Source: Chryseobacterium sp. MA9 (GTDB lineage Bacteria; Bacteroidota; Bacteroidia; Flavobacteriales; Weeksellaceae). Taken from it: a stretch of 64,000 bases of DNA. This document shows positions 1 through 64,000 of this stretch, piece by piece. Under the pieces are notes generated by a model. It was not told the DNA's origin and did not search any database. It saw only the letters and a list, made by a program, of their open reading frames with translations. The translations under genes and the position numbers were made by a program. Numbering within the stretch: position 1 is the first letter of the stretch; every line of letters starts with the position of its first letter. The stretch is from assembly GCF_024399315.1 (NCBI RefSeq), contig NZ_CP075170.1:4477501-4541500 (forward strand), in the 5' to 3' direction.

Positions 1-105
1 TTTAAGGGTCGTTGGAGATGACGACGTTGATAGGCTACAGGTGTAAAGACAGTAATGTCATAGCCGAGTAGTACTAATTACCCGTAGATTTATAGTCTAT
101 GGTTA
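1..105 (+). rRNA. 23S ribosomal RNA, 3' end (partial)
   Basis: The first ~105 bases match the conserved 3' end of bacterial 23S rRNA, including the GCCGAGTAGTACTAATTACC segment near 63-82. The rest of the gene lies left of the window. The exact 3' end is estimated. An AT-rich spacer of about 150 bases, with short AGCAATTGGC-like repeats, separates it from the 5S gene. Confidence 0.9.
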
Positions 106-251
106 CTATATAAACCAGGTGCTTTATGTGCATTGAAGGTTTTGTCTTTGTGAAAGTTTTTATCGCTTAAAAACGCAATTGGCAACTAGCAGTTAGCGAT
201 TGGCAAAAAGCCAAAAGCAATGAGCAAAAAGCCAGATGCTATATACCTTCT

Positions 252-362
<111 letters not shown>

Positions 363-375
363 TATTTTATTTTTA

Positions 376-410
376 AAAATCCTTTATCTTATGATAAAGG
401 ATTTTTTTTT
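376..410 (+). terminator. rRNA operon terminator
   Basis: A perfect 11-bp stem (378-388 with 393-403), a TTAT loop and a T run to 410 form a classic intrinsic terminator just after the 5S gene. Confidence 0.9.
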
Positions 411-412
411 GT

Positions 413-919
413 TGTATAACCCCACCTATCCGGCTAAGCCCAGTTCGACCCAACCCAGCCCAACTTACAGATAAATGATGAGCAATAAGTAATAGATAAT
501 AAGCAATCATCAATATGTGAATAGATCGCTATTATTGCCCGTTACTGATTATCCATTCTCATTATCCATTCTTCATCTTACTAGCTGATACCTCTTTGCT
601 GTCACTATTACCGTTTAGCATCTCTAATATCTATAATCAAAGTTGATCATTTGCAGCCTGAAATCCGGATCTCCTAATTCATAACTTATAATTCATAATT
701 CTCTTCCTTATAGCCCCGATAGTAATGGTTACCCCGCAGCATGTGTGGGAGAGACATTGGGTTGGAGTTCGGGAGAGTGCTGGCGTGAGGAGTATGAATG
801 AATAGCGGGAAAAGGCTCCTGAAATATCACCAGTTGTTCACTAAACTATTTCCCTGTAGAAACCCGTTTTACTCGAATAAATTCAATAAGTTTGTATCAG
901 TTTTCCAAAAATAATTATA
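413..919. other. non-coding gap between rRNA operon and kdp locus
   Basis: No convincing reading frame is present. The left half is low-complexity, with repeated AATAAGTAATA- and CATTATCCATTC-like words. The right half contains the possible structured RNA at 711-820. No clear TAnnTTTG promoter is seen for the regulator gene at 920. Confidence 0.6.
711..820 (+). ncRNA. possible structured RNA, Flavo-1-like dispersed element
   Basis: The segment starts TAGCCCCGATAG and ends ATAGCGGGAAAAGGCTCC. The ends can pair (AGCC with GGCT, then CCG with CGG), enclosing a GC-richer interior unlike the surrounding AT-rich spacer. From memory this resembles a dispersed flavobacterial element, possibly the Flavo-1 RNA family, whose function is unknown. 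Family membership and strand are inferred, not tested. Confidence 0.35.
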
Positions 920-2242
920 ATGTCAGGAAATATTCTGATCATCGATGATGAGATCAAACTCCTTAAATTGTTAGGAATGATCCTTTCCCAAGAAAATTTT
1001 AATGTAAAAGAAGCTTCTACAGCACGCTCAGCGATGATAATGCTGGAGCAATATGACTTTGATGTTGTTCTTAGTGATGTTCGTCTTCCTGATGCTTTTG
1101 GAGTAGAATTGGTTAAGTCTATTAAAACTAAATATCCTCAGTTGGAAATTATTTTAATGACTGCATTTGGAAACATCACTGATGCAGTACAAGCCATGAA
1201 GAATGGCGCTTATGATTATCTGGTGAAGGGAGATGATAATGAGAAAATTATCCCATTGGTGTATAAAGCTCTTGATAAGGTGAAAGATAACAAGTCAAGA
1301 ATAGTCCAGCAGGTTGTTACCAAAGGTTTTGATCAGATTATAGGTAAATCACCTTTAATTTTACAGGCTAAAAAGTTGGCGGAAAGAGTGGCTTTAACGG
1401 ATGCTGCTGTGCTTCTTACAGGAGAAACAGGAACGGGTAAAGAAGTCTTTGCCAGCGCTATTCATGAAGGGAGTGACAGGAAGAAAAACAGCTTTGTGGC
1501 GATCAACTGTTCAGCATTTAGTAAGGAGATTCTTGAAAGTGAGCTTTTTGGTCATAAACAAGGAGCTTTTACTGGTGCGATTAAAGATAAAAAAGGATTG
1601 ATTGAAGAAGCTAATGGAGGAACATTATTTCTGGATGAAATTGGAGAGATGCCGATAGAACTTCAGGCTAAGTTGCTCAGAGTTTTGGAAACCAGAGAAT
1701 TTATCAAAATGGGTGAGACGAAAGTTTCAAAATCTGACTTTAGATTAATCGCGGCAACCAACAGAGATCTGGAGGATGAAATCAAGCAGGGTAACTTCAG
1801 AGAAGACCTCTATTTCAGATTGAATGTATTTGAAATCAGTCTTCCGCCTCTGCGTAATAGAAAAGAAGACCTGAAAGTACTTGCAAAGAACTTTATTGAT
1901 CTTTTTTCTCACAAACTTCACTTGTCCTCTGTTCAGGTGAGTCCGGACTATTATAAAGCGCTGGAGATAAATGACTGGAAAGGAAATATCCGTGAGCTGA
2001 GAAACGCTGTAGAACGTAGTTTGATTTTAATGGATAATAATATCCTGGATGCTGGGAGTCTTCCTCATTATTCTGAAAAAGCAGCTCCGGAAAGTGACTC
2101 ATTGAGCATTCGGTCGCTGGAAAAAATACATATACAGAAAGTATTACAGTACACAAAAGGAAATAAAGCAGAAGCTGCCCGTTTACTGGAGATTGGTATT
2201 GCCACGCTGTACAGAAAGCTTGAAGAATATGGATTGAAATAA
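920..2242 (+). CDS. sigma-54-dependent response regulator (NtrC family) of the kdp locus
   Basis: The 440-residue protein has three parts. The receiver domain (about 1-120) shows acidic D9/D10, phosphoacceptor D53, T81 and K103. A central AAA+ domain has a GETGTGKE Walker A near 168 and the GAFTGA loop that contacts sigma-54. A C-terminal Fis-type helix-turn-helix ends in TLYRKLEEYGLK. It should activate sigma-54 promoters when phosphorylated. In E. coli the kdp regulator KdpE is an OmpR-type protein, so an NtrC-type activator beside kdp is a different control design. A candidate sigma-54 promoter lies just downstream, before the transporter genes. Pairing with the kinase at 9595 is inferred from context. 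Confidence 0.9.
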   Translation: MSGNILIIDDEIKLLKLLGMILSQENFNVKEASTARSAMIMLEQYDFDVVLSDVRLPDAFGVELVKSIKTKYPQLEIILMTAFGNITDAVQAMKNGAYDYLVKGDDNEKIIPLVYKALDKVKDNKSRIVQQVVTKGFDQIIGKSPLILQAKKLAERVALTDAAVLLTGETGTGKEVFASAIHEGSDRKKNSFVAINCSAFSKEILESELFGHKQGAFTGAIKDKKGLIEEANGGTLFLDEIGEMPIELQAKLLRVLETREFIKMGETKVSKSDFRLIAATNRDLEDEIKQGNFREDLYFRLNVFEISLPPLRNRKEDLKVLAKNFIDLFSHKLHLSSVQVSPDYYKALEINDWKGNIRELRNAVERSLILMDNNILDAGSLPHYSEKAAPESDSLSIRSLEKIHIQKVLQYTKGNKAEAARLLEIGIATLYRKLEEYGLK

Positions 2243-2262
2243 ATCTTTTATCATTTTAATAA

Positions 2263-2292
2263 AGAGCCTATCATTTTGATAGGCTTTTCTGT
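2263..2292 (+). terminator. terminator after the response regulator
   Basis: A 9-bp perfect stem (2265-2273 with 2277-2285) is followed by TTTT and T-rich sequence. It separates the regulator transcript from the kdp structural genes, so those need their own promoter. Confidence 0.75.
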
Positions 2293-2360
2293 TTTTATAT
2301 AGTTTTGGTTTTTGAATTAATGTATTGATAATCATTATTTTATGTAAGTTATTTCCGAAA

Positions 2361-2378
2361 TGGGCTTTCTTTTGGCAT
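2361..2378 (+). promoter_or_regulatory. candidate sigma-54 (-24/-12) promoter for kdp operon
   Basis: GG at 2363-2364 and GC at 2375-2376 are exactly 10 bases apart, the invariant sigma-54 spacing, in the context TGGGCTTTCTTTTGGCAT. Transcription would start near 2388, 17 bases before the first small ORF. Several other consensus positions do not match, so support comes from spacing plus the adjacent sigma-54 activator. Confidence 0.55.
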
Positions 2379-2404
2379 ATAGTCTCTGAATAAAATATTT
2401 AAAA

Positions 2405-2512
2405 ATGACAATTTCAAGAAAAACGTTTAAAAAGCGGGAGCATTCAACTTTGAGTTTGCTGATTGTATCGTATGTATTGTTGACTCTTTTAACCCTAATG
2501 ATTAAGATATGA
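2405..2512 (+). CDS. 35-residue membrane peptide, first small ORF of kdp operon
   Basis: ATG at 2405 opens a 35-codon frame: a basic N-terminal segment (MTISRKTFKKREHS) followed by one hydrophobic stretch (about residues 15-33). Its TGA at 2510-2512 overlaps the ATG of the next small ORF, so the two are probably translationally coupled. It is the first gene after the candidate sigma-54 promoter. No family is recognised. By position and topology it may be an accessory membrane peptide of the Kdp pump, which is inference. Confidence 0.5.
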   Translation: MTISRKTFKKREHSTLSLLIVSYVLLTLLTLMIKI

Positions 2513-2592
2513 TGCTTATAAGTTTAATTCTGCTTTTCGCAGTGTTGTTTTGGCTTTTATATAAATCAGTTGAATTTTTTGATAGAATATAA
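2509..2592 (+). CDS. 27-residue membrane peptide, second small ORF of kdp operon
   Basis: ATG at 2509 (or 2512) opens a frame that is almost entirely one transmembrane helix (MMLISLILLFAVLFWLLYKS) with a short charged tail ending FDRI. It overlaps the previous ORF by 4 bases and ends 3 bases before the kdpF start. The packing points to an expressed operon member. It could be a second KdpF-like lipid-facing peptide; no family is assigned. Confidence 0.5.
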   Translation: MMLISLILLFAVLFWLLYKSVEFFDRI

Positions 2593-2595
2593 ATT

Positions 2596-2673
2596 ATGTG
2601 GAGTTTATTTTTCCTCTCAATACTTGCCTTTGTGTATATCTGTTATGTTTTAATTAAACCTGAAAAATTTTAA
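2596..2673 (+). CDS. kdpF: KdpF, small subunit of the K+-transporting ATPase
   Basis: This 25-residue peptide has one hydrophobic helix and ends YVLIKPEKF, close to the typical KdpF C-terminus. It lies directly before kdpA, as in other kdp operons, and ends 6 bases before the kdpA ATG. KdpF is known to stabilise the KdpABC complex in the membrane. Confidence 0.8.
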   Translation: MWSLFFLSILAFVYICYVLIKPEKF

Positions 2674-2679
2674 TTGGTC

Positions 2680-4374
2680 ATGAATACAGAAATTTTAGGC
2701 ATTATAGCAATGTTTGCTGTCACGTTAGTTATCGGAATATTTTTAGGTAAATACATAGCTAATGTTTATGGATACAAAAAAACTTTTCTTGATCCGGTTT
2801 TTGAACCCATTGAAAAGTTAATTTATAAAATTTCGGGAATTAATCCTGCCCGCCAGATGAACTGGAAACAGAATATGTATGCCATGCTGGCGATCAATCT
2901 GATCTGGTTCATCATTGGTTTTCTTCTTTTGCTGAATCAGGCCTGGCTGCCTTTAAATCCTGATGGAAACCCGAATATGTCTCCCGATCTGGCTTTTAAT
3001 ACAACCATTTCATTCTTGGTTAACTGTAATTTACAGCATTATTCGGGAGAAACCGGGGTAAGCTATTTGAGCCAGCTTTATCTGATGTTTTTACAGTTTG
3101 TAACCGCAGCAACAGGTATGGCGGCAATGGCTGTCCTTTTCAAAGCTTTTAAAGAAAAAACAAGTACAGAATTAGGGAACTTTTATGATTATTTCACAAA
3201 ATCAATGATCAGAATCTTAGTTCCTATAAGTGTGATTGTTGCTTTAATTCTTTCTGTCAACGGAAGTCCTATGACTTTTGAAGGGAAGGATCATATCATC
3301 ACATTGGAGGGACAGAAGGCTGATGTTTCCAGAGGTCCTGTATCTGCATTTGTTGCAATTAAACATTTAGGAACTAATGGAGGTGGATTTTTCGGAGCCA
3401 ACTCGGCACATCCGCTTGAAAATCCTAATTATATCACCAATATGACAGAAATGGTTACTCAAATGATCATTCCTTTTGCATTGGTATTTGCCCTTGGTTT
3501 TTATCTGAATAAAAGAAAGCTGTCATGGGTGATCTTTACCGTAATGACAGTCGGTTTTCTCGCTCTTACCATTCCGAATGTTGTGAATGAAACAAGTGGA
3601 AATCCTCTGATTACACAAATGGGAGCAGACAGCAGCCTGGGAGCAATGGAGGGCAAAGAAATCCGCTTTGGAAGTGCTTCATCCGGCTATTGGAGTATTG
3701 CAACCACAGTTATCTCAACAGGATCTGTGAATTCCATGCATGACAGTACAATGCCTCTCTCGGGGATGAATGAGCTGCTTGCCATGATGATCAACTGCTT
3801 CTACGGAGGCTGCGGGGTTGGAATTCTGAACTACTTCATCTTTATCATTCTGGCTGTATTCATCAGTGGTCTGATGGTAGGGAGAACCCCTGAATTTATG
3901 GGGAAAAAGATTGAAGCCAAAGAGATGAAAATCGCTATGATTGTGGCTTTATTCCATCCTTTCTTAATTCTTGCAGGAACGGCTTTAACGGCCTATCTAC
4001 CAGAATTTGGAGCAAAAACATTAAATAATCCAGGTTTCCATGGTTTCAGTGAAATGCTGTACGAATTTACTTCTTCCGCAGCGAATAACGGATCCGGATT
4101 TGAAGGACTTGGAGACAATACACCATGGTGGAATATCTCAACAGGAATTGTACTGTTGCTCTCAAGATTCATCCCGATTATAGGACCAGTAGCAATTGCA
4201 GGACTATTGGCACAGAAGAAATACATCCCTGAAAGCTCAGGAACACTGAAAACAGATACGGCTACTTTTGGCTTTATGACCCTGGCGGTGATTTTACTGA
4301 TTGCAGCATTGTCATTCTTCCCTGCATTGACATTAGGTCCTATTGCAGAGCAGATTCAGTATTTCTCAAAATAA
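2680..4374 (+). CDS. kdpA: KdpA, potassium-binding channel subunit of the Kdp ATPase
   Basis: The 564-residue membrane protein has about ten hydrophobic segments and typical KdpA motifs, including FNTTISFLVNCNLQHYSGE, GTNGGGFFGANSAHP and SAANNGSGFEGL, which are selectivity-filter-like loops of this SKT-type channel. It binds and passes K+ in the KdpFABC pump. The frame stays open upstream to a TTG at 2674, but ATG at 2680 is chosen because it avoids running directly onto the kdpF stop. Length is normal for the family. Confidence 0.97.
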   Translation: MNTEILGIIAMFAVTLVIGIFLGKYIANVYGYKKTFLDPVFEPIEKLIYKISGINPARQMNWKQNMYAMLAINLIWFIIGFLLLLNQAWLPLNPDGNPNMSPDLAFNTTISFLVNCNLQHYSGETGVSYLSQLYLMFLQFVTAATGMAAMAVLFKAFKEKTSTELGNFYDYFTKSMIRILVPISVIVALILSVNGSPMTFEGKDHIITLEGQKADVSRGPVSAFVAIKHLGTNGGGFFGANSAHPLENPNYITNMTEMVTQMIIPFALVFALGFYLNKRKLSWVIFTVMTVGFLALTIPNVVNETSGNPLITQMGADSSLGAMEGKEIRFGSASSGYWSIATTVISTGSVNSMHDSTMPLSGMNELLAMMINCFYGGCGVGILNYFIFIILAVFISGLMVGRTPEFMGKKIEAKEMKIAMIVALFHPFLILAGTALTAYLPEFGAKTLNNPGFHGFSEMLYEFTSSAANNGSGFEGLGDNTPWWNISTGIVLLLSRFIPIIGPVAIAGLLAQKKYIPESSGTLKTDTATFGFMTLAVILLIAALSFFPALTLGPIAEQIQYFSK

Positions 4375-4552
4375 AAATGTGAACATTAAAAATTAAAATC
4401 AATATTCAACCATTAAGGAAGCCGAAAAGTTGGAGGAAGCTAGTCTGACACTTACTGAAACGTTCACTTAATATTATCCATATCAATCCTCATTATCTGG
4501 CAGGCCTTGATGGTTACTATTGATTTACAATGATATAAATTCTTTCAAAAAA

Positions 4553-6592
4553 ATGAAAAATCAGTCACAAACATTGTTTCAGAGAGATTTGGTAAACGAA
4601 GCCATAAAACAGTCCTTCGTAAAGCTGAATCCGAAAATTATGTTTAAAAATCCAGTAATGTTCCTGGTGGAGATCGGAACCATTGTCATGTTTATTGTAA
4701 GCATGTTCAGTCTTACTGGTGATAAAACCCAGGGAAGCTTTTCCTATAACTTTTTAGTATTTATTATTTTATTTTTCACCGTTCTGTTTGCCAATTTTGC
4801 AGAAGCTATTGCAGAGGCAAGAGGAAAAGCACAGGCTGATACGCTCAGAAAAACAAGGGAAGAAACTCCAGCCAAATTAGTGGTTGATAATAAACCCGGA
4901 TTTCAGGTAGAAACAAGACTGAAGATGTCTGCTGAAATGACATTAGGTGATATTTTCCTTTGTGAAGCCGGAGATCAGATTCCTATGGATGGTGAGATTA
5001 TTGAAGGTCTTGCAACCATTGATGAGTCTGCCATTACCGGAGAAAGCGCACCTGTAATCCGTGAAGCCGGAGGAGACAAAAGTTCTGTAACAGGAGGTAC
5101 AAAAGTACTGTCAGACAGAATTAAAGTAAAAGTAACTACAAAACCCGGAGAATCCTTCTTAGATAAAATGATTGCTCTTGTAGAAGGAGCATCAAGACAG
5201 AAAACACCTAACGAAATCGCATTAACCATACTTCTGGCAGGATTTACCCTTACATTTATCATTGTTACCCTCACTTTAAAGCCTTTTGCAGACTATGCGC
5301 AGACTCCGATTACCATAGCGGCATTTATATCTCTTTTCGTTTGTCTTATTCCGACAACAATCGGTGGTCTGCTTTCTGCAATCGGTATTGCGGGGATGGA
5401 CAGAGCATTGAGAGCAAATGTAATTACAAAAAGTGGTAAAGCAGTAGAAACCGCGGGAGATATTGATGTTTTACTGCTTGATAAAACCGGAACAATTACC
5501 ATCGGGAACCGTAAGGCAACTCAATTTCATCCTTCAAACGGAATTCAGCTAGACAAATTTATTAAAGCTTCCGCACTAAGTTCTGTAGCCGATGAAACTC
5601 CGGAAGGAAAATCAATCATTGAACTGAGCGCTTTGAAATCCGAAGATTTGCTGGTTGCCAATCCTACGTATATCGATTTTACAGCGGAAACGAGAACTTC
5701 AGGAATTGATTTTGATGAAACAAGAATCCGTAAAGGTGCTTATGATACGATAAAAAAACTGACTGAAAAAGCCGGGAATATCTTCCCACAGGAAACCCAG
5801 GATGCGGTGACCAAAATTTCTGAAAACGGAGGAACACCTTTGGTAGTAGCCGTAAATGAAAAAGTATGGGGTGTTATTGAACTTCAGGATATCATCAAAA
5901 CAGGAATCCAGGAACGTTTCCAAAGACTGAGAAAAATGGGAGTGAAAACGGTAATGGTAACCGGAGATAACCCTTTGACAGCAAAATTCATTGCAGAGAA
6001 AGCTGGAGTAGATGATTTTATCGCTGAAGCTAAACCTGAAGATAAAATGAATTACATCAAGAAGGAACAGCAGGAAGGTAAGCTGGTGGCCATGATGGGT
6101 GATGGTACAAATGATGCTCCGGCGCTGGCTCAGGCAGATGTAGGTGTTGCAATGAATAGTGGAACACAGGCTGCAAAAGAAGCGGGTAATATGGTAGACC
6201 TTGATAACGACCCTACAAAATTGATCGAAATCGTGGAAATCGGGAAGCAGCTGCTAATGACAAGAGGAACCTTAACGACTTTCAGTATTGCTAATGACGT
6301 TGCGAAATATTTTGCCATTATTCCGGCACTCTTTATCACTTTTATTCCTTCGCTTCAGAAGTTGAATATTATGAATCTTCACAGTCCGGAAACAGCCATA
6401 TTATCAGCAGTTATTTTCAATGCAGTAATTATTCCGTTCCTGATTCCGCTAGCGTTGAAAGGTGTGGCTTACAAACCAATTGGCGCAAGCGCATTATTGA
6501 GAAGAAACCTTTTGATTTATGGTCTTGGCGGGGTAATCGTTCCGTTCATCGGGATCAAAATCATTGATCTGGTAATCAGTTTATTCTATTAA
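4553..6592 (+). CDS. kdpB: KdpB, P-type ATPase catalytic subunit
   Basis: This 679-residue P-type ATPase carries the phosphorylation motif DKTGTIT with D310, the TGES actuator motif (ITGESAPV) and the hinge motif [16 protein letters not shown], with hydrophobic helices at both ends. It hydrolyses ATP to drive K+ uptake through KdpA. The frame extends upstream to a TTG at 4520, but ATG at 4553 gives the usual start. The 178-base gap from kdpA is long for this operon, and no gene or clear promoter is seen in it. Confidence 0.97.
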
Positions 6593-6602
6593 AATTTAAA
6601 AA

Positions 6603-7160
6603 ATGAAAAATCATATTGTTTCAGCATTCAGATTAACTCTTGTAATGTTGGTGGTTACAGGTATTTATCTGGCAGTTGTATATGCAGGTTCTAAAATACT
6701 TCCCAACAAAGGAAACGGAGAAATTGTTTACAATAAAGGGCAGAAATTGTATGCCAATATCGGGCAGGAATTTAAATCTGAAAAATACTTTCACGGCCGT
6801 CCTTCATCTGTCAATTATAATGCAGCAGGAAGTGGGGGAAGCAACAAAGGTCCAAGCAACAAGGAATATCTGGAGATTGTACAAAAAAGAATTGACACTT
6901 TAAAAATAGACAATCCTCAAATGGGAGGTGTGAAAGTCCCTGTAGAACTGGTTACTGCCAGTGGTAGCGGACTGGATCCTGATATTTCTGAAGAAGGAGC
7001 TTTGTATCAGGCAAAGAGAATTGCTAAAGTGAGAGATATTTCAGAAGAGCAAGTTAAAAGCTTAATTAATAATCAAACTGAAAAGCCTTTCTTAGGACTT
7101 TTCGGACCATCAAAAGTAAATGTTCTGAAGCTTAATATCGCTTTGGATCAATTAAAATAA
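6603..7160 (+). CDS. kdpC: KdpC, accessory subunit of the Kdp ATPase
   Basis: The 185-residue protein has one N-terminal transmembrane helix (about 9-30) and a soluble domain with KdpC hallmarks: KYFHGRPSSVNYNAAGSGGSN, the DPDISEEGA block, and a tail of the NVLKLNIALDQLK type. It starts 10 bases after kdpB. KdpC is required for assembly and function of the pump. Confidence 0.97.
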   Translation: MKNHIVSAFRLTLVMLVVTGIYLAVVYAGSKILPNKGNGEIVYNKGQKLYANIGQEFKSEKYFHGRPSSVNYNAAGSGGSNKGPSNKEYLEIVQKRIDTLKIDNPQMGGVKVPVELVTASGSGLDPDISEEGALYQAKRIAKVRDISEEQVKSLINNQTEKPFLGLFGPSKVNVLKLNIALDQLK

Positions 7161-7336
7161 TTCAATTCATATATGACAAAAAGAAGAATTGAACCATTAA
7201 GCTGATTGAAGGAGCCAAGCAGCATTAAGAAAATCTATGATTTTAAAATATTTTTCATTTATAATTCGCCTGCAAATCCTTAACTTTTCTTAATAGCTAA
7301 ATTCTTCTTACTGTCTAAAAATAATATAAAAATAAC

Positions 7337-8422
7337 GTGAAAAAATATTTAGTTATAGGTGCTGTATTGGGAATGTTTTTCTCAAAAGCCCAATCATCAG
7401 ATTCATTGAAAATAGGGAATAAAGTGACATTTTCCGCTTATGCAGAACTTTTTTATACCTATGATTTTAATGAACCGGGCAATCATATGCGTCAAAACTT
7501 TTTATACTCATATAACAGACACAATGAAGTGAATCTTAATCTGGGATTGGTTAAGGCCAGCTATCAGAGTGAAAATCTCCGTGCCAATGTAGCTTTAATG
7601 GCAGGAACTTATGCCCAGGATAATATGGCTGCTGAACAAAATGCACTGCGTTATGTCAATGAAGCCAATATCGGGATCAAAATTTCTAAAAATAAAAACC
7701 TGTGGATTGATGCAGGGATCATGCCATCTCATATCGGCTGGGAAAGTGCTATAGGAAAAGATAATATCAATCTGACCCGAAGTTTTGCTGCCGAAAATTC
7801 TCCCTATTTTGAAACAGGCGCCAAAATTTCTTATACTTCAGATAATGGAAAATGGTTTTTAAGCGGATTAGTATTGAATGGCTGGCAGAGAATTGCAAAA
7901 CCGGAAGGAAATCAGAGTATTTCTTTCGGATATCAGGTGACCTATAAACCTAATGATAAAATTACCCTGAACAGCAGTTCATTTATTGGGAATGATAAAG
8001 CTAAAGAAGACAAAAGAATGCGCTATTTCCATGATTTGTATGGAAGCTTTCAGCTGACAGATCAGTTTTCCGCGGTATTGGGATTTGATATCGGAGCAGA
8101 GCAGAAATCAAAAGGAAGTGAGCAGTATAGTATCTGGTACAGCCCGAATGTTCTGATGAAATATCAATTAGACAGCAAATGGGCGCTGGCAGGAAGATTA
8201 GAATATTACAATGATAAGAACGGTGTGATTATTAATACCGAAACTCCTAATGGATTTCAGACCTTCGGATATTCTCTTAACGTAGATTATGCGATCTTTA
8301 AAAATGTAGTTTTCCGTACAGAGGCAAGAGGCTTTACTGCTAAAGATGCCATTTTTGCGAAAAATGATGAATTTAGAAAAGGAAATTTCTTCATTACAAC
8401 AAGTCTTGCAGTCTGGTTTTAG
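7337..8422 (+). CDS. outer-membrane beta-barrel porin in the kdp operon
   Basis: A 361-residue protein with a signal peptide (about 1-18, cut after FFSKAQ) and alternating aromatic and polar beta-strands, ending in a hydrophobic strand with terminal phenylalanine (LAVWF), typical of outer-membrane barrels. It resembles the OmpL-like Bbp2 porins seen beside kdp genes in Bacteroidota. It may admit K+ to the periplasm, which is inference from position. The start is GTG at 7337; the next ATG would cut into the signal peptide. Confidence 0.8.
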   Translation: MKKYLVIGAVLGMFFSKAQSSDSLKIGNKVTFSAYAELFYTYDFNEPGNHMRQNFLYSYNRHNEVNLNLGLVKASYQSENLRANVALMAGTYAQDNMAAEQNALRYVNEANIGIKISKNKNLWIDAGIMPSHIGWESAIGKDNINLTRSFAAENSPYFETGAKISYTSDNGKWFLSGLVLNGWQRIAKPEGNQSISFGYQVTYKPNDKITLNSSSFIGNDKAKEDKRMRYFHDLYGSFQLTDQFSAVLGFDIGAEQKSKGSEQYSIWYSPNVLMKYQLDSKWALAGRLEYYNDKNGVIINTETPNGFQTFGYSLNVDYAIFKNVVFRTEARGFTAKDAIFAKNDEFRKGNFFITTSLAVWF

Positions 8423-8479
8423 CAGCCAGTTTAATCACAGTGAAAAGTGTTTAAAATAAAATTAAAAAGAATAAAATCA

Positions 8480-9589
8480 ATGTCATCAGCAAAAGATTTT
8501 TTAGAACTTATCCAGAAATCCCGTAAAGGAAAATTCAAAATTTATATCGGGATGAGTGCAGGTGTAGGAAAGACCTTCCGTATGCTTCAGGAAGCGCATT
8601 CCCTTTTGCGGAATGGCATTGATGTAAAGATTGGCTATATAGAAACCCATGGCCGGGAAGAAACCGTGGAGCTGGTAGAAGGACTTCCTGAGATTGAAAG
8701 AAAATCGGTCTTTTATAAAGGAAAAAATCTTGAGGAAATGGATCTTCAGGCCATTATCAATGAACATCCTGAAGTAGTTTTGGTTGACGAACTTGCTCAT
8801 ACCAATGTAGAAGGTTCCAAAAATAAAAAAAGATGGCAGGATGTCCTGGAAATCCTTGATAACGGAATCAATGTCATCAGTGCCATGAATATCCAGCACA
8901 TCGAAAGCCTGAATGAAGAAGTCAAGAAAATCACTGGAGTAGAAGTAGCAGAGCGGGTTCCAGACAAGATTCTTGCACTTGCAGATGAAGTAGTTAATAT
9001 TGACTTAACGGCTGATGAACTGCTGACCCGCTTAAAAGAAGGGAAAATCTATAAAAAAGAAAAAATTCAGACGGCACTCAGTAATTTCTTCCAGAGTGGG
9101 CATATTCTACAACTTCGTGAGCTGGCTCTAAAAGAAGTGGCTACCCATGTAGAAAGGAAGGTGGAAACGGAGATCAAAACTGAAAATTTTAAACCCATAA
9201 AATTCCTGGCCTGTATCAGCAGCAACGAGAAAATTGCCAAAACGATTATCAGGAAAACAGCGAGATTAGCCAGCTACTATAACAGTCCATGGACTGTTTT
9301 GTACGTTCAGAAGCCATCTGAAAATCCGGAAAAAATTGCACTTGATAAACAGCGGTATTTAATTAATAATTTTAATTTAGCACAGGAATTGGGCGCCAAA
9401 GTAGTCCGGGTCAAAGAAAGCAGTGTTTATAATGGGATACTGGAATATGTGATTGCCCATAATATCACAACGGTCTGCATTGGAAAGCCTCATGCCAGTT
9501 TCTGGCAGCGAATGCTGGGCTACAGCTGGATCTATACCCTCATGAACAGGCTGAATGAAAGACAGATAGATATTATTATTTTATCATAA
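8480..9589 (+). CDS. kdpD: KdpD-type sensor with USP domain, no histidine kinase domain
   Basis: The 369-residue cytosolic protein has the KdpD N-terminal domain, with Walker A GMSAGVGKT (K31) and the DELAHTN motif, followed by a universal-stress-protein-like domain from about 230. It stops where E. coli KdpD would continue into four membrane helices and a kinase. Here the kinase is a separate gene 5 bases downstream. The frame extends to a GTG at 8447, but ATG at 8480 fits the family start. It probably senses cytosolic signals and passes them to that kinase by contact. Confidence 0.92.
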   Translation: MSSAKDFLELIQKSRKGKFKIYIGMSAGVGKTFRMLQEAHSLLRNGIDVKIGYIETHGREETVELVEGLPEIERKSVFYKGKNLEEMDLQAIINEHPEVVLVDELAHTNVEGSKNKKRWQDVLEILDNGINVISAMNIQHIESLNEEVKKITGVEVAERVPDKILALADEVVNIDLTADELLTRLKEGKIYKKEKIQTALSNFFQSGHILQLRELALKEVATHVERKVETEIKTENFKPIKFLACISSNEKIAKTIIRKTARLASYYNSPWTVLYVQKPSENPEKIALDKQRYLINNFNLAQELGAKVVRVKESSVYNGILEYVIAHNITTVCIGKPHASFWQRMLGYSWIYTLMNRLNERQIDIIILS

Positions 9590-9594
9590 AAATA

Positions 9595-11309
9595 ATGAAA
9601 CTTAAAACGAAACTTACTTTAGGCGTTGGCCTTTTATTTCTGCTGATCGTTCTGCTTTCAGTGATAGGTTCTGTGTATATCAATAAATTAAAATCCGATA
9701 CTGAAAAGATCCTTACTGCCAATTATAACAGTCTGGAATTTTCCAAAAATATGCTTCTGGCGCTGGATAACATCAGTACAGACAGTACTGTTGCAATAGC
9801 AGATTTTAGAAAAAATAACAAGCTGCAGGAAAAAAACCTTACAGAATTTGGGGAAAAAGAGGCCACTCAGAACCTCAATATGCATTTCAGCAGCTATCTG
9901 AAAGCACCGGATATCCATAAAGAAAAACTCATCCGTGAGGATCTGGCCAAGATCATGTCTTTGAATATGAAAGGCATAGAACGCAAGAGTGACATTGCGA
10001 TCATTACAGCAGAAAACGCTACTTTTTGGATCGTAAGTTTAGGAACTGTATGCTTTCTGATTGCTTTTATCCTGCTTTTCAATTTACCACAAACCATTGC
10101 AGAGCCTATCAATCAGCTTACCTTCAGTATCAAACAGATTGCCGATAAAAACTATAATGAAAGAGTTCATTTTAAAGGAAGTGAAGAGTTCAGCAGTCTG
10201 GCAGATTCATTCAATACGATGGCGGAGAAACTTCAGGAGTACGAAAGTAGTACGCTTTCCAAACAGTTGATGGATAAAAAACGTATCGAAACATTGGTCA
10301 ACAACATGCATGATGCGGTTATTGGCCTGGATGAGAATCATTTTATCTACATGATCAATGATGAAGCTTTGAAGATCACCAATCTCCATAAAGAAGATAT
10401 TATTGGAAAAACGGCTCATGAAGTAGCAATCAACAATGATCTGATACGTGAACTGCTGAAAAATGTTGACCACCCGGTAAAAGATCCGATTAAGATTGTT
10501 CGCGATAACAAAGAAAATTATTTTGAACAGGATATTATTCCTATCAATATTGTAAAAACAGGTGAAAAGGAGAAAAAATATATTGGAAAGGTAATTTTAC
10601 TGAGAAATATTACCCCTTTTAAAGAACTGGATTTTGCCAAAACGAACTTCATTGCAACCATTTCCCATGAATTGAAAACTCCAATTTCAGCCATAAAAAT
10701 GGGCGTTCAGCTCCTTGGAAATCAAAAATTCGGAGAACTGAATGAGCAGCAGCAGGAATTGTTAAAAAGCATCAATGAAGACGGACAGCGATTATTGGAT
10801 ATTACAGGTGAATTGCTTAATCTTTCTCAGGTAGAATCCGGAAATATCAGACTGACTGTAGAGAAATGTTCCCCTAAAGAAATAGTACAAACTGCTGTAA
10901 AGAATGTTGAAAAGCTTGCCGAGCAGAAAAATATTTCCATCAGCACAGAATATCTTCTGGAAGAAACTGATGGTGTAACTGCAGATTTTGACAAAACAGT
11001 CTGGGTAATGAATAATTTCCTGACCAATGCCGTAAAACACTCTTTTCAGGATGAAAATATTAAGATTGTGGTAAAAACTGGATTCGTTCATTCAGTTCAG
11101 TATTATTGATACCGGAAGCGGAATTGATGAAAAATACCACCCGCCAGATCTTTGACCGTTATTTCCAGGTTCCGGGAGAACATCAGAATGGAACAGGACT
11201 CGGTTTGGCCATTTCGAAAAATTTTATTGAAAAACAGCATGGAGAAATCGGAGTGAAGAGTTCTTTAAATAATGGAAGTACATTTTACTTCAGACTGCCA
11301 GTTTCATAA
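9595..11309 (+). pseudogene. sensor histidine kinase of kdp locus, disrupted by two +1 frameshifts
   Basis: The domain order is complete but spread over three frames. Frame 1 has two membrane helices (about 10-30 and 145-165), HAMP, PAS, a HisKA domain with the phospho-His motif ISHELKTP, and the ATPase N box (NNFLTNAVKHS). The frame is then lost at a GG near 11080-11081. The next 60 bases read DTGSGIDEKYH (G1 box) in a second frame. An extra C in the CCC at 11140-11142 shifts into a third frame with QIFDRYFQVPG and GTGLGLAISKNF (G2 box). Removing one G and one C restores an intact protein of about 570 residues. Either the gene is broken, leaving a truncated kinase, or both are assembly errors. 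The frame after the second shift opens only with a TTG. Confidence 0.85.
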
Positions 11310-11329
11310 GGATTAAATAACGTATTTAA

Positions 11330-11362
11330 ACACCTTATAGGTTTTATAAACCTATAAGGTGT
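11330..11362 (+). terminator. perfect 15-bp inverted repeat at end of kdp operon
   Basis: ACACCTTATAGGTTT (11330-11344) pairs perfectly with 11348-11362 across a TAT loop. There is no long T run after it, so it is terminator-like rather than a textbook terminator. Confidence 0.6.
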
Positions 11363-11424
11363 ATTCATCTATTTGAATAAAAAAATCAGATCCTTCTCAA
11401 TTAAAAACTAACAATCCTATTCTT

Positions 11425-11432
11425 TATATTTG
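11425..11432 (+). promoter_or_regulatory. -7 element (TATATTTG) for the gene at 11447
   Basis: Matches the Bacteroidota -7 consensus TAnnTTTG and sits 15 bases before the ATG, implying a very short leader. No clear -33 TTG was identified. Confidence 0.6.
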
Positions 11433-11446
11433 CGATAAAAATAACA

Positions 11447-11905
11447 ATGAGAAAAACTATAGGACTCTTATTATTTTCAGTTTTGCTAAGTATCCGGGTC
11501 TCTGCTCAGACATTCACGTTAGAACAGCTTAAGGGATTCAACAAACTTACCATGGATGAGTTTAAAAAAGAGATGAAACAGCTTCAGTTCAAATTTTATG
11601 ACAGAACAGAAGGCTTAGGTTTCCTCTTAACAGAATATGATTCCCCGGACTACACATCGAAAATCGGAAAGTTTGAATATGCTGAAGAAAAATCGGAAGA
11701 TAGGATTGAATTTGAGTTTAAAGACAAGAAAGAATATGATAAGTACCTTAAGCTGATACTGGCAGCTGGATATAAAGAAACTGAGAAGGGAAAGATTATT
11801 ACCAAAGAGCCTTATGTAGATTACTATAGAAATAAAGAACATATCAGGTTGATCTTGCCTAAAGCAGGGCAAAAAAATCCGTACACCATTATTGTTTTCA
11901 AATAA
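11447..11905 (+). CDS. small exported protein, unknown function
   Basis: This 152-residue protein has a clear signal peptide (cut after VSAQ, about 20) and a charged, lysine- and glutamate-rich mature part with no recognised domain. It has its own promoter and is closed by a shared terminator. It is probably periplasmic or secreted. It is not functionally linked to the kdp genes by any visible feature. Confidence 0.75.
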   Translation: MRKTIGLLLFSVLLSIRVSAQTFTLEQLKGFNKLTMDEFKKEMKQLQFKFYDRTEGLGFLLTEYDSPDYTSKIGKFEYAEEKSEDRIEFEFKDKKEYDKYLKLILAAGYKETEKGKIITKEPYVDYYRNKEHIRLILPKAGQKNPYTIIVFK

Positions 11906-11938
11906 AATCTGAATTTTAATGTAGATTTGAAAAATATA

Positions 11939-11971
11939 AAAAAGGCTGTGAAATCTATCACAGCCTTTTTA
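11939..11971. terminator. bidirectional terminator between convergent genes
   Basis: AAAAGGCTGTG pairs with CACAGCCTTTT, with A runs on the left and T runs on the right, so it can stop transcription from the gene ending at 11905 and from the convergent gene ending at 11990. Confidence 0.8.
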
Positions 11972-11989
11972 CATGAATATTGGGTAAGT

Positions 11990-14488
11990 TTAATCCTTAA
12001 TAAACTTTTGTACAATTATTTTGTCTTTTGTGAAGGCTTTGAGAATATAGTTTCCTTTAGAAAGCTCAGAAACAGGAATTGAGTTTCCTTTTACATTTGT
12101 TGAACTGATAATTCTTCCGGCTGCATCATAGATTTCAGCTTTTATAATTTCATTTTTAGATTGAATATTTAAAATATCTCTTACCGGATTCGGATATATG
12201 GAAATAACATTGTTTTCTTTATCAGTTTCTGCTGTTGCTAATACATTTTGAACGCTTGTTGTATAAGTATTGGTAATAATCGGAGCATTGTAATCGAAGT
12301 AAATATTGGCTGTATTGCTGAAGCTATTACCAAGATTTAAGGTAGACTTGGTTTTAATTTTGAATGAAACATATCCGTCATTATTTGCATCATCAAAAGG
12401 CAGTTGGATATTTTCAAAGATGAATTCTACTGTATTCGGATTGGTAATTCTTGTTGCAAAATTGTGACTTCCGTTCAATGCAACTAAACTTGATATGTCA
12501 AATTTAGAAGTATCAATAACATCCTTTACCACAATATTCTGTGCATTTGCGGTACCTGTGTTTTCAAACCTGATCAGATAATGCACATAATCTCCAACCT
12601 GGGTTTGCGTAATAGTAGTTCCTTCCAGACAAGTCTTATCATTCGGGTCAAAAGAATTGACTACCGATTGGTTCAACGTGAAATTATTGTCAACTGGTGT
12701 TTCATCAGTAGCTCCATTGATTTGTGATGTGTAATGCAGAATGTCACCGCTGTTTAACGATGGAGTCTGTATTGGGGTATTTAATTTCAGTGTTACGGTG
12801 ACTTCTCTGGTTTCAAGAGGAAGAAGATTGTTGAAATTCCATGTTAAAATACCAGTAGATTGTGTATCCGGAGCAACTGTTGCATTCATGTAATTCATCA
12901 GATTGTCGTTGAAATTGAAAACAATATTTCCTGATTGGGCCACAGTTCCTTTGTTTTTGTAAACAATTTTGTATTTGGTATCAAATCCTGGAATAGCAGC
13001 TGTTACAGGAATAATCAGGACTTCAAGATCATTATGAGTTCCGTTCGCTGTTAAGCAGAAATTTTGATTCAAAGGGCTTGTTTGTGCCGGAAAGTTTACT
13101 GTTAAAGTACTTGGAGATATGGTCCAATAGGCTGGATTTTCTGAAATTGGCGTAATTGTATGAGCACCTGTTTGTAAAGGAATAGAATAATTTCCTGATG
13201 AATCAGCAATCATATTTCCGGAAACAGAACCGCTTGTAATCGAAAATTTTTGGAAAGATTTGTTAACATCATTGATATCACAGCCATTGTTGTTAATATC
13301 ATATCTTGTATTTCCGGTAACTTTATAATAAGTACCACCCGGTGTAAATGAACAATAAGAATTTAAATTAATAGTATTGAGAGAATGCGTAGATAAATAA
13401 TTACTGATCGCCGCGAAATCTCCATCATCACAGCAAATATATTTAAGATTAGGATTGTTATTATTAATATGAAACCAGGATGTGACATTCAGTATATTTC
13501 CTCCGCTTTTCAGATTAATATTTTTCAGAAGTGCATTGTCATAGATCGTGATGTTTTCCAATAAAGGATTCATACTTAAATCCAGTGTTGTAAGATTATT
13601 ATTTAAAGTACTAAACTGTCTTAAAGCTGGAAAAATGGAAAGATCTATAGCTGTCAGACCTGTAGATTGTAACCCAAGAGACTCTATGTTCGTTGTACTG
13701 ACCAGAGATAATGTGGAGATCGGGCTTTGTGAAAGATATACAGTATCTAGGTTTTGTAGATTATGTAACTGAAGCGTTGTTAAAGAAGTACAATTATAAA
13801 TTCCCAAATTATTCAGATTTGTACAACCGGTTAAATTAATATTATTTGTTGAAGTGCTGTTTCTTATTTGAAGCCATTCCAAAGCACTCATATTACTAAA
13901 ATCCAAAGATTGGATATTAGTCTTATTGATCTCCAAAGATTTCAAATTAGGGCAAAGGCTAAGATTAATGGCATTTATAGGTTGCGTAGAATTCAGATTG
14001 TTAATAAGCAGACTTTTCAATGAATTGCTTTGTAAGTTATAATTCGTAATATTATTATGCTCGGAAGACATTGTTGCTAAAGATGTACAACCTGCAATAT
14101 TCAGAGAAGTTAATTGTGAATTATAGTTTACTGTTAAAGCGATGAGGTTAGTCATAGTACTTACGTCAACAGTAGAAACAGAAGTTCCGAATAGATACAA
14201 CTCTGTTAAATTAGTAAAGCTTTTAATCCCTTCGATGGATTGAATATTTACTCTGTTTCCATAATAAAGATCAGACAGCTTTACAACATTATTGGCTTCA
14301 CTTTGTTGTATGATGCCATCGTTATTAGTGTCAACGGGAATATTGCTTCCATATTGATCTTTTGCATAGCCATTACTGTAATTAGCTGTTAACAAGAAAT
14401 TCTTAAAAGCTGCGTCCGGGATATTCACATTTTGCGCTTGAAATACCGCAAAAAGCATCATAGAAACGATGAGGTAGATTTTTTTCAT
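11990..14488 (-). CDS. large secreted leucine-rich protein with T9SS sorting domain
   Basis: An 832-residue protein with a signal peptide (cut after FQAQ). Degenerate leucine-rich repeats fill about residues 30-370 (recurring LTxLxLxxxxxL and NLxxLxI units), followed by beta-sandwich domains rich in N, T and D (an NTGTANAQNIVVKDVID segment typical of DUF11/DUF7619-type modules). A C-terminal type A sorting domain begins near IYPNPVRDILNIQ and ends IVQKFIKD. In Bacteroidota that tail sends proteins through the type IX system to the surface or medium. The role is probably adhesion or binding; the ligand is unknown. A -7-like TATTTTTG lies upstream at 14526-14533 on the minus strand. Confidence 0.88.
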   Translation of the reverse strand: MKKIYLIVSMMLFAVFQAQNVNIPDAAFKNFLLTANYSNGYAKDQYGSNIPVDTNNDGIIQQSEANNVVKLSDLYYGNRVNIQSIEGIKSFTNLTELYLFGTSVSTVDVSTMTNLIALTVNYNSQLTSLNIAGCTSLATMSSEHNNITNYNLQSNSLKSLLINNLNSTQPINAINLSLCPNLKSLEINKTNIQSLDFSNMSALEWLQIRNSTSTNNINLTGCTNLNNLGIYNCTSLTTLQLHNLQNLDTVYLSQSPISTLSLVSTTNIESLGLQSTGLTAIDLSIFPALRQFSTLNNNLTTLDLSMNPLLENITIYDNALLKNINLKSGGNILNVTSWFHINNNNPNLKYICCDDGDFAAISNYLSTHSLNTINLNSYCSFTPGGTYYKVTGNTRYDINNNGCDINDVNKSFQKFSITSGSVSGNMIADSSGNYSIPLQTGAHTITPISENPAYWTISPSTLTVNFPAQTSPLNQNFCLTANGTHNDLEVLIIPVTAAIPGFDTKYKIVYKNKGTVAQSGNIVFNFNDNLMNYMNATVAPDTQSTGILTWNFNNLLPLETREVTVTLKLNTPIQTPSLNSGDILHYTSQINGATDETPVDNNFTLNQSVVNSFDPNDKTCLEGTTITQTQVGDYVHYLIRFENTGTANAQNIVVKDVIDTSKFDISSLVALNGSHNFATRITNPNTVEFIFENIQLPFDDANNDGYVSFKIKTKSTLNLGNSFSNTANIYFDYNAPIITNTYTTSVQNVLATAETDKENNVISIYPNPVRDILNIQSKNEIIKAEIYDAAGRIISSTNVKGNSIPVSELSKGNYILKAFTKDKIIVQKFIKD

Positions 14489-14587
14489 GTATTATTAGTT
14501 TATAGTTATTTTTGTAATTATAAAGCAAAAATAAACCATTAAGAGGAATATCTTAATGGTTTAGTAAATAATTATTAAAAATATTTA

Positions 14588-16705
<2,118 letters not shown>

Positions 16706-16743
16706 TTAGAAATAAAACTTTTGTTTAAAGTAATTTAACATAA

Positions 16744-16813
16744 CGTTCTGATTTAATTAAAAAAATGTTAAAGCTTTCTTAAACACCCTGGTGTTAAAGT
16801 CAAAATACCTTTG
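16744..16813 (+). promoter_or_regulatory. Pho-box-like 11-bp-period repeats plus -7 element
   Basis: 7-mers AATTAAA (16755), TGTTAAA (16766) and TCTTAAA (16777) lie exactly 11 bases apart, with a weaker CGTTCTG at 16744. The -7 element TACCTTTG is at 16806-16813, 29 bases from the start of the last repeat. The 7+4 spacing is that of PhoB sites in other bacteria. The same layout precedes the SusC gene at 21405. Confidence 0.55.
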
Positions 16814-16915
16814 CACATCTGATTAAAAGAAACCTCAACCTGATCTATTAACATGAAAATCAAAGAGGTTTCCTGGCGAATATCAAAAAATTAATCATAA
16901 AGATCTTCGGAAGAA

Positions 16916-19900
16916 ATGAAAAAAGTAAAGATTGTACTGGGATTATTGTTTTTAGGGCTTGGGACAATGGCTTATGCACAGACCACACAAGCTTCTATTG
17001 TAGGGAAAGTTATTGGGCCGGGAAGTATGGCTCAGGAAAAAGTGAAAGTAACGATCGTGAATGAGTCTACAGGATTCAGAACGGAAACGGAAACAAACTC
17101 AAAAGGGGAGTATATTTTTAAGGAAATTCCTCTTGGAGGCCCTTATACAGTTATTGTAAACGATGATAAAAAAGAAGGTTACAATGTGAACTTTGGAGAT
17201 CAGGTCACTGTAAATATGGATCTGGGGAATGAAAAGAGTATTGAGGAGGTAAAAATTATCGGAAACCTGAAAAACAAGATCGGAAATCTTGGAGCTGCTA
17301 CAGCAATTTCAGCGAAAAATATCAGCATACTTCCGGTGAACGGACGAAACTTTGCCAATCTTGCAGAGTTATCACCACTAAGCGGAAAAGGCGGAAATCT
17401 TTCCGGGCAGCTGGGATCTTCTACCAATTTTACGATTGATGGGATGACGGCCAAAAACCCTACTTCTGCAGGAGCTACTACCAGCCGAAGCGGCGCCCCT
17501 TTCTCTATCTCCATTGAAGCAGTACGTGAATTTAAAATTACTACCAACCAATATGATGTGACATTGGGAAGAAGTGGAGGAGGAACGGTAAGTGCTGTTA
17601 CCAAATCAGGAACCAATAAATTTTCAGGAAGTGCCTGGGAATATTTAAGAACAAACTGGCTTTCCAGTCCATATGACATCAGAGGAAACAAAAGAAACAA
17701 TGATTTCTCTACTTCTCAGTTCGGGTTTTCATTGGGTGGACCTATCATTAAAAATAAATTACATTTCTTCGTAGCATGGGATCACCAGCTGGATTCAAGA
17801 CCTTTAGTGATTGCAGATATCAGATCTCAGGATGATGAAAAGAGATTCAATACTACCACGCAGACGCTTAATCAGTTTCTGGATATTGCACGGGCAAAAT
17901 ATGGGGTAGGAAGCAGCCCGCAATTCGGAACATTTGATAAAGTGAGAAACTCTGATGCCGCTTTCTTACGTCTTGACTGGCAGATCAACGAAAAGAACTT
18001 ATTAACACTTAGAAATAATTTTACTTACGACCTTAATAAAAACGGTCTTGGCGATAATACCAATATCAATTTCTTTGAATCTTATGGGAATGACAAAAAC
18101 TTTGATAACAGCTTGTTATTAACTTTAAGATCAAACCTGCAGCCTAATTTAACCAATGAATTGAAAGCGCAATATCTTTATACTTTCCAGGACAGTTATC
18201 AGAACAACCAATTGGGTAAACCTGTCCCGAGAGCTATTGTGGAGGGAGTGTCTTCAAGTGCAGGGTCTACCAATATTCAGATAGGAGGACACCGTTTTGC
18301 CCAGGAAAGTTTTAGAAATAATGTATTTCAGATTGTAGATAATTTATATTACAATACAGATAAAGTAAAATATACTTTCGGAGCAGATCTGATGTATACA
18401 ACAGCAAAATCGGTATACGGAAGTGAGGTGAATGGAAGATTCCATTTCCAGGGAATGAGCAATTTTGATGCAATGACGCCTTACAAATTCTACAGAGAAG
18501 TTCCTTTGATGGCCGATCCGTCTGTAAGATCAAACATATGGAACATCGGTCTATACGGGCAATTCCAGACTAAAGTGGCTAAAGGTCTTGATTTAATGGC
18601 TGGTTTAAGATTAGACTACGGTGGTTACCCGAAAGCAGAATTCAACCAGAAACTGTTTGATGAAATGGGAATCAGAACTGATAATCAGATCAAATCATTT
18701 GTAATTCAGCCAAGATTCCAGTTTGACTGGAATATCAATGAAGGAAATAAAGACTTCCTTAAGTTCGGTGCCGGAATTTTCTCTTCGGATATCAACAACT
18801 ATATGATCATTAACAACCTTGTATTCGATGGAAAGCATCTTGCTACAGTGGATGTAACAGGTAAAGATGTTCCGTTCCCAGATTTCAACAGCTACAGAAA
18901 TGATTATAACTCGGTTCCGTCTCTTTCCCAGTATCAGATTCCAACCATTAACTATACCGGTAAAGATGCAAAAATTCCAATTGTTTATAAAGCAAATATT
19001 TCTTATACCCATTTCTTCAATGAAAGATTCAGAGCAGGAATTGCAGGCTACATGGCTTTGGGTAGAAATAATTATTTTTACTATGACAGAAATATGGTAG
19101 CCAACCCTTTCTTTACATTAGCGAACGAAGGAGGCAGAGGAGTATTTATCCCTACAGGAGCTATTACCAATAATGATAATTCAAAAAGTGTAAGTTTTGA
19201 CTGGAAACAGGGAAGAATTAATAATAATTTCGGAAGAGTACTGGAATTGGTGAGTGATGGTAAAGTAAATCAGTTCTCATTCGTGATAGATACAAGTTAC
19301 CGTTACTGGAAAGATGGGGAAATCACGGCAAGTTATACATGGTCTGACATCAAAGACAATACTTCTTACAATGGAAACGTAGCAAACTCTGCAACATTAT
19401 CTACCATGATTCAGAGTGATCCGAGAGATTTAAGAATGACTTATTCTGACAACCAGTTCAGAAATAAAGTGGTCATCTATGGGAACTCTCCTACCATTGC
19501 AGGATTTACATTAGGAATCAGATATTCAGGAATCGGAGGAACTCGTTTCTCTGCAACAACAGGCGGAAATATCAATGGTGACTTTGTAGATTCCAATGAC
19601 CTTGCTTTTATCTTCCCGAACCTTACCAAATCTATTTTGGATGATCCACAGGTAGGACAAGCTCTGAAAGATTATATCAACGAATACAACGGAAAAATCG
19701 CAGAACGTAACGGTGGTAAAAATGGATTCTACGGCGTTTGGGACGTTCGTGTAGCGAAAAAAATTAAATTCGATAAAGTGGGGGCTTTTGAACTTTCTGT
19801 AGATATCTTCAACGTAGCAAACCTTCTTAATAAAGAATGGGGTGTAAATAACTCATATGGAAATACCTCTCTGTATAAAGTAACCAGATTTAATAAGGAT

Positions 19901-20002
19901 ACCATGCAGTATGAATATACCAAAAACGTAAGTGGAGGAGGTTTGGTTCCAATGACAGGAAATCCATACCAGATCCAGATTGGTGCGAAGTATTCCTTCT
20001 AA
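16916..20002 (+). CDS. Oar-like TonB-dependent outer-membrane receptor
   Basis: The 1028-residue protein has a signal peptide (cut after AYAQ, about 22), an N-terminal carboxypeptidase-regulatory-like domain (about 25-110), a plug domain (PVNGRNFANLAELSP, FTIDGM, REFKITTNQYDV) and a large beta-barrel ending in phenylalanine. This matches the Oar-like TonB-dependent transporters. The leader of about 100 bases carries the Pho-box-like repeats. The substrate is unknown; the neighbouring glycerophosphodiesterase suggests phosphate-ester uptake or use. Confidence 0.88.
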   Translation: MKKVKIVLGLLFLGLGTMAYAQTTQASIVGKVIGPGSMAQEKVKVTIVNESTGFRTETETNSKGEYIFKEIPLGGPYTVIVNDDKKEGYNVNFGDQVTVNMDLGNEKSIEEVKIIGNLKNKIGNLGAATAISAKNISILPVNGRNFANLAELSPLSGKGGNLSGQLGSSTNFTIDGMTAKNPTSAGATTSRSGAPFSISIEAVREFKITTNQYDVTLGRSGGGTVSAVTKSGTNKFSGSAWEYLRTNWLSSPYDIRGNKRNNDFSTSQFGFSLGGPIIKNKLHFFVAWDHQLDSRPLVIADIRSQDDEKRFNTTTQTLNQFLDIARAKYGVGSSPQFGTFDKVRNSDAAFLRLDWQINEKNLLTLRNNFTYDLNKNGLGDNTNINFFESYGNDKNFDNSLLLTLRSNLQPNLTNELKAQYLYTFQDSYQNNQLGKPVPRAIVEGVSSSAGSTNIQIGGHRFAQESFRNNVFQIVDNLYYNTDKVKYTFGADLMYTTAKSVYGSEVNGRFHFQGMSNFDAMTPYKFYREVPLMADPSVRSNIWNIGLYGQFQTKVAKGLDLMAGLRLDYGGYPKAEFNQKLFDEMGIRTDNQIKSFVIQPRFQFDWNINEGNKDFLKFGAGIFSSDINNYMIINNLVFDGKHLATVDVTGKDVPFPDFNSYRNDYNSVPSLSQYQIPTINYTGKDAKIPIVYKANISYTHFFNERFRAGIAGYMALGRNNYFYYDRNMVANPFFTLANEGGRGVFIPTGAITNNDNSKSVSFDWKQGRINNNFGRVLELVSDGKVNQFSFVIDTSYRYWKDGEITASYTWSDIKDNTSYNGNVANSATLSTMIQSDPRDLRMTYSDNQFRNKVVIYGNSPTIAGFTLGIRYSGIGGTRFSATTGGNINGDFVDSNDLAFIFPNLTKSILDDPQVGQALKDYINEYNGKIAERNGGKNGFYGVWDVRVAKKIKFDKVGAFELSVDIFNVANLLNKEWGVNNSYGNTSLYKVTRFNKDTMQYEYTKNVSGGGLVPMTGNPYQIQIGAKYSF

Positions 20003-20170
20003 TAATTATCTTTTTCAATCACTGAAGGCATAAAAGAAAATGAGTCAGCTATTGTAAATCTTACTTAGCTGTAATCCGTAAATCTTTTATGTCTTTGTGG
20101 TTTTCATTTATTAATAACTACCTTTATCAGGAAGTTTCACGACTTTATTTTTAATAATTTAAATTATATT

Positions 20171-20917
20171 ATGAAAAATTTTATCTTAGGGTTAGCAGTT
20201 TTAAGTACAGTTATGATGAAAGCACAAACCCAGATCATTGCCCATAGAGGATATTTCCAGGCTCAGCCTCCTACAACGGAGAACTCAATTCAATCATTGG
20301 AAAATGCCCAGAAATTAAAAATATATGGGTCTGAATTTGATGTAAGAATGACAAAAGATGGTGTATTGGTGGTCAATCACGATGAACATCATGGTAAAAT
20401 GGAAATTTCTGAAGCTACATTCAAAGAACTGGAAGCATTGAAATTATCCAATGGAGAAAACTTTCCCACATTAAAAGACTATTTGAAACAGGGAAAAAAA
20501 GATAAAGCTCTGAAGCTGATCGTTGAGATCAAACCAGCCAAGACTCCGGAAATTGAAAATGAGATCACGCAGAAAACAATCAAAATGATCAAAGATATGA
20601 AGCTGGAATCTCAGAGTGAGTTTATTTCTTTCAGCCTTAATATCTGTAAAGAGATCAAAAAACAGGCACCTTCCTTTAAAGTTCAGTATCTGAATGGAGA
20701 ACTGTCTCCTGAGCAGATCAAAAAAGAGGGATTGGATGGTATGGATTATCACTACAGTGTTTTCCAGAAAAACCCTACCTGGATTGCTGATGCAAAAGCA
20801 TTGGGATTAATTACCAATTCATGGACCGTAAATGACGTTGCCGTATATGATGAATTGAAAAAGCAAGGAATCGGGTTTGTAACAACCAATATTCCTGATC
20901 AGTTGAAGAATAAATAA
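20171..20917 (+). CDS. exported glycerophosphodiester phosphodiesterase
   Basis: This 248-residue GDPD-family protein has a signal peptide (cut after MMKAQ). It shows the catalytic motif AHRGYFQAQPPTTENS (His, Arg, Glu), the metal-binding EFDVRMTKDGVLVVNHD and the KLIVEIK strand. It cleaves glycerophosphodiesters to glycerol-3-phosphate and an alcohol in the periplasm. It lies 168 bases after the receptor, with no clear promoter in the gap, so read-through is likely. It fits a phosphate-scavenging role. Confidence 0.93.
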   Translation: MKNFILGLAVLSTVMMKAQTQIIAHRGYFQAQPPTTENSIQSLENAQKLKIYGSEFDVRMTKDGVLVVNHDEHHGKMEISEATFKELEALKLSNGENFPTLKDYLKQGKKDKALKLIVEIKPAKTPEIENEITQKTIKMIKDMKLESQSEFISFSLNICKEIKKQAPSFKVQYLNGELSPEQIKKEGLDGMDYHYSVFQKNPTWIADAKALGLITNSWTVNDVAVYDELKKQGIGFVTTNIPDQLKNK

Positions 20918-20961
20918 CAGTTGAAAATTTCTCACAAAGAGTACAACTGAAGAATGAAACA

Positions 20962-21046
20962 TTCCTCTCCTCCGGAAGGGTGGCGAAAACTCAAAGAATT
21001 TTTGACAGGGTGGTTTACAACACTTCTCGCCAGATTCGCAACAATT
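20962..21046 (+). repeat. GC-rich block with peptide-like frame, possible dispersed repeat
   Basis: The block starts CCTCTCCTCCGGAAGGGTGG and is richer in GC than its flanks. One frame reads PPEGWRKLKEFLTGWFTTLL without stops but has no start codon. From memory such blocks recur in Chryseobacterium genomes. Only one copy is visible here, so the repeat call is inference. Confidence 0.3.
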
Positions 21047-21055
21047 AACAATTTA

Positions 21056-21096
21056 CACAGTCTGCCCTTTATAAAAGGCAGACTGTTTCTTTTTTA
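21056..21096 (+). terminator. terminator after glycerophosphodiesterase
   Basis: ACAGTCTGCC(C)TTT pairs with AAAGGCAGACTGT around a short loop, followed by TTCTTTTTT. Confidence 0.8.
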
Positions 21097-21297
21097 AGGG
21101 CTAAGCCCCTTATATTAAGAAATAACAAAAAAATAGCGTAATTAATATTTATTTAATGTTTTGTAAATCAGGTTTTTATGTATTTTGTGTAGTATTATCT
21201 CAAGTAAAGACAATAAAGATACATAAATATGGCTGTAGAATAGTATTAAAAAGACTTAATTACTTAATTGTTTGTTAATTAGATGTTTATCTAATGT

Positions 21298-21363
21298 TGT
21301 TAAGGGTAGATTAATATATCGTTTAATAAATTTTTAAGAAACGTTAAAACTGTGTTAAGATCA
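21298..21363 (+). promoter_or_regulatory. six Pho-box-like direct repeats, 11-bp period
   Basis: Six 7-mers start exactly 11 bases apart: TGTTAAG (21298), GATTAAT (21309), CGTTTAA (21320), TTTTTAA (21331), CGTTAAA (21342), TGTTAAG (21353). Thymine at position 4 is invariant, and the core is GTTAA or close to it. The last repeat starts 28 bases before the -7 element. This resembles a PhoB-type binding array; the regulator is not shown in this window. Confidence 0.6.
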
Positions 21364-21380
21364 TCCTTGTAATGTCGCTT

Positions 21381-21388
21381 TAATTTTG
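21381..21388 (+). promoter_or_regulatory. -7 element (TAATTTTG) of the susCD operon
   Basis: Matches TAnnTTTG. It predicts a start near 21395, only about 10 bases before the susC ATG. No -33 TTG is properly spaced, which fits an activator-dependent promoter. Confidence 0.65.
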
Positions 21389-21404
21389 CGCAAACAAAAA
21401 GGAA

Positions 21405-24368
21405 ATGCGTAAAGAGACACAAAAACTGTTGGTTTTGTCACTGTTAGGATTCGTCAGCGTTAATCTGGCAGCTCAGCAGAAAGCTAAAAAAGACACGATT
21501 AAAGGACTTGATGAAGTGGTGGTAACTGCTTTAGGGATCAAGAGACATGACAGGGCTTTGGGATATGTTGCAGAAAAAGTAGAAGCCAAAACATTTGAAG
21601 AAACCCAGAATAACAACTGGGCACAGTCAATGGAAGGGAAAGTGGCAGGTCTTAAAATTCAGACTGCCGGAGCAGGGCCGCTTGGAACTTCCAGAATTAC
21701 TTTAAGAGGAGAAAAATCTATTATGATGGATCATAACTACGCTCTCATTGTAGTGGATGGCGTTCCATTGGGAAATTCTACTACAGGTTCCGGTACTGCA
21801 GCTTATGGAGCAGGTTCCGGAGGAGATGTTCCTATTGATCTTGGAAACGGACTGAACAGCATCAATCCGGATGATATTGAATCTGTAACTGTATTAAAAG
21901 GAGCTTCTGCAGCCGCATTATATGGATCCCGCGCAGCCAACGGAGCATTAATGATCACTACAAAATCCGGAAAAACAAAGAACGGAAAGCTGAGAGTAAC
22001 TTTTAATTCTTCTTCAAGCTTTGATTCCGTATTGAAATGGCCGGACTGGCAGTATGAATACGGACAGGGAACTCTGGCAACCAATACAGCAGGAAATTTT
22101 TACTACTCTTATGGGCTTTCCGCAGATGGACCAAGCACAGGAGGTACAAGTAGTGCTTTCGGGCCAAAATTCGCCGGACAGTATTATTTTCAATATGATC
22201 CTAATGTAGTGGGACAAAGCAAGGAAAGACAATTGTGGAGACCTTATGAAAATAATATTAAAGGCTTCTGGCAAACAGGTTCTACCTACTCAAACAGTAT
22301 TTCGGTAGAAAGCTCAAACGACAAAACAAGTTTCAGATCTTCACTTACGTACCTTAATAATGAGTGGATGATGCCAAATACCGGCTTTGACAGATTCAAT
22401 TTTGCCCTATCTTTTGCACATCAGCTTACTAAAAAATTAAAAATCTCTACAAAATTTGCCTATAACACTACTTCCAGTGATAATCTTCCTGCGACGGGAT
22501 ACAACAACCAGTCGATCTCTTATTTCATGATCTTTCAGAATCCCAATGTGGATCTTGAATGGTATAAGCCGATCTGGAAGCCGGGTCAGGGACAGGTTGA
22601 TCAAATCCATCCTTTTAGTTCCTTTATTGACAATCCTTATATGATCGCTTACGAAATGTTGAATGGTGTCAGAAAGAAAACGATTACAGGAAACATTACA
22701 GCAGATTATCAGTTTAATAAAAATTTCAGTTTGATGCTGAGGTCAGGTATTGAAATTCTGAATGAAAAAAGAACAACCAAAAGACCATGGAGTTCTGCAA
22801 ACTATCTTAAAGGGTTCTACAGAGAACAGTTTATCAAAAATCAGGAATATAATAATGACCTTTTATTCTCTTACAAAGCAGATTGGAATAAATTCAGTAT
22901 TTCAGCATCAGCAGGAGGAAGTATCCGTTATAATGAATATCTGATGACTGATTATCAGGCCATCGGATTGAAAACAGCAGGCGAATACAGCCTTACCAAT
23001 GCTCTTTCTATTCCAGTCAAATATCCTGCACCAAGAGATAAACATGTAGACAGTGTTTACGGATTGCTTACGTTGGGATATGACAATAAAGTATTTGTAG
23101 ATGTTACCGGACGAAATGACTGGAGTTCTACACTTCCAAAACAGAACAGATCATTCTTTTACCCTTCAGTAAGTACCAGTTTTATTTTATCAGATATTTT
23201 TAATCTGAAAAGTAATAACCTGAATCTATGGAAACTGAGAGCTTCATGGGCAAAAGTAGGTATAGACAGTGATCCCTATCTTTTGGATAACTACTATACA
23301 GCAAGTAATATTACAGGAAGTGTGGTAGCACCTACTACTTTTAATAACCCTTCCCTTAAACCTGAGAAAAATACTAATATTGAAGCAGGTATGGATTTCA
23401 GCCTTTTCAAAAACAGGTTGAATGTGAATCTTACCGCTTATCAGAACGTCAGTGAAAACCAAATTATCCCTGTTTCATTACCTTCCGAAAGCGGATATTC
23501 CAAAAGGGTTATCAATGCAGGGAAAATCAGAAACAGAGGTCTTGAACTTTCAGCAGATGTATTTGCTGTAAAAACAGAAAATTTCTCATGGAAAGTAGGT
23601 GGGAACTGGTCTACCAACGAAAACAGAGTGATGACTTTACCTGAAGGATTTGACGGAATTGTGTCCAACGTAGGTGATGTTGTTTTCTATAAAATGGAAG
23701 TGGGAGGCTCTCTTGGAGATATGTATGGATTTAAATTATTAAGAACTCCGGACGGAAAAGTAATTTACGGAGATAACGGACTTCCGGGAAGACCTGCAGA
23801 TATTGAAAAAGTAGGAAATGCATTTCCGAAATGGAGAGCCGGTCTTCAGAATGATTTCAAGATCAAAAACTTTACAGTCAGCTTCTCATTTGACGGGCAG
23901 TACGGAGGTATTGCGTATTCACAGTCACATCATAAAATGTCTGAGCAGGGTAAACTGAAATCTACCCTTCCGGGAAGAGACAATCCTGGCGGAATGATTG
24001 TAGGAGACGGTGTTGTTCAGAATCCTGACGGATCTTTCAGCCCAAATATAAAAGGAGTACTGGTGTCTTCTTATTATGGAGATTACTATAGAAGAGCCAA
24101 TGTGGAAACCAACAGCTTCAGTACAGATTTTATTAAGCTGAGAGATGCAAGAATTGCCTATTCATTCCCGAAAGAGACCATAAAATCTCTGGGTCTAGAT
24201 GATCTTACTCTTGCCATTTTCGGAAAAAATCTGTGGATGTGGACGAAGTTCCCAATGTTTGATCCTGAAGTCGCTACGCTGGATAATGCAACCATTACTC
24301 CAGGGGTTGAAATGGGACAGCTTCCAACGGCAAGAACAGTCGGTTTTCAGTTAAATCTTAAATTCTAA
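21405..24368 (+). CDS. SusC/RagA-type TonB-dependent receptor
   Basis: The 987-residue protein has a signal peptide (cut after LAAQ, about 23) and a TonB box-like DEVVVTALG (about 36-44). The SusC plug contains GKVAGLKI, VVDGVPLGN, NPDDIESVTVLKGASAAALYGSRAANG and MITTKSG. A long beta-barrel ends NLKF. The carboxypeptidase-like N-terminal domain common in SusC proteins is absent. It pairs with the SusD-like lipoprotein 12 bases downstream. With the following phosphoesterase, it may import a phosphorylated or phosphate-ester substrate. Confidence 0.93.
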   Translation: MRKETQKLLVLSLLGFVSVNLAAQQKAKKDTIKGLDEVVVTALGIKRHDRALGYVAEKVEAKTFEETQNNNWAQSMEGKVAGLKIQTAGAGPLGTSRITLRGEKSIMMDHNYALIVVDGVPLGNSTTGSGTAAYGAGSGGDVPIDLGNGLNSINPDDIESVTVLKGASAAALYGSRAANGALMITTKSGKTKNGKLRVTFNSSSSFDSVLKWPDWQYEYGQGTLATNTAGNFYYSYGLSADGPSTGGTSSAFGPKFAGQYYFQYDPNVVGQSKERQLWRPYENNIKGFWQTGSTYSNSISVESSNDKTSFRSSLTYLNNEWMMPNTGFDRFNFALSFAHQLTKKLKISTKFAYNTTSSDNLPATGYNNQSISYFMIFQNPNVDLEWYKPIWKPGQGQVDQIHPFSSFIDNPYMIAYEMLNGVRKKTITGNITADYQFNKNFSLMLRSGIEILNEKRTTKRPWSSANYLKGFYREQFIKNQEYNNDLLFSYKADWNKFSISASAGGSIRYNEYLMTDYQAIGLKTAGEYSLTNALSIPVKYPAPRDKHVDSVYGLLTLGYDNKVFVDVTGRNDWSSTLPKQNRSFFYPSVSTSFILSDIFNLKSNNLNLWKLRASWAKVGIDSDPYLLDNYYTASNITGSVVAPTTFNNPSLKPEKNTNIEAGMDFSLFKNRLNVNLTAYQNVSENQIIPVSLPSESGYSKRVINAGKIRNRGLELSADVFAVKTENFSWKVGGNWSTNENRVMTLPEGFDGIVSNVGDVVFYKMEVGGSLGDMYGFKLLRTPDGKVIYGDNGLPGRPADIEKVGNAFPKWRAGLQNDFKIKNFTVSFSFDGQYGGIAYSQSHHKMSEQGKLKSTLPGRDNPGGMIVGDGVVQNPDGSFSPNIKGVLVSSYYGDYYRRANVETNSFSTDFIKLRDARIAYSFPKETIKSLGLDDLTLAIFGKNLWMWTKFPMFDPEVATLDNATITPGVEMGQLPTARTVGFQLNLKF

Positions 24369-24380
24369 AATCTTAAAAAA

Positions 24381-25829
24381 ATGAAAAAAATAATCATAAA
24401 TCTGACATTAGCTGCTTCTGTTTTTATGCTTCAGTCCTGTGACAGAACCTTTGAAGAAATCAATACAGATACCAGCAAAATAAAAGATCCTTCTGTGGGA
24501 AGTCTTCTTGCTCCTATTCAGTATGAAATGGCAAGTTATGGCTATAACAGAGCAGATGATTTTACCTTTGATATCATGCAGATTGCTTTAGACTTTCCAA
24601 ATGAAGGAAATACCTACAGCAGATATTATATGGACGAAAAAAGTGGTAACGGATACTGGAATACCTCTTATAAATGGCTTAAGCAGGTAAGCGACCTTAG
24701 AAAATATGCCACGAAAGAACAGAATAATAATTATCTGGCGATATCAATGGTCCTGAATGCATGGATCGCTTCCAATCTTACTGATGCTTTCGGAGATGTG
24801 CCTTTATCTGAAGCTGTGAAAATTGAAGAGAATATTTTGAAACCGAAATATGACAAACAGAAAGATATCTACATCCAGCTTTTAAATGACCTGAAGACAG
24901 CTAATTCATTATTCAATACCAACCAGGCATTAGCAGAAACAGATTTGTTTTACAATGCCAATACCAACAGCCAGACAGGTATTTTAGGATGGAAAAAATT
25001 CTGTAACTCTCTTTCATTAAGATTGCTAACGAGGATCTTGAGCAAAAACGGTGAAGTAAACGTACATGAAAGAATTCAGGAAATAGTTAACAATCCTGCT
25101 CAATACCCTATTTTTCAGAATAATGCGGACAGTGCTGTATTACCGCTTTCCGGAATATCTCCATACTTGCCACCAATTGCCCGTCCACAGGATTTTACGG
25201 CGTACAGATCAGCAGGAGAGTTCTTTGTGAATGCGATGAAAGATAATAATGATCCAAGGATGAGTATGTTCTTTACTAAAGCTAAAGCAACCACTGGAGA
25301 AGATCTTGGTTATAAAGGAGCTCCTTCAGGATATGCATTGGGAACAGCTTTCAACTATCAGCCTTCTAACCTTAACCAAAACCTGGCAAAAGCACCGCTG
25401 AAGATCTTAATCATGACCTATTCTGAGGTGCAGTTTATTCTGGCAGAATTGGTTAACAAAGGAATTATTGCAGGAAATCAGCAGACCTATTACGAAACGG
25501 GAGTGAAGTCAATTATTGAACAATGGGGAGCAACAGTTCCTGCCAATTATTTCAGTAATAACAATGTAGCTTATGATGGTTCACTTCAAAAACTGATGCT
25601 TCAAAAGTACATTTCCTTATTTTTTGTGGATCATCAGCAATGGTATGAGTACAGACGTACAAAACTGCCTGTACTACCCAATAACGGAGGGCTTCAGAAC
25701 GGAGGACAGATGCCTGTAAGATTCATGTATCCTACCACTACAAAGGTGATGAATACGGATAATTATAACGCAGCAGTACAATCCATGGGAGGAGACAACA
25801 TCAATGTAAAAATGTGGTGGAATAAATAA
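24381..25829 (+). CDS. SusD/RagB-like outer-membrane lipoprotein
   Basis: A 482-residue lipoprotein with signal sequence and lipobox (FMLQSC, cysteine about 20), followed by the FEEINTDTSKIKDPS segment typical of one SusD branch. Alpha-helical repeat character covers most of its length, with conserved MVLNAWIASNLTDAFGDVP and FFVDHQQWYEYRRT. It caps the SusC barrel and binds substrate at the cell surface. It is co-transcribed with susC and the phosphoesterase gene. Confidence 0.92.
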   Translation: MKKIIINLTLAASVFMLQSCDRTFEEINTDTSKIKDPSVGSLLAPIQYEMASYGYNRADDFTFDIMQIALDFPNEGNTYSRYYMDEKSGNGYWNTSYKWLKQVSDLRKYATKEQNNNYLAISMVLNAWIASNLTDAFGDVPLSEAVKIEENILKPKYDKQKDIYIQLLNDLKTANSLFNTNQALAETDLFYNANTNSQTGILGWKKFCNSLSLRLLTRILSKNGEVNVHERIQEIVNNPAQYPIFQNNADSAVLPLSGISPYLPPIARPQDFTAYRSAGEFFVNAMKDNNDPRMSMFFTKAKATTGEDLGYKGAPSGYALGTAFNYQPSNLNQNLAKAPLKILIMTYSEVQFILAELVNKGIIAGNQQTYYETGVKSIIEQWGATVPANYFSNNNVAYDGSLQKLMLQKYISLFFVDHQQWYEYRRTKLPVLPNNGGLQNGGQMPVRFMYPTTTKVMNTDNYNAAVQSMGGDNINVKMWWNK

Positions 25830-25874
25830 TAAACCGAATTTAAAAATTGAAAATAATTTAAAGATTAAAAGATA

Positions 25875-27461
25875 ATGAGTATCAATATAAAATTTTTAGT
25901 GCCTTGCATCCTGGTTTCAGCAATGGCATTCCCGCAAACTTCTGCTTCAGGATATGTATACGAAGACAGCAACAAAAATCAAAAGAAAGAAAACCGCGAA
26001 AAAGGAGTTGAGGGCGTAGCTGTTTCCAATGGTGTTCAGGTAGTTCTTACTGATAAAAACGGGCGATACAGTCTTCCGGTTCAGGAAGATCAGACTATTT
26101 TTGTCATCAAACCTTCAGGATACCAGACTGCTTTAAATGCGAATAACCTTCCACAGTTCTATTACCATCATAAACCAAAAGGATCTCCGGCAGATTTCAA
26201 ATACAAAGGAGTTGCTGCTACAGGAGATCTTCCTAAAGAGCTGAACTTTCCGCTTTATAAGCAAAACGAAAATAAAAACTTTGATATCCTTGTTTTTGGA
26301 GACCCACAGCCTTACACAGAAAAAGAGCTGGACTACTTCAAAAGAGGAATTGTAAACGAAGTGAAAAACACCAAGAAGAACGCCGTGCTTGGAATCAGCC
26401 TGGGAGATTTGGTTGGAGATAACCTAAGCCTTCAAAAGCCTTATGCAGATGTGATGAAAGAAGTGGGACTGCCTTGGTATAATGTAATGGGAAATCATGA
26501 CATGAATTATGATGCGAAAGAAGACCGTCTTTCCGACGAAACATTTGAATCTAATTTTGGTCCTGCCAATTATTCTTTCAATTATGGGAACGTGCATTTT
26601 ATCATTCTGGATGATATTCTTTATCCCGATCCGAGAGATGGAAAAGGCTATTGGGGCGGATTCCGTGAGGATCAGCTTCAGTTTGTCGAAAATGACCTGA
26701 AATTGGTCGATAAAAATAAACTGATCGTGGTGTCTTTCCATATTCCGTTAGAACATAACAATGAAGACAGCTTCAGAAATGCGGACCGTCAGAAATTATT
26801 TGATTTCTTAAATCCTTTCCAGAATGTATTGCTCCTATCAGCACATACACACATCCAGCAGCAGATTTTCTACGGTAAAAAAGCAGGCTGGAACGGTATC
26901 AAAGAACTACATGAATATAACGTAGGGACCACTTGTGGCGACTGGTATTCAGGAACACCGGATGATGCCGGACTTCCTACCTCAACGATGAGAGACGGAA
27001 CGGCAAAAGGATATTCATTCATCAGCTTTGCAGACAATCAGTATAAAGTTAAATACAAAACAGCTGGAAAACCGGATGATTATCAGATCAAATTATATGT
27101 TCCAAAAGTGATTCCTACATCAAGAACTTCTGCAAAAGTATTGGCCAACTTCTTTATGGGAAGCAAAAAAGATAAGGTAGAATACAGAATAGATGGTGGA
27201 AAATGGGAAGAAATGGAGTATGATGAAACCATAGATCCAAATTTTGCTCTTTCAGTTTTCAAATGGGATGCCACAGAGAAAATTTTTCCGGGAAGGAGAC
27301 CTTCCAATCCTGAAATGTCGAAGCACATCTGGGAAGCAGATTTTCCTAAAAAATTATCATTAGGAAAGCATAAAGTTGAGGTAAAAGCTGTTGACATGTA
27401 CGGAAATGAATTCACTGCTTCAGAAGAATTTGAAGTTCAGAATTCAATTCAGATTCCTTAA
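25875..27461 (+). CDS. exported calcineurin-like metallophosphoesterase
   Basis: A 528-residue protein with a signal peptide. An N-terminal beta-sandwich (about 25-100) precedes the catalytic domain, with metal-binding motifs FGDPQP, GDLVGD, GNHDMN, SFHIPLEHN and AHTH. A C-terminal domain begins near 370. This is the MetallophosN - Metallophos - MetallophosC layout. It hydrolyses phosphate esters or diesters outside the inner membrane. It lies 45 bases after susD in the same operon, so it probably processes the substrate handled by SusCD. Confidence 0.9.
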   Translation: MSINIKFLVPCILVSAMAFPQTSASGYVYEDSNKNQKKENREKGVEGVAVSNGVQVVLTDKNGRYSLPVQEDQTIFVIKPSGYQTALNANNLPQFYYHHKPKGSPADFKYKGVAATGDLPKELNFPLYKQNENKNFDILVFGDPQPYTEKELDYFKRGIVNEVKNTKKNAVLGISLGDLVGDNLSLQKPYADVMKEVGLPWYNVMGNHDMNYDAKEDRLSDETFESNFGPANYSFNYGNVHFIILDDILYPDPRDGKGYWGGFREDQLQFVENDLKLVDKNKLIVVSFHIPLEHNNEDSFRNADRQKLFDFLNPFQNVLLLSAHTHIQQQIFYGKKAGWNGIKELHEYNVGTTCGDWYSGTPDDAGLPTSTMRDGTAKGYSFISFADNQYKVKYKTAGKPDDYQIKLYVPKVIPTSRTSAKVLANFFMGSKKDKVEYRIDGGKWEEMEYDETIDPNFALSVFKWDATEKIFPGRRPSNPEMSKHIWEADFPKKLSLGKHKVEVKAVDMYGNEFTASEEFEVQNSIQIP

Positions 27462-27498
27462 GCATTTTATTTTTTTACTATACCTTTTTTTAGATTTT

Positions 27499-27526
27499 GA
27501 AACCGGTTCTCATAAGCCGGTTTTAA
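27499..27526 (+). terminator. terminator of the susCD-phosphoesterase operon
   Basis: AAACCGG pairs with CCGGTTT around a ten-base loop, followed by T-rich sequence. Confidence 0.7.
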
Positions 27527-27595
27527 TTTTTGCAGAGGTTTAATAAAATATAAATTAAATCCATGTTTTCACCGCTTCATAAAAATGTACTTTCG

Positions 27596-27603
27596 TAACT
27601 TTG
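27596..27603 (+). promoter_or_regulatory. -7 element (TAACTTTG) for the SDR gene
   Basis: Matches TAnnTTTG, 23 bases before the ATG at 27626. Confidence 0.65.
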
Positions 27604-27625
27604 TATAAAGAAAAGTATTATTACT

Positions 27626-28339
27626 ATGAATATAAACGGGAAAAATGCCATCGTAACAGGTGGTGGAAGAGGATTAGGGAAAGCTGTAGCATTAGCTTTA
27701 GCCAATGAAGGAGTAAATGTTGCCATTACAGGAAGAAACGAGGAAAATCTTAAAATGACAGTTGAAGAGATCAAGAAACTGGGAGTCAACTCAGCATACG
27801 CAGTTTTTTCTGTAGACAATGAAATTCAGGTAAAAGCTGGAATAGAATCTTTGGCGGAGCAATTGGGAGGTATTGATATTCTGATCAACAATGCAGGGAT
27901 CGGAGACTTCGGAAGTATTGAAGAAATGCCTTCTGAAACATGGGAGCAGGTTATTAAGACTAACCTATTCGGGGTATATTACGCAGCAAAAGCAGCTCAC
28001 CCGTTTATGAAAGCTAAAGGAGAAGGTGATATTGTAAACGTAGCTTCTACAGCAGGTCTGAAAGGAGGTCCGAATATGTCCGCATACGCCGCTTCAAAAG
28101 CCGCAGTAGTATCTTTATCACAATCGATGATGGCAGAATGGAGAAAGCAAAATATCCGTGTGATCACTCTGACTCCAAGTACCATTGCTTCAGATATGAG
28201 CATTCAGGGAGGACTTACAGACGGAAATCCTGATAAAGTATTACAGCCGGAAGACTTCGCAGAATGGGTAAGAGATATTCTAAAAATGAACAGAAGAGCG
28301 TTGATCGCAAATGGTTCTATTTTCTCTACGAATCCATAA
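27626..28339 (+). CDS. short-chain dehydrogenase/reductase, FabG-like
   Basis: The 237-residue SDR enzyme has the NAD(P)-binding motif VTGGGRGLG (about 10-18), the NNAG motif (ILINNAGIG), a catalytic serine in the NVASTAG region and the YxxxK motif (YAASKAA). Family members reduce keto groups, for example 3-ketoacyl-ACP or sugars; the substrate cannot be told. It stands alone with its own promoter. Confidence 0.92.
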   Translation: MNINGKNAIVTGGGRGLGKAVALALANEGVNVAITGRNEENLKMTVEEIKKLGVNSAYAVFSVDNEIQVKAGIESLAEQLGGIDILINNAGIGDFGSIEEMPSETWEQVIKTNLFGVYYAAKAAHPFMKAKGEGDIVNVASTAGLKGGPNMSAYAASKAAVVSLSQSMMAEWRKQNIRVITLTPSTIASDMSIQGGLTDGNPDKVLQPEDFAEWVRDILKMNRRALIANGSIFSTNP

Positions 28340-28410
28340 GGGTTTAAAATTTAAAGTTCAAGGTTTAAAGTTTCAGGTTGTCAACAAAGAACTCTTAATC
28401 TGCCTTGAAT

Positions 28411-28485
28411 AATAAAATTCAATAGAAGCGGGCTTTAGCCCGCTTTCTTTTTGTTCAAACTTTATGGCTTTAGCCAAAACTTAGA
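28411..28485 (+). repeat. dispersed repeat with CTTTAGCC hairpins, copy 1
   Basis: GCGGGCTTTAGCCCGC forms a hairpin, and TGGCTTTAGCCA follows about 25 bases later as a second one. The second copy in the window is at 56741-56810. Just to the left (28340-28380), TTTAAAGTT-type short repeats also occur. Confidence 0.75.
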
Positions 28486-28602
28486 AATTTTCACATTTCA
28501 AAAGATCTGTGTCATCTGAGTAATCTGTGGGAAAAACCAGAAAAAACTCCCCGGTTTCAGCCAAAAATTCCTCTATCATTTTTTTAACCGTAATAACATT
28601 AG

Positions 28603-28610
28603 TATTTTTG
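28603..28610 (+). promoter_or_regulatory. -7 element (TATTTTTG) for prmA
   Basis: Matches TAnnTTTG and lies 16 bases before the ATG at 28626, which supports that start over the longer upstream frame. Confidence 0.65.
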
Positions 28611-28625
28611 CAGCAAATTAGTCAC

Positions 28626-29453
28626 ATGCAAAATTATTTAGAATTCAATTTCAAAATTTCTCCATTGCAGCCTTGGAATGAGATTTTAATGGCAGAACTT
28701 ATAGAAATAGGTTTTGACAGCTTTACAGAAGAAATTGACGGAATTTTAGGATATATCCAGACAGAATTGTTTCAGGAAGATCAGTTGAAAGCACTTCCGA
28801 TCTTTGAAAACGAAAACGTAAAAATCGAATATTCTTTCGAAGAAATGCCTAATATCAACTGGAATGAAGAATGGGAAAAGAATTTCTCTCCGATTAATAT
28901 TGATGATAAAGTATTGATCAGAGCAGAGTTCCACGAATCTGTACCGGGAATGCATGAAATTATTATTCAGCCTAAAATGTCTTTTGGAACGGGACATCAC
29001 CCTACCACCCACCTGATGATCCAGCAAATGATGGACATTGACTTCAATGGTAAAAAGGTATTGGATATGGGATGCGGAACTTCTGTATTGGCAATCTATG
29101 CAAAACAGCAGGGAGCAGGAGATACAAAAGCTATCGATATTGATGAATGGTCAGTAGAAAACTCAAAAGAAAATGCAGTAAGAAACAACGTGGAACTGGA
29201 TATTGAACAGGGAACTGCTGAAAACCTAGGAAAAGAGAATTTTGATGTTATTTTAGCCAATATCAACAGAAATATCCTGATTTCAGATATTCCGACTTAT
29301 GTTTCAGTATTGAATGACGGTGGAAAATTATTACTTTCAGGACTATGTTTCTTTGATGTAGATGATATTCTGGAAGTATGTAAAGAAAGCGGACTTGAGC
29401 TGAAAAAACAGTTACAGCGTGAAGAATGGGTAAGCTTACTTCTTGAAAAATAA
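28626..29453 (+). CDS. prmA: ribosomal protein L11 methyltransferase
   Basis: The 275-residue SAM-dependent methyltransferase has an N-terminal substrate-recognition domain (MQNYLEFNFKISP) and the SAM-binding motif VLDMGCGTSVLAIYA. An NxNRNIL-type motif (ANINRNIL) replaces the usual NPPY. It methylates ribosomal protein L11. The upstream frame reaches 28527, but the -7 element at 28603 would lie inside that longer gene, so ATG at 28626 is chosen. Confidence 0.95.
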   Translation: MQNYLEFNFKISPLQPWNEILMAELIEIGFDSFTEEIDGILGYIQTELFQEDQLKALPIFENENVKIEYSFEEMPNINWNEEWEKNFSPINIDDKVLIRAEFHESVPGMHEIIIQPKMSFGTGHHPTTHLMIQQMMDIDFNGKKVLDMGCGTSVLAIYAKQQGAGDTKAIDIDEWSVENSKENAVRNNVELDIEQGTAENLGKENFDVILANINRNILISDIPTYVSVLNDGGKLLLSGLCFFDVDDILEVCKESGLELKKQLQREEWVSLLLEK

Positions 29454-29475
29454 TACCAAAAAACAAAATACAAAT

Positions 29476-30315
29476 ATGAAAACTTTATGGACAGCTTTAC
29501 TTTTGCTAATGCTGCAGTTATTTACAGCACAGGAAAGTGAAGTATATGCAGATGGAATCTTTGGTTTTGAAGAAAATAAAACGCAGAAAATCTTTACAGA
29601 CTGGACCCGCGTTAGACTGGATCCAGGAGTCAATACTCAGATTGTAGATTCGTTACAGGCCAATCAGCAGGTGGTAATTCTTAAAAAAGAAGAAACAGTC
29701 CTGAAATTGGGAGAAAGAGCGGCCAATTGGTATAAAATCTCTTATCAGAAAGGAGAGAATACATTGGAAGGATATGTCTGGGGAGGTAACCTCTGTGTAG
29801 GGTACCGTAACAAAAACGGCTATGATTTTCTCTTTGGACTTTCCAAAACAATTGACAGAAAGAATAAAGAATACAATGAGATTGAAAAACAGAACATTGC
29901 CGGAATAAAAGTAATGGAAGGAAATACACTCATTGATGAGGTATATTTTGATACAGGAAGAGGGGAGGAGCTGAGGTCAGCGGCGTTTAATATAGAAAGC
30001 AGCCACAAACTGCAGAACGTTGAATTTACCCTGAAAGCAATGGTTTCCGGAGAAGCCTGTGGAATTGCAAGCTATGATCAGTACGTTCTTTTTAAGGATA
30101 AAAAACTGATTACCCTTCCACAATTAACGAATGTGGGTGATGCCGGTGCTTTTTATCATAGCGAAGAATATGTTTTTCCCAATGATAAAGGAGGAATATC
30201 CAACGCATTTATCCTAAAAGTGGAAGACATGGAAGTGGATGAGAAAGACAGAGAGAAGAAGAAAAGCTCTTCCAAAACCTATCTTTGGAACGGAAGTTCT
30301 TATAAACTGAAATAA
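29476..30315 (+). CDS. exported SH3-like domain protein
   Basis: A 279-residue protein with a signal peptide (cut after LFTAQ), then a bacterial SH3-like segment (VRLDPGVNTQIVDSL, followed by WYKISY and GYVWG, about 40-110). The C-terminal half is unassigned. It begins 22 bases after prmA and may share its transcript. SH3-like domains often bind peptidoglycan, but nothing here fixes a function. Confidence 0.75.
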   Translation: MKTLWTALLLLMLQLFTAQESEVYADGIFGFEENKTQKIFTDWTRVRLDPGVNTQIVDSLQANQQVVILKKEETVLKLGERAANWYKISYQKGENTLEGYVWGGNLCVGYRNKNGYDFLFGLSKTIDRKNKEYNEIEKQNIAGIKVMEGNTLIDEVYFDTGRGEELRSAAFNIESSHKLQNVEFTLKAMVSGEACGIASYDQYVLFKDKKLITLPQLTNVGDAGAFYHSEEYVFPNDKGGISNAFILKVEDMEVDEKDREKKKSSSKTYLWNGSSYKLK

Positions 30316-30332
30316 TATGTATTTCAATATAT

Positions 30333-30367
30333 TAAACCGCTGTAAGTAGATAAAGCGGTTTTTTTAT
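30333..30367 (+). terminator. terminator after the SH3-like gene
   Basis: AAACCGCT (30334-30341) pairs with AGCGGTTT (30354-30361), followed by a T run. Confidence 0.75.
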
Positions 30368-30397
30368 AAGAATGTTGAAAAATAAATGTATAAATTT

Positions 30398-30955
30398 TTA
30401 TCCCTGCAACCAGTCATTGATCTTAATAACGTCGGCCTGTCTTGGGAAAACTTTATTCATCAGCATGTTATGTACTCCTTCGTCACCGTCTTTACAGCAA
30501 TCTTCAATCACTGTCAATTGATAATCTTTATCTGAAGCTTCTCTCACTGTAGATAAAACAACACCGCTGGTAGATACTCCTGTCAGTATTAAATGCTGAA
30601 CATCAAGTCCGCGGAGAATAACTTCCAGGTCACTTCCTGTAAAAGCACTGAATCTTTTCTTGGTAATCACGATATCCTGCTCTTTAGGAGTAAGTTCAGG
30701 ATGAATAGCCATCCAGTCTTTCATATCCACATTTGCCATATGCTGTTTAATTACTGAAAATGCTTTATTTTTGGAGCTTATTTCCGGCATTCCTTGTCTG
30801 AACCCTACTGTAATATAAATAACCGGAATTTGGCGGTTTCTGGCAATTTTAATAGCCTCTTTGACATTAGATAACAGTTCTTGTGTATCATGTACGTTAC
30901 TTAGTATTGATGACTGCATGTCCATCACCAATAATGCTGTTTTTGTGTTTTCCAT
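30398..30955 (-). CDS. isochorismatase-family hydrolase lacking the catalytic cysteine
   Basis: The 185-residue protein has the family's conserved aspartate (LLVMDMQSS) and lysine (ITKKRFSAF). At the usual cysteine position the motif reads GVSTSGVVLST, with valine. Family members cleave isochorismate or amides by a Cys-Asp-Lys triad, so this protein either uses different chemistry or acts on another substrate. It lies 5 bases after the MFS exporter, in the TetR operon. Confidence 0.85.
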   Translation of the reverse strand: MENTKTALLVMDMQSSILSNVHDTQELLSNVKEAIKIARNRQIPVIYITVGFRQGMPEISSKNKAFSVIKQHMANVDMKDWMAIHPELTPKEQDIVITKKRFSAFTGSDLEVILRGLDVQHLILTGVSTSGVVLSTVREASDKDYQLTVIEDCCKDGDEGVHNMLMNKVFPRQADVIKINDWLQG

Positions 30956-30960
30956 TTTAA

Positions 30961-32241
30961 TTACACTTTATTAATAAATTGTTCCTCAGATTCTTCTAAA
31001 AGTTGGTGGTTCACTGCTTTTGTTTTATTCTTTTTAAATAATAAACGTCTGAAGACCACAGCAACTAAAATTCCCGCAATTCCTTCCATCAACAGGGTTT
31101 TTGGTGCTCCTATTTTTTCTGAAACAAACCCGATAAGCACACTTCCCAAAGGCAGCATCCCGAATATGGCAGTCAATAAAATACTGATCGCTCTTGAACG
31201 CATCTCAGGAATCACTTCAGACTGGACAATAATATTACAGGTAGTAAACTGTGCAACACCACCTAATCCTGTGAGCGCAGCAAAGAACATAGACCAGTAG
31301 AAATTGGTAGCATATGAAAAACAGATCAGTCCAATACTCAGAATAGCTGTACTCAGAATAAGAATATTCCTCATGGATGCTCCTTTCTTCAGCGAAGCCA
31401 AAAATACCGTTCCGAGAACCGCCCCAATCCCAATGAAACTGGATATATAACCGAATGTCTTAGCATCACCTTTGAAAATTTCCTTTGCATAAACAGGAAT
31501 TAACGTATCATAAGGTAAAATCAGCAAGCCTGTAATACTCAGCATGATGATGACCAGACTGATAGATGGTTCTTTTTTCAGATACCTGAAACCCTCAGCT
31601 AATTCTGTAAAAGTTCCTTTTTTAGCTGTTTTTTTCGGAATGATCTTTATCTTCATCATAGAAATCGAAAGCATTACTGCTGCAAAACTGGCTGCATTGA
31701 TAAGAAAACATGTTCCCGCTCCGAATTTTTGGAGGATAATTCCGGAAAGGGCAGGACCCGCCAACTTAGCAATACTTGCCATGGCTGCACTTAGAGAAAG
31801 AGCACTTGGAAGGTCTTCGTCATCCGTTACCACTTCATTAATCATAGCCTGTCGTGCCGGAATATCATAAGCATTGATGATGCCTAGAAAAACACTGAGG
31901 ACAATGAAACTCCATATATTCTGATGTCCCGTCATTACCAGGAAAGCTAGCAGAGATGCTTGTATTAATGATAAAATTTGAGTGATCTGTATAATTTTAT
32001 ACCGGTTATACCGGTCTGCAGCAACACCGCCGAACGCTGAAAATAAAAATGAAGGGAATTGTTCTGCAAAAATGGTGAGTCCCAGCATAAAAGCAGATTG
32101 AGTCATACTGTATACAACCCAAACCACTGCTGTACGCTGCATCCACGTTCCAAATTGAGAGACAGAACGCCCGAAAAAATATAACGTATAATTGGTACTT
32201 CTGAAAGCCCGGAATGTACTGATATTGCTTAATTTGTTCAT
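30961..32241 (-). CDS. MFS exporter, EntS-like
   Basis: The 426-residue transporter has twelve predicted membrane segments and motifs of the enterobactin-exporter-like MFS branch (SVSQFGTWMQRTAV near the N-terminus and GGVAADRYNRYKI as the cytoplasmic loop motif). The frame extends upstream to a TTG at 32283, but that would overlap the palindromic site at 32258-32284, so ATG at 32241 is chosen. It probably exports a toxic or signalling small molecule under control of the TetR protein upstream. Confidence 0.88.
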   Translation of the reverse strand: MNKLSNISTFRAFRSTNYTLYFFGRSVSQFGTWMQRTAVVWVVYSMTQSAFMLGLTIFAEQFPSFLFSAFGGVAADRYNRYKIIQITQILSLIQASLLAFLVMTGHQNIWSFIVLSVFLGIINAYDIPARQAMINEVVTDDEDLPSALSLSAAMASIAKLAGPALSGIILQKFGAGTCFLINAASFAAVMLSISMMKIKIIPKKTAKKGTFTELAEGFRYLKKEPSISLVIIMLSITGLLILPYDTLIPVYAKEIFKGDAKTFGYISSFIGIGAVLGTVFLASLKKGASMRNILILSTAILSIGLICFSYATNFYWSMFFAALTGLGGVAQFTTCNIIVQSEVIPEMRSRAISILLTAIFGMLPLGSVLIGFVSEKIGAPKTLLMEGIAGILVAVVFRRLLFKKNKTKAVNHQLLEESEEQFINKV

Positions 32242-32257
32242 TTTTGTAAATAGACTA

Positions 32258-32284
32258 TTTGACAAATAATGTAAAAGTGTCAAA
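32258..32284. promoter_or_regulatory. palindromic operator copy 1, before the MFS gene
   Basis: TTTGACA (32258-32264) and TGTCAAA (32278-32284) form a perfect inverted repeat with a 13-base spacer, between tetR and the exporter gene. The same arrangement lies upstream of tetR. Confidence 0.6.
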
Positions 32285-32301
32285 ATTGAAATAAAAAATT
32301 T

Positions 32302-32901
32302 TTAGCCAATATGTTTAATAACCATTGAGGTTAGAGTGTTCACTGTACTGTTTAAGTTTTCAAAATTGTTTTTTAAACTCATCTCGCGCCTTATTCCCCT
32401 GATGCTGCTCTGTAGAATAAAGATGATGGTTTCCTGTTCTTCGGTGGAAACCTTTGGAATGTCACCACTGTTAATGTTCGCTGAAAATAAATTAAGCAGA
32501 AGATTTCTTTCTGCCTCCATCATTCGGTTGTGGGCATCGGTGATGTGCTTTGACTTCTCTTCATTGTCCATTCCAGCTTCTATAGCTCTGAAAAATGAGG
32601 ATCTCTCTTCCGATGTTTTTACTTTAGCCATACAAAACTCCTGAATTTTTCCTTCAAAAGTATTTTTCTTCCTCATATTGGAATCAATCTCAGAAATAAC
32701 TTCCTTGATCAGATTTTCCAAAACCGCCTGAAACACTTCCTCCCGGTTTTTATAATAATAATAAATTGAAGTTCTGCTTTTCCCAACTGCTTTTGAAATA
32801 TCATCCATTGTCACCTTCTTTAAACCATACTTCAAATACAGTCCTGAAGCGGTCTCCAGGATTTGTTGTGAAAGCTGATCTTGTTCTGTGTGAGATGACA
32901 T
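32302..32901 (-). CDS. TetR/AcrR-family repressor
   Basis: The 199-residue protein has an N-terminal helix-turn-helix (LKKVTMDDISKAVGKSRTSI and YYYYKNREEVF, about 25-70) and a helical ligand-binding C-terminal domain. It is the first gene of the operon with the MFS exporter and the isochorismatase-like protein. Two matching palindromes, one before it and one before the exporter, suggest it represses both. Confidence 0.92.
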   Translation of the reverse strand: MSSHTEQDQLSQQILETASGLYLKYGLKKVTMDDISKAVGKSRTSIYYYYKNREEVFQAVLENLIKEVISEIDSNMRKKNTFEGKIQEFCMAKVKTSEERSSFFRAIEAGMDNEEKSKHITDAHNRMMEAERNLLLNLFSANINSGDIPKVSTEEQETIIFILQSSIRGIRREMSLKNNFENLNSTVNTLTSMVIKHIG

Positions 32902-32945
32902 TGTCTGAAAATTATCTGAAATTGTGAGTACAAAAATAAACTATT

Positions 32946-32972
32946 TTCGACAAAAAAACAAATTTTGTCAAA
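32946..32972. promoter_or_regulatory. palindromic operator copy 2, before tetR
   Basis: TTCGACA (32946-32952) and TGTCAAA (32966-32972) are inverted with a 13-base spacer, the same half-sites (one mismatch) and spacing as the copy at 32258. It lies 45 bases upstream of the tetR start, a natural autoregulatory site. Confidence 0.6.
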
Positions 32973-33137
32973 TTGTAGAAAAATAAATAATTTGTTCTTC
33001 AGATTTCATAAAATAAAACTTCCTGCTATGCGTCCGCTTAGAAAAAATCAATGAAATTGATTAACTCTTAGCCTCCTTTAAATTTGCGTTTACAATAAAG
33101 TGCTATAGTTTAAATTGAGCGATTTAAGATTAAGTAA

Positions 33138-33174
33138 TAAAAACAAAAAAGACTCACTGTATCCAGTAAGTCTT
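33138..33174 (-). terminator. terminator of the tRNA-Pro/tRNA-Arg operon, copy 1
   Basis: On the minus strand GACTTACTG pairs with CAGTGAGTC around GATA, followed by TTTTTTG. The same hairpin recurs at 33565-33598 and 52818-52854. Confidence 0.8.
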
Positions 33175-33178
33175 TAAG

Positions 33179-33252
33179 TGAGCGCGAAAGGATTCGAACC
33201 TTTGACCGTCTGCTTAGAAGGCAGATGCTCTATCCAGCTGAGCTACGCACCC
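33179..33252 (-). tRNA. tRNA-Arg (anticodon TCT), copy 1
   Basis: The 74-base cloverleaf pairs GGGTGCG with CGCGCTC in the acceptor stem (one G-U). The anticodon loop TTCTAAG-type sequence gives TCT. The T arm is GGTTCGAATCC-like. CCA is not encoded. Identical in sequence to the copies at 45597 and 52859. Confidence 0.95.
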
Positions 33253-33284
33253 ATTAAGTAATTTTGAGAAAACTACTAAAACAG

Positions 33285-33359
33285 TCGGGGCGGCAGGATT
33301 CGAACCTGCGACCTCCTGGTCCCAAACCAGGCGCGATGACCGGACTACGCTACGCCCCG
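33285..33359 (-). tRNA. tRNA-Pro (anticodon TGG), copy 1
   Basis: The 75-base cloverleaf has acceptor stem CGGGGCG/CGCCCCG and anticodon loop TTTGGGA (TGG). It precedes tRNA-Arg by 32 bases in the direction of transcription, and both share one promoter and terminator. Confidence 0.95.
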
Positions 33360-33401
33360 AAGGTGTCATCAATAACGAATTTTACTTCGTTTTTGCGGTT
33401 G

Positions 33402-33409
33402 CAAAGGTA
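33402..33409 (-). promoter_or_regulatory. -7 element (TACCTTTG) for tRNA copy 1
   Basis: On the minus strand the sequence matches TAnnTTTG, about 43 bases before the tRNA-Pro 5' end. Confidence 0.6.
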
Positions 33410-33562
33410 TAATATTTTTTGAAATAAAAAAATAAAATAAAGAATAATTTTTAATTAATTTTTAGTGAATACTTTTTGATCAAACATACTTGTTTAATAA
33501 TCATAGTTTTAGATTTTTTTTTAATTGTTTACTAAAAGACTGACTTTTACCAGGAGCTGGGC

Positions 33563-33650
33563 AAAAACAAAAAAGACTCATTGTTTCCAGTAAGTCTTCA
33601 TATGGCTTGGCAGGATTATCCTCGAACTCCTTGGCTGCTAATCTTAATTG
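33563..33650 (-). pseudogene. decayed tRNA remnant with conserved terminator
   Basis: The hairpin AAAGACTCATTGTTTCCAG nearly repeats the tRNA terminators at 33138 and 52818. It is followed by GGCTTGGCAGGATTATCC, which resembles a mutated tRNA 3' half (compare GGCGGCAGGATTCGAACC in tRNA-Pro). No intact cloverleaf remains. Confidence 0.45.
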
Positions 33651-33948
33651 GATTTTACGAGTGTTTTTTTTGATTTATAATCTTTTATTTTTTAATTGGA
33701 ATGTTAGAATATTAAGTGTAGAGTTGGTTTTGACTAGCTCTATACTTTACTGAGTATATTCATTGAGATGGGTATATCAGTTTTTATTTATCAAATTTAA
33801 TAAATGCTGTTGGGATGGTGAGGTTGCTTTTATAAAATAAACAATTCAGAATATTCTTCTCACAAATTACGGTAGAAACTTTTTATTATACCTTCGTATG
33901 ACGCCCTAAAAATGAGTATTATTGTAAGAAATTTAATTCCGCAGATAT

Positions 33949-34698
33949 ATGGGGCATTGGGAAATCTTTTTGTTTTTTTTAATCATCGCTTTCATTTATT
34001 CTTCAGTAGGATTTGGTGGAGGATCTAGTTATCTTGCAGTTCTGGCAATGTATAGTCTTCCTTATCAGGAAATACGGTTAACAGCACTTATATGTAATGT
34101 TATTGTGGTAATAGGAGGTGTATTTATTTACATCAAAAATAAGCAGACTGATTGGAAGAAAATACTTCCGCTTACCATTGTAAGTGTTCCTATGGCGTAT
34201 CTGGGAGCTGTTTTAAAAATAAGTCAGGAAACTTTTTTTCTGATATTAGGTGTTACTTTAATCATTGCAGCATTGTTGCTTTGGATCAAGACGGAAACAA
34301 AAAATGGCGAATCCCCCTCAGAATATGCAAAAGTCTCTCCGTTCAAAAACGGATTCTTAGGAGGGGGAATCGGATTTTTATCAGGATTGGTGGGAATTGG
34401 CGGCGGAATTTTTCTTTCCCCTCTATTAAACCTCATGAAATGGGATACCCCACGAAAAGTTGCAGCAGCATCAAGTGTTTTTATATTGGTAAATTCAGTA
34501 TCAGGGATTTTCGGACAATTGTCCAAATTATCTGCAGATATGGATTATTTCAGAATTCTTAGTTTGTGTTTTGCCGTATTCATTGGCGGACAGATAGGTT
34601 CCAGGATGTCCCTGAAATGGAATCCTTTGGTCATCAAAAGAATGACAGCTGTCCTGGTTTTGGTAGCCGGGATAAATGTTTTAATAAAATATTGGTAA
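33949..34698 (+). CDS. TSUP (TauE/SafE) family membrane transporter
   Basis: The 249-residue protein has about eight membrane helices and two family signatures (GFGGGSSYLAVLAMY near the N-terminus and GFLSGLVGIGGGIFLSPLL in the middle). TSUP proteins move sulfite, sulfonates or other organic anions. It is the first gene of the forward molybdenum-cofactor cluster, starting 16 bases before moaD, so it may handle an oxyanion or sulfur compound related to the molybdoenzyme. The substrate is not known. Confidence 0.9.
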   Translation: MGHWEIFLFFLIIAFIYSSVGFGGGSSYLAVLAMYSLPYQEIRLTALICNVIVVIGGVFIYIKNKQTDWKKILPLTIVSVPMAYLGAVLKISQETFFLILGVTLIIAALLLWIKTETKNGESPSEYAKVSPFKNGFLGGGIGFLSGLVGIGGGIFLSPLLNLMKWDTPRKVAAASSVFILVNSVSGIFGQLSKLSADMDYFRILSLCFAVFIGGQIGSRMSLKWNPLVIKRMTAVLVLVAGINVLIKYW

Positions 34699-34714
34699 TT
34701 AGTTAAAGTTAAAA

Positions 34715-34957
34715 ATGATACTTAAAATATTAGCATTCGGAATAACGAAAGATATTTTCGGAACATCAGAAAAAGAAATAGAAATAAACGAAGGGGCAAG
34801 CGTCAAAGCACTCAAGGAGCTTCTGGAAAAAGATTTTCCGGAACTGAAGAGATTAAAATCCTATTTTATTGCCGTTGACGATGAATATGCGGAGGACGAT
34901 CAGATAGTAACAGTCTCTAACGAAATAGCAATAATTCCTCCGGTAAGCGGCGGATAA
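34715..34957 (+). CDS. moaD: MoaD, small subunit of molybdopterin synthase
   Basis: An 80-residue beta-grasp protein that ends in the essential Gly-Gly (IPPVSGG), which is adenylated and thiocarboxylated to donate sulfur. It lies 5 bases before moaE. Confidence 0.95.
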   Translation: MILKILAFGITKDIFGTSEKEIEINEGASVKALKELLEKDFPELKRLKSYFIAVDDEYAEDDQIVTVSNEIAIIPPVSGG

Positions 34958-34962
34958 AAGAT

Positions 34963-35379
34963 ATGGTTGATATAAAAATAACAGAGAATATACTGGATCT
35001 TACGGATTGCTTTAGCCTTGCATCCGATCCTGCATGCGGAGGAATGGCATCATTTGTAGGAACAGTACGAAATCACACCAAAGGTAAATCTGTTACCCGC
35101 TTGGAATATGAATGCTATGAATCTATGGCAATTAAGGAAATACGGAAAATAACGGATAAAGCCATTTCTTTATTTTTGGTAAAAAATATTGTAGTTCATC
35201 ACCGTACCGGAATTTTATTTCCAGGCGATGCTGCTGTGATCATCGTGGTGAGTGACGGGCATAGAAATGCTGTTTTCGATGCATGCAGCTTTATGATTGA
35301 AAATATTAAAAAGACCGTTCCCATATGGAAAAAAGAAATTTTTGAGGACGGAGAAGAATGGGTTTCTGCACACCCGTAG
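34963..35379 (+). CDS. moaE: MoaE, large subunit of molybdopterin synthase
   Basis: This 138-residue protein has the MoaE motifs MASFVGTVRNHTKG, YECYESMA, HHRTGILFPGDAAV and the C-terminal catalytic-lysine segment WKKEIFEDGEEW. With MoaD it converts cyclic pyranopterin monophosphate to molybdopterin. Confidence 0.96.
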   Translation: MVDIKITENILDLTDCFSLASDPACGGMASFVGTVRNHTKGKSVTRLEYECYESMAIKEIRKITDKAISLFLVKNIVVHHRTGILFPGDAAVIIVVSDGHRNAVFDACSFMIENIKKTVPIWKKEIFEDGEEWVSAHP

Positions 35380-35424
35380 TTTGAGGAGTAAAATTTTGTA
35401 CCTTTATGTATCAATTATTAAATT

Positions 35425-36300
35425 ATGAAAGCCCATCTGTTATCAAATAAATCGGTAAAGCAGATAGAAATCGTCAAAGTTAAAGACAATGACAGTTTTC
35501 ATTATACGGATGATGTTTCTGTTGAAGAACCTTTGGAAATAAGGGTTGCTTATCATTTAGCAGATAAAAAAGAGTCTAAAAACATCTCTGTAACCATGCG
35601 GACTCCCGGAAATGATGCAGAGCTTGCTATCGGTTTTCTGTTTACAGAAGGAATTATTTCCAGCCATCAACAGGTTAAAAGCATATATTTTCCGGAGACA
35701 GAATGCTCCAGAAACAGCGAAAACATTGTTATTGTTGAACTTACAGAAGGTTGTATTCCTGAGCTTATGAAAGCCGACCGAAATTTTTATACCACTTCCA
35801 GCTGTGGTGTATGTGGAAAAGGATCCATAGAATCCATAAGAACAGTAAGCACTTTCCATAATCATACAAAACAAAACACAGAAATTTCCCTGGAAACTCT
35901 GTATCAACTATCTGAAAAGCTGCAGTCGTTTCAGAATAATTTCAGTGCTACGGGCGGTATTCATGCTTCCGGCATTTTTGACCTGGAAGGCAATCTTTTG
36001 GCACTGCGTGAAGATGTAGGAAGGCATAATGCGTTAGATAAAATTATAGGATATGCATTATCAGCAGATTTACTTCCTCTCGACAATAAAATTTTGGTTC
36101 TAAGCGGAAGAGCCAGTTTCGAGCTCATCCAGAAAGCAGCAATGGCAGGAATTACGATTGTTGCAGCAATAGGAGCGCCATCCAGCCTTGCAGTAGATCT
36201 GGCAAAAGAATTTGATATCACTTTGTTAGGCTTTCTCCGGGATAATAGGTTTAATATTTACCATTCAGGCAGCCATTTTAAAATTGAAAATTTGTTATGA
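35425..36300 (+). CDS. fdhD: FdhD, formate dehydrogenase sulfurtransferase
   Basis: The 291-residue protein has the redox motif TSSCGVCGKGS (CxxC) and family segments RTPGNDAELAIGFLFTEGI and REDVGRHNALDKIIG. FdhD transfers sulfur to the molybdenum cofactor of formate-dehydrogenase-type enzymes, and the molybdo-oxidoreductase gene lies two genes downstream. Its stop overlaps the next start (ATGA). Confidence 0.96.
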   Translation: MKAHLLSNKSVKQIEIVKVKDNDSFHYTDDVSVEEPLEIRVAYHLADKKESKNISVTMRTPGNDAELAIGFLFTEGIISSHQQVKSIYFPETECSRNSENIVIVELTEGCIPELMKADRNFYTTSSCGVCGKGSIESIRTVSTFHNHTKQNTEISLETLYQLSEKLQSFQNNFSATGGIHASGIFDLEGNLLALREDVGRHNALDKIIGYALSADLLPLDNKILVLSGRASFELIQKAAMAGITIVAAIGAPSSLAVDLAKEFDITLLGFLRDNRFNIYHSGSHFKIENLL

Positions 36301-36647
36301 AAATAAGAATTAAAGACAACTCAATACGATTCCGTTTGACCCAGTCTGAAGTTGCAGAATTAGGACAAAACGGAGTCATCTCAAGCTTTACACAATTTGT
36401 AGACCGTCCGTTTATTTATTCTATCGAAACAACGGACAACGAAGAGCTTTCAGCGGTTTTCATCGAAAACAGAATTGTACTGAAAATGCCTAAAGCTATG
36501 ATAAATGAGTGGATTTCCACAGACAGGGTAGGTTTTGATGGACAATCAGGATTGGTAAAGCTTTTAGTAGAAAAAGATTTTGTTTGTATTGATAATACGT
36601 TGGAAGACCAAAGCGACAATTATCCCAATCCGAATATAAAATGCTAA
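36297..36647 (+). CDS. conserved small protein of molybdoenzyme cluster (DUF7009-like)
   Basis: A 116-residue protein without signal peptide or membrane segment. It overlaps fdhD by 4 bases and ends 28 bases before the molybdoenzyme gene, so it is almost surely co-translated with fdhD. The sequence (MKIRIKDNSIRFRLTQSEV) resembles a small uncharacterised family, DUF7009 by recall. A role in enzyme maturation is inferred from position only. Confidence 0.7.
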   Translation: MKIRIKDNSIRFRLTQSEVAELGQNGVISSFTQFVDRPFIYSIETTDNEELSAVFIENRIVLKMPKAMINEWISTDRVGFDGQSGLVKLLVEKDFVCIDNTLEDQSDNYPNPNIKC

Positions 36648-36675
36648 TTTTTTCATTTTTTAAAATTTAGAAATC

Positions 36676-39078
36676 ATGGAAAACAAAGATTCATTCGATA
36701 AAATAAAAGAGGGTAGTAGATTACCTTCTGCAGAACCTCCATATAAATTGCTGGATTTGAAACTGAAACCGCCAAAAGCTTGGGCAGCTGGTGTTCCTGC
36801 TGTTATCCATTCATTGGACCAGTTGGTTCTCAATGCCTCGGTTCTTCGTGGAGGAAGAGCTCTTTTCAGTATGAATCAGTTTGATGGTTTCGATTGCCCA
36901 AGCTGTGCATGGCCCGACCCGGATGATGAACGTTCCAGATTGGGTGAATACTGTGAAAACGGAGCAAAGGCCTTAGCAGAAGAAGCTACCTCAAAAAAGA
37001 TAGATGCAGCGTTTTTCAGAGAAAATTCGGTTTATGATTTAGCAAAACTGACGGATTTTGAAATCAGCCAGTTAGGAAGAATCGTGGAGCCTATGTATTT
37101 ACCGAAAGGAGGAACCCATTATCAGCCGATAAGTTGGGATAATGCCTTTACAAAAATTTCCGAAAAATTAAACGCTTTGAATTCGCCTAACGAAGCCATA
37201 TTTTATACTTCAGGAAGAACCAGCAACGAAGCAACCTGGGTATATCAGTTGTTCGCCCGTGAATTTGGAACTAATAATTTCCCGGACTGCTCCAATATGT
37301 GCCACGAAACTTCCGGTTATGCGCTTTCAAGAAGCATAGGTATCGGAAAAGGAACGGTAAAACTTGAAGACTTTTATGATACAGACCTCATCATTATCAT
37401 CGGTCAGAATCCCGGAACCAATTCGCCGAGAATGCTTTCCGCATTAACTAAAGGAAAGAAAAATGGAGCAAAAATTATGGCAATCAATCCGCTTCCTGAA
37501 GCCGGATTAAAAGGTTTCAGAAATCCTCAGGAAGTTCGTGCTTTGCTCAATAAGCCTTATGAATTGTCGGATTTATATCTTCCTGTAAAAATTAATGGAG
37601 ATATGGCACTTTTAAAGGCACTTCAAATTCTGGTATTGGAAGAAGAGGCTAAAAATCCGGGAAAAATTCTTGACCACGATTTTATCATTAATAAAACTGC
37701 GGGCTTCAATGAATTGGTTGAAGAATTAAAATTGTATGACCTCAATTTTTTATCCGAGGAATGTGGAATTCCGATTGAAAATCTAAGGGAAGCCGCACAA
37801 ATGATTGCCTCAAAAAAACGTATTATCATTTGTTGGGGAATGGGAATCACGCAGCAGCACAACGGAGTGGAAATGATTTATAATATCGTGAACCTCCTGC
37901 TGATGAAAGGAAGCATAGGAATCCAGGGAGGAGGAGGCTGTCCTGTTCGAGGTCACAGTAATGTGCAGGGAAACAGAACGCTGCTTATTAACCACCATCC
38001 TACGACTGAACAACTGGACAGATTACAGGAATATTATGGCTTTAAAGTTCCGAGAGAAGGCGGTTATGATGTTGTGAATGCCCTGAAAGCGATGCACGAA
38101 GAAAAGGTAAAATTTATGTTCTGCATGGGAGGTAATTTCCTTTCTGCAGCACCGGATACAACCTTTACGGCAGAAGCAATGCGGAAGCTGGAAATGTCTG
38201 TAATCGTTTCTATAAAATTAAACAGAAATCATCTTATCCATGGGAAAGAAGCCCTTATTTTGCCGGTAATTTCCAGGAGTGAGAAAGATATGATCAATGG
38301 AGAACTTCAGCACGTAAGTACAGAAAACTCAATGGGTGTTGTGGAATGGTCAAGAGGTGTTCTGGATCCGATTTCTAAAAACCTGATCAATGAAACACAC
38401 GTCGCCTGCAGAATGGCAAAAGCAGTTTTGGGTGAACGTTCTGTTGTAGATTGGGATAAATTTATCAACAGCTATGATGCCGTTCGTAATGATATCGAAC
38501 AATGTATTCCCGGATTTGAAAACTATAACGAAAGGGTTGTTCAGAAAGGCGGTTTTTATCTTCCGAACGGACCAAGGGATGGTATTTTCAACAGTGAATT
38601 TTCTCCGGGAAAAGCTGCTTTCAATATAACAGCAGTGCCGGATAATTCGCTTGCAGATGATGAATATCTGATGGGAACAACCAGAACACACGATCAGTTC
38701 AATACAGTTGTGTATGGTCTGAATGACCGTTACCGTGGGATTTTCAATGAAAGAAGAGTTGTCATGATGAATGAAAAAGATATTGAAAAGGCCGGTCTCA
38801 AAGAAGGTGACCACGTAGACCTTTTCAATTATGATGACGGAATCGAAAGGATTGCACCACTTTTCATTGTCGTAAAATATCCAATTCCTCAGAAAAGTAC
38901 TATGACCTATTTTCCGGAAACCAATGTATTGGTATCCATCAATAATGTAGTTAATGGAGCTAACATGCCTGCTTCCAAATATGTCCGTATCAAAATCCGA
39001 AAGCATAGTCCCGAAATTTTTAAAAGAATTGATGATCATGTCATTGCTGCAGCCGGAACAAGCCTCGAACAACCATAA
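36676..39078 (+). CDS. FdhF/YdeP-family molybdopterin oxidoreductase
   Basis: The 800-residue enzyme carries typical molybdopterin-binding features (YTSGRTSNEATWVYQLF, IIIIGQNPGTNSPRML, GGGGCPVRGHSNVQGNRT) and a C-terminal dinucleotide-binding domain. The N-terminal cysteine region reads FDCPSCAWPDP...EYCENG, the YdeP-type pattern rather than a full four-cysteine [4Fe-4S] site. It probably uses the bis-MGD cofactor matured by FdhD. YdeP-type proteins are annotated as formate-dehydrogenase-like, but the substrate is unproven. No partner Fe-S or membrane subunits are encoded nearby. Confidence 0.9.
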   Translation: MENKDSFDKIKEGSRLPSAEPPYKLLDLKLKPPKAWAAGVPAVIHSLDQLVLNASVLRGGRALFSMNQFDGFDCPSCAWPDPDDERSRLGEYCENGAKALAEEATSKKIDAAFFRENSVYDLAKLTDFEISQLGRIVEPMYLPKGGTHYQPISWDNAFTKISEKLNALNSPNEAIFYTSGRTSNEATWVYQLFAREFGTNNFPDCSNMCHETSGYALSRSIGIGKGTVKLEDFYDTDLIIIIGQNPGTNSPRMLSALTKGKKNGAKIMAINPLPEAGLKGFRNPQEVRALLNKPYELSDLYLPVKINGDMALLKALQILVLEEEAKNPGKILDHDFIINKTAGFNELVEELKLYDLNFLSEECGIPIENLREAAQMIASKKRIIICWGMGITQQHNGVEMIYNIVNLLLMKGSIGIQGGGGCPVRGHSNVQGNRTLLINHHPTTEQLDRLQEYYGFKVPREGGYDVVNALKAMHEEKVKFMFCMGGNFLSAAPDTTFTAEAMRKLEMSVIVSIKLNRNHLIHGKEALILPVISRSEKDMINGELQHVSTENSMGVVEWSRGVLDPISKNLINETHVACRMAKAVLGERSVVDWDKFINSYDAVRNDIEQCIPGFENYNERVVQKGGFYLPNGPRDGIFNSEFSPGKAAFNITAVPDNSLADDEYLMGTTRTHDQFNTVVYGLNDRYRGIFNERRVVMMNEKDIEKAGLKEGDHVDLFNYDDGIERIAPLFIVVKYPIPQKSTMTYFPETNVLVSINNVVNGANMPASKYVRIKIRKHSPEIFKRIDDHVIAAAGTSLEQP

Positions 39079-39110
39079 AACATATTACTTAAGTAAATTA
39101 TCATTTAGTA

Positions 39111-40028
39111 ATGATCATAAGAAAAAAAGAACACTGGTTCAGAATGCTTTTTGTGTGGCACGGTTCTGTTTTGCCTGCTTTGCTTCCCCGTTTGGGATTG
39201 CTTTTAATCCTTTCTTTATTGGTGACTTATTTTCATGGAATAATACTCTCATTTAAAGTTCCGTTAAATCCTGCGCCACTGACGCTGTTTGGCTTTGTAC
39301 TTGCCTTATTCCTCGGGTTTAGAAATAATGCCAGTTATGACAGATTTTGGGAAGGAAGAAAATTATGGGGTGCCTTGTTGAATACTACACGTGCATTGAC
39401 TCGACAGGCAATGACTCTAAGCAATATAAAGAACGATACAATTTCTGTCCATAGCTTTGTTAACTTACTTAGTTCCTTTGTTTTTGCGCTGAAACATCAA
39501 CTTAGAGGAACAGATGCTTATGAAGATTTAAAATTAAGGCTTAATGAAGACCAGCTGAAAATTGTTGCAGGATCAAAATATAAGCCTACAGTTATTATGC
39601 GGTTGCTTGCAGAATGGGCTCAGAAAGCAAAAGATGAAGGTTTCTTGGATTCCATCCAACAGGCGCGTTTTGATGAGAATTTTGATAAGCTTTCTGATAT
39701 TTTAGGAGGTTGTGAAAGATTAGTTTCTACCCCGATTCCTTACAGTTACCGTGTTCTGTTGCATCGAACGGTGTATATTTATTGTTTTTTGCTGCCTTTC
39801 GGTCTTGTAGATTCGCTGGGATGGTTTACGCCTCTTATTGTCGTATTTGTAGCTTATACATTTGTTGCATTTGAAGCGATTGCAGATGAAATTGAGGAGC
39901 CTTTTGGAACGGATGCGAATGATTTAGCCTTGAACAGTATGTGTATTATGATTGATGAGACCATTCATGAGATGGTGGGAGAACATATTGCTGTTTCGCA
40001 GAAAATGACTCAGAATATTATTGATTGA
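39111..40028 (+). CDS. bestrophin-like (UPF0187) channel
   Basis: A 305-residue membrane protein with family motifs FRNNASYDRFWEGRKLWG, RVLLHRTVYIYCFLLPFG and EIEEPFGTDANDLAL. Bacterial bestrophins form pentameric ion channels. It follows the molybdoenzyme by 33 bases in the same direction and closes the forward half of the islet. A functional link to the enzyme is not evident. Confidence 0.88.
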   Translation: MIIRKKEHWFRMLFVWHGSVLPALLPRLGLLLILSLLVTYFHGIILSFKVPLNPAPLTLFGFVLALFLGFRNNASYDRFWEGRKLWGALLNTTRALTRQAMTLSNIKNDTISVHSFVNLLSSFVFALKHQLRGTDAYEDLKLRLNEDQLKIVAGSKYKPTVIMRLLAEWAQKAKDEGFLDSIQQARFDENFDKLSDILGGCERLVSTPIPYSYRVLLHRTVYIYCFLLPFGLVDSLGWFTPLIVVFVAYTFVAFEAIADEIEEPFGTDANDLALNSMCIMIDETIHEMVGEHIAVSQKMTQNIID

Positions 40029-40082
40029 TGCTTAAAAAAGAAGATGATTATTACTTCTGAATGATTTTAAATTAAGAAGTAT

Positions 40083-41120
40083 TTATTGTATTTTTTGAAT
40101 GCCGTCTTTTAAAGAAAATACTTTCTTTTCAGGAAAGCTCTTTTTTATTTTTCTTACCGCTTCTGTACTTCGCTTCCCGGATTGACAATAAACCAGAATA
40201 GGTTTTGAACAACCCGAAATATAATCTGAATGATTCTGTAATTCTTCTGCAGGAAGATTAATTCCTCCTATATTAAACTGTTCATGCTCTTGCGATGTAC
40301 GGACATCTATGATTTCAAAATGATCTTTCTTCTGCATCAGCTGCTCAAACGTAATGGTATCAACAGCCTGAGGTAAAGCTGTAATCTGCACAGAAGTTTT
40401 TCTTAATTTAATAATCTGCGTTTTGCCATTCAGAACATTCATCATCCAGAGTTTTCCAGCCAGTGAATCTTCGGGATTTGTAAAATATTTTATAGCTTCA
40501 TTAGCCTGCATACATCCTACAATTCCTGCCAGCGTAGGAAGCACGCCGCCTTCTCTGCAGTTCGGAACCTGTGATTCTTCCGCATTCGGAAAAACATCAC
40601 GGTAATTGGGAGAGTAAGTACCGTCTTTCTGTATAACATTCCAGATACTTACCTGGCCTTCATATTGATAAATTGCTCCGTAAACCAACGGTTTTCCAGA
40701 TAAAACACAAGCGTCATTCAGCAAACATTTTGTTTCAAAATTATCAGTTCCTTCAATGATTAAATCAAAGTCTGAAATCAAATCCATTACATTTTCGGAA
40801 GTTACCCGAAAATTGAAAGGAATGATTTTTACCGATGGATTTTGTTGTTGTAATTTTGTAGCGGCAATGTCAACTTTTGATTTTCCAATATCTTCCGGAG
40901 CATATAAAATCTGGCGGTGCAGATTGCTTTCTGAGACTGTATCATCATCCGCAAGACCAATTGTCCCTATACCTGAAGAAGCAAGATATTGTGCCGAAGG
41001 ACAGCCCAATCCGCCCATACCTACTATCAGAATTTTAGCTTTTTTAAGTAATTCCTGGGAAGAAACACCAAATCCGGGTAAAGCCATCTGGCAATGATAA
41101 CGTTCAAGCGGGTCACTCAT
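40083..41120 (-). CDS. moeB: MoeB/ThiF-type adenylyltransferase with rhodanese domain
   Basis: This 345-residue two-domain protein has an E1-like adenylation domain (about 1-240, nucleotide motif VGMGGLGCP, SNLHRQ, catalytic cysteine in VPNCREGGVLP) and a C-terminal rhodanese domain (VYCQSGKRS, active cysteine). It activates the MoaD C-terminus and probably supplies sulfur. The usual zinc-binding CxxC pair is missing, as the segment reads NYRDVF. It is the last gene of the reverse moa operon. Confidence 0.92.
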   Translation of the reverse strand: MSDPLERYHCQMALPGFGVSSQELLKKAKILIVGMGGLGCPSAQYLASSGIGTIGLADDDTVSESNLHRQILYAPEDIGKSKVDIAATKLQQQNPSVKIIPFNFRVTSENVMDLISDFDLIIEGTDNFETKCLLNDACVLSGKPLVYGAIYQYEGQVSIWNVIQKDGTYSPNYRDVFPNAEESQVPNCREGGVLPTLAGIVGCMQANEAIKYFTNPEDSLAGKLWMMNVLNGKTQIIKLRKTSVQITALPQAVDTITFEQLMQKKDHFEIIDVRTSQEHEQFNIGGINLPAEELQNHSDYISGCSKPILVYCQSGKRSTEAVRKIKKSFPEKKVFSLKDGIQKIQ

Positions 41121-41143
41121 ATGTTTTTTATCTTCGGTTAAAT

Positions 41144-41746
41144 CTATTTTCTTAAAATTTCCTTTGCCTTTGCCATATCTTCAGGTGTGTTCACATTCAT
41201 CAAAGCTTCTGGGTTACCTGGTTTCAGGATTAATGTATCACTGTTGATCAGAACTTTTCTTGGACAGGTATTTCCTGATCCTAAAAAATTAAGGAGCAGA
41301 GGATAACTTTTAGATTCCCAAATGGTAATCAACGGTTCTGGAAGCCCATCAAACGGGCTTTCATAAGTGGTTGCTGCTTTTTCGGTATTTCTGTTTTCAA
41401 TTAAAAATTCTAAAGATTTTTCATCCAATAAAGGTAAGTCACAGGCAACGACTAACCATGCTTTATCTCTTTGAGAGCGCAACGCCGAAAGTATGCCGCC
41501 GAAAGGTCCCATGTTCAGAAAAGTATCGGTAAGGGGCTTGTAATCCGTATCAAAATTTTCCAGTTGGTCTTGTCTGCAGGAAATAAAAACCTCCTCACAA
41601 AATGGAGCTAAAAGATCAGCCGCAAAATACCGCTGCTCTTTGCCATGCCAATTGATTTTATCTTTAGGATTTCCCATTCGCTGGCTTTTTCCTCCTGCCA
41701 GTATCAGTCCGTTTAATTTGGGGAAATCAGTCTCTTTTGAAATCAT
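41144..41746 (-). CDS. mobA: MobA-like molybdenum cofactor guanylyltransferase
   Basis: The 200-residue nucleotidyltransferase starts with the GTP-binding signature LILAGGKSQRMGNPKDKI and has VVACDLPLL and the NVNTPED tail. It attaches GMP to the molybdenum cofactor, giving the MGD form used by formate-dehydrogenase-type enzymes. Its 5' end overlaps moaC by 20 bases. Confidence 0.93.
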   Translation of the reverse strand: MISKETDFPKLNGLILAGGKSQRMGNPKDKINWHGKEQRYFAADLLAPFCEEVFISCRQDQLENFDTDYKPLTDTFLNMGPFGGILSALRSQRDKAWLVVACDLPLLDEKSLEFLIENRNTEKAATTYESPFDGLPEPLITIWESKSYPLLLNFLGSGNTCPRKVLINSDTLILKPGNPEALMNVNTPEDMAKAKEILRK

Positions 41747-42203
41747 TTTTTCCTCCTGTTTTTTCGATGAGTTGTATTTCTTTTATCACAATGTCATGGC
41801 TCATTGCTTTGCACATATCGTAAATGGTAAGTGCAGCAACAGAAGCTCCTGTCAGTGCTTCCATTTCGATACCTGTTTTTGCTTCAATCTCTGCAGTACA
41901 ATAGATTTCAATTTCATTTTGAGAGTTGATTTCAATATCTATTTCGCAGTTATCCATGCCGATCGGATGGCAGAGAGGAATCAAATCACCGGTTTTTTTT
42001 GCTGCCATTATTCCTGCAATGATGGCAGTCTGGAAAACAGAACCTTTTTTAGTTTTAAAATCATCCTTTTGAAGTGCTTCCAGGATATTTTCAGGAATTT
42101 TCACAATAGCTCTGGCAACGGCTTTTCGGTGCGTAACTTTTTTACTGCCAACATTTACCATGCCCGGCTGTTCCTTTTTATTAAGATGTGAAAAGTTTGT
42201 CAT
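41727..42203 (-). CDS. moaC: MoaC, cyclic pyranopterin monophosphate synthase
   Basis: A 158-residue protein with MoaC motifs (KKTGDLIPLCHPIGMDNCEI, EALTGASVAALTIYDMCKA). With MoaA it makes cyclic pyranopterin monophosphate from GTP. It overlaps mobA and starts 7 bases after moeA. Confidence 0.96.
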   Translation of the reverse strand: MTNFSHLNKKEQPGMVNVGSKKVTHRKAVARAIVKIPENILEALQKDDFKTKKGSVFQTAIIAGIMAAKKTGDLIPLCHPIGMDNCEIDIEINSQNEIEIYCTAEIEAKTGIEMEALTGASVAALTIYDMCKAMSHDIVIKEIQLIEKTGGKNDFKRD

Positions 42204-42210
42204 AAATACA

Positions 42211-43410
42211 TTAAAAATTATATTTCCAGATTTTATACACTTCGCCTTTCTTAAACTCAGTTTTTTCCAGGGGAAGCTCTATGAATGCATGAGTCTCTGC
42301 GAGATGGGAAAAGTCTCCGGAACCATTGGTATTTACTGATTCGGCGATTAATTGTCCCGATGGGTTCACACTGAGTTTTACCTGCGCAAAATACTGAAGT
42401 GGAGATGGAAAATCTATATCATTTTGTAAAACGGCATATTGTGCTGTTTTCGGGATCTCCAAAGATTTTTCCAACCAGGGAATAAAATACCGGTACAGAC
42501 ACATAAATACGGAAACCGGATTTCCCGGAAATGCAAAAATCAATTTTTCATTTTGGCTTTTTCCAAACCAGAACGGTTTTCCCGGTCTTTGTCTTATTTT
42601 ATGAAAAATTTTCTCTATTCCCAGTTCATCACAGGCTTTGGGCAGATAATCGAATTTCCCCATAGAAACCCCACCGCTCATCAGCAAAATATCATAATTT
42701 TCGATGCATTGGGAAAGTTCCTTTTTTATGAATTCAAAATCATCATTCCAATGCAGCCAGTCAGCATTTATTCTGTATTTTTCCAAAACGGATTTTATAG
42801 TAATTCCGTTGGAGCGTCTTAACTGAAATGGAGTAGGGATCGTTTCAGGTGGTACCATTTCGTCCCCTGTAGAAATAATGGCTACTTTGGGAAGTCTTTT
42901 CACTGTTAGAAATGTTTTTCCCACTGACGCAGCAATCCCGAGAATAGATGGAGTTATCACTTGATTGGCTTTTACCAATATTTCTCCTGCCTTTTTATCT
43001 CTTCCTTTCAGATGGATATTCTGTCCTTTTTTAACATCGATAGTAATGCTTGCAAAATTTTTGTTTATCGAAATATCTTCATAACGAATGATAGTGTCCA
43101 TTGAAGAATCCAAAGCTGCTCCAGTCATAATTTCTATGCATTCGTTTTCGTCATCAATAGAAACTGGAACTTCTCCCGCTGCCTGTACAGCTTTGATGGT
43201 AAAGGTGCGAATTCCTTTTTCAAACGAATTAAAACTGATGGCAATTCCATCTACTGTTGACCTGTCAAATGGCGGCAAATCGCGATCTGCCAAAATATTT
43301 TCTGCTAAAATTCTTCCTAAGGCATTTTCATAGAAAATCTCCTCGGTTCCGAAGTCTTTGATTTGGGAAAGTATGATCTCTTCTGCCTGCTGTACGCTAA
43401 TCATTTCCAT
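42211..43410 (-). CDS. moeA: MoeA, molybdopterin molybdenumtransferase
   Basis: The 399-residue protein has MoeA signatures DLPPFDRSTVDG, ISTGDEMV, LMSGGVSMGKFD and the FAFPGNPVS segment. It inserts molybdenum into adenylated molybdopterin. No separate Mog/MoaB adenylyltransferase gene is visible in this window. It lies 2 bases after moaA. Confidence 0.95.
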   Translation of the reverse strand: MEMISVQQAEEIILSQIKDFGTEEIFYENALGRILAENILADRDLPPFDRSTVDGIAISFNSFEKGIRTFTIKAVQAAGEVPVSIDDENECIEIMTGAALDSSMDTIIRYEDISINKNFASITIDVKKGQNIHLKGRDKKAGEILVKANQVITPSILGIAASVGKTFLTVKRLPKVAIISTGDEMVPPETIPTPFQLRRSNGITIKSVLEKYRINADWLHWNDDFEFIKKELSQCIENYDILLMSGGVSMGKFDYLPKACDELGIEKIFHKIRQRPGKPFWFGKSQNEKLIFAFPGNPVSVFMCLYRYFIPWLEKSLEIPKTAQYAVLQNDIDFPSPLQYFAQVKLSVNPSGQLIAESVNTNGSGDFSHLAETHAFIELPLEKTEFKKGEVYKIWKYNF

Positions 43411-43412
43411 AG

Positions 43413-44399
43413 TTATCCTCCTATTGTTGCCATTGACTGATGGATTTGTGAGGCGGTTAAACTCAGTTTCTGAGCTTCCCAGCCGTCTTTCGGTTTTTTT
43501 TGTATGCTGCTGATAATTATGTTTTTCAACTCTTCATCTGTTTTTCCCATACGGATTTCATCTTTTAGATTGACACCGGTTCCTTCATATAAACAGGTTC
43601 TGAGAATACCAGAAGGAGTGATTCTTATTCTGTTGCAGTCTCCACAAAATGAACGGGTATAAGCTGCAATGATTCCAATATTTCCTGTAAAGCCTGGGAT
43701 CTTATAACTGTAAGACGTTGAGCTTTTAGGATCATCTGTCTTTTGGATTTCTGGGAAATGATCTTTAATATAGCTGTAAATTTGTGTAAAATTCCATTTC
43801 AGGGAAATATCAGTATCACTTCCGTTAAAAGGCATTTCTTCAATAAAGCGGACATCTACCGGAAGCTCTTTTGCGAGCATAACCAATGGAATGATATCCT
43901 CAGTATTTTCCCCTTCCATGACTACCGTGTTGATTTTTACTTTTATATGATGTTGTAATAAACTGTCTAAAGTTTTCATCACCTGATCAAAACTATTTCT
44001 TCTGGTGATTCGGAAAAAGCGTTCCTTATCGAGTGTATCAAGGCTTAAGTTGACAGATTTGATCCCGAATTTTTTAAGTTGCGGAATATACTGTTCTGTA
44101 AGAAGACCGTTGGTTGTTATACTGAGATCGGTAAGTCCATCTAATTGCGATATATTTTGGATGAGTTCAATACTGTTTTTTCTGACAAAAGGCTCTCCTC
44201 CTGTTATCCTGATTTTATCTACTCCCAATTCTGTAAATACCGAACAGATTCTGAGCATTTCTTCGTCAGTCATTAATTCCTTTTGCTTAATCCAGGTAAG
44301 ACCGTTTTCCGGCATACAGTAGGTGCAGCGGAGATTACACCGGTCTACGATAGCAAGCCGAAGATAGTTTATGCTCCTTCCAAATTGATCTGTCAACAT
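43413..44399 (-). CDS. moaA: MoaA, GTP 3',8-cyclase (radical SAM)
   Basis: The 328-residue enzyme has the N-terminal radical SAM cluster motif CNLRCTYC, the C-terminal cluster cysteines (SFCGDCNRIRITPSG and RTCLYEG), and the terminal Gly-Gly typical of MoaA. It catalyses the first step of cofactor synthesis. It is the first gene of the reverse operon moaA-moeA-moaC-mobA-moeB. Confidence 0.97.
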   Translation of the reverse strand: MLTDQFGRSINYLRLAIVDRCNLRCTYCMPENGLTWIKQKELMTDEEMLRICSVFTELGVDKIRITGGEPFVRKNSIELIQNISQLDGLTDLSITTNGLLTEQYIPQLKKFGIKSVNLSLDTLDKERFFRITRRNSFDQVMKTLDSLLQHHIKVKINTVVMEGENTEDIIPLVMLAKELPVDVRFIEEMPFNGSDTDISLKWNFTQIYSYIKDHFPEIQKTDDPKSSTSYSYKIPGFTGNIGIIAAYTRSFCGDCNRIRITPSGILRTCLYEGTGVNLKDEIRMGKTDEELKNIIISSIQKKPKDGWEAQKLSLTASQIHQSMATIGG

Positions 44400-44421
44400 T
44401 TAAATATAATAAGTCTTATTA

Positions 44422-44429
44422 CAAATATA
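44422..44429 (-). promoter_or_regulatory. -7 element (TATATTTG) of the moaA operon
   Basis: The minus-strand sequence matches TAnnTTTG, 23 bases before the moaA ATG. The leader is too short for a Moco riboswitch. Confidence 0.65.
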
Positions 44430-44556
44430 CTGAATGTTTTTCTTTGAAAACGGTAATTCTATACTTGCAGATAATAGACAATATTTATTTCACAATTCCG
44501 GATATTGATGAGTATTAATATTGAATTTAAGTAACTTTATCGTACATTAATAAGAG

Positions 44557-45399
44557 ATGCAACAAAAGAATAATTCAGCTGTATTGAAAGAAGAGGATAA
44601 AAAAGACATTGATGTTATTTATCAGGGCGAAATAAGTTCTTCCGAGCTTAACCGCTTTCCTGACAATTCTTTCACAATCATTATTTTAGATGAATGTATT
44701 GATGGTAACTGTATTACGGATATTGATACTTATACCTTAAATTCCCGGCAATTATTTGTTCATCTCCCTAAAAGGAAATATATATGGAATCTGCCTTCAC
44801 ATGCGAGTGGCAGAAGGCTGATCATTAATGATTCTATTCTTGAAACATTTTCTCCCACATTAAAGCATACTTTTTCGCCTCACAGTACATACGAAATGAT
44901 TCAGTCAAATGAAGAAGCCTATGAAAAATTCAGTATGGAGTTTGATGCGATTCGTAAAGAAATACATTCGGAAGTAGTATTTCCGGAACTTATTAATGCA
45001 AGGGTAAGACTTTTAGCGCTAATGATTAACCTTTGGATAGAGCAGATGCATGGAAAATCAGCATTGAGTGATTACAATAATCCTGTTTTCCGGTTCCATG
45101 AACTTGTAGAAACCCACTACAAAACACAAAAAGGCGTAGCCTTTTATGCTGAAGAACTATGTATTACTCCCAATTACCTCGGAGTTCTGTGCAGAAAGCA
45201 ATATAAAATATCTCCATTAGAATTTATAAAACAAAGAATATTATTGGAGGCAAAGAAATTGTTACACAGTTCAAATAAATCAATTAAAGAAATAGCTTTT
45301 GAGCTTGGATTTAATAATTTCTCTCATTTTTCCTATTTTTTCAGAACACAAACAGGCTGGACTCCCAAGAGTTACAGAATGACTATGAGAAAAAGTTAA
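44557..45399 (+). CDS. AraC-family transcriptional regulator
   Basis: A 280-residue protein with an unassigned N-terminal sensor half and a C-terminal AraC DNA-binding domain (about 180-280), with the second helix-turn-helix IAFELGFNNFSHFSYFFRTQ and the TPKSYR ending. It is divergent from moaA with a 157-base gap, so it may control the moa operon, which is inference. A TAACTTTA near 44532 could be its -7 element. Confidence 0.9.
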   Translation: MQQKNNSAVLKEEDKKDIDVIYQGEISSSELNRFPDNSFTIIILDECIDGNCITDIDTYTLNSRQLFVHLPKRKYIWNLPSHASGRRLIINDSILETFSPTLKHTFSPHSTYEMIQSNEEAYEKFSMEFDAIRKEIHSEVVFPELINARVRLLALMINLWIEQMHGKSALSDYNNPVFRFHELVETHYKTQKGVAFYAEELCITPNYLGVLCRKQYKISPLEFIKQRILLEAKKLLHSSNKSIKEIAFELGFNNFSHFSYFFRTQTGWTPKSYRMTMRKS

Positions 45400-45559
45400 A
45401 CTTAATAAACATAGAAACAAAGATATGTCTTTGTTGACATAAAAGTAGATATAACGGAAAATCTGATGTGCAGATGGAAATTTTATCAATTCTGGCTTTA
45501 AAAATTAAATTCTAAATGTCTCAATAGTAAATTTTGGATTACATATTTTTATGGATATA

Positions 45560-45593
45560 AAAAAAGGAGACAACTATTAAATAGTGTCTCCTT
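45560..45593 (-). terminator. terminator of tRNA copy 2
   Basis: AAGGAGAC pairs with GTCTCCTT, with an inner ACTATT/AATAGT stem, followed by a T run on the minus strand. It differs in sequence from the terminators of copies 1 and 3. Confidence 0.75.
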
Positions 45594-45596
45594 AAG

Positions 45597-45670
45597 TGAG
45601 CGCGAAAGGATTCGAACCTTTGACCGTCTGCTTAGAAGGCAGATGCTCTATCCAGCTGAGCTACGCACCC
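45597..45670 (-). tRNA. tRNA-Arg (anticodon TCT), copy 2
   Basis: Same 74-base sequence as the copy at 33179. The terminator side differs, but the Arg-Pro spacer differs by a single base (A to G). Confidence 0.95.
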
Positions 45671-45702
45671 ATTAAGTAGTTTTGAGAAAACTACTAAAAC
45701 AG

Positions 45703-45777
45703 TCGGGGCGGCAGGATTCGAACCTGCGACCTCCTGGTCCCAAACCAGGCGCGATGACCGGACTACGCTACGCCCCG
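45703..45777 (-). tRNA. tRNA-Pro (anticodon TGG), copy 2
   Basis: Same 75-base sequence as the copy at 33285. The upstream flank matches copy 1 for about 110 bases, but the -7 region is changed (CAAATTTG instead of TACCTTTG), so its promoter may be weaker. Confidence 0.95.
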
Positions 45778-45942
45778 AAGGTGTCATCAATAACGAATTT
45801 TACTTCGTTTTTAGGGCTGCAAATTTGCAATTCTTTTTTTAATAAAAAAATAAAATGAAGGATAATTTTTAATTAATTTTTCATTAACCCTTTTTTATTA
45901 CCTTTAGCCTGTTAATAACCATTGATTTAGCCTGCTTTAAAA

Positions 45943-46569
45943 ATGATGAAAAAATTTCCGCTTTTTTTGTTCACATTAAACATTCTTATCCCAAAATATA
46001 AAAAAACAGCCTTTAAAACAGGCGCTCGTTTTCTTCTGTTCAGCTGCCTTTTGATGATGTATTCTTGTTGCAGGGATGAAAAATTTGTAACCCATAAAAT
46101 TGCCAACATATCTCTTAGTTTACCTGAATCATTTGTTGTTAAAAAAGAACCTGCTGAAGATTCTCAGGTGTTTAGTATCAATATTGGAAATAAGCATATC
46201 GGATATGTTTATTATGGTGATTATAAACCTTTTGAAGAGGATAATTATATGGTTGTTTCAGAACCCGAAATTTTTGAAAAGCTTAAGAGTAATATCGAGC
46301 TTAATACTTATTTGTCAGATAATTCCGATAGAGATTACAGAAACGGAATTTATAATGTTAATTACTACTACTACGATACCATCAATCTGCACAGGGCTCA
46401 GATTATGCTGCCTAAGAAAATGGATAAAGGATCTATCGGTGTTCATTTTGATAGTGTAGATGTTCACAAAAATAAGATGGCAATTATTATTAATGATTTG
46501 AGTGAAGAGAATAAAGAGTTGTTTTTAAAAATCTTTAAAACCATTAAAATAAACTCTGTTCAATATTAA
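45943..46569 (+). CDS. hypothetical protein with lipoprotein-like N-terminus
   Basis: A 208-residue protein. Residues about 25-45 are hydrophobic and end in MMYSCCRDE, a lipobox-like site, so a later ATG (about residue 37-38) may be the real start of a lipoprotein. The mature part begins KIANISLSLPESFVV and has no recognised domain. It opens a run of very AT-rich unknown genes beside tRNA copy 2. Confidence 0.6.
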   Translation: MMKKFPLFLFTLNILIPKYKKTAFKTGARFLLFSCLLMMYSCCRDEKFVTHKIANISLSLPESFVVKKEPAEDSQVFSINIGNKHIGYVYYGDYKPFEEDNYMVVSEPEIFEKLKSNIELNTYLSDNSDRDYRNGIYNVNYYYYDTINLHRAQIMLPKKMDKGSIGVHFDSVDVHKNKMAIIINDLSEENKELFLKIFKTIKINSVQY

Positions 46570-46593
46570 TTTTAGTAAAAAATAAAATAATAA

Positions 46594-46977
46594 GTGGTTA
46601 TTACTCAATTGTATATACTTGACTGGTATGATGATATTATAACATCAGTTACTTTATTTGAAAATGATATGTATATTTTTAATTGTATTCGTAAAGATGT
46701 TAATAATGGAGAGAAAACATATTATTGTGTAAAAATAGATAGAATTTCGTCTCAGAAAATTCGGGATATAATGGAGAAAAAGAAACTCACTACAGATGAT
46801 TGGAACATTATCAATGTGATTTTTGAAAAGAATAATAAAAATGATCATGTTTTTTTATTGAAAACTGAATCATTATTCATTGGTTCGGATATTATTTTTA
46901 GGAAAACAAAAAATTCGGACATCAGATCTATTACATTTCCTTTTGATACTTCAACTTTATATACTGATTTAAAATAA
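46594..46977 (+). CDS. hypothetical protein, AT-rich islet
   Basis: A 127-residue soluble protein of unknown family (YILDWYDDIITSV; SQKIRDIMEKKKLTTDDW). The start is probably GTG at 46594 or TTG at 46609. No signal peptide. It lies 2 bases before the next gene. Size and acidic character resemble immunity proteins of polymorphic toxin systems, but no toxin gene is visible. Confidence 0.5.
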   Translation: MVITQLYILDWYDDIITSVTLFENDMYIFNCIRKDVNNGEKTYYCVKIDRISSQKIRDIMEKKKLTTDDWNIINVIFEKNNKNDHVFLLKTESLFIGSDIIFRKTKNSDIRSITFPFDTSTLYTDLK

Positions 46978-46979
46978 TA

Positions 46980-47315
46980 ATGAAAGATATATTTGAGTTT
47001 ACAATTATGATTCATGAAAATTTGTCGGAACACGTTGTAGACAGTTTTATTGCATTTATAGAAAATAATTCTGTGTTTTGGGGAGGTGGTTATTCTGAAA
47101 ATCAGATAAATGGAGGATTATATATTGATGAGAGTGTAGACATTAATATCAATGATTTTATAAAAGAATTCCTTACATTTTTTTTACATCAGGAAATTAA
47201 GATTGATAAAATTGAGATCAATATTGAAGATTTTTACTCTCACTCTTTTGAATATGATGATTTTATGAAGATCCACTCATCAATGCCAGTACATATTGGT
47301 TATTGGGAAGTATAA
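46980..47315 (+). CDS. hypothetical acidic protein, possibly YggL/DUF469-like
   Basis: The 111-residue acidic protein contains DSFIAFIENNSVFWGGGYSE followed by INGGLYIDE, which resembles the core of YggL-like small proteins also found in immunity-gene clusters. It starts 2 bases after the previous gene, so the two are likely coupled. The assignment is weak. Confidence 0.5.
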   Translation: MKDIFEFTIMIHENLSEHVVDSFIAFIENNSVFWGGGYSENQINGGLYIDESVDININDFIKEFLTFFLHQEIKIDKIEINIEDFYSHSFEYDDFMKIHSSMPVHIGYWEV

Positions 47316-47359
47316 TTATTACTGCCAAAGGGTTTGCCGAAAAATTGAAATAAAATTTT

Positions 47360-47998
47360 ATGAAGAAATATAGAGATACTAATGTTTATTACCTGTCAAA
47401 TTTTTTTGAACATAATGAATTGAAGTACGAAAGTTTCTGGTTGTTTTATAATCGCGAAGATGAAATTCAAATGGGAATTTTTTTTCCTGGTCAAAAAGTG
47501 TATTCGTTTTTATGGGAGTATGCAGATGAAGATATTTTAGTAAAAATTGATGAGTGGAAAAGAGCGTTCAGGAGAAATGATATTGAGATCTTACAGGAAG
47601 CTAAGCTGCATACCCGAAATTATCTGTCAGGAGAACAAAAAGTATATCTGGATTGCTTAGAAACCAATCTTACAACTGTGGATAAAAAATTTAAAGACCT
47701 GACTGCATACGATACAGGACAACGTTTTGTTCAGATTGTGACCGATGAGAATATATCATTTGCTGATATTGATTTAGGATTTCTGAAATTAACGGATACA
47801 GTAGATAAATTTAGAGCGGTTGTCAGGATTTTAGATACTGATGGTATTCAGGCATTGATCTTAAATGGCTATCATCATCGTGGGGAATTACTTAAAGTCT
47901 GCATTGTGGAGAGTGATAAAGCCTGCTCAACAATAACCGAAACTTTGCCCTTGAATATTTTTGAAAATACATATGTAGCAATGCCTTTTAGCGGGTGA
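47360..47998 (+). CDS. hypothetical protein, AT-rich islet
   Basis: A 212-residue soluble protein without signal peptide; aromatic-rich N-terminal half (YESFWLFYNREDEIQMG) and no recognised family. Same direction as its neighbours, 44 bases after the previous gene. Confidence 0.55.
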   Translation: MKKYRDTNVYYLSNFFEHNELKYESFWLFYNREDEIQMGIFFPGQKVYSFLWEYADEDILVKIDEWKRAFRRNDIEILQEAKLHTRNYLSGEQKVYLDCLETNLTTVDKKFKDLTAYDTGQRFVQIVTDENISFADIDLGFLKLTDTVDKFRAVVRILDTDGIQALILNGYHHRGELLKVCIVESDKACSTITETLPLNIFENTYVAMPFSG

Positions 47999-48061
47999 TG
48001 GTATTAAAAACATAGTCTGTTAGAAATTGTTTCTGTAAGGATATAAAAATTGATTTTTTAA

Positions 48062-48391
48062 ATGAGTAGAAATAAAAATTTATTAGTGATTTTAATCGTT
48101 GCTGCATTAGTTTTTTTATATAAGTTTATATTTTCGTCAAAAGACGAAGGCGGTTTTTTAGATGAAATTAGAGATAAGGGTATAAAATCTATAGTTAGTA
48201 AAAAGTATATTGACTATGATAATCACAATATATCATTTTTGGTCTATGGCAATAAAGATAGTATAGTTGTTTACAGAGATTGGTGGGATAAGGTTTCTGT
48301 TGGAGATTCTATACTAAAACCAAAAGGTTCTTTAGATGTAATTATAAAAAATTCTGATAAGATTGAAAAATTTGATTTTGGAGATAAATAA
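48062..48391 (+). CDS. hypothetical membrane-anchored protein
   Basis: A 109-residue protein with one N-terminal membrane helix (LLVILIVAALVFLYKFIF) and a basic-acidic periplasmic part. It lies directly before the lipoprotein gene at 48393, 1 base apart, suggesting joint expression. Unknown family. Confidence 0.6.
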   Translation: MSRNKNLLVILIVAALVFLYKFIFSSKDEGGFLDEIRDKGIKSIVSKKYIDYDNHNISFLVYGNKDSIVVYRDWWDKVSVGDSILKPKGSLDVIIKNSDKIEKFDFGDK

Positions 48392-48392
48392 A

Positions 48393-48818
48393 ATGAAAAA
48401 AGAGACTCTAATTTCTGTGATTTTATTTACATTATTTTTTTCATGTGAATCGATTAAAGGTCCGTTGGAAATAAAAAATGAATGTGGATCAAATGAGATA
48501 ATTTTAAATTATAATAGTAAAGAAAAATATGACCACAATGAATATAAATTTTTATTTAGATCAGGTATTAAAGATACTGTTAAAGTAGAGTTTGATAATG
48601 AAATAATAAAAAAATATATAGATACAGAAGAAAATTATGAACATAATTTTAATTTTTTTTCTATTAAAGGGAAAAAAGATTCTATTGTTAGGTTATCAAT
48701 AGGAACTGAGAATTATTGTTTTATAATAAATAAAAGATACTATTATTATGATTTTATTAGAAGAGATAATAAGTTGTATATATATTTAGATAAGTTAAGA
48801 AATAGATCTTTCGAATAA
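48393..48818 (+). CDS. small hypothetical lipoprotein
   Basis: A 141-residue protein with signal sequence and lipobox (ILFTLFFSCES, cysteine about 17), then a very AT-rich lysine/asparagine-rich mature part. The open frame extends to 48363 inside the previous gene, but ATG at 48393 gives the proper lipoprotein start. Unknown family. Confidence 0.6.
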   Translation: MKKETLISVILFTLFFSCESIKGPLEIKNECGSNEIILNYNSKEKYDHNEYKFLFRSGIKDTVKVEFDNEIIKKYIDTEENYEHNFNFFSIKGKKDSIVRLSIGTENYCFIINKRYYYYDFIRRDNKLYIYLDKLRNRSFE

Positions 48819-48863
48819 TTTAGATAAGTATTTATCCTTGTGTCACTTCTGTACAAAGTAATA

Positions 48864-48891
48864 AAAAACCTCACAAAACGCGAGGTTTTTT
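48864..48891 (+). terminator. terminator after the AT-rich islet
   Basis: AAAAACCTC pairs with GAGGTTTTT, followed by TT; it ends the run of hypothetical genes. Confidence 0.75.
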
Positions 48892-48916
48892 TAATTAAAC
48901 AAGACCCACTAATCCC

Positions 48917-48924
48917 TATATTTG
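48917..48924 (+). promoter_or_regulatory. -7 element (TATATTTG), near-leaderless start
   Basis: Matches TAnnTTTG only 5 bases before the ATG at 48929. A start about 5-7 bases after the element would put the mRNA 5' end at or next to the start codon. Confidence 0.6.
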
Positions 48925-48928
48925 CCCC

Positions 48929-49453
48929 ATGAAACGATTAATGCTGCTGTACGTACTTTTCCCTGTATTCCTATTCTCACAGACTACCGGAAAAGTGGTC
49001 AAAATTTCAGACGGAGATACCATTACTTTACTGTTAAAAGGCAATCAGCAAAAAAAAATCAGGCTGGCTGAAGTCGATTGTCCGGAAAGTGGACAGGCAT
49101 TCGGGAAAAATGCCAAACAGTTTACTTCTGCCCAGGTATTTGGGAAAACGGTAAGCTTTGTAGAAACCACTACAGACCGTTATGGAAGGTCTATTGCGAA
49201 AGTATATTATGATGACGGGAAATACCTTTCCAAAGAGCTTATTAAAGCCGGAATGGGATGGTGGTATTTTTCTTATTCCAAAGATGCTTCTTTAGGTAAA
49301 ATTCAGGAAAATGCACAATATAGAAAAGTCGGTCTCTGGCAGGATGTGAATGCTGTTGCACCCTGGGATTACCGTAAAATGAAACGTGAGCTTAGAAATA
49401 ATAAGAAAATCGAGGCCGCCAAAACCGGAACAAAAGTAAAAGCAGTAGCATAA
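48929..49453 (+). CDS. exported thermonuclease (staphylococcal nuclease family)
   Basis: A 174-residue protein with a signal peptide (cut after FLFSQ) and the SNase fold motifs VVKISDGDTITLLL, KIRLAEVDCPESGQ, the catalytic-arginine region VETTTDRYGRSIAKVY, and GMGWWYF. It probably degrades nucleic acids outside the cytoplasm. It has its own promoter. Confidence 0.92.
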   Translation: MKRLMLLYVLFPVFLFSQTTGKVVKISDGDTITLLLKGNQQKKIRLAEVDCPESGQAFGKNAKQFTSAQVFGKTVSFVETTTDRYGRSIAKVYYDDGKYLSKELIKAGMGWWYFSYSKDASLGKIQENAQYRKVGLWQDVNAVAPWDYRKMKRELRNNKKIEAAKTGTKVKAVA

Positions 49454-49555
49454 ATATTGGATAAAGAAGCGTGAAGATGATAGAGGGAAGTTGGTCGATA
49501 TCTATCGATTGATGTAGTATGAACTTCCATCCTCAAGCTTCCATCTTCCATCCTT

Positions 49556-50338
49556 TTAACCCCCTTTCTTCCTTACAAAAAGATAAAAACTCGTAGCCAT
49601 GAAGATAAAAATAGCAGCGATATTACAGTAATCTATTCTTTCGAAAGCGATATTTTCGTTCATGAAGTTTTCCATTGATTTGTAGCCTCCGGTATAAATC
49701 AGAAAATCAGCGAATTTTTTCTGATAGATAATCGTCGTGAAAAGCAGCATGAATACTCCAAAACCAATAGGATAAATGAAGTTTTTAAAAAGAAGACTCA
49801 AAGTTAGCTGTACCATAGCGATAGCAGAAAGAGTAATAAAAAACTTCAGAAAGACATAAAATATCACTTCTCTGAAATCATAATTCTGGAAACCCAGTTG
49901 TGGAAAAACGATACTTAGCAGATATCCGCTTAGCAGTAAAGTCAGATAAGAGAAAAGAACAGAGAAAAAAACAGTTATCTGGATAAATATAGCTTTCGAG
50001 AAAAATATTTTGGTTTTGGAAACTGGAAGCGTGAAAAGAATTTTATAATTATTATTTCTGTATTCCACATCACAGCAGGCGTGTACAAAAAGTGATACCA
50101 GAATAGGGTAGAGAAGATAGAAAAACATAAATATAGTCCTTCCCAATGACATTTTCCAGGGATTTACTGTTCCCTCTGTTTCTTCCGCTCCGGAACGGAG
50201 CACATCATACACCATGTACAGATCAATCGCAAAGATGATTAAAACAGGAAGCAGCAGAATTCCGAAAATCTCTTTGTTTTTCGAGAGTTTATACTGCTCG
50301 GATGAAAAAGCTTTTAAGAAAATATTGGTATTAGTCAT
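49556..50338 (-). CDS. ABC-2-type transporter permease
   Basis: The 260-residue membrane protein has about six hydrophobic segments and a loop FLKAFSSEQYKLSKNKE typical of ABC-2 permeases. Its start overlaps the ATPase gene by 8 bases. The pair resembles bacitracin-type (BcrAB-like) exporters. Confidence 0.85.
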   Translation of the reverse strand: MTNTNIFLKAFSSEQYKLSKNKEIFGILLLPVLIIFAIDLYMVYDVLRSGAEETEGTVNPWKMSLGRTIFMFFYLLYPILVSLFVHACCDVEYRNNNYKILFTLPVSKTKIFFSKAIFIQITVFFSVLFSYLTLLLSGYLLSIVFPQLGFQNYDFREVIFYVFLKFFITLSAIAMVQLTLSLLFKNFIYPIGFGVFMLLFTTIIYQKKFADFLIYTGGYKSMENFMNENIAFERIDYCNIAAIFIFMATSFYLFVRKKGG

Positions 50339-51233
50339 GATTTTTAGAAATTAAATTAATGAAGATCTGCTCAAGATTGGTGGTTTGAGATTCTATACCA
50401 TAGATCTCAATTCCATTTTGGATCAACGTGGTGAGAAGGCTATTGAATTCTTTATCATCATTGATTCTTACAGAAATTTTGTTTGTATTATTCAGCGTTG
50501 CGGAAAATGTGTCCTGGAGTAGAGCTAATGCTTTTTCAACAGGATTAACTTTTAAAACAACTTCTTTTTCCACATTGCTTAAAAGTTCATTTTTTGTGCC
50601 CTGAAAAATCATTTGTCCGCCTTCAATAATTCCAATGTGGGTTGCCGTTTTTTCAAGCTCGCTCAAAATATGGCTTGAAAGAAATATGGTTTTTCCCTGT
50701 TCATTCAAATGCTGGAAGAGTTTTCTCATTTCAAAGATTCCCTGAGGATCAAGTCCGTTGAGTGGTTCATCCAGGATCAGAAGTTTCGGATCATGAAAAA
50801 TAGCCATCGCAATTCCCAGACGCTGTTTCATTCCCATTGATAGAGCTGTTGCCTTTTTCTTTTTCTCATTATGAAGATCTACCAGTTCTAGAACCTCATC
50901 AATCCTTTTGTTTCCTTTGCCATAGATAATGTCCAGGTATTTGAGGTTTTCAAAAACAGTAAGTTTTGTATAAAAACAAGGGGATTCAATCAGGTTTCCT
51001 GTGTTGGCAAGAATCTCTGTCCGATTCTGTTTTAAGCTTTTATTTTGAATGAAAATATTGTCTGCAGATGATTCCAAAAGTCCCAGAAGAAGTTTAATCG
51101 TAGTCGATTTTCCCGCTCCGTTTCTTCCCAGATAGCCGTAAATACTGCCTTCAGGAATGTTAAGGTTGATATTGTTCAGAATAGTTTTAGAACCTATGGT
51201 ATAACTGAGGTTTTGAGTAGTAATGCTTTCCAT
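50331..51233 (-). CDS. ABC transporter ATP-binding protein, BcrA-like
   Basis: A 300-residue ATPase with Walker A (GRNGAGKST), Q-loop region, signature LSMGMKQRL and Walker B (LLILDEPLNGLD). The last third is the extension seen in drug-export ATPases. It shares one base with the stop of the esterase-like gene upstream (TAATG) and is coupled to the permease. Confidence 0.93.
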   Translation of the reverse strand: MESITTQNLSYTIGSKTILNNINLNIPEGSIYGYLGRNGAGKSTTIKLLLGLLESSADNIFIQNKSLKQNRTEILANTGNLIESPCFYTKLTVFENLKYLDIIYGKGNKRIDEVLELVDLHNEKKKKATALSMGMKQRLGIAMAIFHDPKLLILDEPLNGLDPQGIFEMRKLFQHLNEQGKTIFLSSHILSELEKTATHIGIIEGGQMIFQGTKNELLSNVEKEVVLKVNPVEKALALLQDTFSATLNNTNKISVRINDDKEFNSLLTTLIQNGIEIYGIESQTTNLEQIFINLISKNHD

Positions 51234-52507
51234 TATTCGTGAGAGGTTAAAAAAGTATTGGTGTCTATATAGAATATTCCGTCAAAAAACTGGCTCCAGA
51301 CTTTTTTCTGATCTGTTCCCTGATTGATAGTGGATACAAACTCGTTCTTCAGTACAGAACTTTCCGGGATATTTCTGAGATTGATAAAAAAATAAGGAGT
51401 CTTCGTTGCATGAAACGTATTTTCGATGGCGAGCTTTCCAGGCTTATCCATAGGGGTTCCTGTTTTATTATATTTGGCATAGGATGAAAAGTCAACCATA
51501 TAAGAAGCCTTTCCGTATTTACTTTTGATATAAGCGCCCAGAGGTAAGTAATCTTTGTTGTACCGGCTCGCAAAAGTATGAAGATTTGCACACCACACAA
51601 TAATCTTTTGTCCCTGGTACACAGAATCAATCTGATGAATAAGATTTTTAGCCATCAGAGAGTCTCTGAACTGCATACTCTGCATAGATCCGGCCTTATA
51701 TTTCCATATTTTATCAAAATTGTTTCTCATATCATGTAAATACCGGGTATATATTCTATTTTCAGGTGTTTTTTTCAGTTTTGAAACCACCTGTTCAAGC
51801 CGGCTGATTTCATTGAGAAAGTCTTTTTTCTGATTTTCTGATAAAGTTTTTCCGGCAAACCCTTTGTACATAAAATTGGAGATCTGATTAAGGTTTTTGT
51901 TTAGAAGAGGAAATGGCTTAAGGTCAATCGAATTTTTGCTTAAAAAATCGTTCAATAACTTACTTCGTTTGTCATAAAGTTCCTTTCCGGAAAATTGTAT
52001 ATCAAATCCGCCCAGCTCTATCGGATGGGATGATGTTTTAGTTTTCTGATAATAGCTGATCAGAGGTTGGGTTTCGCTGTTATCCCACCAAAAATCGAAA
52101 AGTCCCACTCCTCCTATGGAAGCTGAAGGAATTTTCAGGCTATTGTTCTTCATTTCTTCATTCATCACCCAGGTATCATATTGTCCTGCTTCATAAAGTA
52201 CAACGCTATATCCCAAATTTTCATGAAGATATTTGATGAGTCTGCTTTTGGCCTGCATGGTAGCTCCGTCATAATGAATGTTTTCTCCCAACATTAAAAT
52301 CCTGTTATCTTTAAGCACAGAACCCAGAACCTTAAGGTCACTGTTGTCTGGGTATTCCATAGAAATACTTTTTATAGGATGTTTATACCGCTGGACGTCT
52401 TTCAGGAGTTCCTGTTTTTCTTTTTCAGGAATATCTTTAAAAACAATTTTATTCAGGATTAAAACTGCAATGACAGAAACTATAAAAGTGTAAAGTATTT
52501 TTTTCAT
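51233..52507 (-). CDS. erythromycin esterase-family protein
   Basis: The 424-residue protein begins with a membrane anchor or signal segment (about 5-22) and shows family blocks LMLGENIHYDGATMQAKSR, VVLYEAGQYDTW and IVWCANLHTFASRYN, with conserved Glu and His. The family includes macrolide esterases but also succinoglycan-related enzymes of other function. Translational coupling to an ABC exporter hints at a defence or export module against a small molecule, which is inference. Confidence 0.8.
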   Translation of the reverse strand: MKKILYTFIVSVIAVLILNKIVFKDIPEKEKQELLKDVQRYKHPIKSISMEYPDNSDLKVLGSVLKDNRILMLGENIHYDGATMQAKSRLIKYLHENLGYSVVLYEAGQYDTWVMNEEMKNNSLKIPSASIGGVGLFDFWWDNSETQPLISYYQKTKTSSHPIELGGFDIQFSGKELYDKRSKLLNDFLSKNSIDLKPFPLLNKNLNQISNFMYKGFAGKTLSENQKKDFLNEISRLEQVVSKLKKTPENRIYTRYLHDMRNNFDKIWKYKAGSMQSMQFRDSLMAKNLIHQIDSVYQGQKIIVWCANLHTFASRYNKDYLPLGAYIKSKYGKASYMVDFSSYAKYNKTGTPMDKPGKLAIENTFHATKTPYFFINLRNIPESSVLKNEFVSTINQGTDQKKVWSQFFDGIFYIDTNTFLTSHE

Positions 52508-52731
52508 CCATTCAAATTATACAGTTGCTAAATGCTTGTTCACTTTCTTATTTGATTTTAAATTTAATAAAAAACAAAAGATTTATATGAAAACTATTTA
52601 TTCTTTGGCCGAAAATAATGCCATACGAAAAATGATGTCAATTCGTCTTGTTTTCCTTGTTCCGGGAAATATATAAGTCTGATGGTGGATGAAAAAATAA
52701 AAACTGTCTCAAAAAAATATGAGGTTTTTTG

Positions 52732-52787
52732 TGAGCGCGAAAGGATTCGAACCTTTGCCGTCCCGATTATAAATCGGGATGCTCTAT
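52732..52787 (-). pseudogene. truncated tRNA (3' half), lost D arm and acceptor 5' strand
   Basis: The 3' part (T arm and acceptor 3' strand) equals tRNA-Arg base for base. The anticodon arm differs: stem CCCGA/TCGGG with loop TTTATAA, nominal anticodon TAT. The homology ends at 52787, where GATGCTCTAT runs into a T tract, so the D arm and the acceptor 5' strand are missing. Confidence 0.75.
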
Positions 52788-52817
52788 TTTTTTGCTGTAA
52801 AAGCTTTTGGTATTGTA

Positions 52818-52854
52818 TAAAAACAAAAAAGACTCACTGTATCCAGTAAGTCTT
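52818..52854 (-). terminator. terminator of the tRNA operon, copy 3
   Basis: Same hairpin and T run as at 33138-33174, 5 bases after the tRNA-Arg 3' end. Confidence 0.8.
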
Positions 52855-52858
52855 TAAG

Positions 52859-52932
52859 TGAGCGCGAAAGGATTCGAACCTTTGACCGTCTGCTTAGAAG
52901 GCAGATGCTCTATCCAGCTGAGCTACGCACCC
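52859..52932 (-). tRNA. tRNA-Arg (anticodon TCT), copy 3
   Basis: Identical to the copies at 33179 and 45597. The Arg-Pro spacer is identical to copy 1. Confidence 0.95.
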
Positions 52933-52964
52933 ATTAAGTAATTTTGAGAAAACTACTAAAACAG

Positions 52965-53039
52965 TCGGGGCGGCAGGATTCGAACCTGCGACCTCCTGGT
53001 CCCAAACCAGGCGCGATGACCGGACTACGCTACGCCCCG
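52965..53039 (-). tRNA. tRNA-Pro (anticodon TGG), copy 3
   Basis: Identical to the copies at 33285 and 45703. Unlike them it is preceded by tRNA-Ser, 15 bases away, rather than by its own promoter. Confidence 0.95.
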
Positions 53040-53054
53040 AATATATAAGAAGAG

Positions 53055-53139
53055 CGGAGGGTAAGGGATTCGAACCCTTGCGACACTTTCGCGTCGACAG
53101 TTTAGCAAACTGCTCCGTTAACCACTCCGGCAACCCTCC
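53055..53139 (-). tRNA. tRNA-Ser (anticodon GCT)
   Basis: The 85-base class II tRNA has acceptor GGAGGGT/ACCCTCC, anticodon loop TTGCTAA (GCT), a long variable arm and discriminator G. It is the first gene of the Ser-Pro-Arg operon. Confidence 0.95.
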
Positions 53140-53183
53140 TTTTTGTTGATTTTTTAATGATCGTTGTTCCGTTATTGCGAGTG

Positions 53184-53191
53184 CAAATATA
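53184..53191 (-). promoter_or_regulatory. -7 element (TATATTTG) of the Ser-Pro-Arg tRNA operon
   Basis: On the minus strand it matches TAnnTTTG, 45 bases before tRNA-Ser. Confidence 0.6.
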
Positions 53192-53237
53192 GAACAGATT
53201 TCTTTATTTACCAAATAAAATTCAAGAAAATTTTGTG

Positions 53238-53245
53238 TATTTTTG
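53238..53245 (+). promoter_or_regulatory. -7 element (TATTTTTG) for the amidase gene
   Basis: Matches TAnnTTTG, 30 bases before ATG 53275, and therefore supports that start over the upstream open frame. Confidence 0.6.
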
Positions 53246-53274
53246 AAGTAATAAATCATCCAAAAACCAAACTG

Positions 53275-54300
53275 ATGCGTAAGACATTATATATCATCGG
53301 ATTAAGCACTTTTGTTTTTTCATGTACTTCTCAGCCAAATGTGAAAAAAAATACTTACAAACCGAAAACCCCAATAACACAGGCCAAACCGAAGGTTCAG
53401 ACAACACCGCCGGTGGCTCCAAAACCAAAAGTAGTATCCGATCATGGAGTAGACTTTTTTACTACTAATATAGCAGACCCAACAAAAAATGATAATACGG
53501 CAAGTTATGGTTCTATTGTATCTGCAAAACCAGGAGGATATAAAGTTGTAAAGACTTATTTTCCTGCAGTAGCTCAAAATTTCAGACAACGTTACTTAAT
53601 ATTACATTATACAGCTCTTGCAGATGATAAATCGATTACCGTTCTTACCCAGCAGGCGGTGAGTGCCCACTATCTGGTAAATAATACAGGAGATAACGAG
53701 ATCTATCAGTTGGTAGATGAAAATAAAAGAGCATACCATGCAGGAGTAAGCTCATGGAGAAATGATAAAAATCTTAATGATACTTCTATCGGGATTGAAA
53801 TTGTAAATGCTGGCTATTCTACAGATGCTGCAGGTAAAAGAACATTTGCTCCTTTTAGTGATGATCAGGTGAAAAAAGTGGCCGCATTGGTTAAAGATAT
53901 TGTGACAAGATATCAGATTCAGCCTACTTATGTACTTGCTCACTCAGATATTGCTCCAACAAGAAAACAGGATCCGGGACCTATGTTCCCATGGAAAAAG
54001 CTGTATGACGAATACCAGATTGGGATGTGGTATGATGAAGCAGCAAAGCAGGCTTATCTTGAGGCGGCACAGTCAGATATTACGGCAAAATATAATGAAA
54101 CCAGCTTTATTTTCCTTATTCAGACCTCATTACAGAAATTTGGGTATGGATTGGATCTTAGCGGAACATGGGATGATGCTACCAAAAAAACAATTGAAGC
54201 ATTCCAGTACCACTTCCGTCCACAGAATTATGACGGAATCATGGATGCCGAAACATGGGCAATACTGCAAGCTTTAAATCAAAAATATCCAGTAAAATAA
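53275..54300 (+). CDS. N-acetylmuramoyl-L-alanine amidase lipoprotein
   Basis: The 341-residue protein has a lipoprotein signal (TFVFSCTSQ, cysteine about 17) and a proline/lysine-rich linker. An amidase_2 (AmpD-like) domain has zinc ligands in ILHYTAL, AYHAGVSSW and AHSDIAPTRKQDPG, and a C-terminal peptidoglycan-binding domain (LQKFGYGLDLSGTWDDATK, IEAFQ). It cleaves peptidoglycan stem peptides in the periplasm. The frame is open upstream to 53164, through the promoter, so ATG 53275 is used. Confidence 0.94.
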   Translation: MRKTLYIIGLSTFVFSCTSQPNVKKNTYKPKTPITQAKPKVQTTPPVAPKPKVVSDHGVDFFTTNIADPTKNDNTASYGSIVSAKPGGYKVVKTYFPAVAQNFRQRYLILHYTALADDKSITVLTQQAVSAHYLVNNTGDNEIYQLVDENKRAYHAGVSSWRNDKNLNDTSIGIEIVNAGYSTDAAGKRTFAPFSDDQVKKVAALVKDIVTRYQIQPTYVLAHSDIAPTRKQDPGPMFPWKKLYDEYQIGMWYDEAAKQAYLEAAQSDITAKYNETSFIFLIQTSLQKFGYGLDLSGTWDDATKKTIEAFQYHFRPQNYDGIMDAETWAILQALNQKYPVK

Positions 54301-54309
54301 TTCAAATTA

Positions 54310-54335
54310 AAGCGCATCGGTTAGATGCGTTTTTG
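54310..54335 (+). terminator. terminator after the amidase gene
   Basis: GCGCATC pairs with GATGCGT (one G-T) around GGTTA, followed by TTTT. Confidence 0.7.
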
Positions 54336-54372
54336 CTATCTTTAAACGATCAAAAACAGTAAAATATCTGTA

Positions 54373-55773
54373 ATGGAAAATTTCAGGAAAGAAAGTGATC
54401 TATTAGGCGAACTGAATGTGCCTTTAGATGCTTATTATGGGGTTCAGACACAAAGAGCTATCGACAATTTTAAAATTTCAGGACAGCTTTTGTCTTCATA
54501 TCCGGATTTTATAAAAGGGTTGGCTTTTGTAAAAAAAGCAGCAGCAAAAACCAATTATGAATTAGGACTTCTGGACGAAAACCTATATTTTAAAATAGCA
54601 GAAGCATGTGATGAAATTGTAGACGGGAAATATCATGACCAGTTTCCGGTAGATATGATTCAGGGTGGGGCAGGAACCTCCATCAATATGAATGCAAATG
54701 AAGTGATTGCCAATGTCGTATTGGAGAAATTAGGGAAAAATAAAGGAGAATATGAATTCTGTTCACCTAATGATCATATCAACCTTTCACAGTCAACCAA
54801 TGATGCTTATCCTACGGCCATCAAAATGGGATTGCTGCAGATGAACATCGGTCTGGTAGAAAAACTTGAAAAAATTATTGCTGCATTCCGTGCAAAAGGA
54901 CAGGAGTTTCATGATGTTATCAAAATGGGGCGTACACAGCTTCAGGATGCTGTTCCAATGACTTTGGGGCAGGAGTTTGAAGCATATGCAGCTACATTAG
55001 AAGAAGATATCTCTAAGCTGAATAACAATGCAAACCTCTTTGTAGAAGTAAACATGGGAGCAACAGCTATCGGAACAGGATTAAATGCTCCGGTGGGTTA
55101 TGCTACACTTTGTGCTAAAAACTTAGCTCAGATTACAGGATACCCAATTGTTTCAGCACCGGATTTAGTGGAAGCAACACCAGATACAGGATCATATGTG
55201 ATCTACTCTTCAGCAACGAAGCGTCTTGCTGTGAAATTATCAAAGATCTGTAACGATTTAAGATTACTTTCATCAGGTCCAAGAGCCGGTCTTTTTGAAA
55301 TCAATCTTCCACCAATGCAGCCTGGATCTTCTATTATGCCAGGTAAGGTAAATCCGGTAATTCCGGAAGTGGTAAACCAGGTTTGTTTCAAAGTATTCGG
55401 GAATGATCTTACCGTAACTTTTGCCGCAGAAGCAGGACAGTTACAGCTTAATGTAATGGAGCCGGTGCTTTCTCATGCGATTATGGAAAATATCAACTTC
55501 CTTTGTAATGCTTTAGATACCCTTCGTGACAAATGTGTGGTTGGAATTACAGCCAATAAAGAGATTTGTCTGAATATGGTAAAGCACAGCATCGGTATTG
55601 TAACAGCTCTGAACCCTTATATCGGGTACAAACAATCTACACAGATTGCTAAAGAAGCATTGGAAACCGGAAAAAGCGTTTATAACCTTGTTCTTGAAAA
55701 GGGAATTCTTTCCCAGGAGAAACTGGATGAAATCCTTGATCCGAAAAATATGCTGAAACCGCATAATAAATAA
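54373..55773 (+). CDS. aspA: aspartate ammonia-lyase
   Basis: The 466-residue enzyme of the fumarase/aspartase superfamily has the signature GSSIMPGKVNPVIPE, the early TQRAIDNF and MIQGGAGTSINMNANEV blocks, and HINLSQSTNDAYPT. It converts aspartate to fumarate and ammonia. Length is typical, and the N-terminus (RKESDLLGELNVP) is characteristic of AspA rather than FumC. Confidence 0.95.
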   Translation: MENFRKESDLLGELNVPLDAYYGVQTQRAIDNFKISGQLLSSYPDFIKGLAFVKKAAAKTNYELGLLDENLYFKIAEACDEIVDGKYHDQFPVDMIQGGAGTSINMNANEVIANVVLEKLGKNKGEYEFCSPNDHINLSQSTNDAYPTAIKMGLLQMNIGLVEKLEKIIAAFRAKGQEFHDVIKMGRTQLQDAVPMTLGQEFEAYAATLEEDISKLNNNANLFVEVNMGATAIGTGLNAPVGYATLCAKNLAQITGYPIVSAPDLVEATPDTGSYVIYSSATKRLAVKLSKICNDLRLLSSGPRAGLFEINLPPMQPGSSIMPGKVNPVIPEVVNQVCFKVFGNDLTVTFAAEAGQLQLNVMEPVLSHAIMENINFLCNALDTLRDKCVVGITANKEICLNMVKHSIGIVTALNPYIGYKQSTQIAKEALETGKSVYNLVLEKGILSQEKLDEILDPKNMLKPHNK

Positions 55774-55781
55774 TAAAAAAC

Positions 55782-55826
55782 AATAAGTGGTAAATGATCC
55801 TGTTAGCGGTCATTTATCACTTATTA
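55782..55826. terminator. long hairpin between aspA and the glycosyltransferase
   Basis: Bases 55782-55799 pair with 55809-55826 over about 18 bp with G-T wobble. It can act as an aspA terminator or be a palindromic repeat; there is only a short T run. Confidence 0.55.
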
Positions 55827-55848
55827 TTCATCATTTATACCATAATTC

Positions 55849-56703
55849 GTGAGGTTTTTAATCATAATTCCTGCTCATAACGAAGAAGACAATCTCTCCT
55901 TTACACTTGATTCTTTACAACTGCAAAGCAGCAAAGATTTTAAAGTAGTGGTAGTGAATGACGGTTCTGTAGATGGAACTCCTGAAATTATCAGGAAATA
56001 TACAGAAACTGATTCCCGTTTTGAAACGATCAACCTTCAGAAATCTGAACATCAGCCCGGATCTAAAGTCGTTCATGCTTTTAAAAATGGTCTCCGGACT
56101 CAATCTATGGATGAATTTGATGTCATCTGTAAATTTGATGCCGATATCATTCTTCCCGAAAATTATCTGGCAGCAGTAGAAACAGCTTTTAACAACAATC
56201 CAGCATATGGACTTGTAGGAGGTCTTTTGTATATAGAAAAAGAAGGGAACTGGGTCTATGAAGGAAATTCTAATAAACATCACGTAAGAGGCCCTATGAA
56301 GGCTTACCGTAAAGAATGTTTTATTCAGATCGGAGGCTTAAGAGAAACATTGGGCTGGGATAATATTGATTCCATACTGTTGGAAAACCTGGGATGGAAG
56401 GAAGTTGTCCTTCCGGAACTCCATGTGAAACTGATAAAAGTAAAAGGAGCTGATTACACCATACGGCCTGCAGATTATTATGGCAGGTATTTTTATTTCT
56501 TAGGTCTTAACAGGTTCCTGGCTTATATAGCCTCTTCAAAAGAAGCTATGAAAAGCAAATCACCATCATTTTTCTTTGATATAATAAATTCCTACGAAAA
56601 TTGCAGATCAAAAAAAATGGAACTTAAAATTACAAAAGAAGAGCAAAAAACTGTTAATGATCAGCGTTGGAGAATGCTGAAAAAGAAATGGCTGAAGATG
56701 TAG
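55849..56703 (+). CDS. family 2 glycosyltransferase
   Basis: The 284-residue GT-A protein begins directly with the fold's first strand (FLIIIPAHNEEDNL) and has NDGSVDGTPEII and the metal-binding CKFDADI motif. It transfers sugar from a nucleotide sugar to an unknown acceptor. The start is GTG at 55849, directly before the conserved strand. With the next gene and the flippase, it suggests a surface-polysaccharide neighbourhood. Confidence 0.88.
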   Translation: MRFLIIIPAHNEEDNLSFTLDSLQLQSSKDFKVVVVNDGSVDGTPEIIRKYTETDSRFETINLQKSEHQPGSKVVHAFKNGLRTQSMDEFDVICKFDADIILPENYLAAVETAFNNNPAYGLVGGLLYIEKEGNWVYEGNSNKHHVRGPMKAYRKECFIQIGGLRETLGWDNIDSILLENLGWKEVVLPELHVKLIKVKGADYTIRPADYYGRYFYFLGLNRFLAYIASSKEAMKSKSPSFFFDIINSYENCRSKKMELKITKEEQKTVNDQRWRMLKKKWLKM

Positions 56704-56740
56704 GATGTAAAACTGTACAGGTTTTATAAATAATTATTAG

Positions 56741-56810
56741 TAAATTCAATAGGAGCGGACTTTAGCCCGTTTAATAAAAATAAAAATCAATTGGCTTTAG
56801 CCAAAACTTA
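56741..56810 (+). repeat. dispersed repeat with CTTTAGCC hairpins, copy 2
   Basis: Repeats the order of copy 1 at 28411: AATAGGAGCGGACTTTAGCC, then GGCTTTAGCCAAAACTTA. The first hairpin is less perfect here. Confidence 0.75.
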
Positions 56811-56830
56811 TAAAGATTCCCATTAACCCT

Positions 56831-57874
56831 GTGAAAAAAATAGCTTACATAGAAATAGACACACACGCAGAAATTGCCCAGGCTTTCATAGATGTTATGG
56901 GAGGGTCTCAGGATTTTAAGGTAGACTATTATTTTTCAAAAAGGGTCAAAGATCACATAAATCATCGTAATGAAGCTGTTTTTTTATCTGACAGTTCTAT
57001 GATTCTGGATCAGTTAAAAGGGAAAGGATATGATCTGGTTGTCATAGGAACTGTACATCGTTATTTTAATACATTTTTAGCGATAACAAAAAAGTACAAT
57101 ACAGCAATCATTACCCATAATCTTAATTTTACAAAAGCTTCAAAACTGAATCTGATGAAAAGTGTTTTCAAAGGAGATGTTATTTTCAGACTGAAATTGT
57201 GGCTGAAAGAAGGATTATTTTATAAAACTAAAGTTTATCAGACTTCCAGATCCCTTTTTGTGCTGGATGAAGCATTGGTTTCGGAGAAATATCAGTTTTT
57301 GCCACTGTTTTATACCAGAGATTTTGATAAAATTAAAAATGAAAATCTCGTAGTGGTAATTCCAGGCGGTGTTTCACAGAAAAGAAGGAATTATGCTTAT
57401 ATTTTTGAGACTATTCAGAATGTAAAGACAGATAGGCATTGTGAGTTTGTATTTCTTGGAAAAGCAAAGGATCATGAATTAAGACATCTGGAACAAATGT
57501 CTCAAAGACTGCCTGAAAATATCAGTATTACTTATTTCTCTGAAAGAGTCTCTTCTGAAAATTTCGGGAAATGGATGCAGAAAGCAGATATTCTATGGTG
57601 CCCGATTCAGCAGGAAACAGAGTTTTTCAGCATGAAAGAAACTTATGGAGTGACTAAAATGACAGGGAATCTTGGGGATGCAGTGGCTTACGGAAAATTG
57701 GCCGTTTTTCCTGGAAATTATCCTTCAAAACTTGAATTTATCATTCCTGAAAAAGAAAATATTCTTAATCAGTTGGAAACTTTATCAGAGACTCCATTTG
57801 ACTTTTATAAAACTTACAGTAAAGAAGTGGTGCAGAAAAAACTGGAACAGTTTTTAAATAGTTTTCTGATGTAA
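56831..57874 (+). CDS. probable glycosyltransferase (GT-B-like)
   Basis: A 347-residue soluble protein with a Rossmann-type start (IAYIEIDTHAEIAQAFIDVM) and C-terminal segments like those of glycosyltransferases (LVVVIPGGVSQKRRNY, FVFLGKAKDHEL, WCPIQQETEF). The start is GTG at 56831. No exact family is recognised, and the call rests on fold-like patterns and its neighbours. Confidence 0.6.
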   Translation: MKKIAYIEIDTHAEIAQAFIDVMGGSQDFKVDYYFSKRVKDHINHRNEAVFLSDSSMILDQLKGKGYDLVVIGTVHRYFNTFLAITKKYNTAIITHNLNFTKASKLNLMKSVFKGDVIFRLKLWLKEGLFYKTKVYQTSRSLFVLDEALVSEKYQFLPLFYTRDFDKIKNENLVVVIPGGVSQKRRNYAYIFETIQNVKTDRHCEFVFLGKAKDHELRHLEQMSQRLPENISITYFSERVSSENFGKWMQKADILWCPIQQETEFFSMKETYGVTKMTGNLGDAVAYGKLAVFPGNYPSKLEFIIPEKENILNQLETLSETPFDFYKTYSKEVVQKKLEQFLNSFLM

Positions 57875-57913
57875 ATAACATCAATGTAATTCAATAAATA
57901 CGCTTTAAAAAGC

Positions 57914-59413
57914 CTACTTAATCTTAAGTACACTTTTGATAAACCTCATATTCAGATAGTCTTCAACCGGGAATATTTTGGTGAAATAATTTCCGATATA
58001 GATGAGTATCAGAACAACTGCCGGCTTGTAAACAAGATTAAGCAGATTGCTATTGAAGTTTGGAAGCACAATAGCCACTGTAATAGCTAAAGTACAGATA
58101 ATAGAAACAAAAATCATTTCAATGCTTAAAGGCGAAACTTTAAATACAATATAATTGAAAACAATTTTTACAACATTGTAAATAGTAAGGGAAATAGCCG
58201 TAGATAAAGCAATTCCGATCAGTTTCAGATCTGTATTTTTAATGAAATAATAATTAAGCCCAATAGTTAGTCCAGCCAGTAAAAGCATCACCAGAATATT
58301 GAATCTGTAATATTTTGAAAGAGAAATAATATTTCCGTTGAAACCTGTTGCGAGATCTATCAGCACAGCAGAACCCCATATCCAGACTACAGGCTCATAT
58401 TCTCTGAGCATAGTTCCGTTCTTGGGCATAAATTGTGTCAGATAAGGGAATCCAACCATGATGCATGAGAACAAAACAGCGCCAAGAAAATATAATGTTA
58501 AAGATGTTTTCTTATGAAACCTGTCCAGTTCTACCATATCTCCGTCTGCCAGCGTTTTGTTGATGATAGGAGCAGAGATATTAAATAATCCAAGCTGTGG
58601 AATAGAGATTAATGAGATCAGGGCATATAAAACAGAATAAATTCCTACCTCTTCCATTCCCATAAACTCTCCGATCATAAAGCTGTTGATTGCCAGGTAA
58701 TTTCCAAAAGTTCCCAGGAATCCGAAGAAACTGTAATTGAAAAATTCTTTCCAGAAATTGTTTTTCTTAAAATAATCCGTATTAAAATCAAGCTTGATTT
58801 TCTCCAGTTTGTTGGTGTAATAGATATACCCCAAAAGCATTAAAAAGAATATTCCAAAAAAGAAAGCAAAAGCTATTTTCTGCGATGTTGCAGCAATAAT
58901 ATTCTGCGATAAAGCAAAGAAGAAAAGGCAAAAAGCTCCCAGGTTTGCTATTTTCGGAAACAGATTGTCGAAAATATTGGAAACCACAATTCTTTTATAA
59001 TTGGAAGTGTATTTGTTGAAAACAGCACAAAATGAAAGGATTAAAATCAGAGGAAGAATCATTTCCTTGATCTTCCATGCTTCAGAGTGCCTGAACTTTG
59101 GATAAAAATAAGGAAGTATAAAAAATACAACTGTGAAAATAAGAAAGTTGATAAAGACAGTGAGCAGCGATAATGACAGCATGTTTTGTTTTTTACCGTC
59201 TCTTTCTACTGTGTGAAAAAATTTCACATTTGAATAGGAAATTCCCAATACTACAAAAGGAACCAGCATTTCTGCAGTGGGAAGAATGTAGCGCAGCTTT
59301 CCATAAAATTCAAAATCATTCGGAAATATGAATATTGCGGAAACTGTACCCAGCAAAAACCCAATATAACCGATAATGGAATATTTGAAGCCTTGTCTCG
59401 CTACTACACTCAT
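57914..59413 (-). CDS. polysaccharide flippase (Wzx-like)
   Basis: A 499-residue membrane protein with twelve or more hydrophobic segments, in the polysaccharide transporter/MATE-like fold (GFKYSIIGYIGFLLGTVSAI; later FLGTFGNYLAINSFMIGEFM). It would move lipid-linked oligosaccharides across the inner membrane. It lies 8 bases after the FkbM-type gene in the same operon. Confidence 0.85.
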   Translation of the reverse strand: MSVVARQGFKYSIIGYIGFLLGTVSAIFIFPNDFEFYGKLRYILPTAEMLVPFVVLGISYSNVKFFHTVERDGKKQNMLSLSLLTVFINFLIFTVVFFILPYFYPKFRHSEAWKIKEMILPLILILSFCAVFNKYTSNYKRIVVSNIFDNLFPKIANLGAFCLFFFALSQNIIAATSQKIAFAFFFGIFFLMLLGYIYYTNKLEKIKLDFNTDYFKKNNFWKEFFNYSFFGFLGTFGNYLAINSFMIGEFMGMEEVGIYSVLYALISLISIPQLGLFNISAPIINKTLADGDMVELDRFHKKTSLTLYFLGAVLFSCIMVGFPYLTQFMPKNGTMLREYEPVVWIWGSAVLIDLATGFNGNIISLSKYYRFNILVMLLLAGLTIGLNYYFIKNTDLKLIGIALSTAISLTIYNVVKIVFNYIVFKVSPLSIEMIFVSIICTLAITVAIVLPNFNSNLLNLVYKPAVVLILIYIGNYFTKIFPVEDYLNMRFIKSVLKIK

Positions 59414-59421
59414 AAGTTGTT

Positions 59422-60216
59422 TTAAATGTTTTTAGGTATAAAAATAATATTGTTGATGTACTGAGTTTTATTTTTTTCGTCGTTTGTATTTTGTGTTATG
59501 ATATCTTCTGTAAGACTTTCCAGGGTAAAGCTGTTTCTGTTCAGATATTTCGCTTCATATCCCCAGCTCATTACTTCAGATATTTCATTCCATATAGGGG
59601 TCTTGTGGTGTCTTTGTTCCATCTCGACCATTAATGTCGGTGTAAACTGTCGGATGGTTTCCCTCGCTCCGAAAAGCGTTTTTATTTCGTTTCCTTCAAC
59701 GTCTATTTTGATAAAATCAAGCCTTTTGAAATGTTCCAGAGCTGCCCATTCATCCAGTTTGATCACTTTTACTTTTTCCGTATAGCTTTTTTCTTCTCCT
59801 TTTTCTTTATAAGAAGTGTTTAAAGTACCGCGGGAAGCAATTGTTTTTCCATTAATAATAGGTACTTTGAACTCAGCAATTATGTTTTCGTCAGAAAGAG
59901 CCAGAGGAAAGATATGCATTGCCGGAAACAGTCTTTTTAATCGACGGTAAAGCTTTTTATTGGGTTCAAAACCATAAATGTTATCGTGGTTCAAAGTATT
60001 TTCCAACTGGTATAGGAAAGTTCCTACATTCGCACCAATGTCCAATATAACAGCATTTTTTGGAAGGTATTCCTTAATCCATACCAGTTCCGGTTCTACA
60101 TTACGTTCCGAAAAATTATTTTTATTAAGATTATTTAACGTTTTAAAATATCTTTTTTTATAGAAATTCGGACTTATATATTGTAGTTTTTCTGCGATTT
60201 TTTGGTATAAAGACAT
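59422..60216 (-). CDS. FkbM-family methyltransferase
   Basis: The 264-residue protein has the SAM-binding motif VILDIGANVGTF, the FkbM segment FEPNKKLYRRL and the conserved DFIKIDVEGNEIKTLFGA. Family members methylate sugars or polyketides. The open frame extends to a TTG at 60240, but the -7 element TATCTTTG (60238-60245, minus strand) lies there, so ATG 60216 is chosen. Together with the flippase it suggests modification of a surface glycan. Confidence 0.9.
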   Translation of the reverse strand: MSLYQKIAEKLQYISPNFYKKRYFKTLNNLNKNNFSERNVEPELVWIKEYLPKNAVILDIGANVGTFLYQLENTLNHDNIYGFEPNKKLYRRLKRLFPAMHIFPLALSDENIIAEFKVPIINGKTIASRGTLNTSYKEKGEEKSYTEKVKVIKLDEWAALEHFKRLDFIKIDVEGNEIKTLFGARETIRQFTPTLMVEMEQRHHKTPIWNEISEVMSWGYEAKYLNRNSFTLESLTEDIITQNTNDEKNKTQYINNIIFIPKNI

Positions 60217-60237
60217 CGTAAGCGTTTTGACGAACAG

Positions 60238-60245
60238 CAAAGATA
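60238..60245 (-). promoter_or_regulatory. -7 element (TATCTTTG) of the FkbM-flippase operon
   Basis: On the minus strand it matches TAnnTTTG, 21 bases before ATG 60216. Confidence 0.6.
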
Positions 60246-60480
60246 AGCAAAAATGTAAAACTTTCTTAAAAAATGTTAATTATAATAATTTGATTTTCAA
60301 TAATTATCTTTTGTTTCTGTTTGGTAATCAGCTGTTTTTTAATGGATTTTAAATTTGTCATACAGACATCATAATATCCTCAATCTTATGTAAATATTCT
60401 AAAAGATTCAGAAATTGAAAGTTTGTTAGCTGTTATCTATGAAAGCCTGTGAGTAAAAAGCATCTGTGTTTCAGGATAAA

Positions 60481-61146
60481 TTAAAGAAAAGGTGTATTTA
60501 GGAAATCATTGAAAGGCTTCATCAACTTAAAAATTTTGTTCATATTTTTCACAGCATTTTTATCCAATACTTCCTCGTCTTTTAAAGAATATACTACAAT
60601 GAAATTTTTAAGTTTCAGATATTCTCCCATAGGATCCTCTTTCTCGAAACCCTGAGGGATCTTTTTTAGTTTGTCATCCTGGTTAAGTTGCGGGAAGTGC
60701 TTTTTGAAATCCTTATTGTTGAGAATTTTAAGAAAATCATCACCGTACACCGATATTTCTTTACGAACTTCTTTCAAAACAGAAGATTCAGGCATATAGA
60801 TACCTCCGGCTAAAAAGGATTTGCCGGGTTCCATGTGAAGATAGTAACCTCCTTTCTGATTCCCTTTTCCCATTCCCAGAGATGCTCCGAAATTGGTTTT
60901 ATAAGGAGATTTATCTTTTGAAAATCTTGTGTCTCTGTAAATTCTGAACAGTGCTTTTTTACTGTCAATTTTAGCAAGTTCTTCATCAAAACCTGACATC
61001 TCTTTAATGAGTTCATCCAGAAATGTAATAACGTTTTGCTGAGATTCAGTATACAGGCTTTTATTTTCATTAAACCATTCGCGGTTATTGTTTTTATTTA
61101 ATTTGTTTAAAAAATCAAATGTTTTGGGAGAAATGCTCGCAGACAT
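60481..61146 (-). CDS. DUF2461/TIGR02453 family protein
   Basis: A 221-residue soluble protein with family blocks TFDFLNKLNKNNNREWFNEN, FRIYRDTRFSKDKSPYKTN and GGYYLHMEPGKSFLAGG. Biochemical function is not established for the family. The upstream frame extends to 61230, but ATG 61146 gives the usual family start. Confidence 0.88.
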   Translation of the reverse strand: MSASISPKTFDFLNKLNKNNNREWFNENKSLYTESQQNVITFLDELIKEMSGFDEELAKIDSKKALFRIYRDTRFSKDKSPYKTNFGASLGMGKGNQKGGYYLHMEPGKSFLAGGIYMPESSVLKEVRKEISVYGDDFLKILNNKDFKKHFPQLNQDDKLKKIPQGFEKEDPMGEYLKLKNFIVVYSLKDEEVLDKNAVKNMNKIFKLMKPFNDFLNTPFL

Positions 61147-61241
61147 GTTGTGTAGGGTGTTTTTTATTGTTGTTGCTAAATCAGATTTGAAACGGTTTCT
61201 CAATTCCGAACCTCGAAACTTACAATTCAAATGTACAAAAA

Positions 61242-61400
61242 CTATTCGTATCCTAATACTTCAATAAGATCAAGTTTTGAAGCTTTTATGCAGGATAATA
61301 CCTGAAAAAGAATCCCGTTACGGCACGGTCTAAAATAAAACATTTCTTTTGGAATAGTTGTGGTTAAATTTGGGCTTCTTTTATCTGAAGCAGATCCTGT
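61242..61400 (-). pseudogene. possible C-terminal remnant of a MacB/FtsX-type ABC permease
   Basis: The minus frame ending at TAG 61242-61244 reads IKASKLDLIEVLGYE at its end, matching the typical permease C-terminus (KASKLDPIEALRYE). Upstream the frame contains TTTIPKEM, similar to the loop that precedes the last helix, but the helix itself is degraded. No start or other domains remain. Confidence 0.45.
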
Positions 61401-61763
61401 TGGACTGAGTTTTTTTGAAAGCCTTAAAGAATAAAAGGAAATATTATTCCCCTTTGCGTATTCAATACAATTTTTCAGAGTTCAGACAGCCGGATAATTG
61501 GGAGCATAGGGAAATATTTCCAAGCTATGCATAAGAATATCAAAAAGAAAAATTTGCGTTCTATGGTTTTATTTTTGAAAATTCATAAATATCACCGAAA
61601 AAATCAATCCAATTTAATAAAAAAAAATAATGTTTAACAAGTTTTTAATCTAAGGCTTGTTTTTTTACATTTAATTTTCAAAAAATTCAAGATATATTAA
61701 AAGATTCTGAATTTAAGTTTGTATATTTAAAACTTTATTCAAAAACAAGTCAAATATTTATTG

Positions 61764-61771
61764 TATCTTTG
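61764..61771 (+). promoter_or_regulatory. -7 element (TATCTTTG) for the DEAD-box helicase
   Basis: Matches TAnnTTTG, 21 bases before the ATG at 61792. Confidence 0.65.
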
Positions 61772-61791
61772 CAAAAATTTTAAAATAGTTA

Positions 61792-63507
61792 ATGAATTTA
61801 TTTACGGAAACCAATTTAAGTCCTGATATCCTTAAGGCAATTGGCGAACTGGGCTACGAAAGCCCAACAGAAATCCAAAAACAGACTATCCCTTTTATTC
61901 TTTCAGATATTCGCGACTTGATCGCACTTGCGCAAACAGGGACAGGCAAGACAGCAGCGTTTTCGCTTCCGATTTTGGATATGATTGACGATACGAGTCG
62001 CAAAATCCAATTATTGGTGCTTTGTCCGACACGGGAATTATGTCTTCAGATTTCGAAGGACATAAAGAATTACTCTAAGTACATGAAAGACATCAAAACT
62101 ACTGCAGTTTATGGTGGAAGTAGTATTGTAGATCAGATGAGATCTTTGAAGGATAAACCACAGATTATTGTGGGAACTCCGGGAAGAGTAATTGATCTTA
62201 TCAACAGAAAAGCACTTGACTTTTCTGCTATTCATTGGTTGGTATTAGATGAAGCCGATGAAATGCTTTCTATGGGATTCAAAGACGAATTGGAAACCAT
62301 TCTAAGCGAAACTCCGGAAACTAAACAAACTTTCTTATTCTCTGCAACGATGAATAAAGAGGTGGAAAGAATTTCCAAAAATTACCTTACAAAACCACAC
62401 CGTATTTCAGTAGGTTCTATCAACGAAGTGAAGAAGAACATTACTCACGAATACTATGTAGTAGGGTACCGCCAGAAAAAAGAAGCGTTGAAGAGACTGA
62501 TCGATGCTAACCCTAATCAGTACTCCATTATCTTCTGTAGAACGAGAATGGAAACACAGGAGGTAGCAGATTTCCTGATGCAGAACGGGTATGCAGCTGA
62601 TGCTCTTCATGGAGATCTTTCTCAGGCACAGAGAGATACGGTAATGAAGAAATTCAGATTGAAGAACATTGATATTCTTGTAGCTACAGACGTTGCAGCA
62701 AGAGGATTGGATGTAAACTCTCTTACTCACGTTATTCACTTCTCTTTACCAGATGATCCTGAAGTATTCGTTCACAGAAGCGGAAGAACAGGTAGAGCTG
62801 GAAAAGATGGTATTTCTATGGCTTTGATAAAGCCTGAAGAAAGCAGAAAACTGAAACAAATCAAATCTTCAACAAAAATTGAAATCAACGAAAAATTCAT
62901 TCCTACTGGTGATGATATTATCAAAGCTCAGGTAGGAGGTGTATTCGAAAAATTATTGACGGAGCACGAGGATCTTTTCGAATTCGATGATAGCTTAATT
63001 CCGGATCTAAGCAAATTTACAAAAGAAGAATTGGTGCACCAGCTGCTACAGTTCCAATTGAAGGATCTTGCTTTATATTACAAAGACAAACACGATCTTG
63101 TTGAGCAGAAATTGAGCAGCAGAGATGATGATTACTCAAGAAGAGACCGTGGCCGTGATAGAGACAGAGATAGAGGCCGTGATAGAGATAACAGAGACAG
63201 CAGAGACAGAGATCGCGGAAGAGATAGAGACCGTGGTGGAAAGCCAAGAAGAAGAGATGAGAGTATGGTAAGATTCTTCTTTAATCTTGGAAAAAAAGAC
63301 CACTTGAAGAAGCTTGATGTTTTGGATATTATCAATAAGGCTACTGCTGATGGTAAATCTAAGAAAAGAGCTGAAATCGGAGATATCGAAATCTTAGAGA
63401 AATTCTCTTTCTTCGAAGTTGAAAAATCGTTTAAAGACAACGTCTTGAGCAATATTCAATCTATGAAGTTCAAAGGAAAAGATATGAGAGCTGAAGTTGC
63501 AAACTAA
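61792..63507 (+). CDS. DEAD-box RNA helicase with RD-rich tail
   Basis: The 571-residue helicase has the full motif set: Q motif (GYESPTEIQKQTIP), Walker A (AQTGTGKT), DEAD, SAT, and HRSGRTGRAG. A DeaD/CsdA-like extension follows, then a low-complexity Arg-Asp repeat (about 445-485) and a C-terminal RNA-binding-like domain (RFFFNLGKKDHLKKLDVLDI). It remodels RNA, likely in ribosome assembly or cold adaptation. The RD tract could promote condensate formation, which is inference. Confidence 0.95.
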   Translation: MNLFTETNLSPDILKAIGELGYESPTEIQKQTIPFILSDIRDLIALAQTGTGKTAAFSLPILDMIDDTSRKIQLLVLCPTRELCLQISKDIKNYSKYMKDIKTTAVYGGSSIVDQMRSLKDKPQIIVGTPGRVIDLINRKALDFSAIHWLVLDEADEMLSMGFKDELETILSETPETKQTFLFSATMNKEVERISKNYLTKPHRISVGSINEVKKNITHEYYVVGYRQKKEALKRLIDANPNQYSIIFCRTRMETQEVADFLMQNGYAADALHGDLSQAQRDTVMKKFRLKNIDILVATDVAARGLDVNSLTHVIHFSLPDDPEVFVHRSGRTGRAGKDGISMALIKPEESRKLKQIKSSTKIEINEKFIPTGDDIIKAQVGGVFEKLLTEHEDLFEFDDSLIPDLSKFTKEELVHQLLQFQLKDLALYYKDKHDLVEQKLSSRDDDYSRRDRGRDRDRDRGRDRDNRDSRDRDRGRDRDRGGKPRRRDESMVRFFFNLGKKDHLKKLDVLDIINKATADGKSKKRAEIGDIEILEKFSFFEVEKSFKDNVLSNIQSMKFKGKDMRAEVAN

Positions 63508-63526
63508 ATCTCATCAATTACTATAT

Positions 63527-63553
63527 AAAACCGGCTTTAATGCCGGTTTTTTT
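63527..63553 (+). terminator. terminator after the helicase gene
   Basis: AAAACCGGC (63527-63535) pairs with GCCGGTTTT (63542-63550), followed by T residues. Confidence 0.85.
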
Positions 63554-63567
63554 ATTTGATAATCAGT

Positions 63568-63585
63568 AGTTAAGCGAATGTTAAC
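63568..63585 (+). promoter_or_regulatory. Pho-box-like repeat pair before the DUF47 gene
   Basis: AGTTAAG (63568) and TGTTAAC (63579) lie 11 bases apart; a weaker TGATAAT fits at 63557. A third element (ACTTAAT, 63589) is off by one base. The nearest -7-like sequence (GAAATTTG, 63628) is farther away than at the two other loci, so the case is weaker. Confidence 0.35.
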
Positions 63586-63659
63586 AAAACTTAATGTCAT
63601 ATAGTTTCACGTGCAATCCTTTTTTAGGAAATTTGCACACGAATTATAAATACTAAAAA

Positions 63660-64000
63660 ATGGGAATTGGTAATATTTTCCACGCTTTTCAACCAAAAGA
63701 TAAAATCTTCTTTGTACTTTTCGAAAAAGTAACTGAAAATCTAGTTGCAATGTCAGAAGATTTCAACACAGGAATCAAAGATTTCGATCTTAATGATGAT
63801 TCTATGCTGAAGAAAATGAGTGACTTCGAACACAAGAATGATGAACTTACTCACGAAATTTTCGTAGAATTAGGGAAAAACTTCATTACACCTTTTGACC
63901 GTGAGGATATCCACACATTGGCAACAGGACTTGATGATATCGCTGATTATATCTACGCTTCCACAAAATATATTTTCCTTTACAAATCACCTGAGATGAA
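63660..64000 (+). CDS. DUF47 family (PhoU-like) protein, 5' part
   Basis: The ATG at 63660 opens a frame that runs off the window end (113 complete codons). The sequence (GIGNIFHAFQPKDKIFFVLF, then DFEHKNDELTHEIFVEL) fits DUF47 proteins, PhoU-like helical partners usually encoded before a PiT phosphate transporter. The downstream transporter cannot be seen. Confidence 0.85.
   Translation, partial: MGIGNIFHAFQPKDKIFFVLFEKVTENLVAMSEDFNTGIKDFDLNDDSMLKKMSDFEHKNDELTHEIFVELGKNFITPFDREDIHTLATGLDDIADYIYASTKYIFLYKSPEM

Follow-up and report, generated by a model that had tools for sequence, protein, structure and literature searches.

Which regulator reads the six short repeats that precede a susC gene of Chryseobacterium sp. 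MA9, and what does it control? The repeats lie in the window, the whole stretch of 64,000 nucleotides that was analyzed, and all are on the plus strand: GTTAAGG (21299 to 21305), ATTAATA (21310 to 21316), GTTTAAT (21321 to 21327), TTTTAAG (21332 to 21338), GTTAAAA (21343 to 21349), and GTTAAGA (21354 to 21360). Their starts keep an exact 11-bp register in a single orientation, as the initial annotation had described. The TTAA cores (at 21300, 21311, 21323, 21334, 21344, and 21355) are spaced less evenly, at 11, 12, 11, 10, and 11 bp, because the third and fourth elements read TTTAA, with the core slipped by 1 bp. The -7 promoter element, TAATTTTG (21381 to 21388, plus strand), starts 20 bp after the sixth 7-mer ends and 26 bp after the TTAA core of that 7-mer begins, distances that replace the 28 bases originally given; the cores of the fifth and sixth elements are thus at -37 and -26 from the box. 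A Bacteroidota -33 element is expected at a spacing of 17 to 23 bp from the -7 element, and direct reading of the susC promoter found no TTG at that spacing before TAATTTTG. Sequence comparisons suggest that the repeats are probably a tandem operator that would drive an organic-phosphate uptake operon. Its regulator would belong to the OmpR/PhoB family, and the likeliest candidate is the putative PhoB ortholog at G000:C1:2113555-2114226.

The array is conserved across the genus. Strong SusC matches were found in 97 of 98 genomes, some of which had only paralogs with ca. 34% identity, and 51 orthologous SusC promoters (45 distinct), all retaining the array, were placed on their -7 box for conservation scoring. 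The three promoter-proximal units contained TTAA in all 45 distinct promoters. Among the distal units, TTAA was retained within 1 bp at the first element in 41/45, at the second in 39/45 (otherwise TTCA), and at the third in 32/45. The -7 box read TAATTTTG in 40/45. Within the units, the T, T, A, and A positions averaged 1.7 to 2.0 bits in the 51 promoters, versus 0.8 to 1.2 bits for the far spacer positions. Farther upstream, at 21205 to 21275, the blocks AAGACAATAAAG, ATTAAAA, and TTAATT are also conserved among SusC orthologs.

Family matches agreed with the earlier description of the operon as a SusCD pair plus a phosphoesterase. The first gene (21405 to 24368, plus strand) encodes a SusC/RagA-family TonB-dependent transporter (NCBIfam TIGR04056, 532.9 bits versus a cutoff of 368), followed on the same strand by genes for a SusD-like lipoprotein (24381 to 25829, PF12771) and a calcineurin-like metallophosphoesterase (25875 to 27461, PF16371/PF00149/PF16370). 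A second array in the window (16735 to 16784, plus strand), conserved in 18 genomes, consists of TTAACA, TTCTGA, TTAAAA, TTAAAG, and TTAAAC, units that sit at -71, -60, -49, -38, and -27 before the -7 element TACCTTTG (16806 to 16813, plus strand; invariant in 18/18 genomes), the -60 unit being degenerate. Downstream, also on the plus strand, are genes for a TonB-receptor-like outer membrane protein (16916 to 20002, PF25183 barrel and CarboxypepD_reg) and a glycerophosphodiester phosphodiesterase (GDPD; 20171 to 20917, PF03009). The order SusC-SusD-phosphoesterase was kept in all 20 relatives examined, and the longer order of DNA ligase, TBDT-GDPD, and SusC-SusD-phosphoesterase was kept in most of them, the TBDT being absent from three. 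The susC and TBDT-GDPD arrays have the same phase to the -7 box. The two operons, each of an organophosphate type, therefore have a common promoter architecture.

The same architecture is present beside the candidate regulator gene. Among eleven full-length OmpR-type regulators in the genome, the product of G000:C1:2113555-2114226 had PhoB models as its best match, at scores below the curated cutoffs (208 versus 296 bits and 191 versus 270 bits). A HisKA histidine kinase gene adjoins this phoB-like gene, and genes for a TBDT and a lipoprotein are divergent from it. The divergent promoter has five units, TTAATA, TTCACA, TTAAGA, CTAAAG, and TTAAAA, repeated every 11 bp in the same phase to the -7 box as the susC array. 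In other species of the genus an unrelated TBDT occupies the phoB-linked position, and its promoter likewise has an in-phase array. Close relatives of F. johnsoniae were used for comparison with Flavobacterium, in which the locus is OprP-PhoR-PhoB (OprP being assigned from position and sequence appearance) with a divergent TBDT and lipoprotein; the promoter of that TBDT has xTAACA units with a period of 11 and offsets as in Chryseobacterium. The Flavobacterium locus has the gene order of Fjoh_0542 to Fjoh_0546, and the phoB-linked locus is syntenic with this phoBR region of F. johnsoniae, in which the TBDT and the lipoprotein were strongly induced under Pi depletion, by 8.0 and 9.9 log2 units, respectively (PMC8115612, Table 1). 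A family search found no match to a PhoU-family protein in the genome, whereas such a protein is present in 13 of 14 control genomes, and thus Pi must be sensed in some way other than through PhoU as in E. coli. The receiver of the PhoB-like protein (L056:9553-10227) reads NDYIVKLIKPK, in place of the DDY..KPF of other regulators, with another residue where a proline normally follows the lysine; the Flavobacterium orthologs read DDYITKPIKPK.

A search for TTAA cores at 11-bp spacing and their downstream genes was run, as the initial annotation proposed. The pattern TTAA-N7-TTAA-N22/23-TANNTTTG, matched exactly with both spacers, occurred 403 times in 40 genomes, compared with 93 matches for the reversed pattern as a control. 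When the array was shifted by 5 bp, there were 126 matches versus 120 in the control. Thus, a TTAA pair at 11 bp that is locked to the -7 element is enriched about fourfold over the reversed pattern and threefold over the out-of-phase pattern in these genomes. The strain's own genome had 14 in-phase matches (control, 5). Five of these precede phosphate-type genes: PhoX, the adjacent MauG-like gene, a SusC-SusD pair whose operon also encodes a phosphocholine-specific phospholipase C, TBDT-GDPD, and the susC operon. The other nine precede genes with no obvious phosphate role (ExbB, DUF6909, and an alcohol-dehydrogenase-like gene are examples), and some of these matches may be due to chance. The promoters of PhoX, the MauG-like gene, and the SusCD operon with the phospholipase C all have TTAA cores at -26 and -37, and the offsets -26/-27, -37/-38, and -48/-49 recur across unrelated promoters. 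In F. johnsoniae, PhoX and the MauG-like gene were induced under Pi depletion by 12.5 and 9.6 log2 units, respectively (PMC8115612, Table 1). At G000:C1:3440510-3440555 (L076), three TTAA units with 11-bp spacing precede TACATTTG at the ExbB-like gene, and many other genomes of the genus contain similar sites.

Models of the promoter differed in how well they transferred to the window. Fixed-register models, written in Python, were used because, in a MAFFT leave-out alignment, one promoter family was displaced by a whole unit. The first held-out model, which was position specific, fitted its training families too closely: its top match in the window was the 16735 array but with the wrong -7 box, and it ranked the SusC promoter sixth, again with the wrong -7 position. 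The second, a 6-bp element-averaged model trained on the phoB-linked promoters only, gave the two window promoters the two highest scores in the 64 kb (31.0 and 26.1), whereas the peaks in 12 shuffled windows were 16.6 to 20.8. A profile built from all 79 bp of the promoter was strong only on its own training loci (46.9, 43.0, and 40.3 bits; next, 16) and therefore says nothing about further targets. A two-mismatch scan with TTAA-N7-TTAA-N23-TANNTTTG was uninformative (409 matches versus 472 in the control).

It is possible, if unlikely, that a different OmpR-family regulator, such as the RprY ortholog (L064) or another of the eleven, reads the susC array in response to another signal and that only the box type is common with PhoB targets. 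The element-averaged model also scored high at L063:11619, L060:12990, and L057:10239, loci chosen because they hold OmpR-type regulator genes, and the arrays there have the same phase and are upstream of genes neighboring the regulator genes. Four TTAA units at exact 11-bp spacing are found upstream of a TolC-HlyD-RND-like efflux operon (L065:8173-8209), beside a CzcR/CopR-like regulator gene. These arrays suggest that PhoB is not the only regulator to use the box. The TTAA array at 2779672 was considered as the phoB operon promoter and was ruled out, as an RND-type efflux operon is downstream. A related motif, TTTAACA, described as ArcA-like, was reported from DAP-seq of the Riemerella anatipestifer regulator designated PhoP, and the targets listed for it, among them the Bat operon, include no phosphatases (PMC9603813). 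The qPCR primers for that regulator (PMC5399024) encode the peptides GEEGLK and GYQLGAD, which match the RprY-type L064:9871-10557, not the PhoB-like L056. Thus, the system published as PhoPR appears, from these 13 residues only, to be an RprY-type regulator, and TTTAACA was rejected as a PhoB motif. The TTAA box type is probably shared among several OmpR-type regulators, and therefore assignment of the susC array to PhoB rests on gene context; sequence alone names no regulator. That context favors phosphate: the metallophosphoesterase, the adjacent GDPD, and PhoX and the phospholipase C elsewhere in the genome suit phosphate control, and the phoB-linked promoter has the array in two genera. 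A broader suggestion, which we offer tentatively and would put somewhat below an even chance, is that in Flavobacteriia a single TTAA-type 11-bp box, at a fixed phase to the -7 element, is used by several OmpR-family regulators, so that many two-component systems would have a common activation geometry, with specificity in unit number and flanking bases and with PhoB as one user.

Another explanation is that the phased T/A steps form a curved-DNA or UP-like element, which would increase basal transcription with no dedicated regulator involved. In its favor, the region is 78% A+T and has a helical-period repeat. However, the conserved unit, TTAA, is a flexible step rather than an A-tract, the core letters are conserved, the phase to the -7 element is fixed while out-of-phase versions are not enriched, and the pattern matches include a cluster of phosphate genes. 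This explanation is very improbable.

The array and its periodicity are beyond chance expectation. The longest TTAA chain with steps of 10 to 12 bp in the 289-bp intergenic region has 6 members, and among periods of 7 to 16 the longest chain falls at 11. The phased motif, which the initial annotation allowed might be as frequent in shuffled sequence, is not: a chain of at least 6 arose in only 1 of 20,000 dinucleotide shuffles of this region. Besides its one TTAA chain of 6, the 64-kb window contains two of 3; the mean in shuffled windows was 0.03 chains of 4, and none was longer. Chance periodicity in AT-rich intergenic DNA, in which TTAA is frequent (13 copies in the 289 bp), is opposed by these shuffles and refuted by conservation of the array in 51 orthologs, and its probability is negligible.

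The reading of the susC repeats as a Pho-box-type tandem operator is supported computationally, as is the phosphate control originally proposed for a PhoB-type array, because the same array is found at the phoB-linked promoter in two genera and at PhoX, the MauG-like gene, and TBDT-GDPD. We infer that PhoB binds the array, that it activates and does not repress, and that phosphate is the signal. In a model based on E. coli PhoB (PMC4415409), phosphorylated PhoB would, under Pi limitation, load head to tail on the six 11-bp units, as up to three dimers on the same side of the helix. With the innermost units in the place of the missing -33 element, PhoB would then bring RNA polymerase to the -7 box, TAATTTTG. 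The expected outcome is that susC, susD, and the metallophosphoesterase gene would be switched on for organic-phosphate uptake.

Such an operator would provide a concrete Pho box sequence and geometry for Chryseobacterium and Flavobacterium. Pi starvation regulons have been measured in these bacteria, but the operator was not found in the literature searched: no published Pho box for Flavobacteriia was found in the open-access papers searched, a scope that makes this weak evidence of novelty. The regulon predicted for this one genome includes the phoB-linked TBDT, two SusCD operons (with phosphoesterase and with phospholipase C), TBDT-GDPD, PhoX, and the MauG-like gene. In this genus, phosphate control would also extend to SusCD importers, which are generally interpreted as glycan systems.

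Three known systems bear comparison. The Riemerella PhoP motif resembles the array in its TTAA-containing core, its OmpR-family regulator, and its source in a relative of Chryseobacterium, but that regulator is RprY type by its primer-encoded peptides rather than PhoB-like. The Pus system of F. johnsoniae (PMC8115612) is similar in that a SusCD pair is co-encoded with a phosphoesterase, the phoBR, TBDT, and lipoprotein locus has the same order, and PhoX is accompanied by a MauG-like gene; the text of that study does not contain the term "Pho box" or "promoter." Unlike Pus, the susC operon had no identified ECF sigma or FecR gene, and its SusD belongs to PF12771 (SusD-like_2), whereas PusD1 and PusD2 belong to PF07980/PF14322. 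The third system is the Pho box of E. coli PhoB and of B. subtilis and S. coelicolor PhoP (reviewed in PMC4415409). The unit in Chryseobacterium is TTAA(A/G), and xTAACA in Flavobacterium, rather than the CTGTCAT or GTTCACC of the Pho box; the window arrays have five to six units, compared with two in the classical Pho box; and, unlike in those systems, the array is at a Bacteroidota -7 promoter (TAnnTTTG) lacking a -33 element, in a genome without a PhoU match. However, as in the Pho box, 7 conserved bases and 4 looser bases are arranged head to tail with an 11-bp period, the array is promoter proximal in fixed helical phase, in place of the -35/-33 hexamer, and it is found at phosphate-scavenging genes and near phoB.
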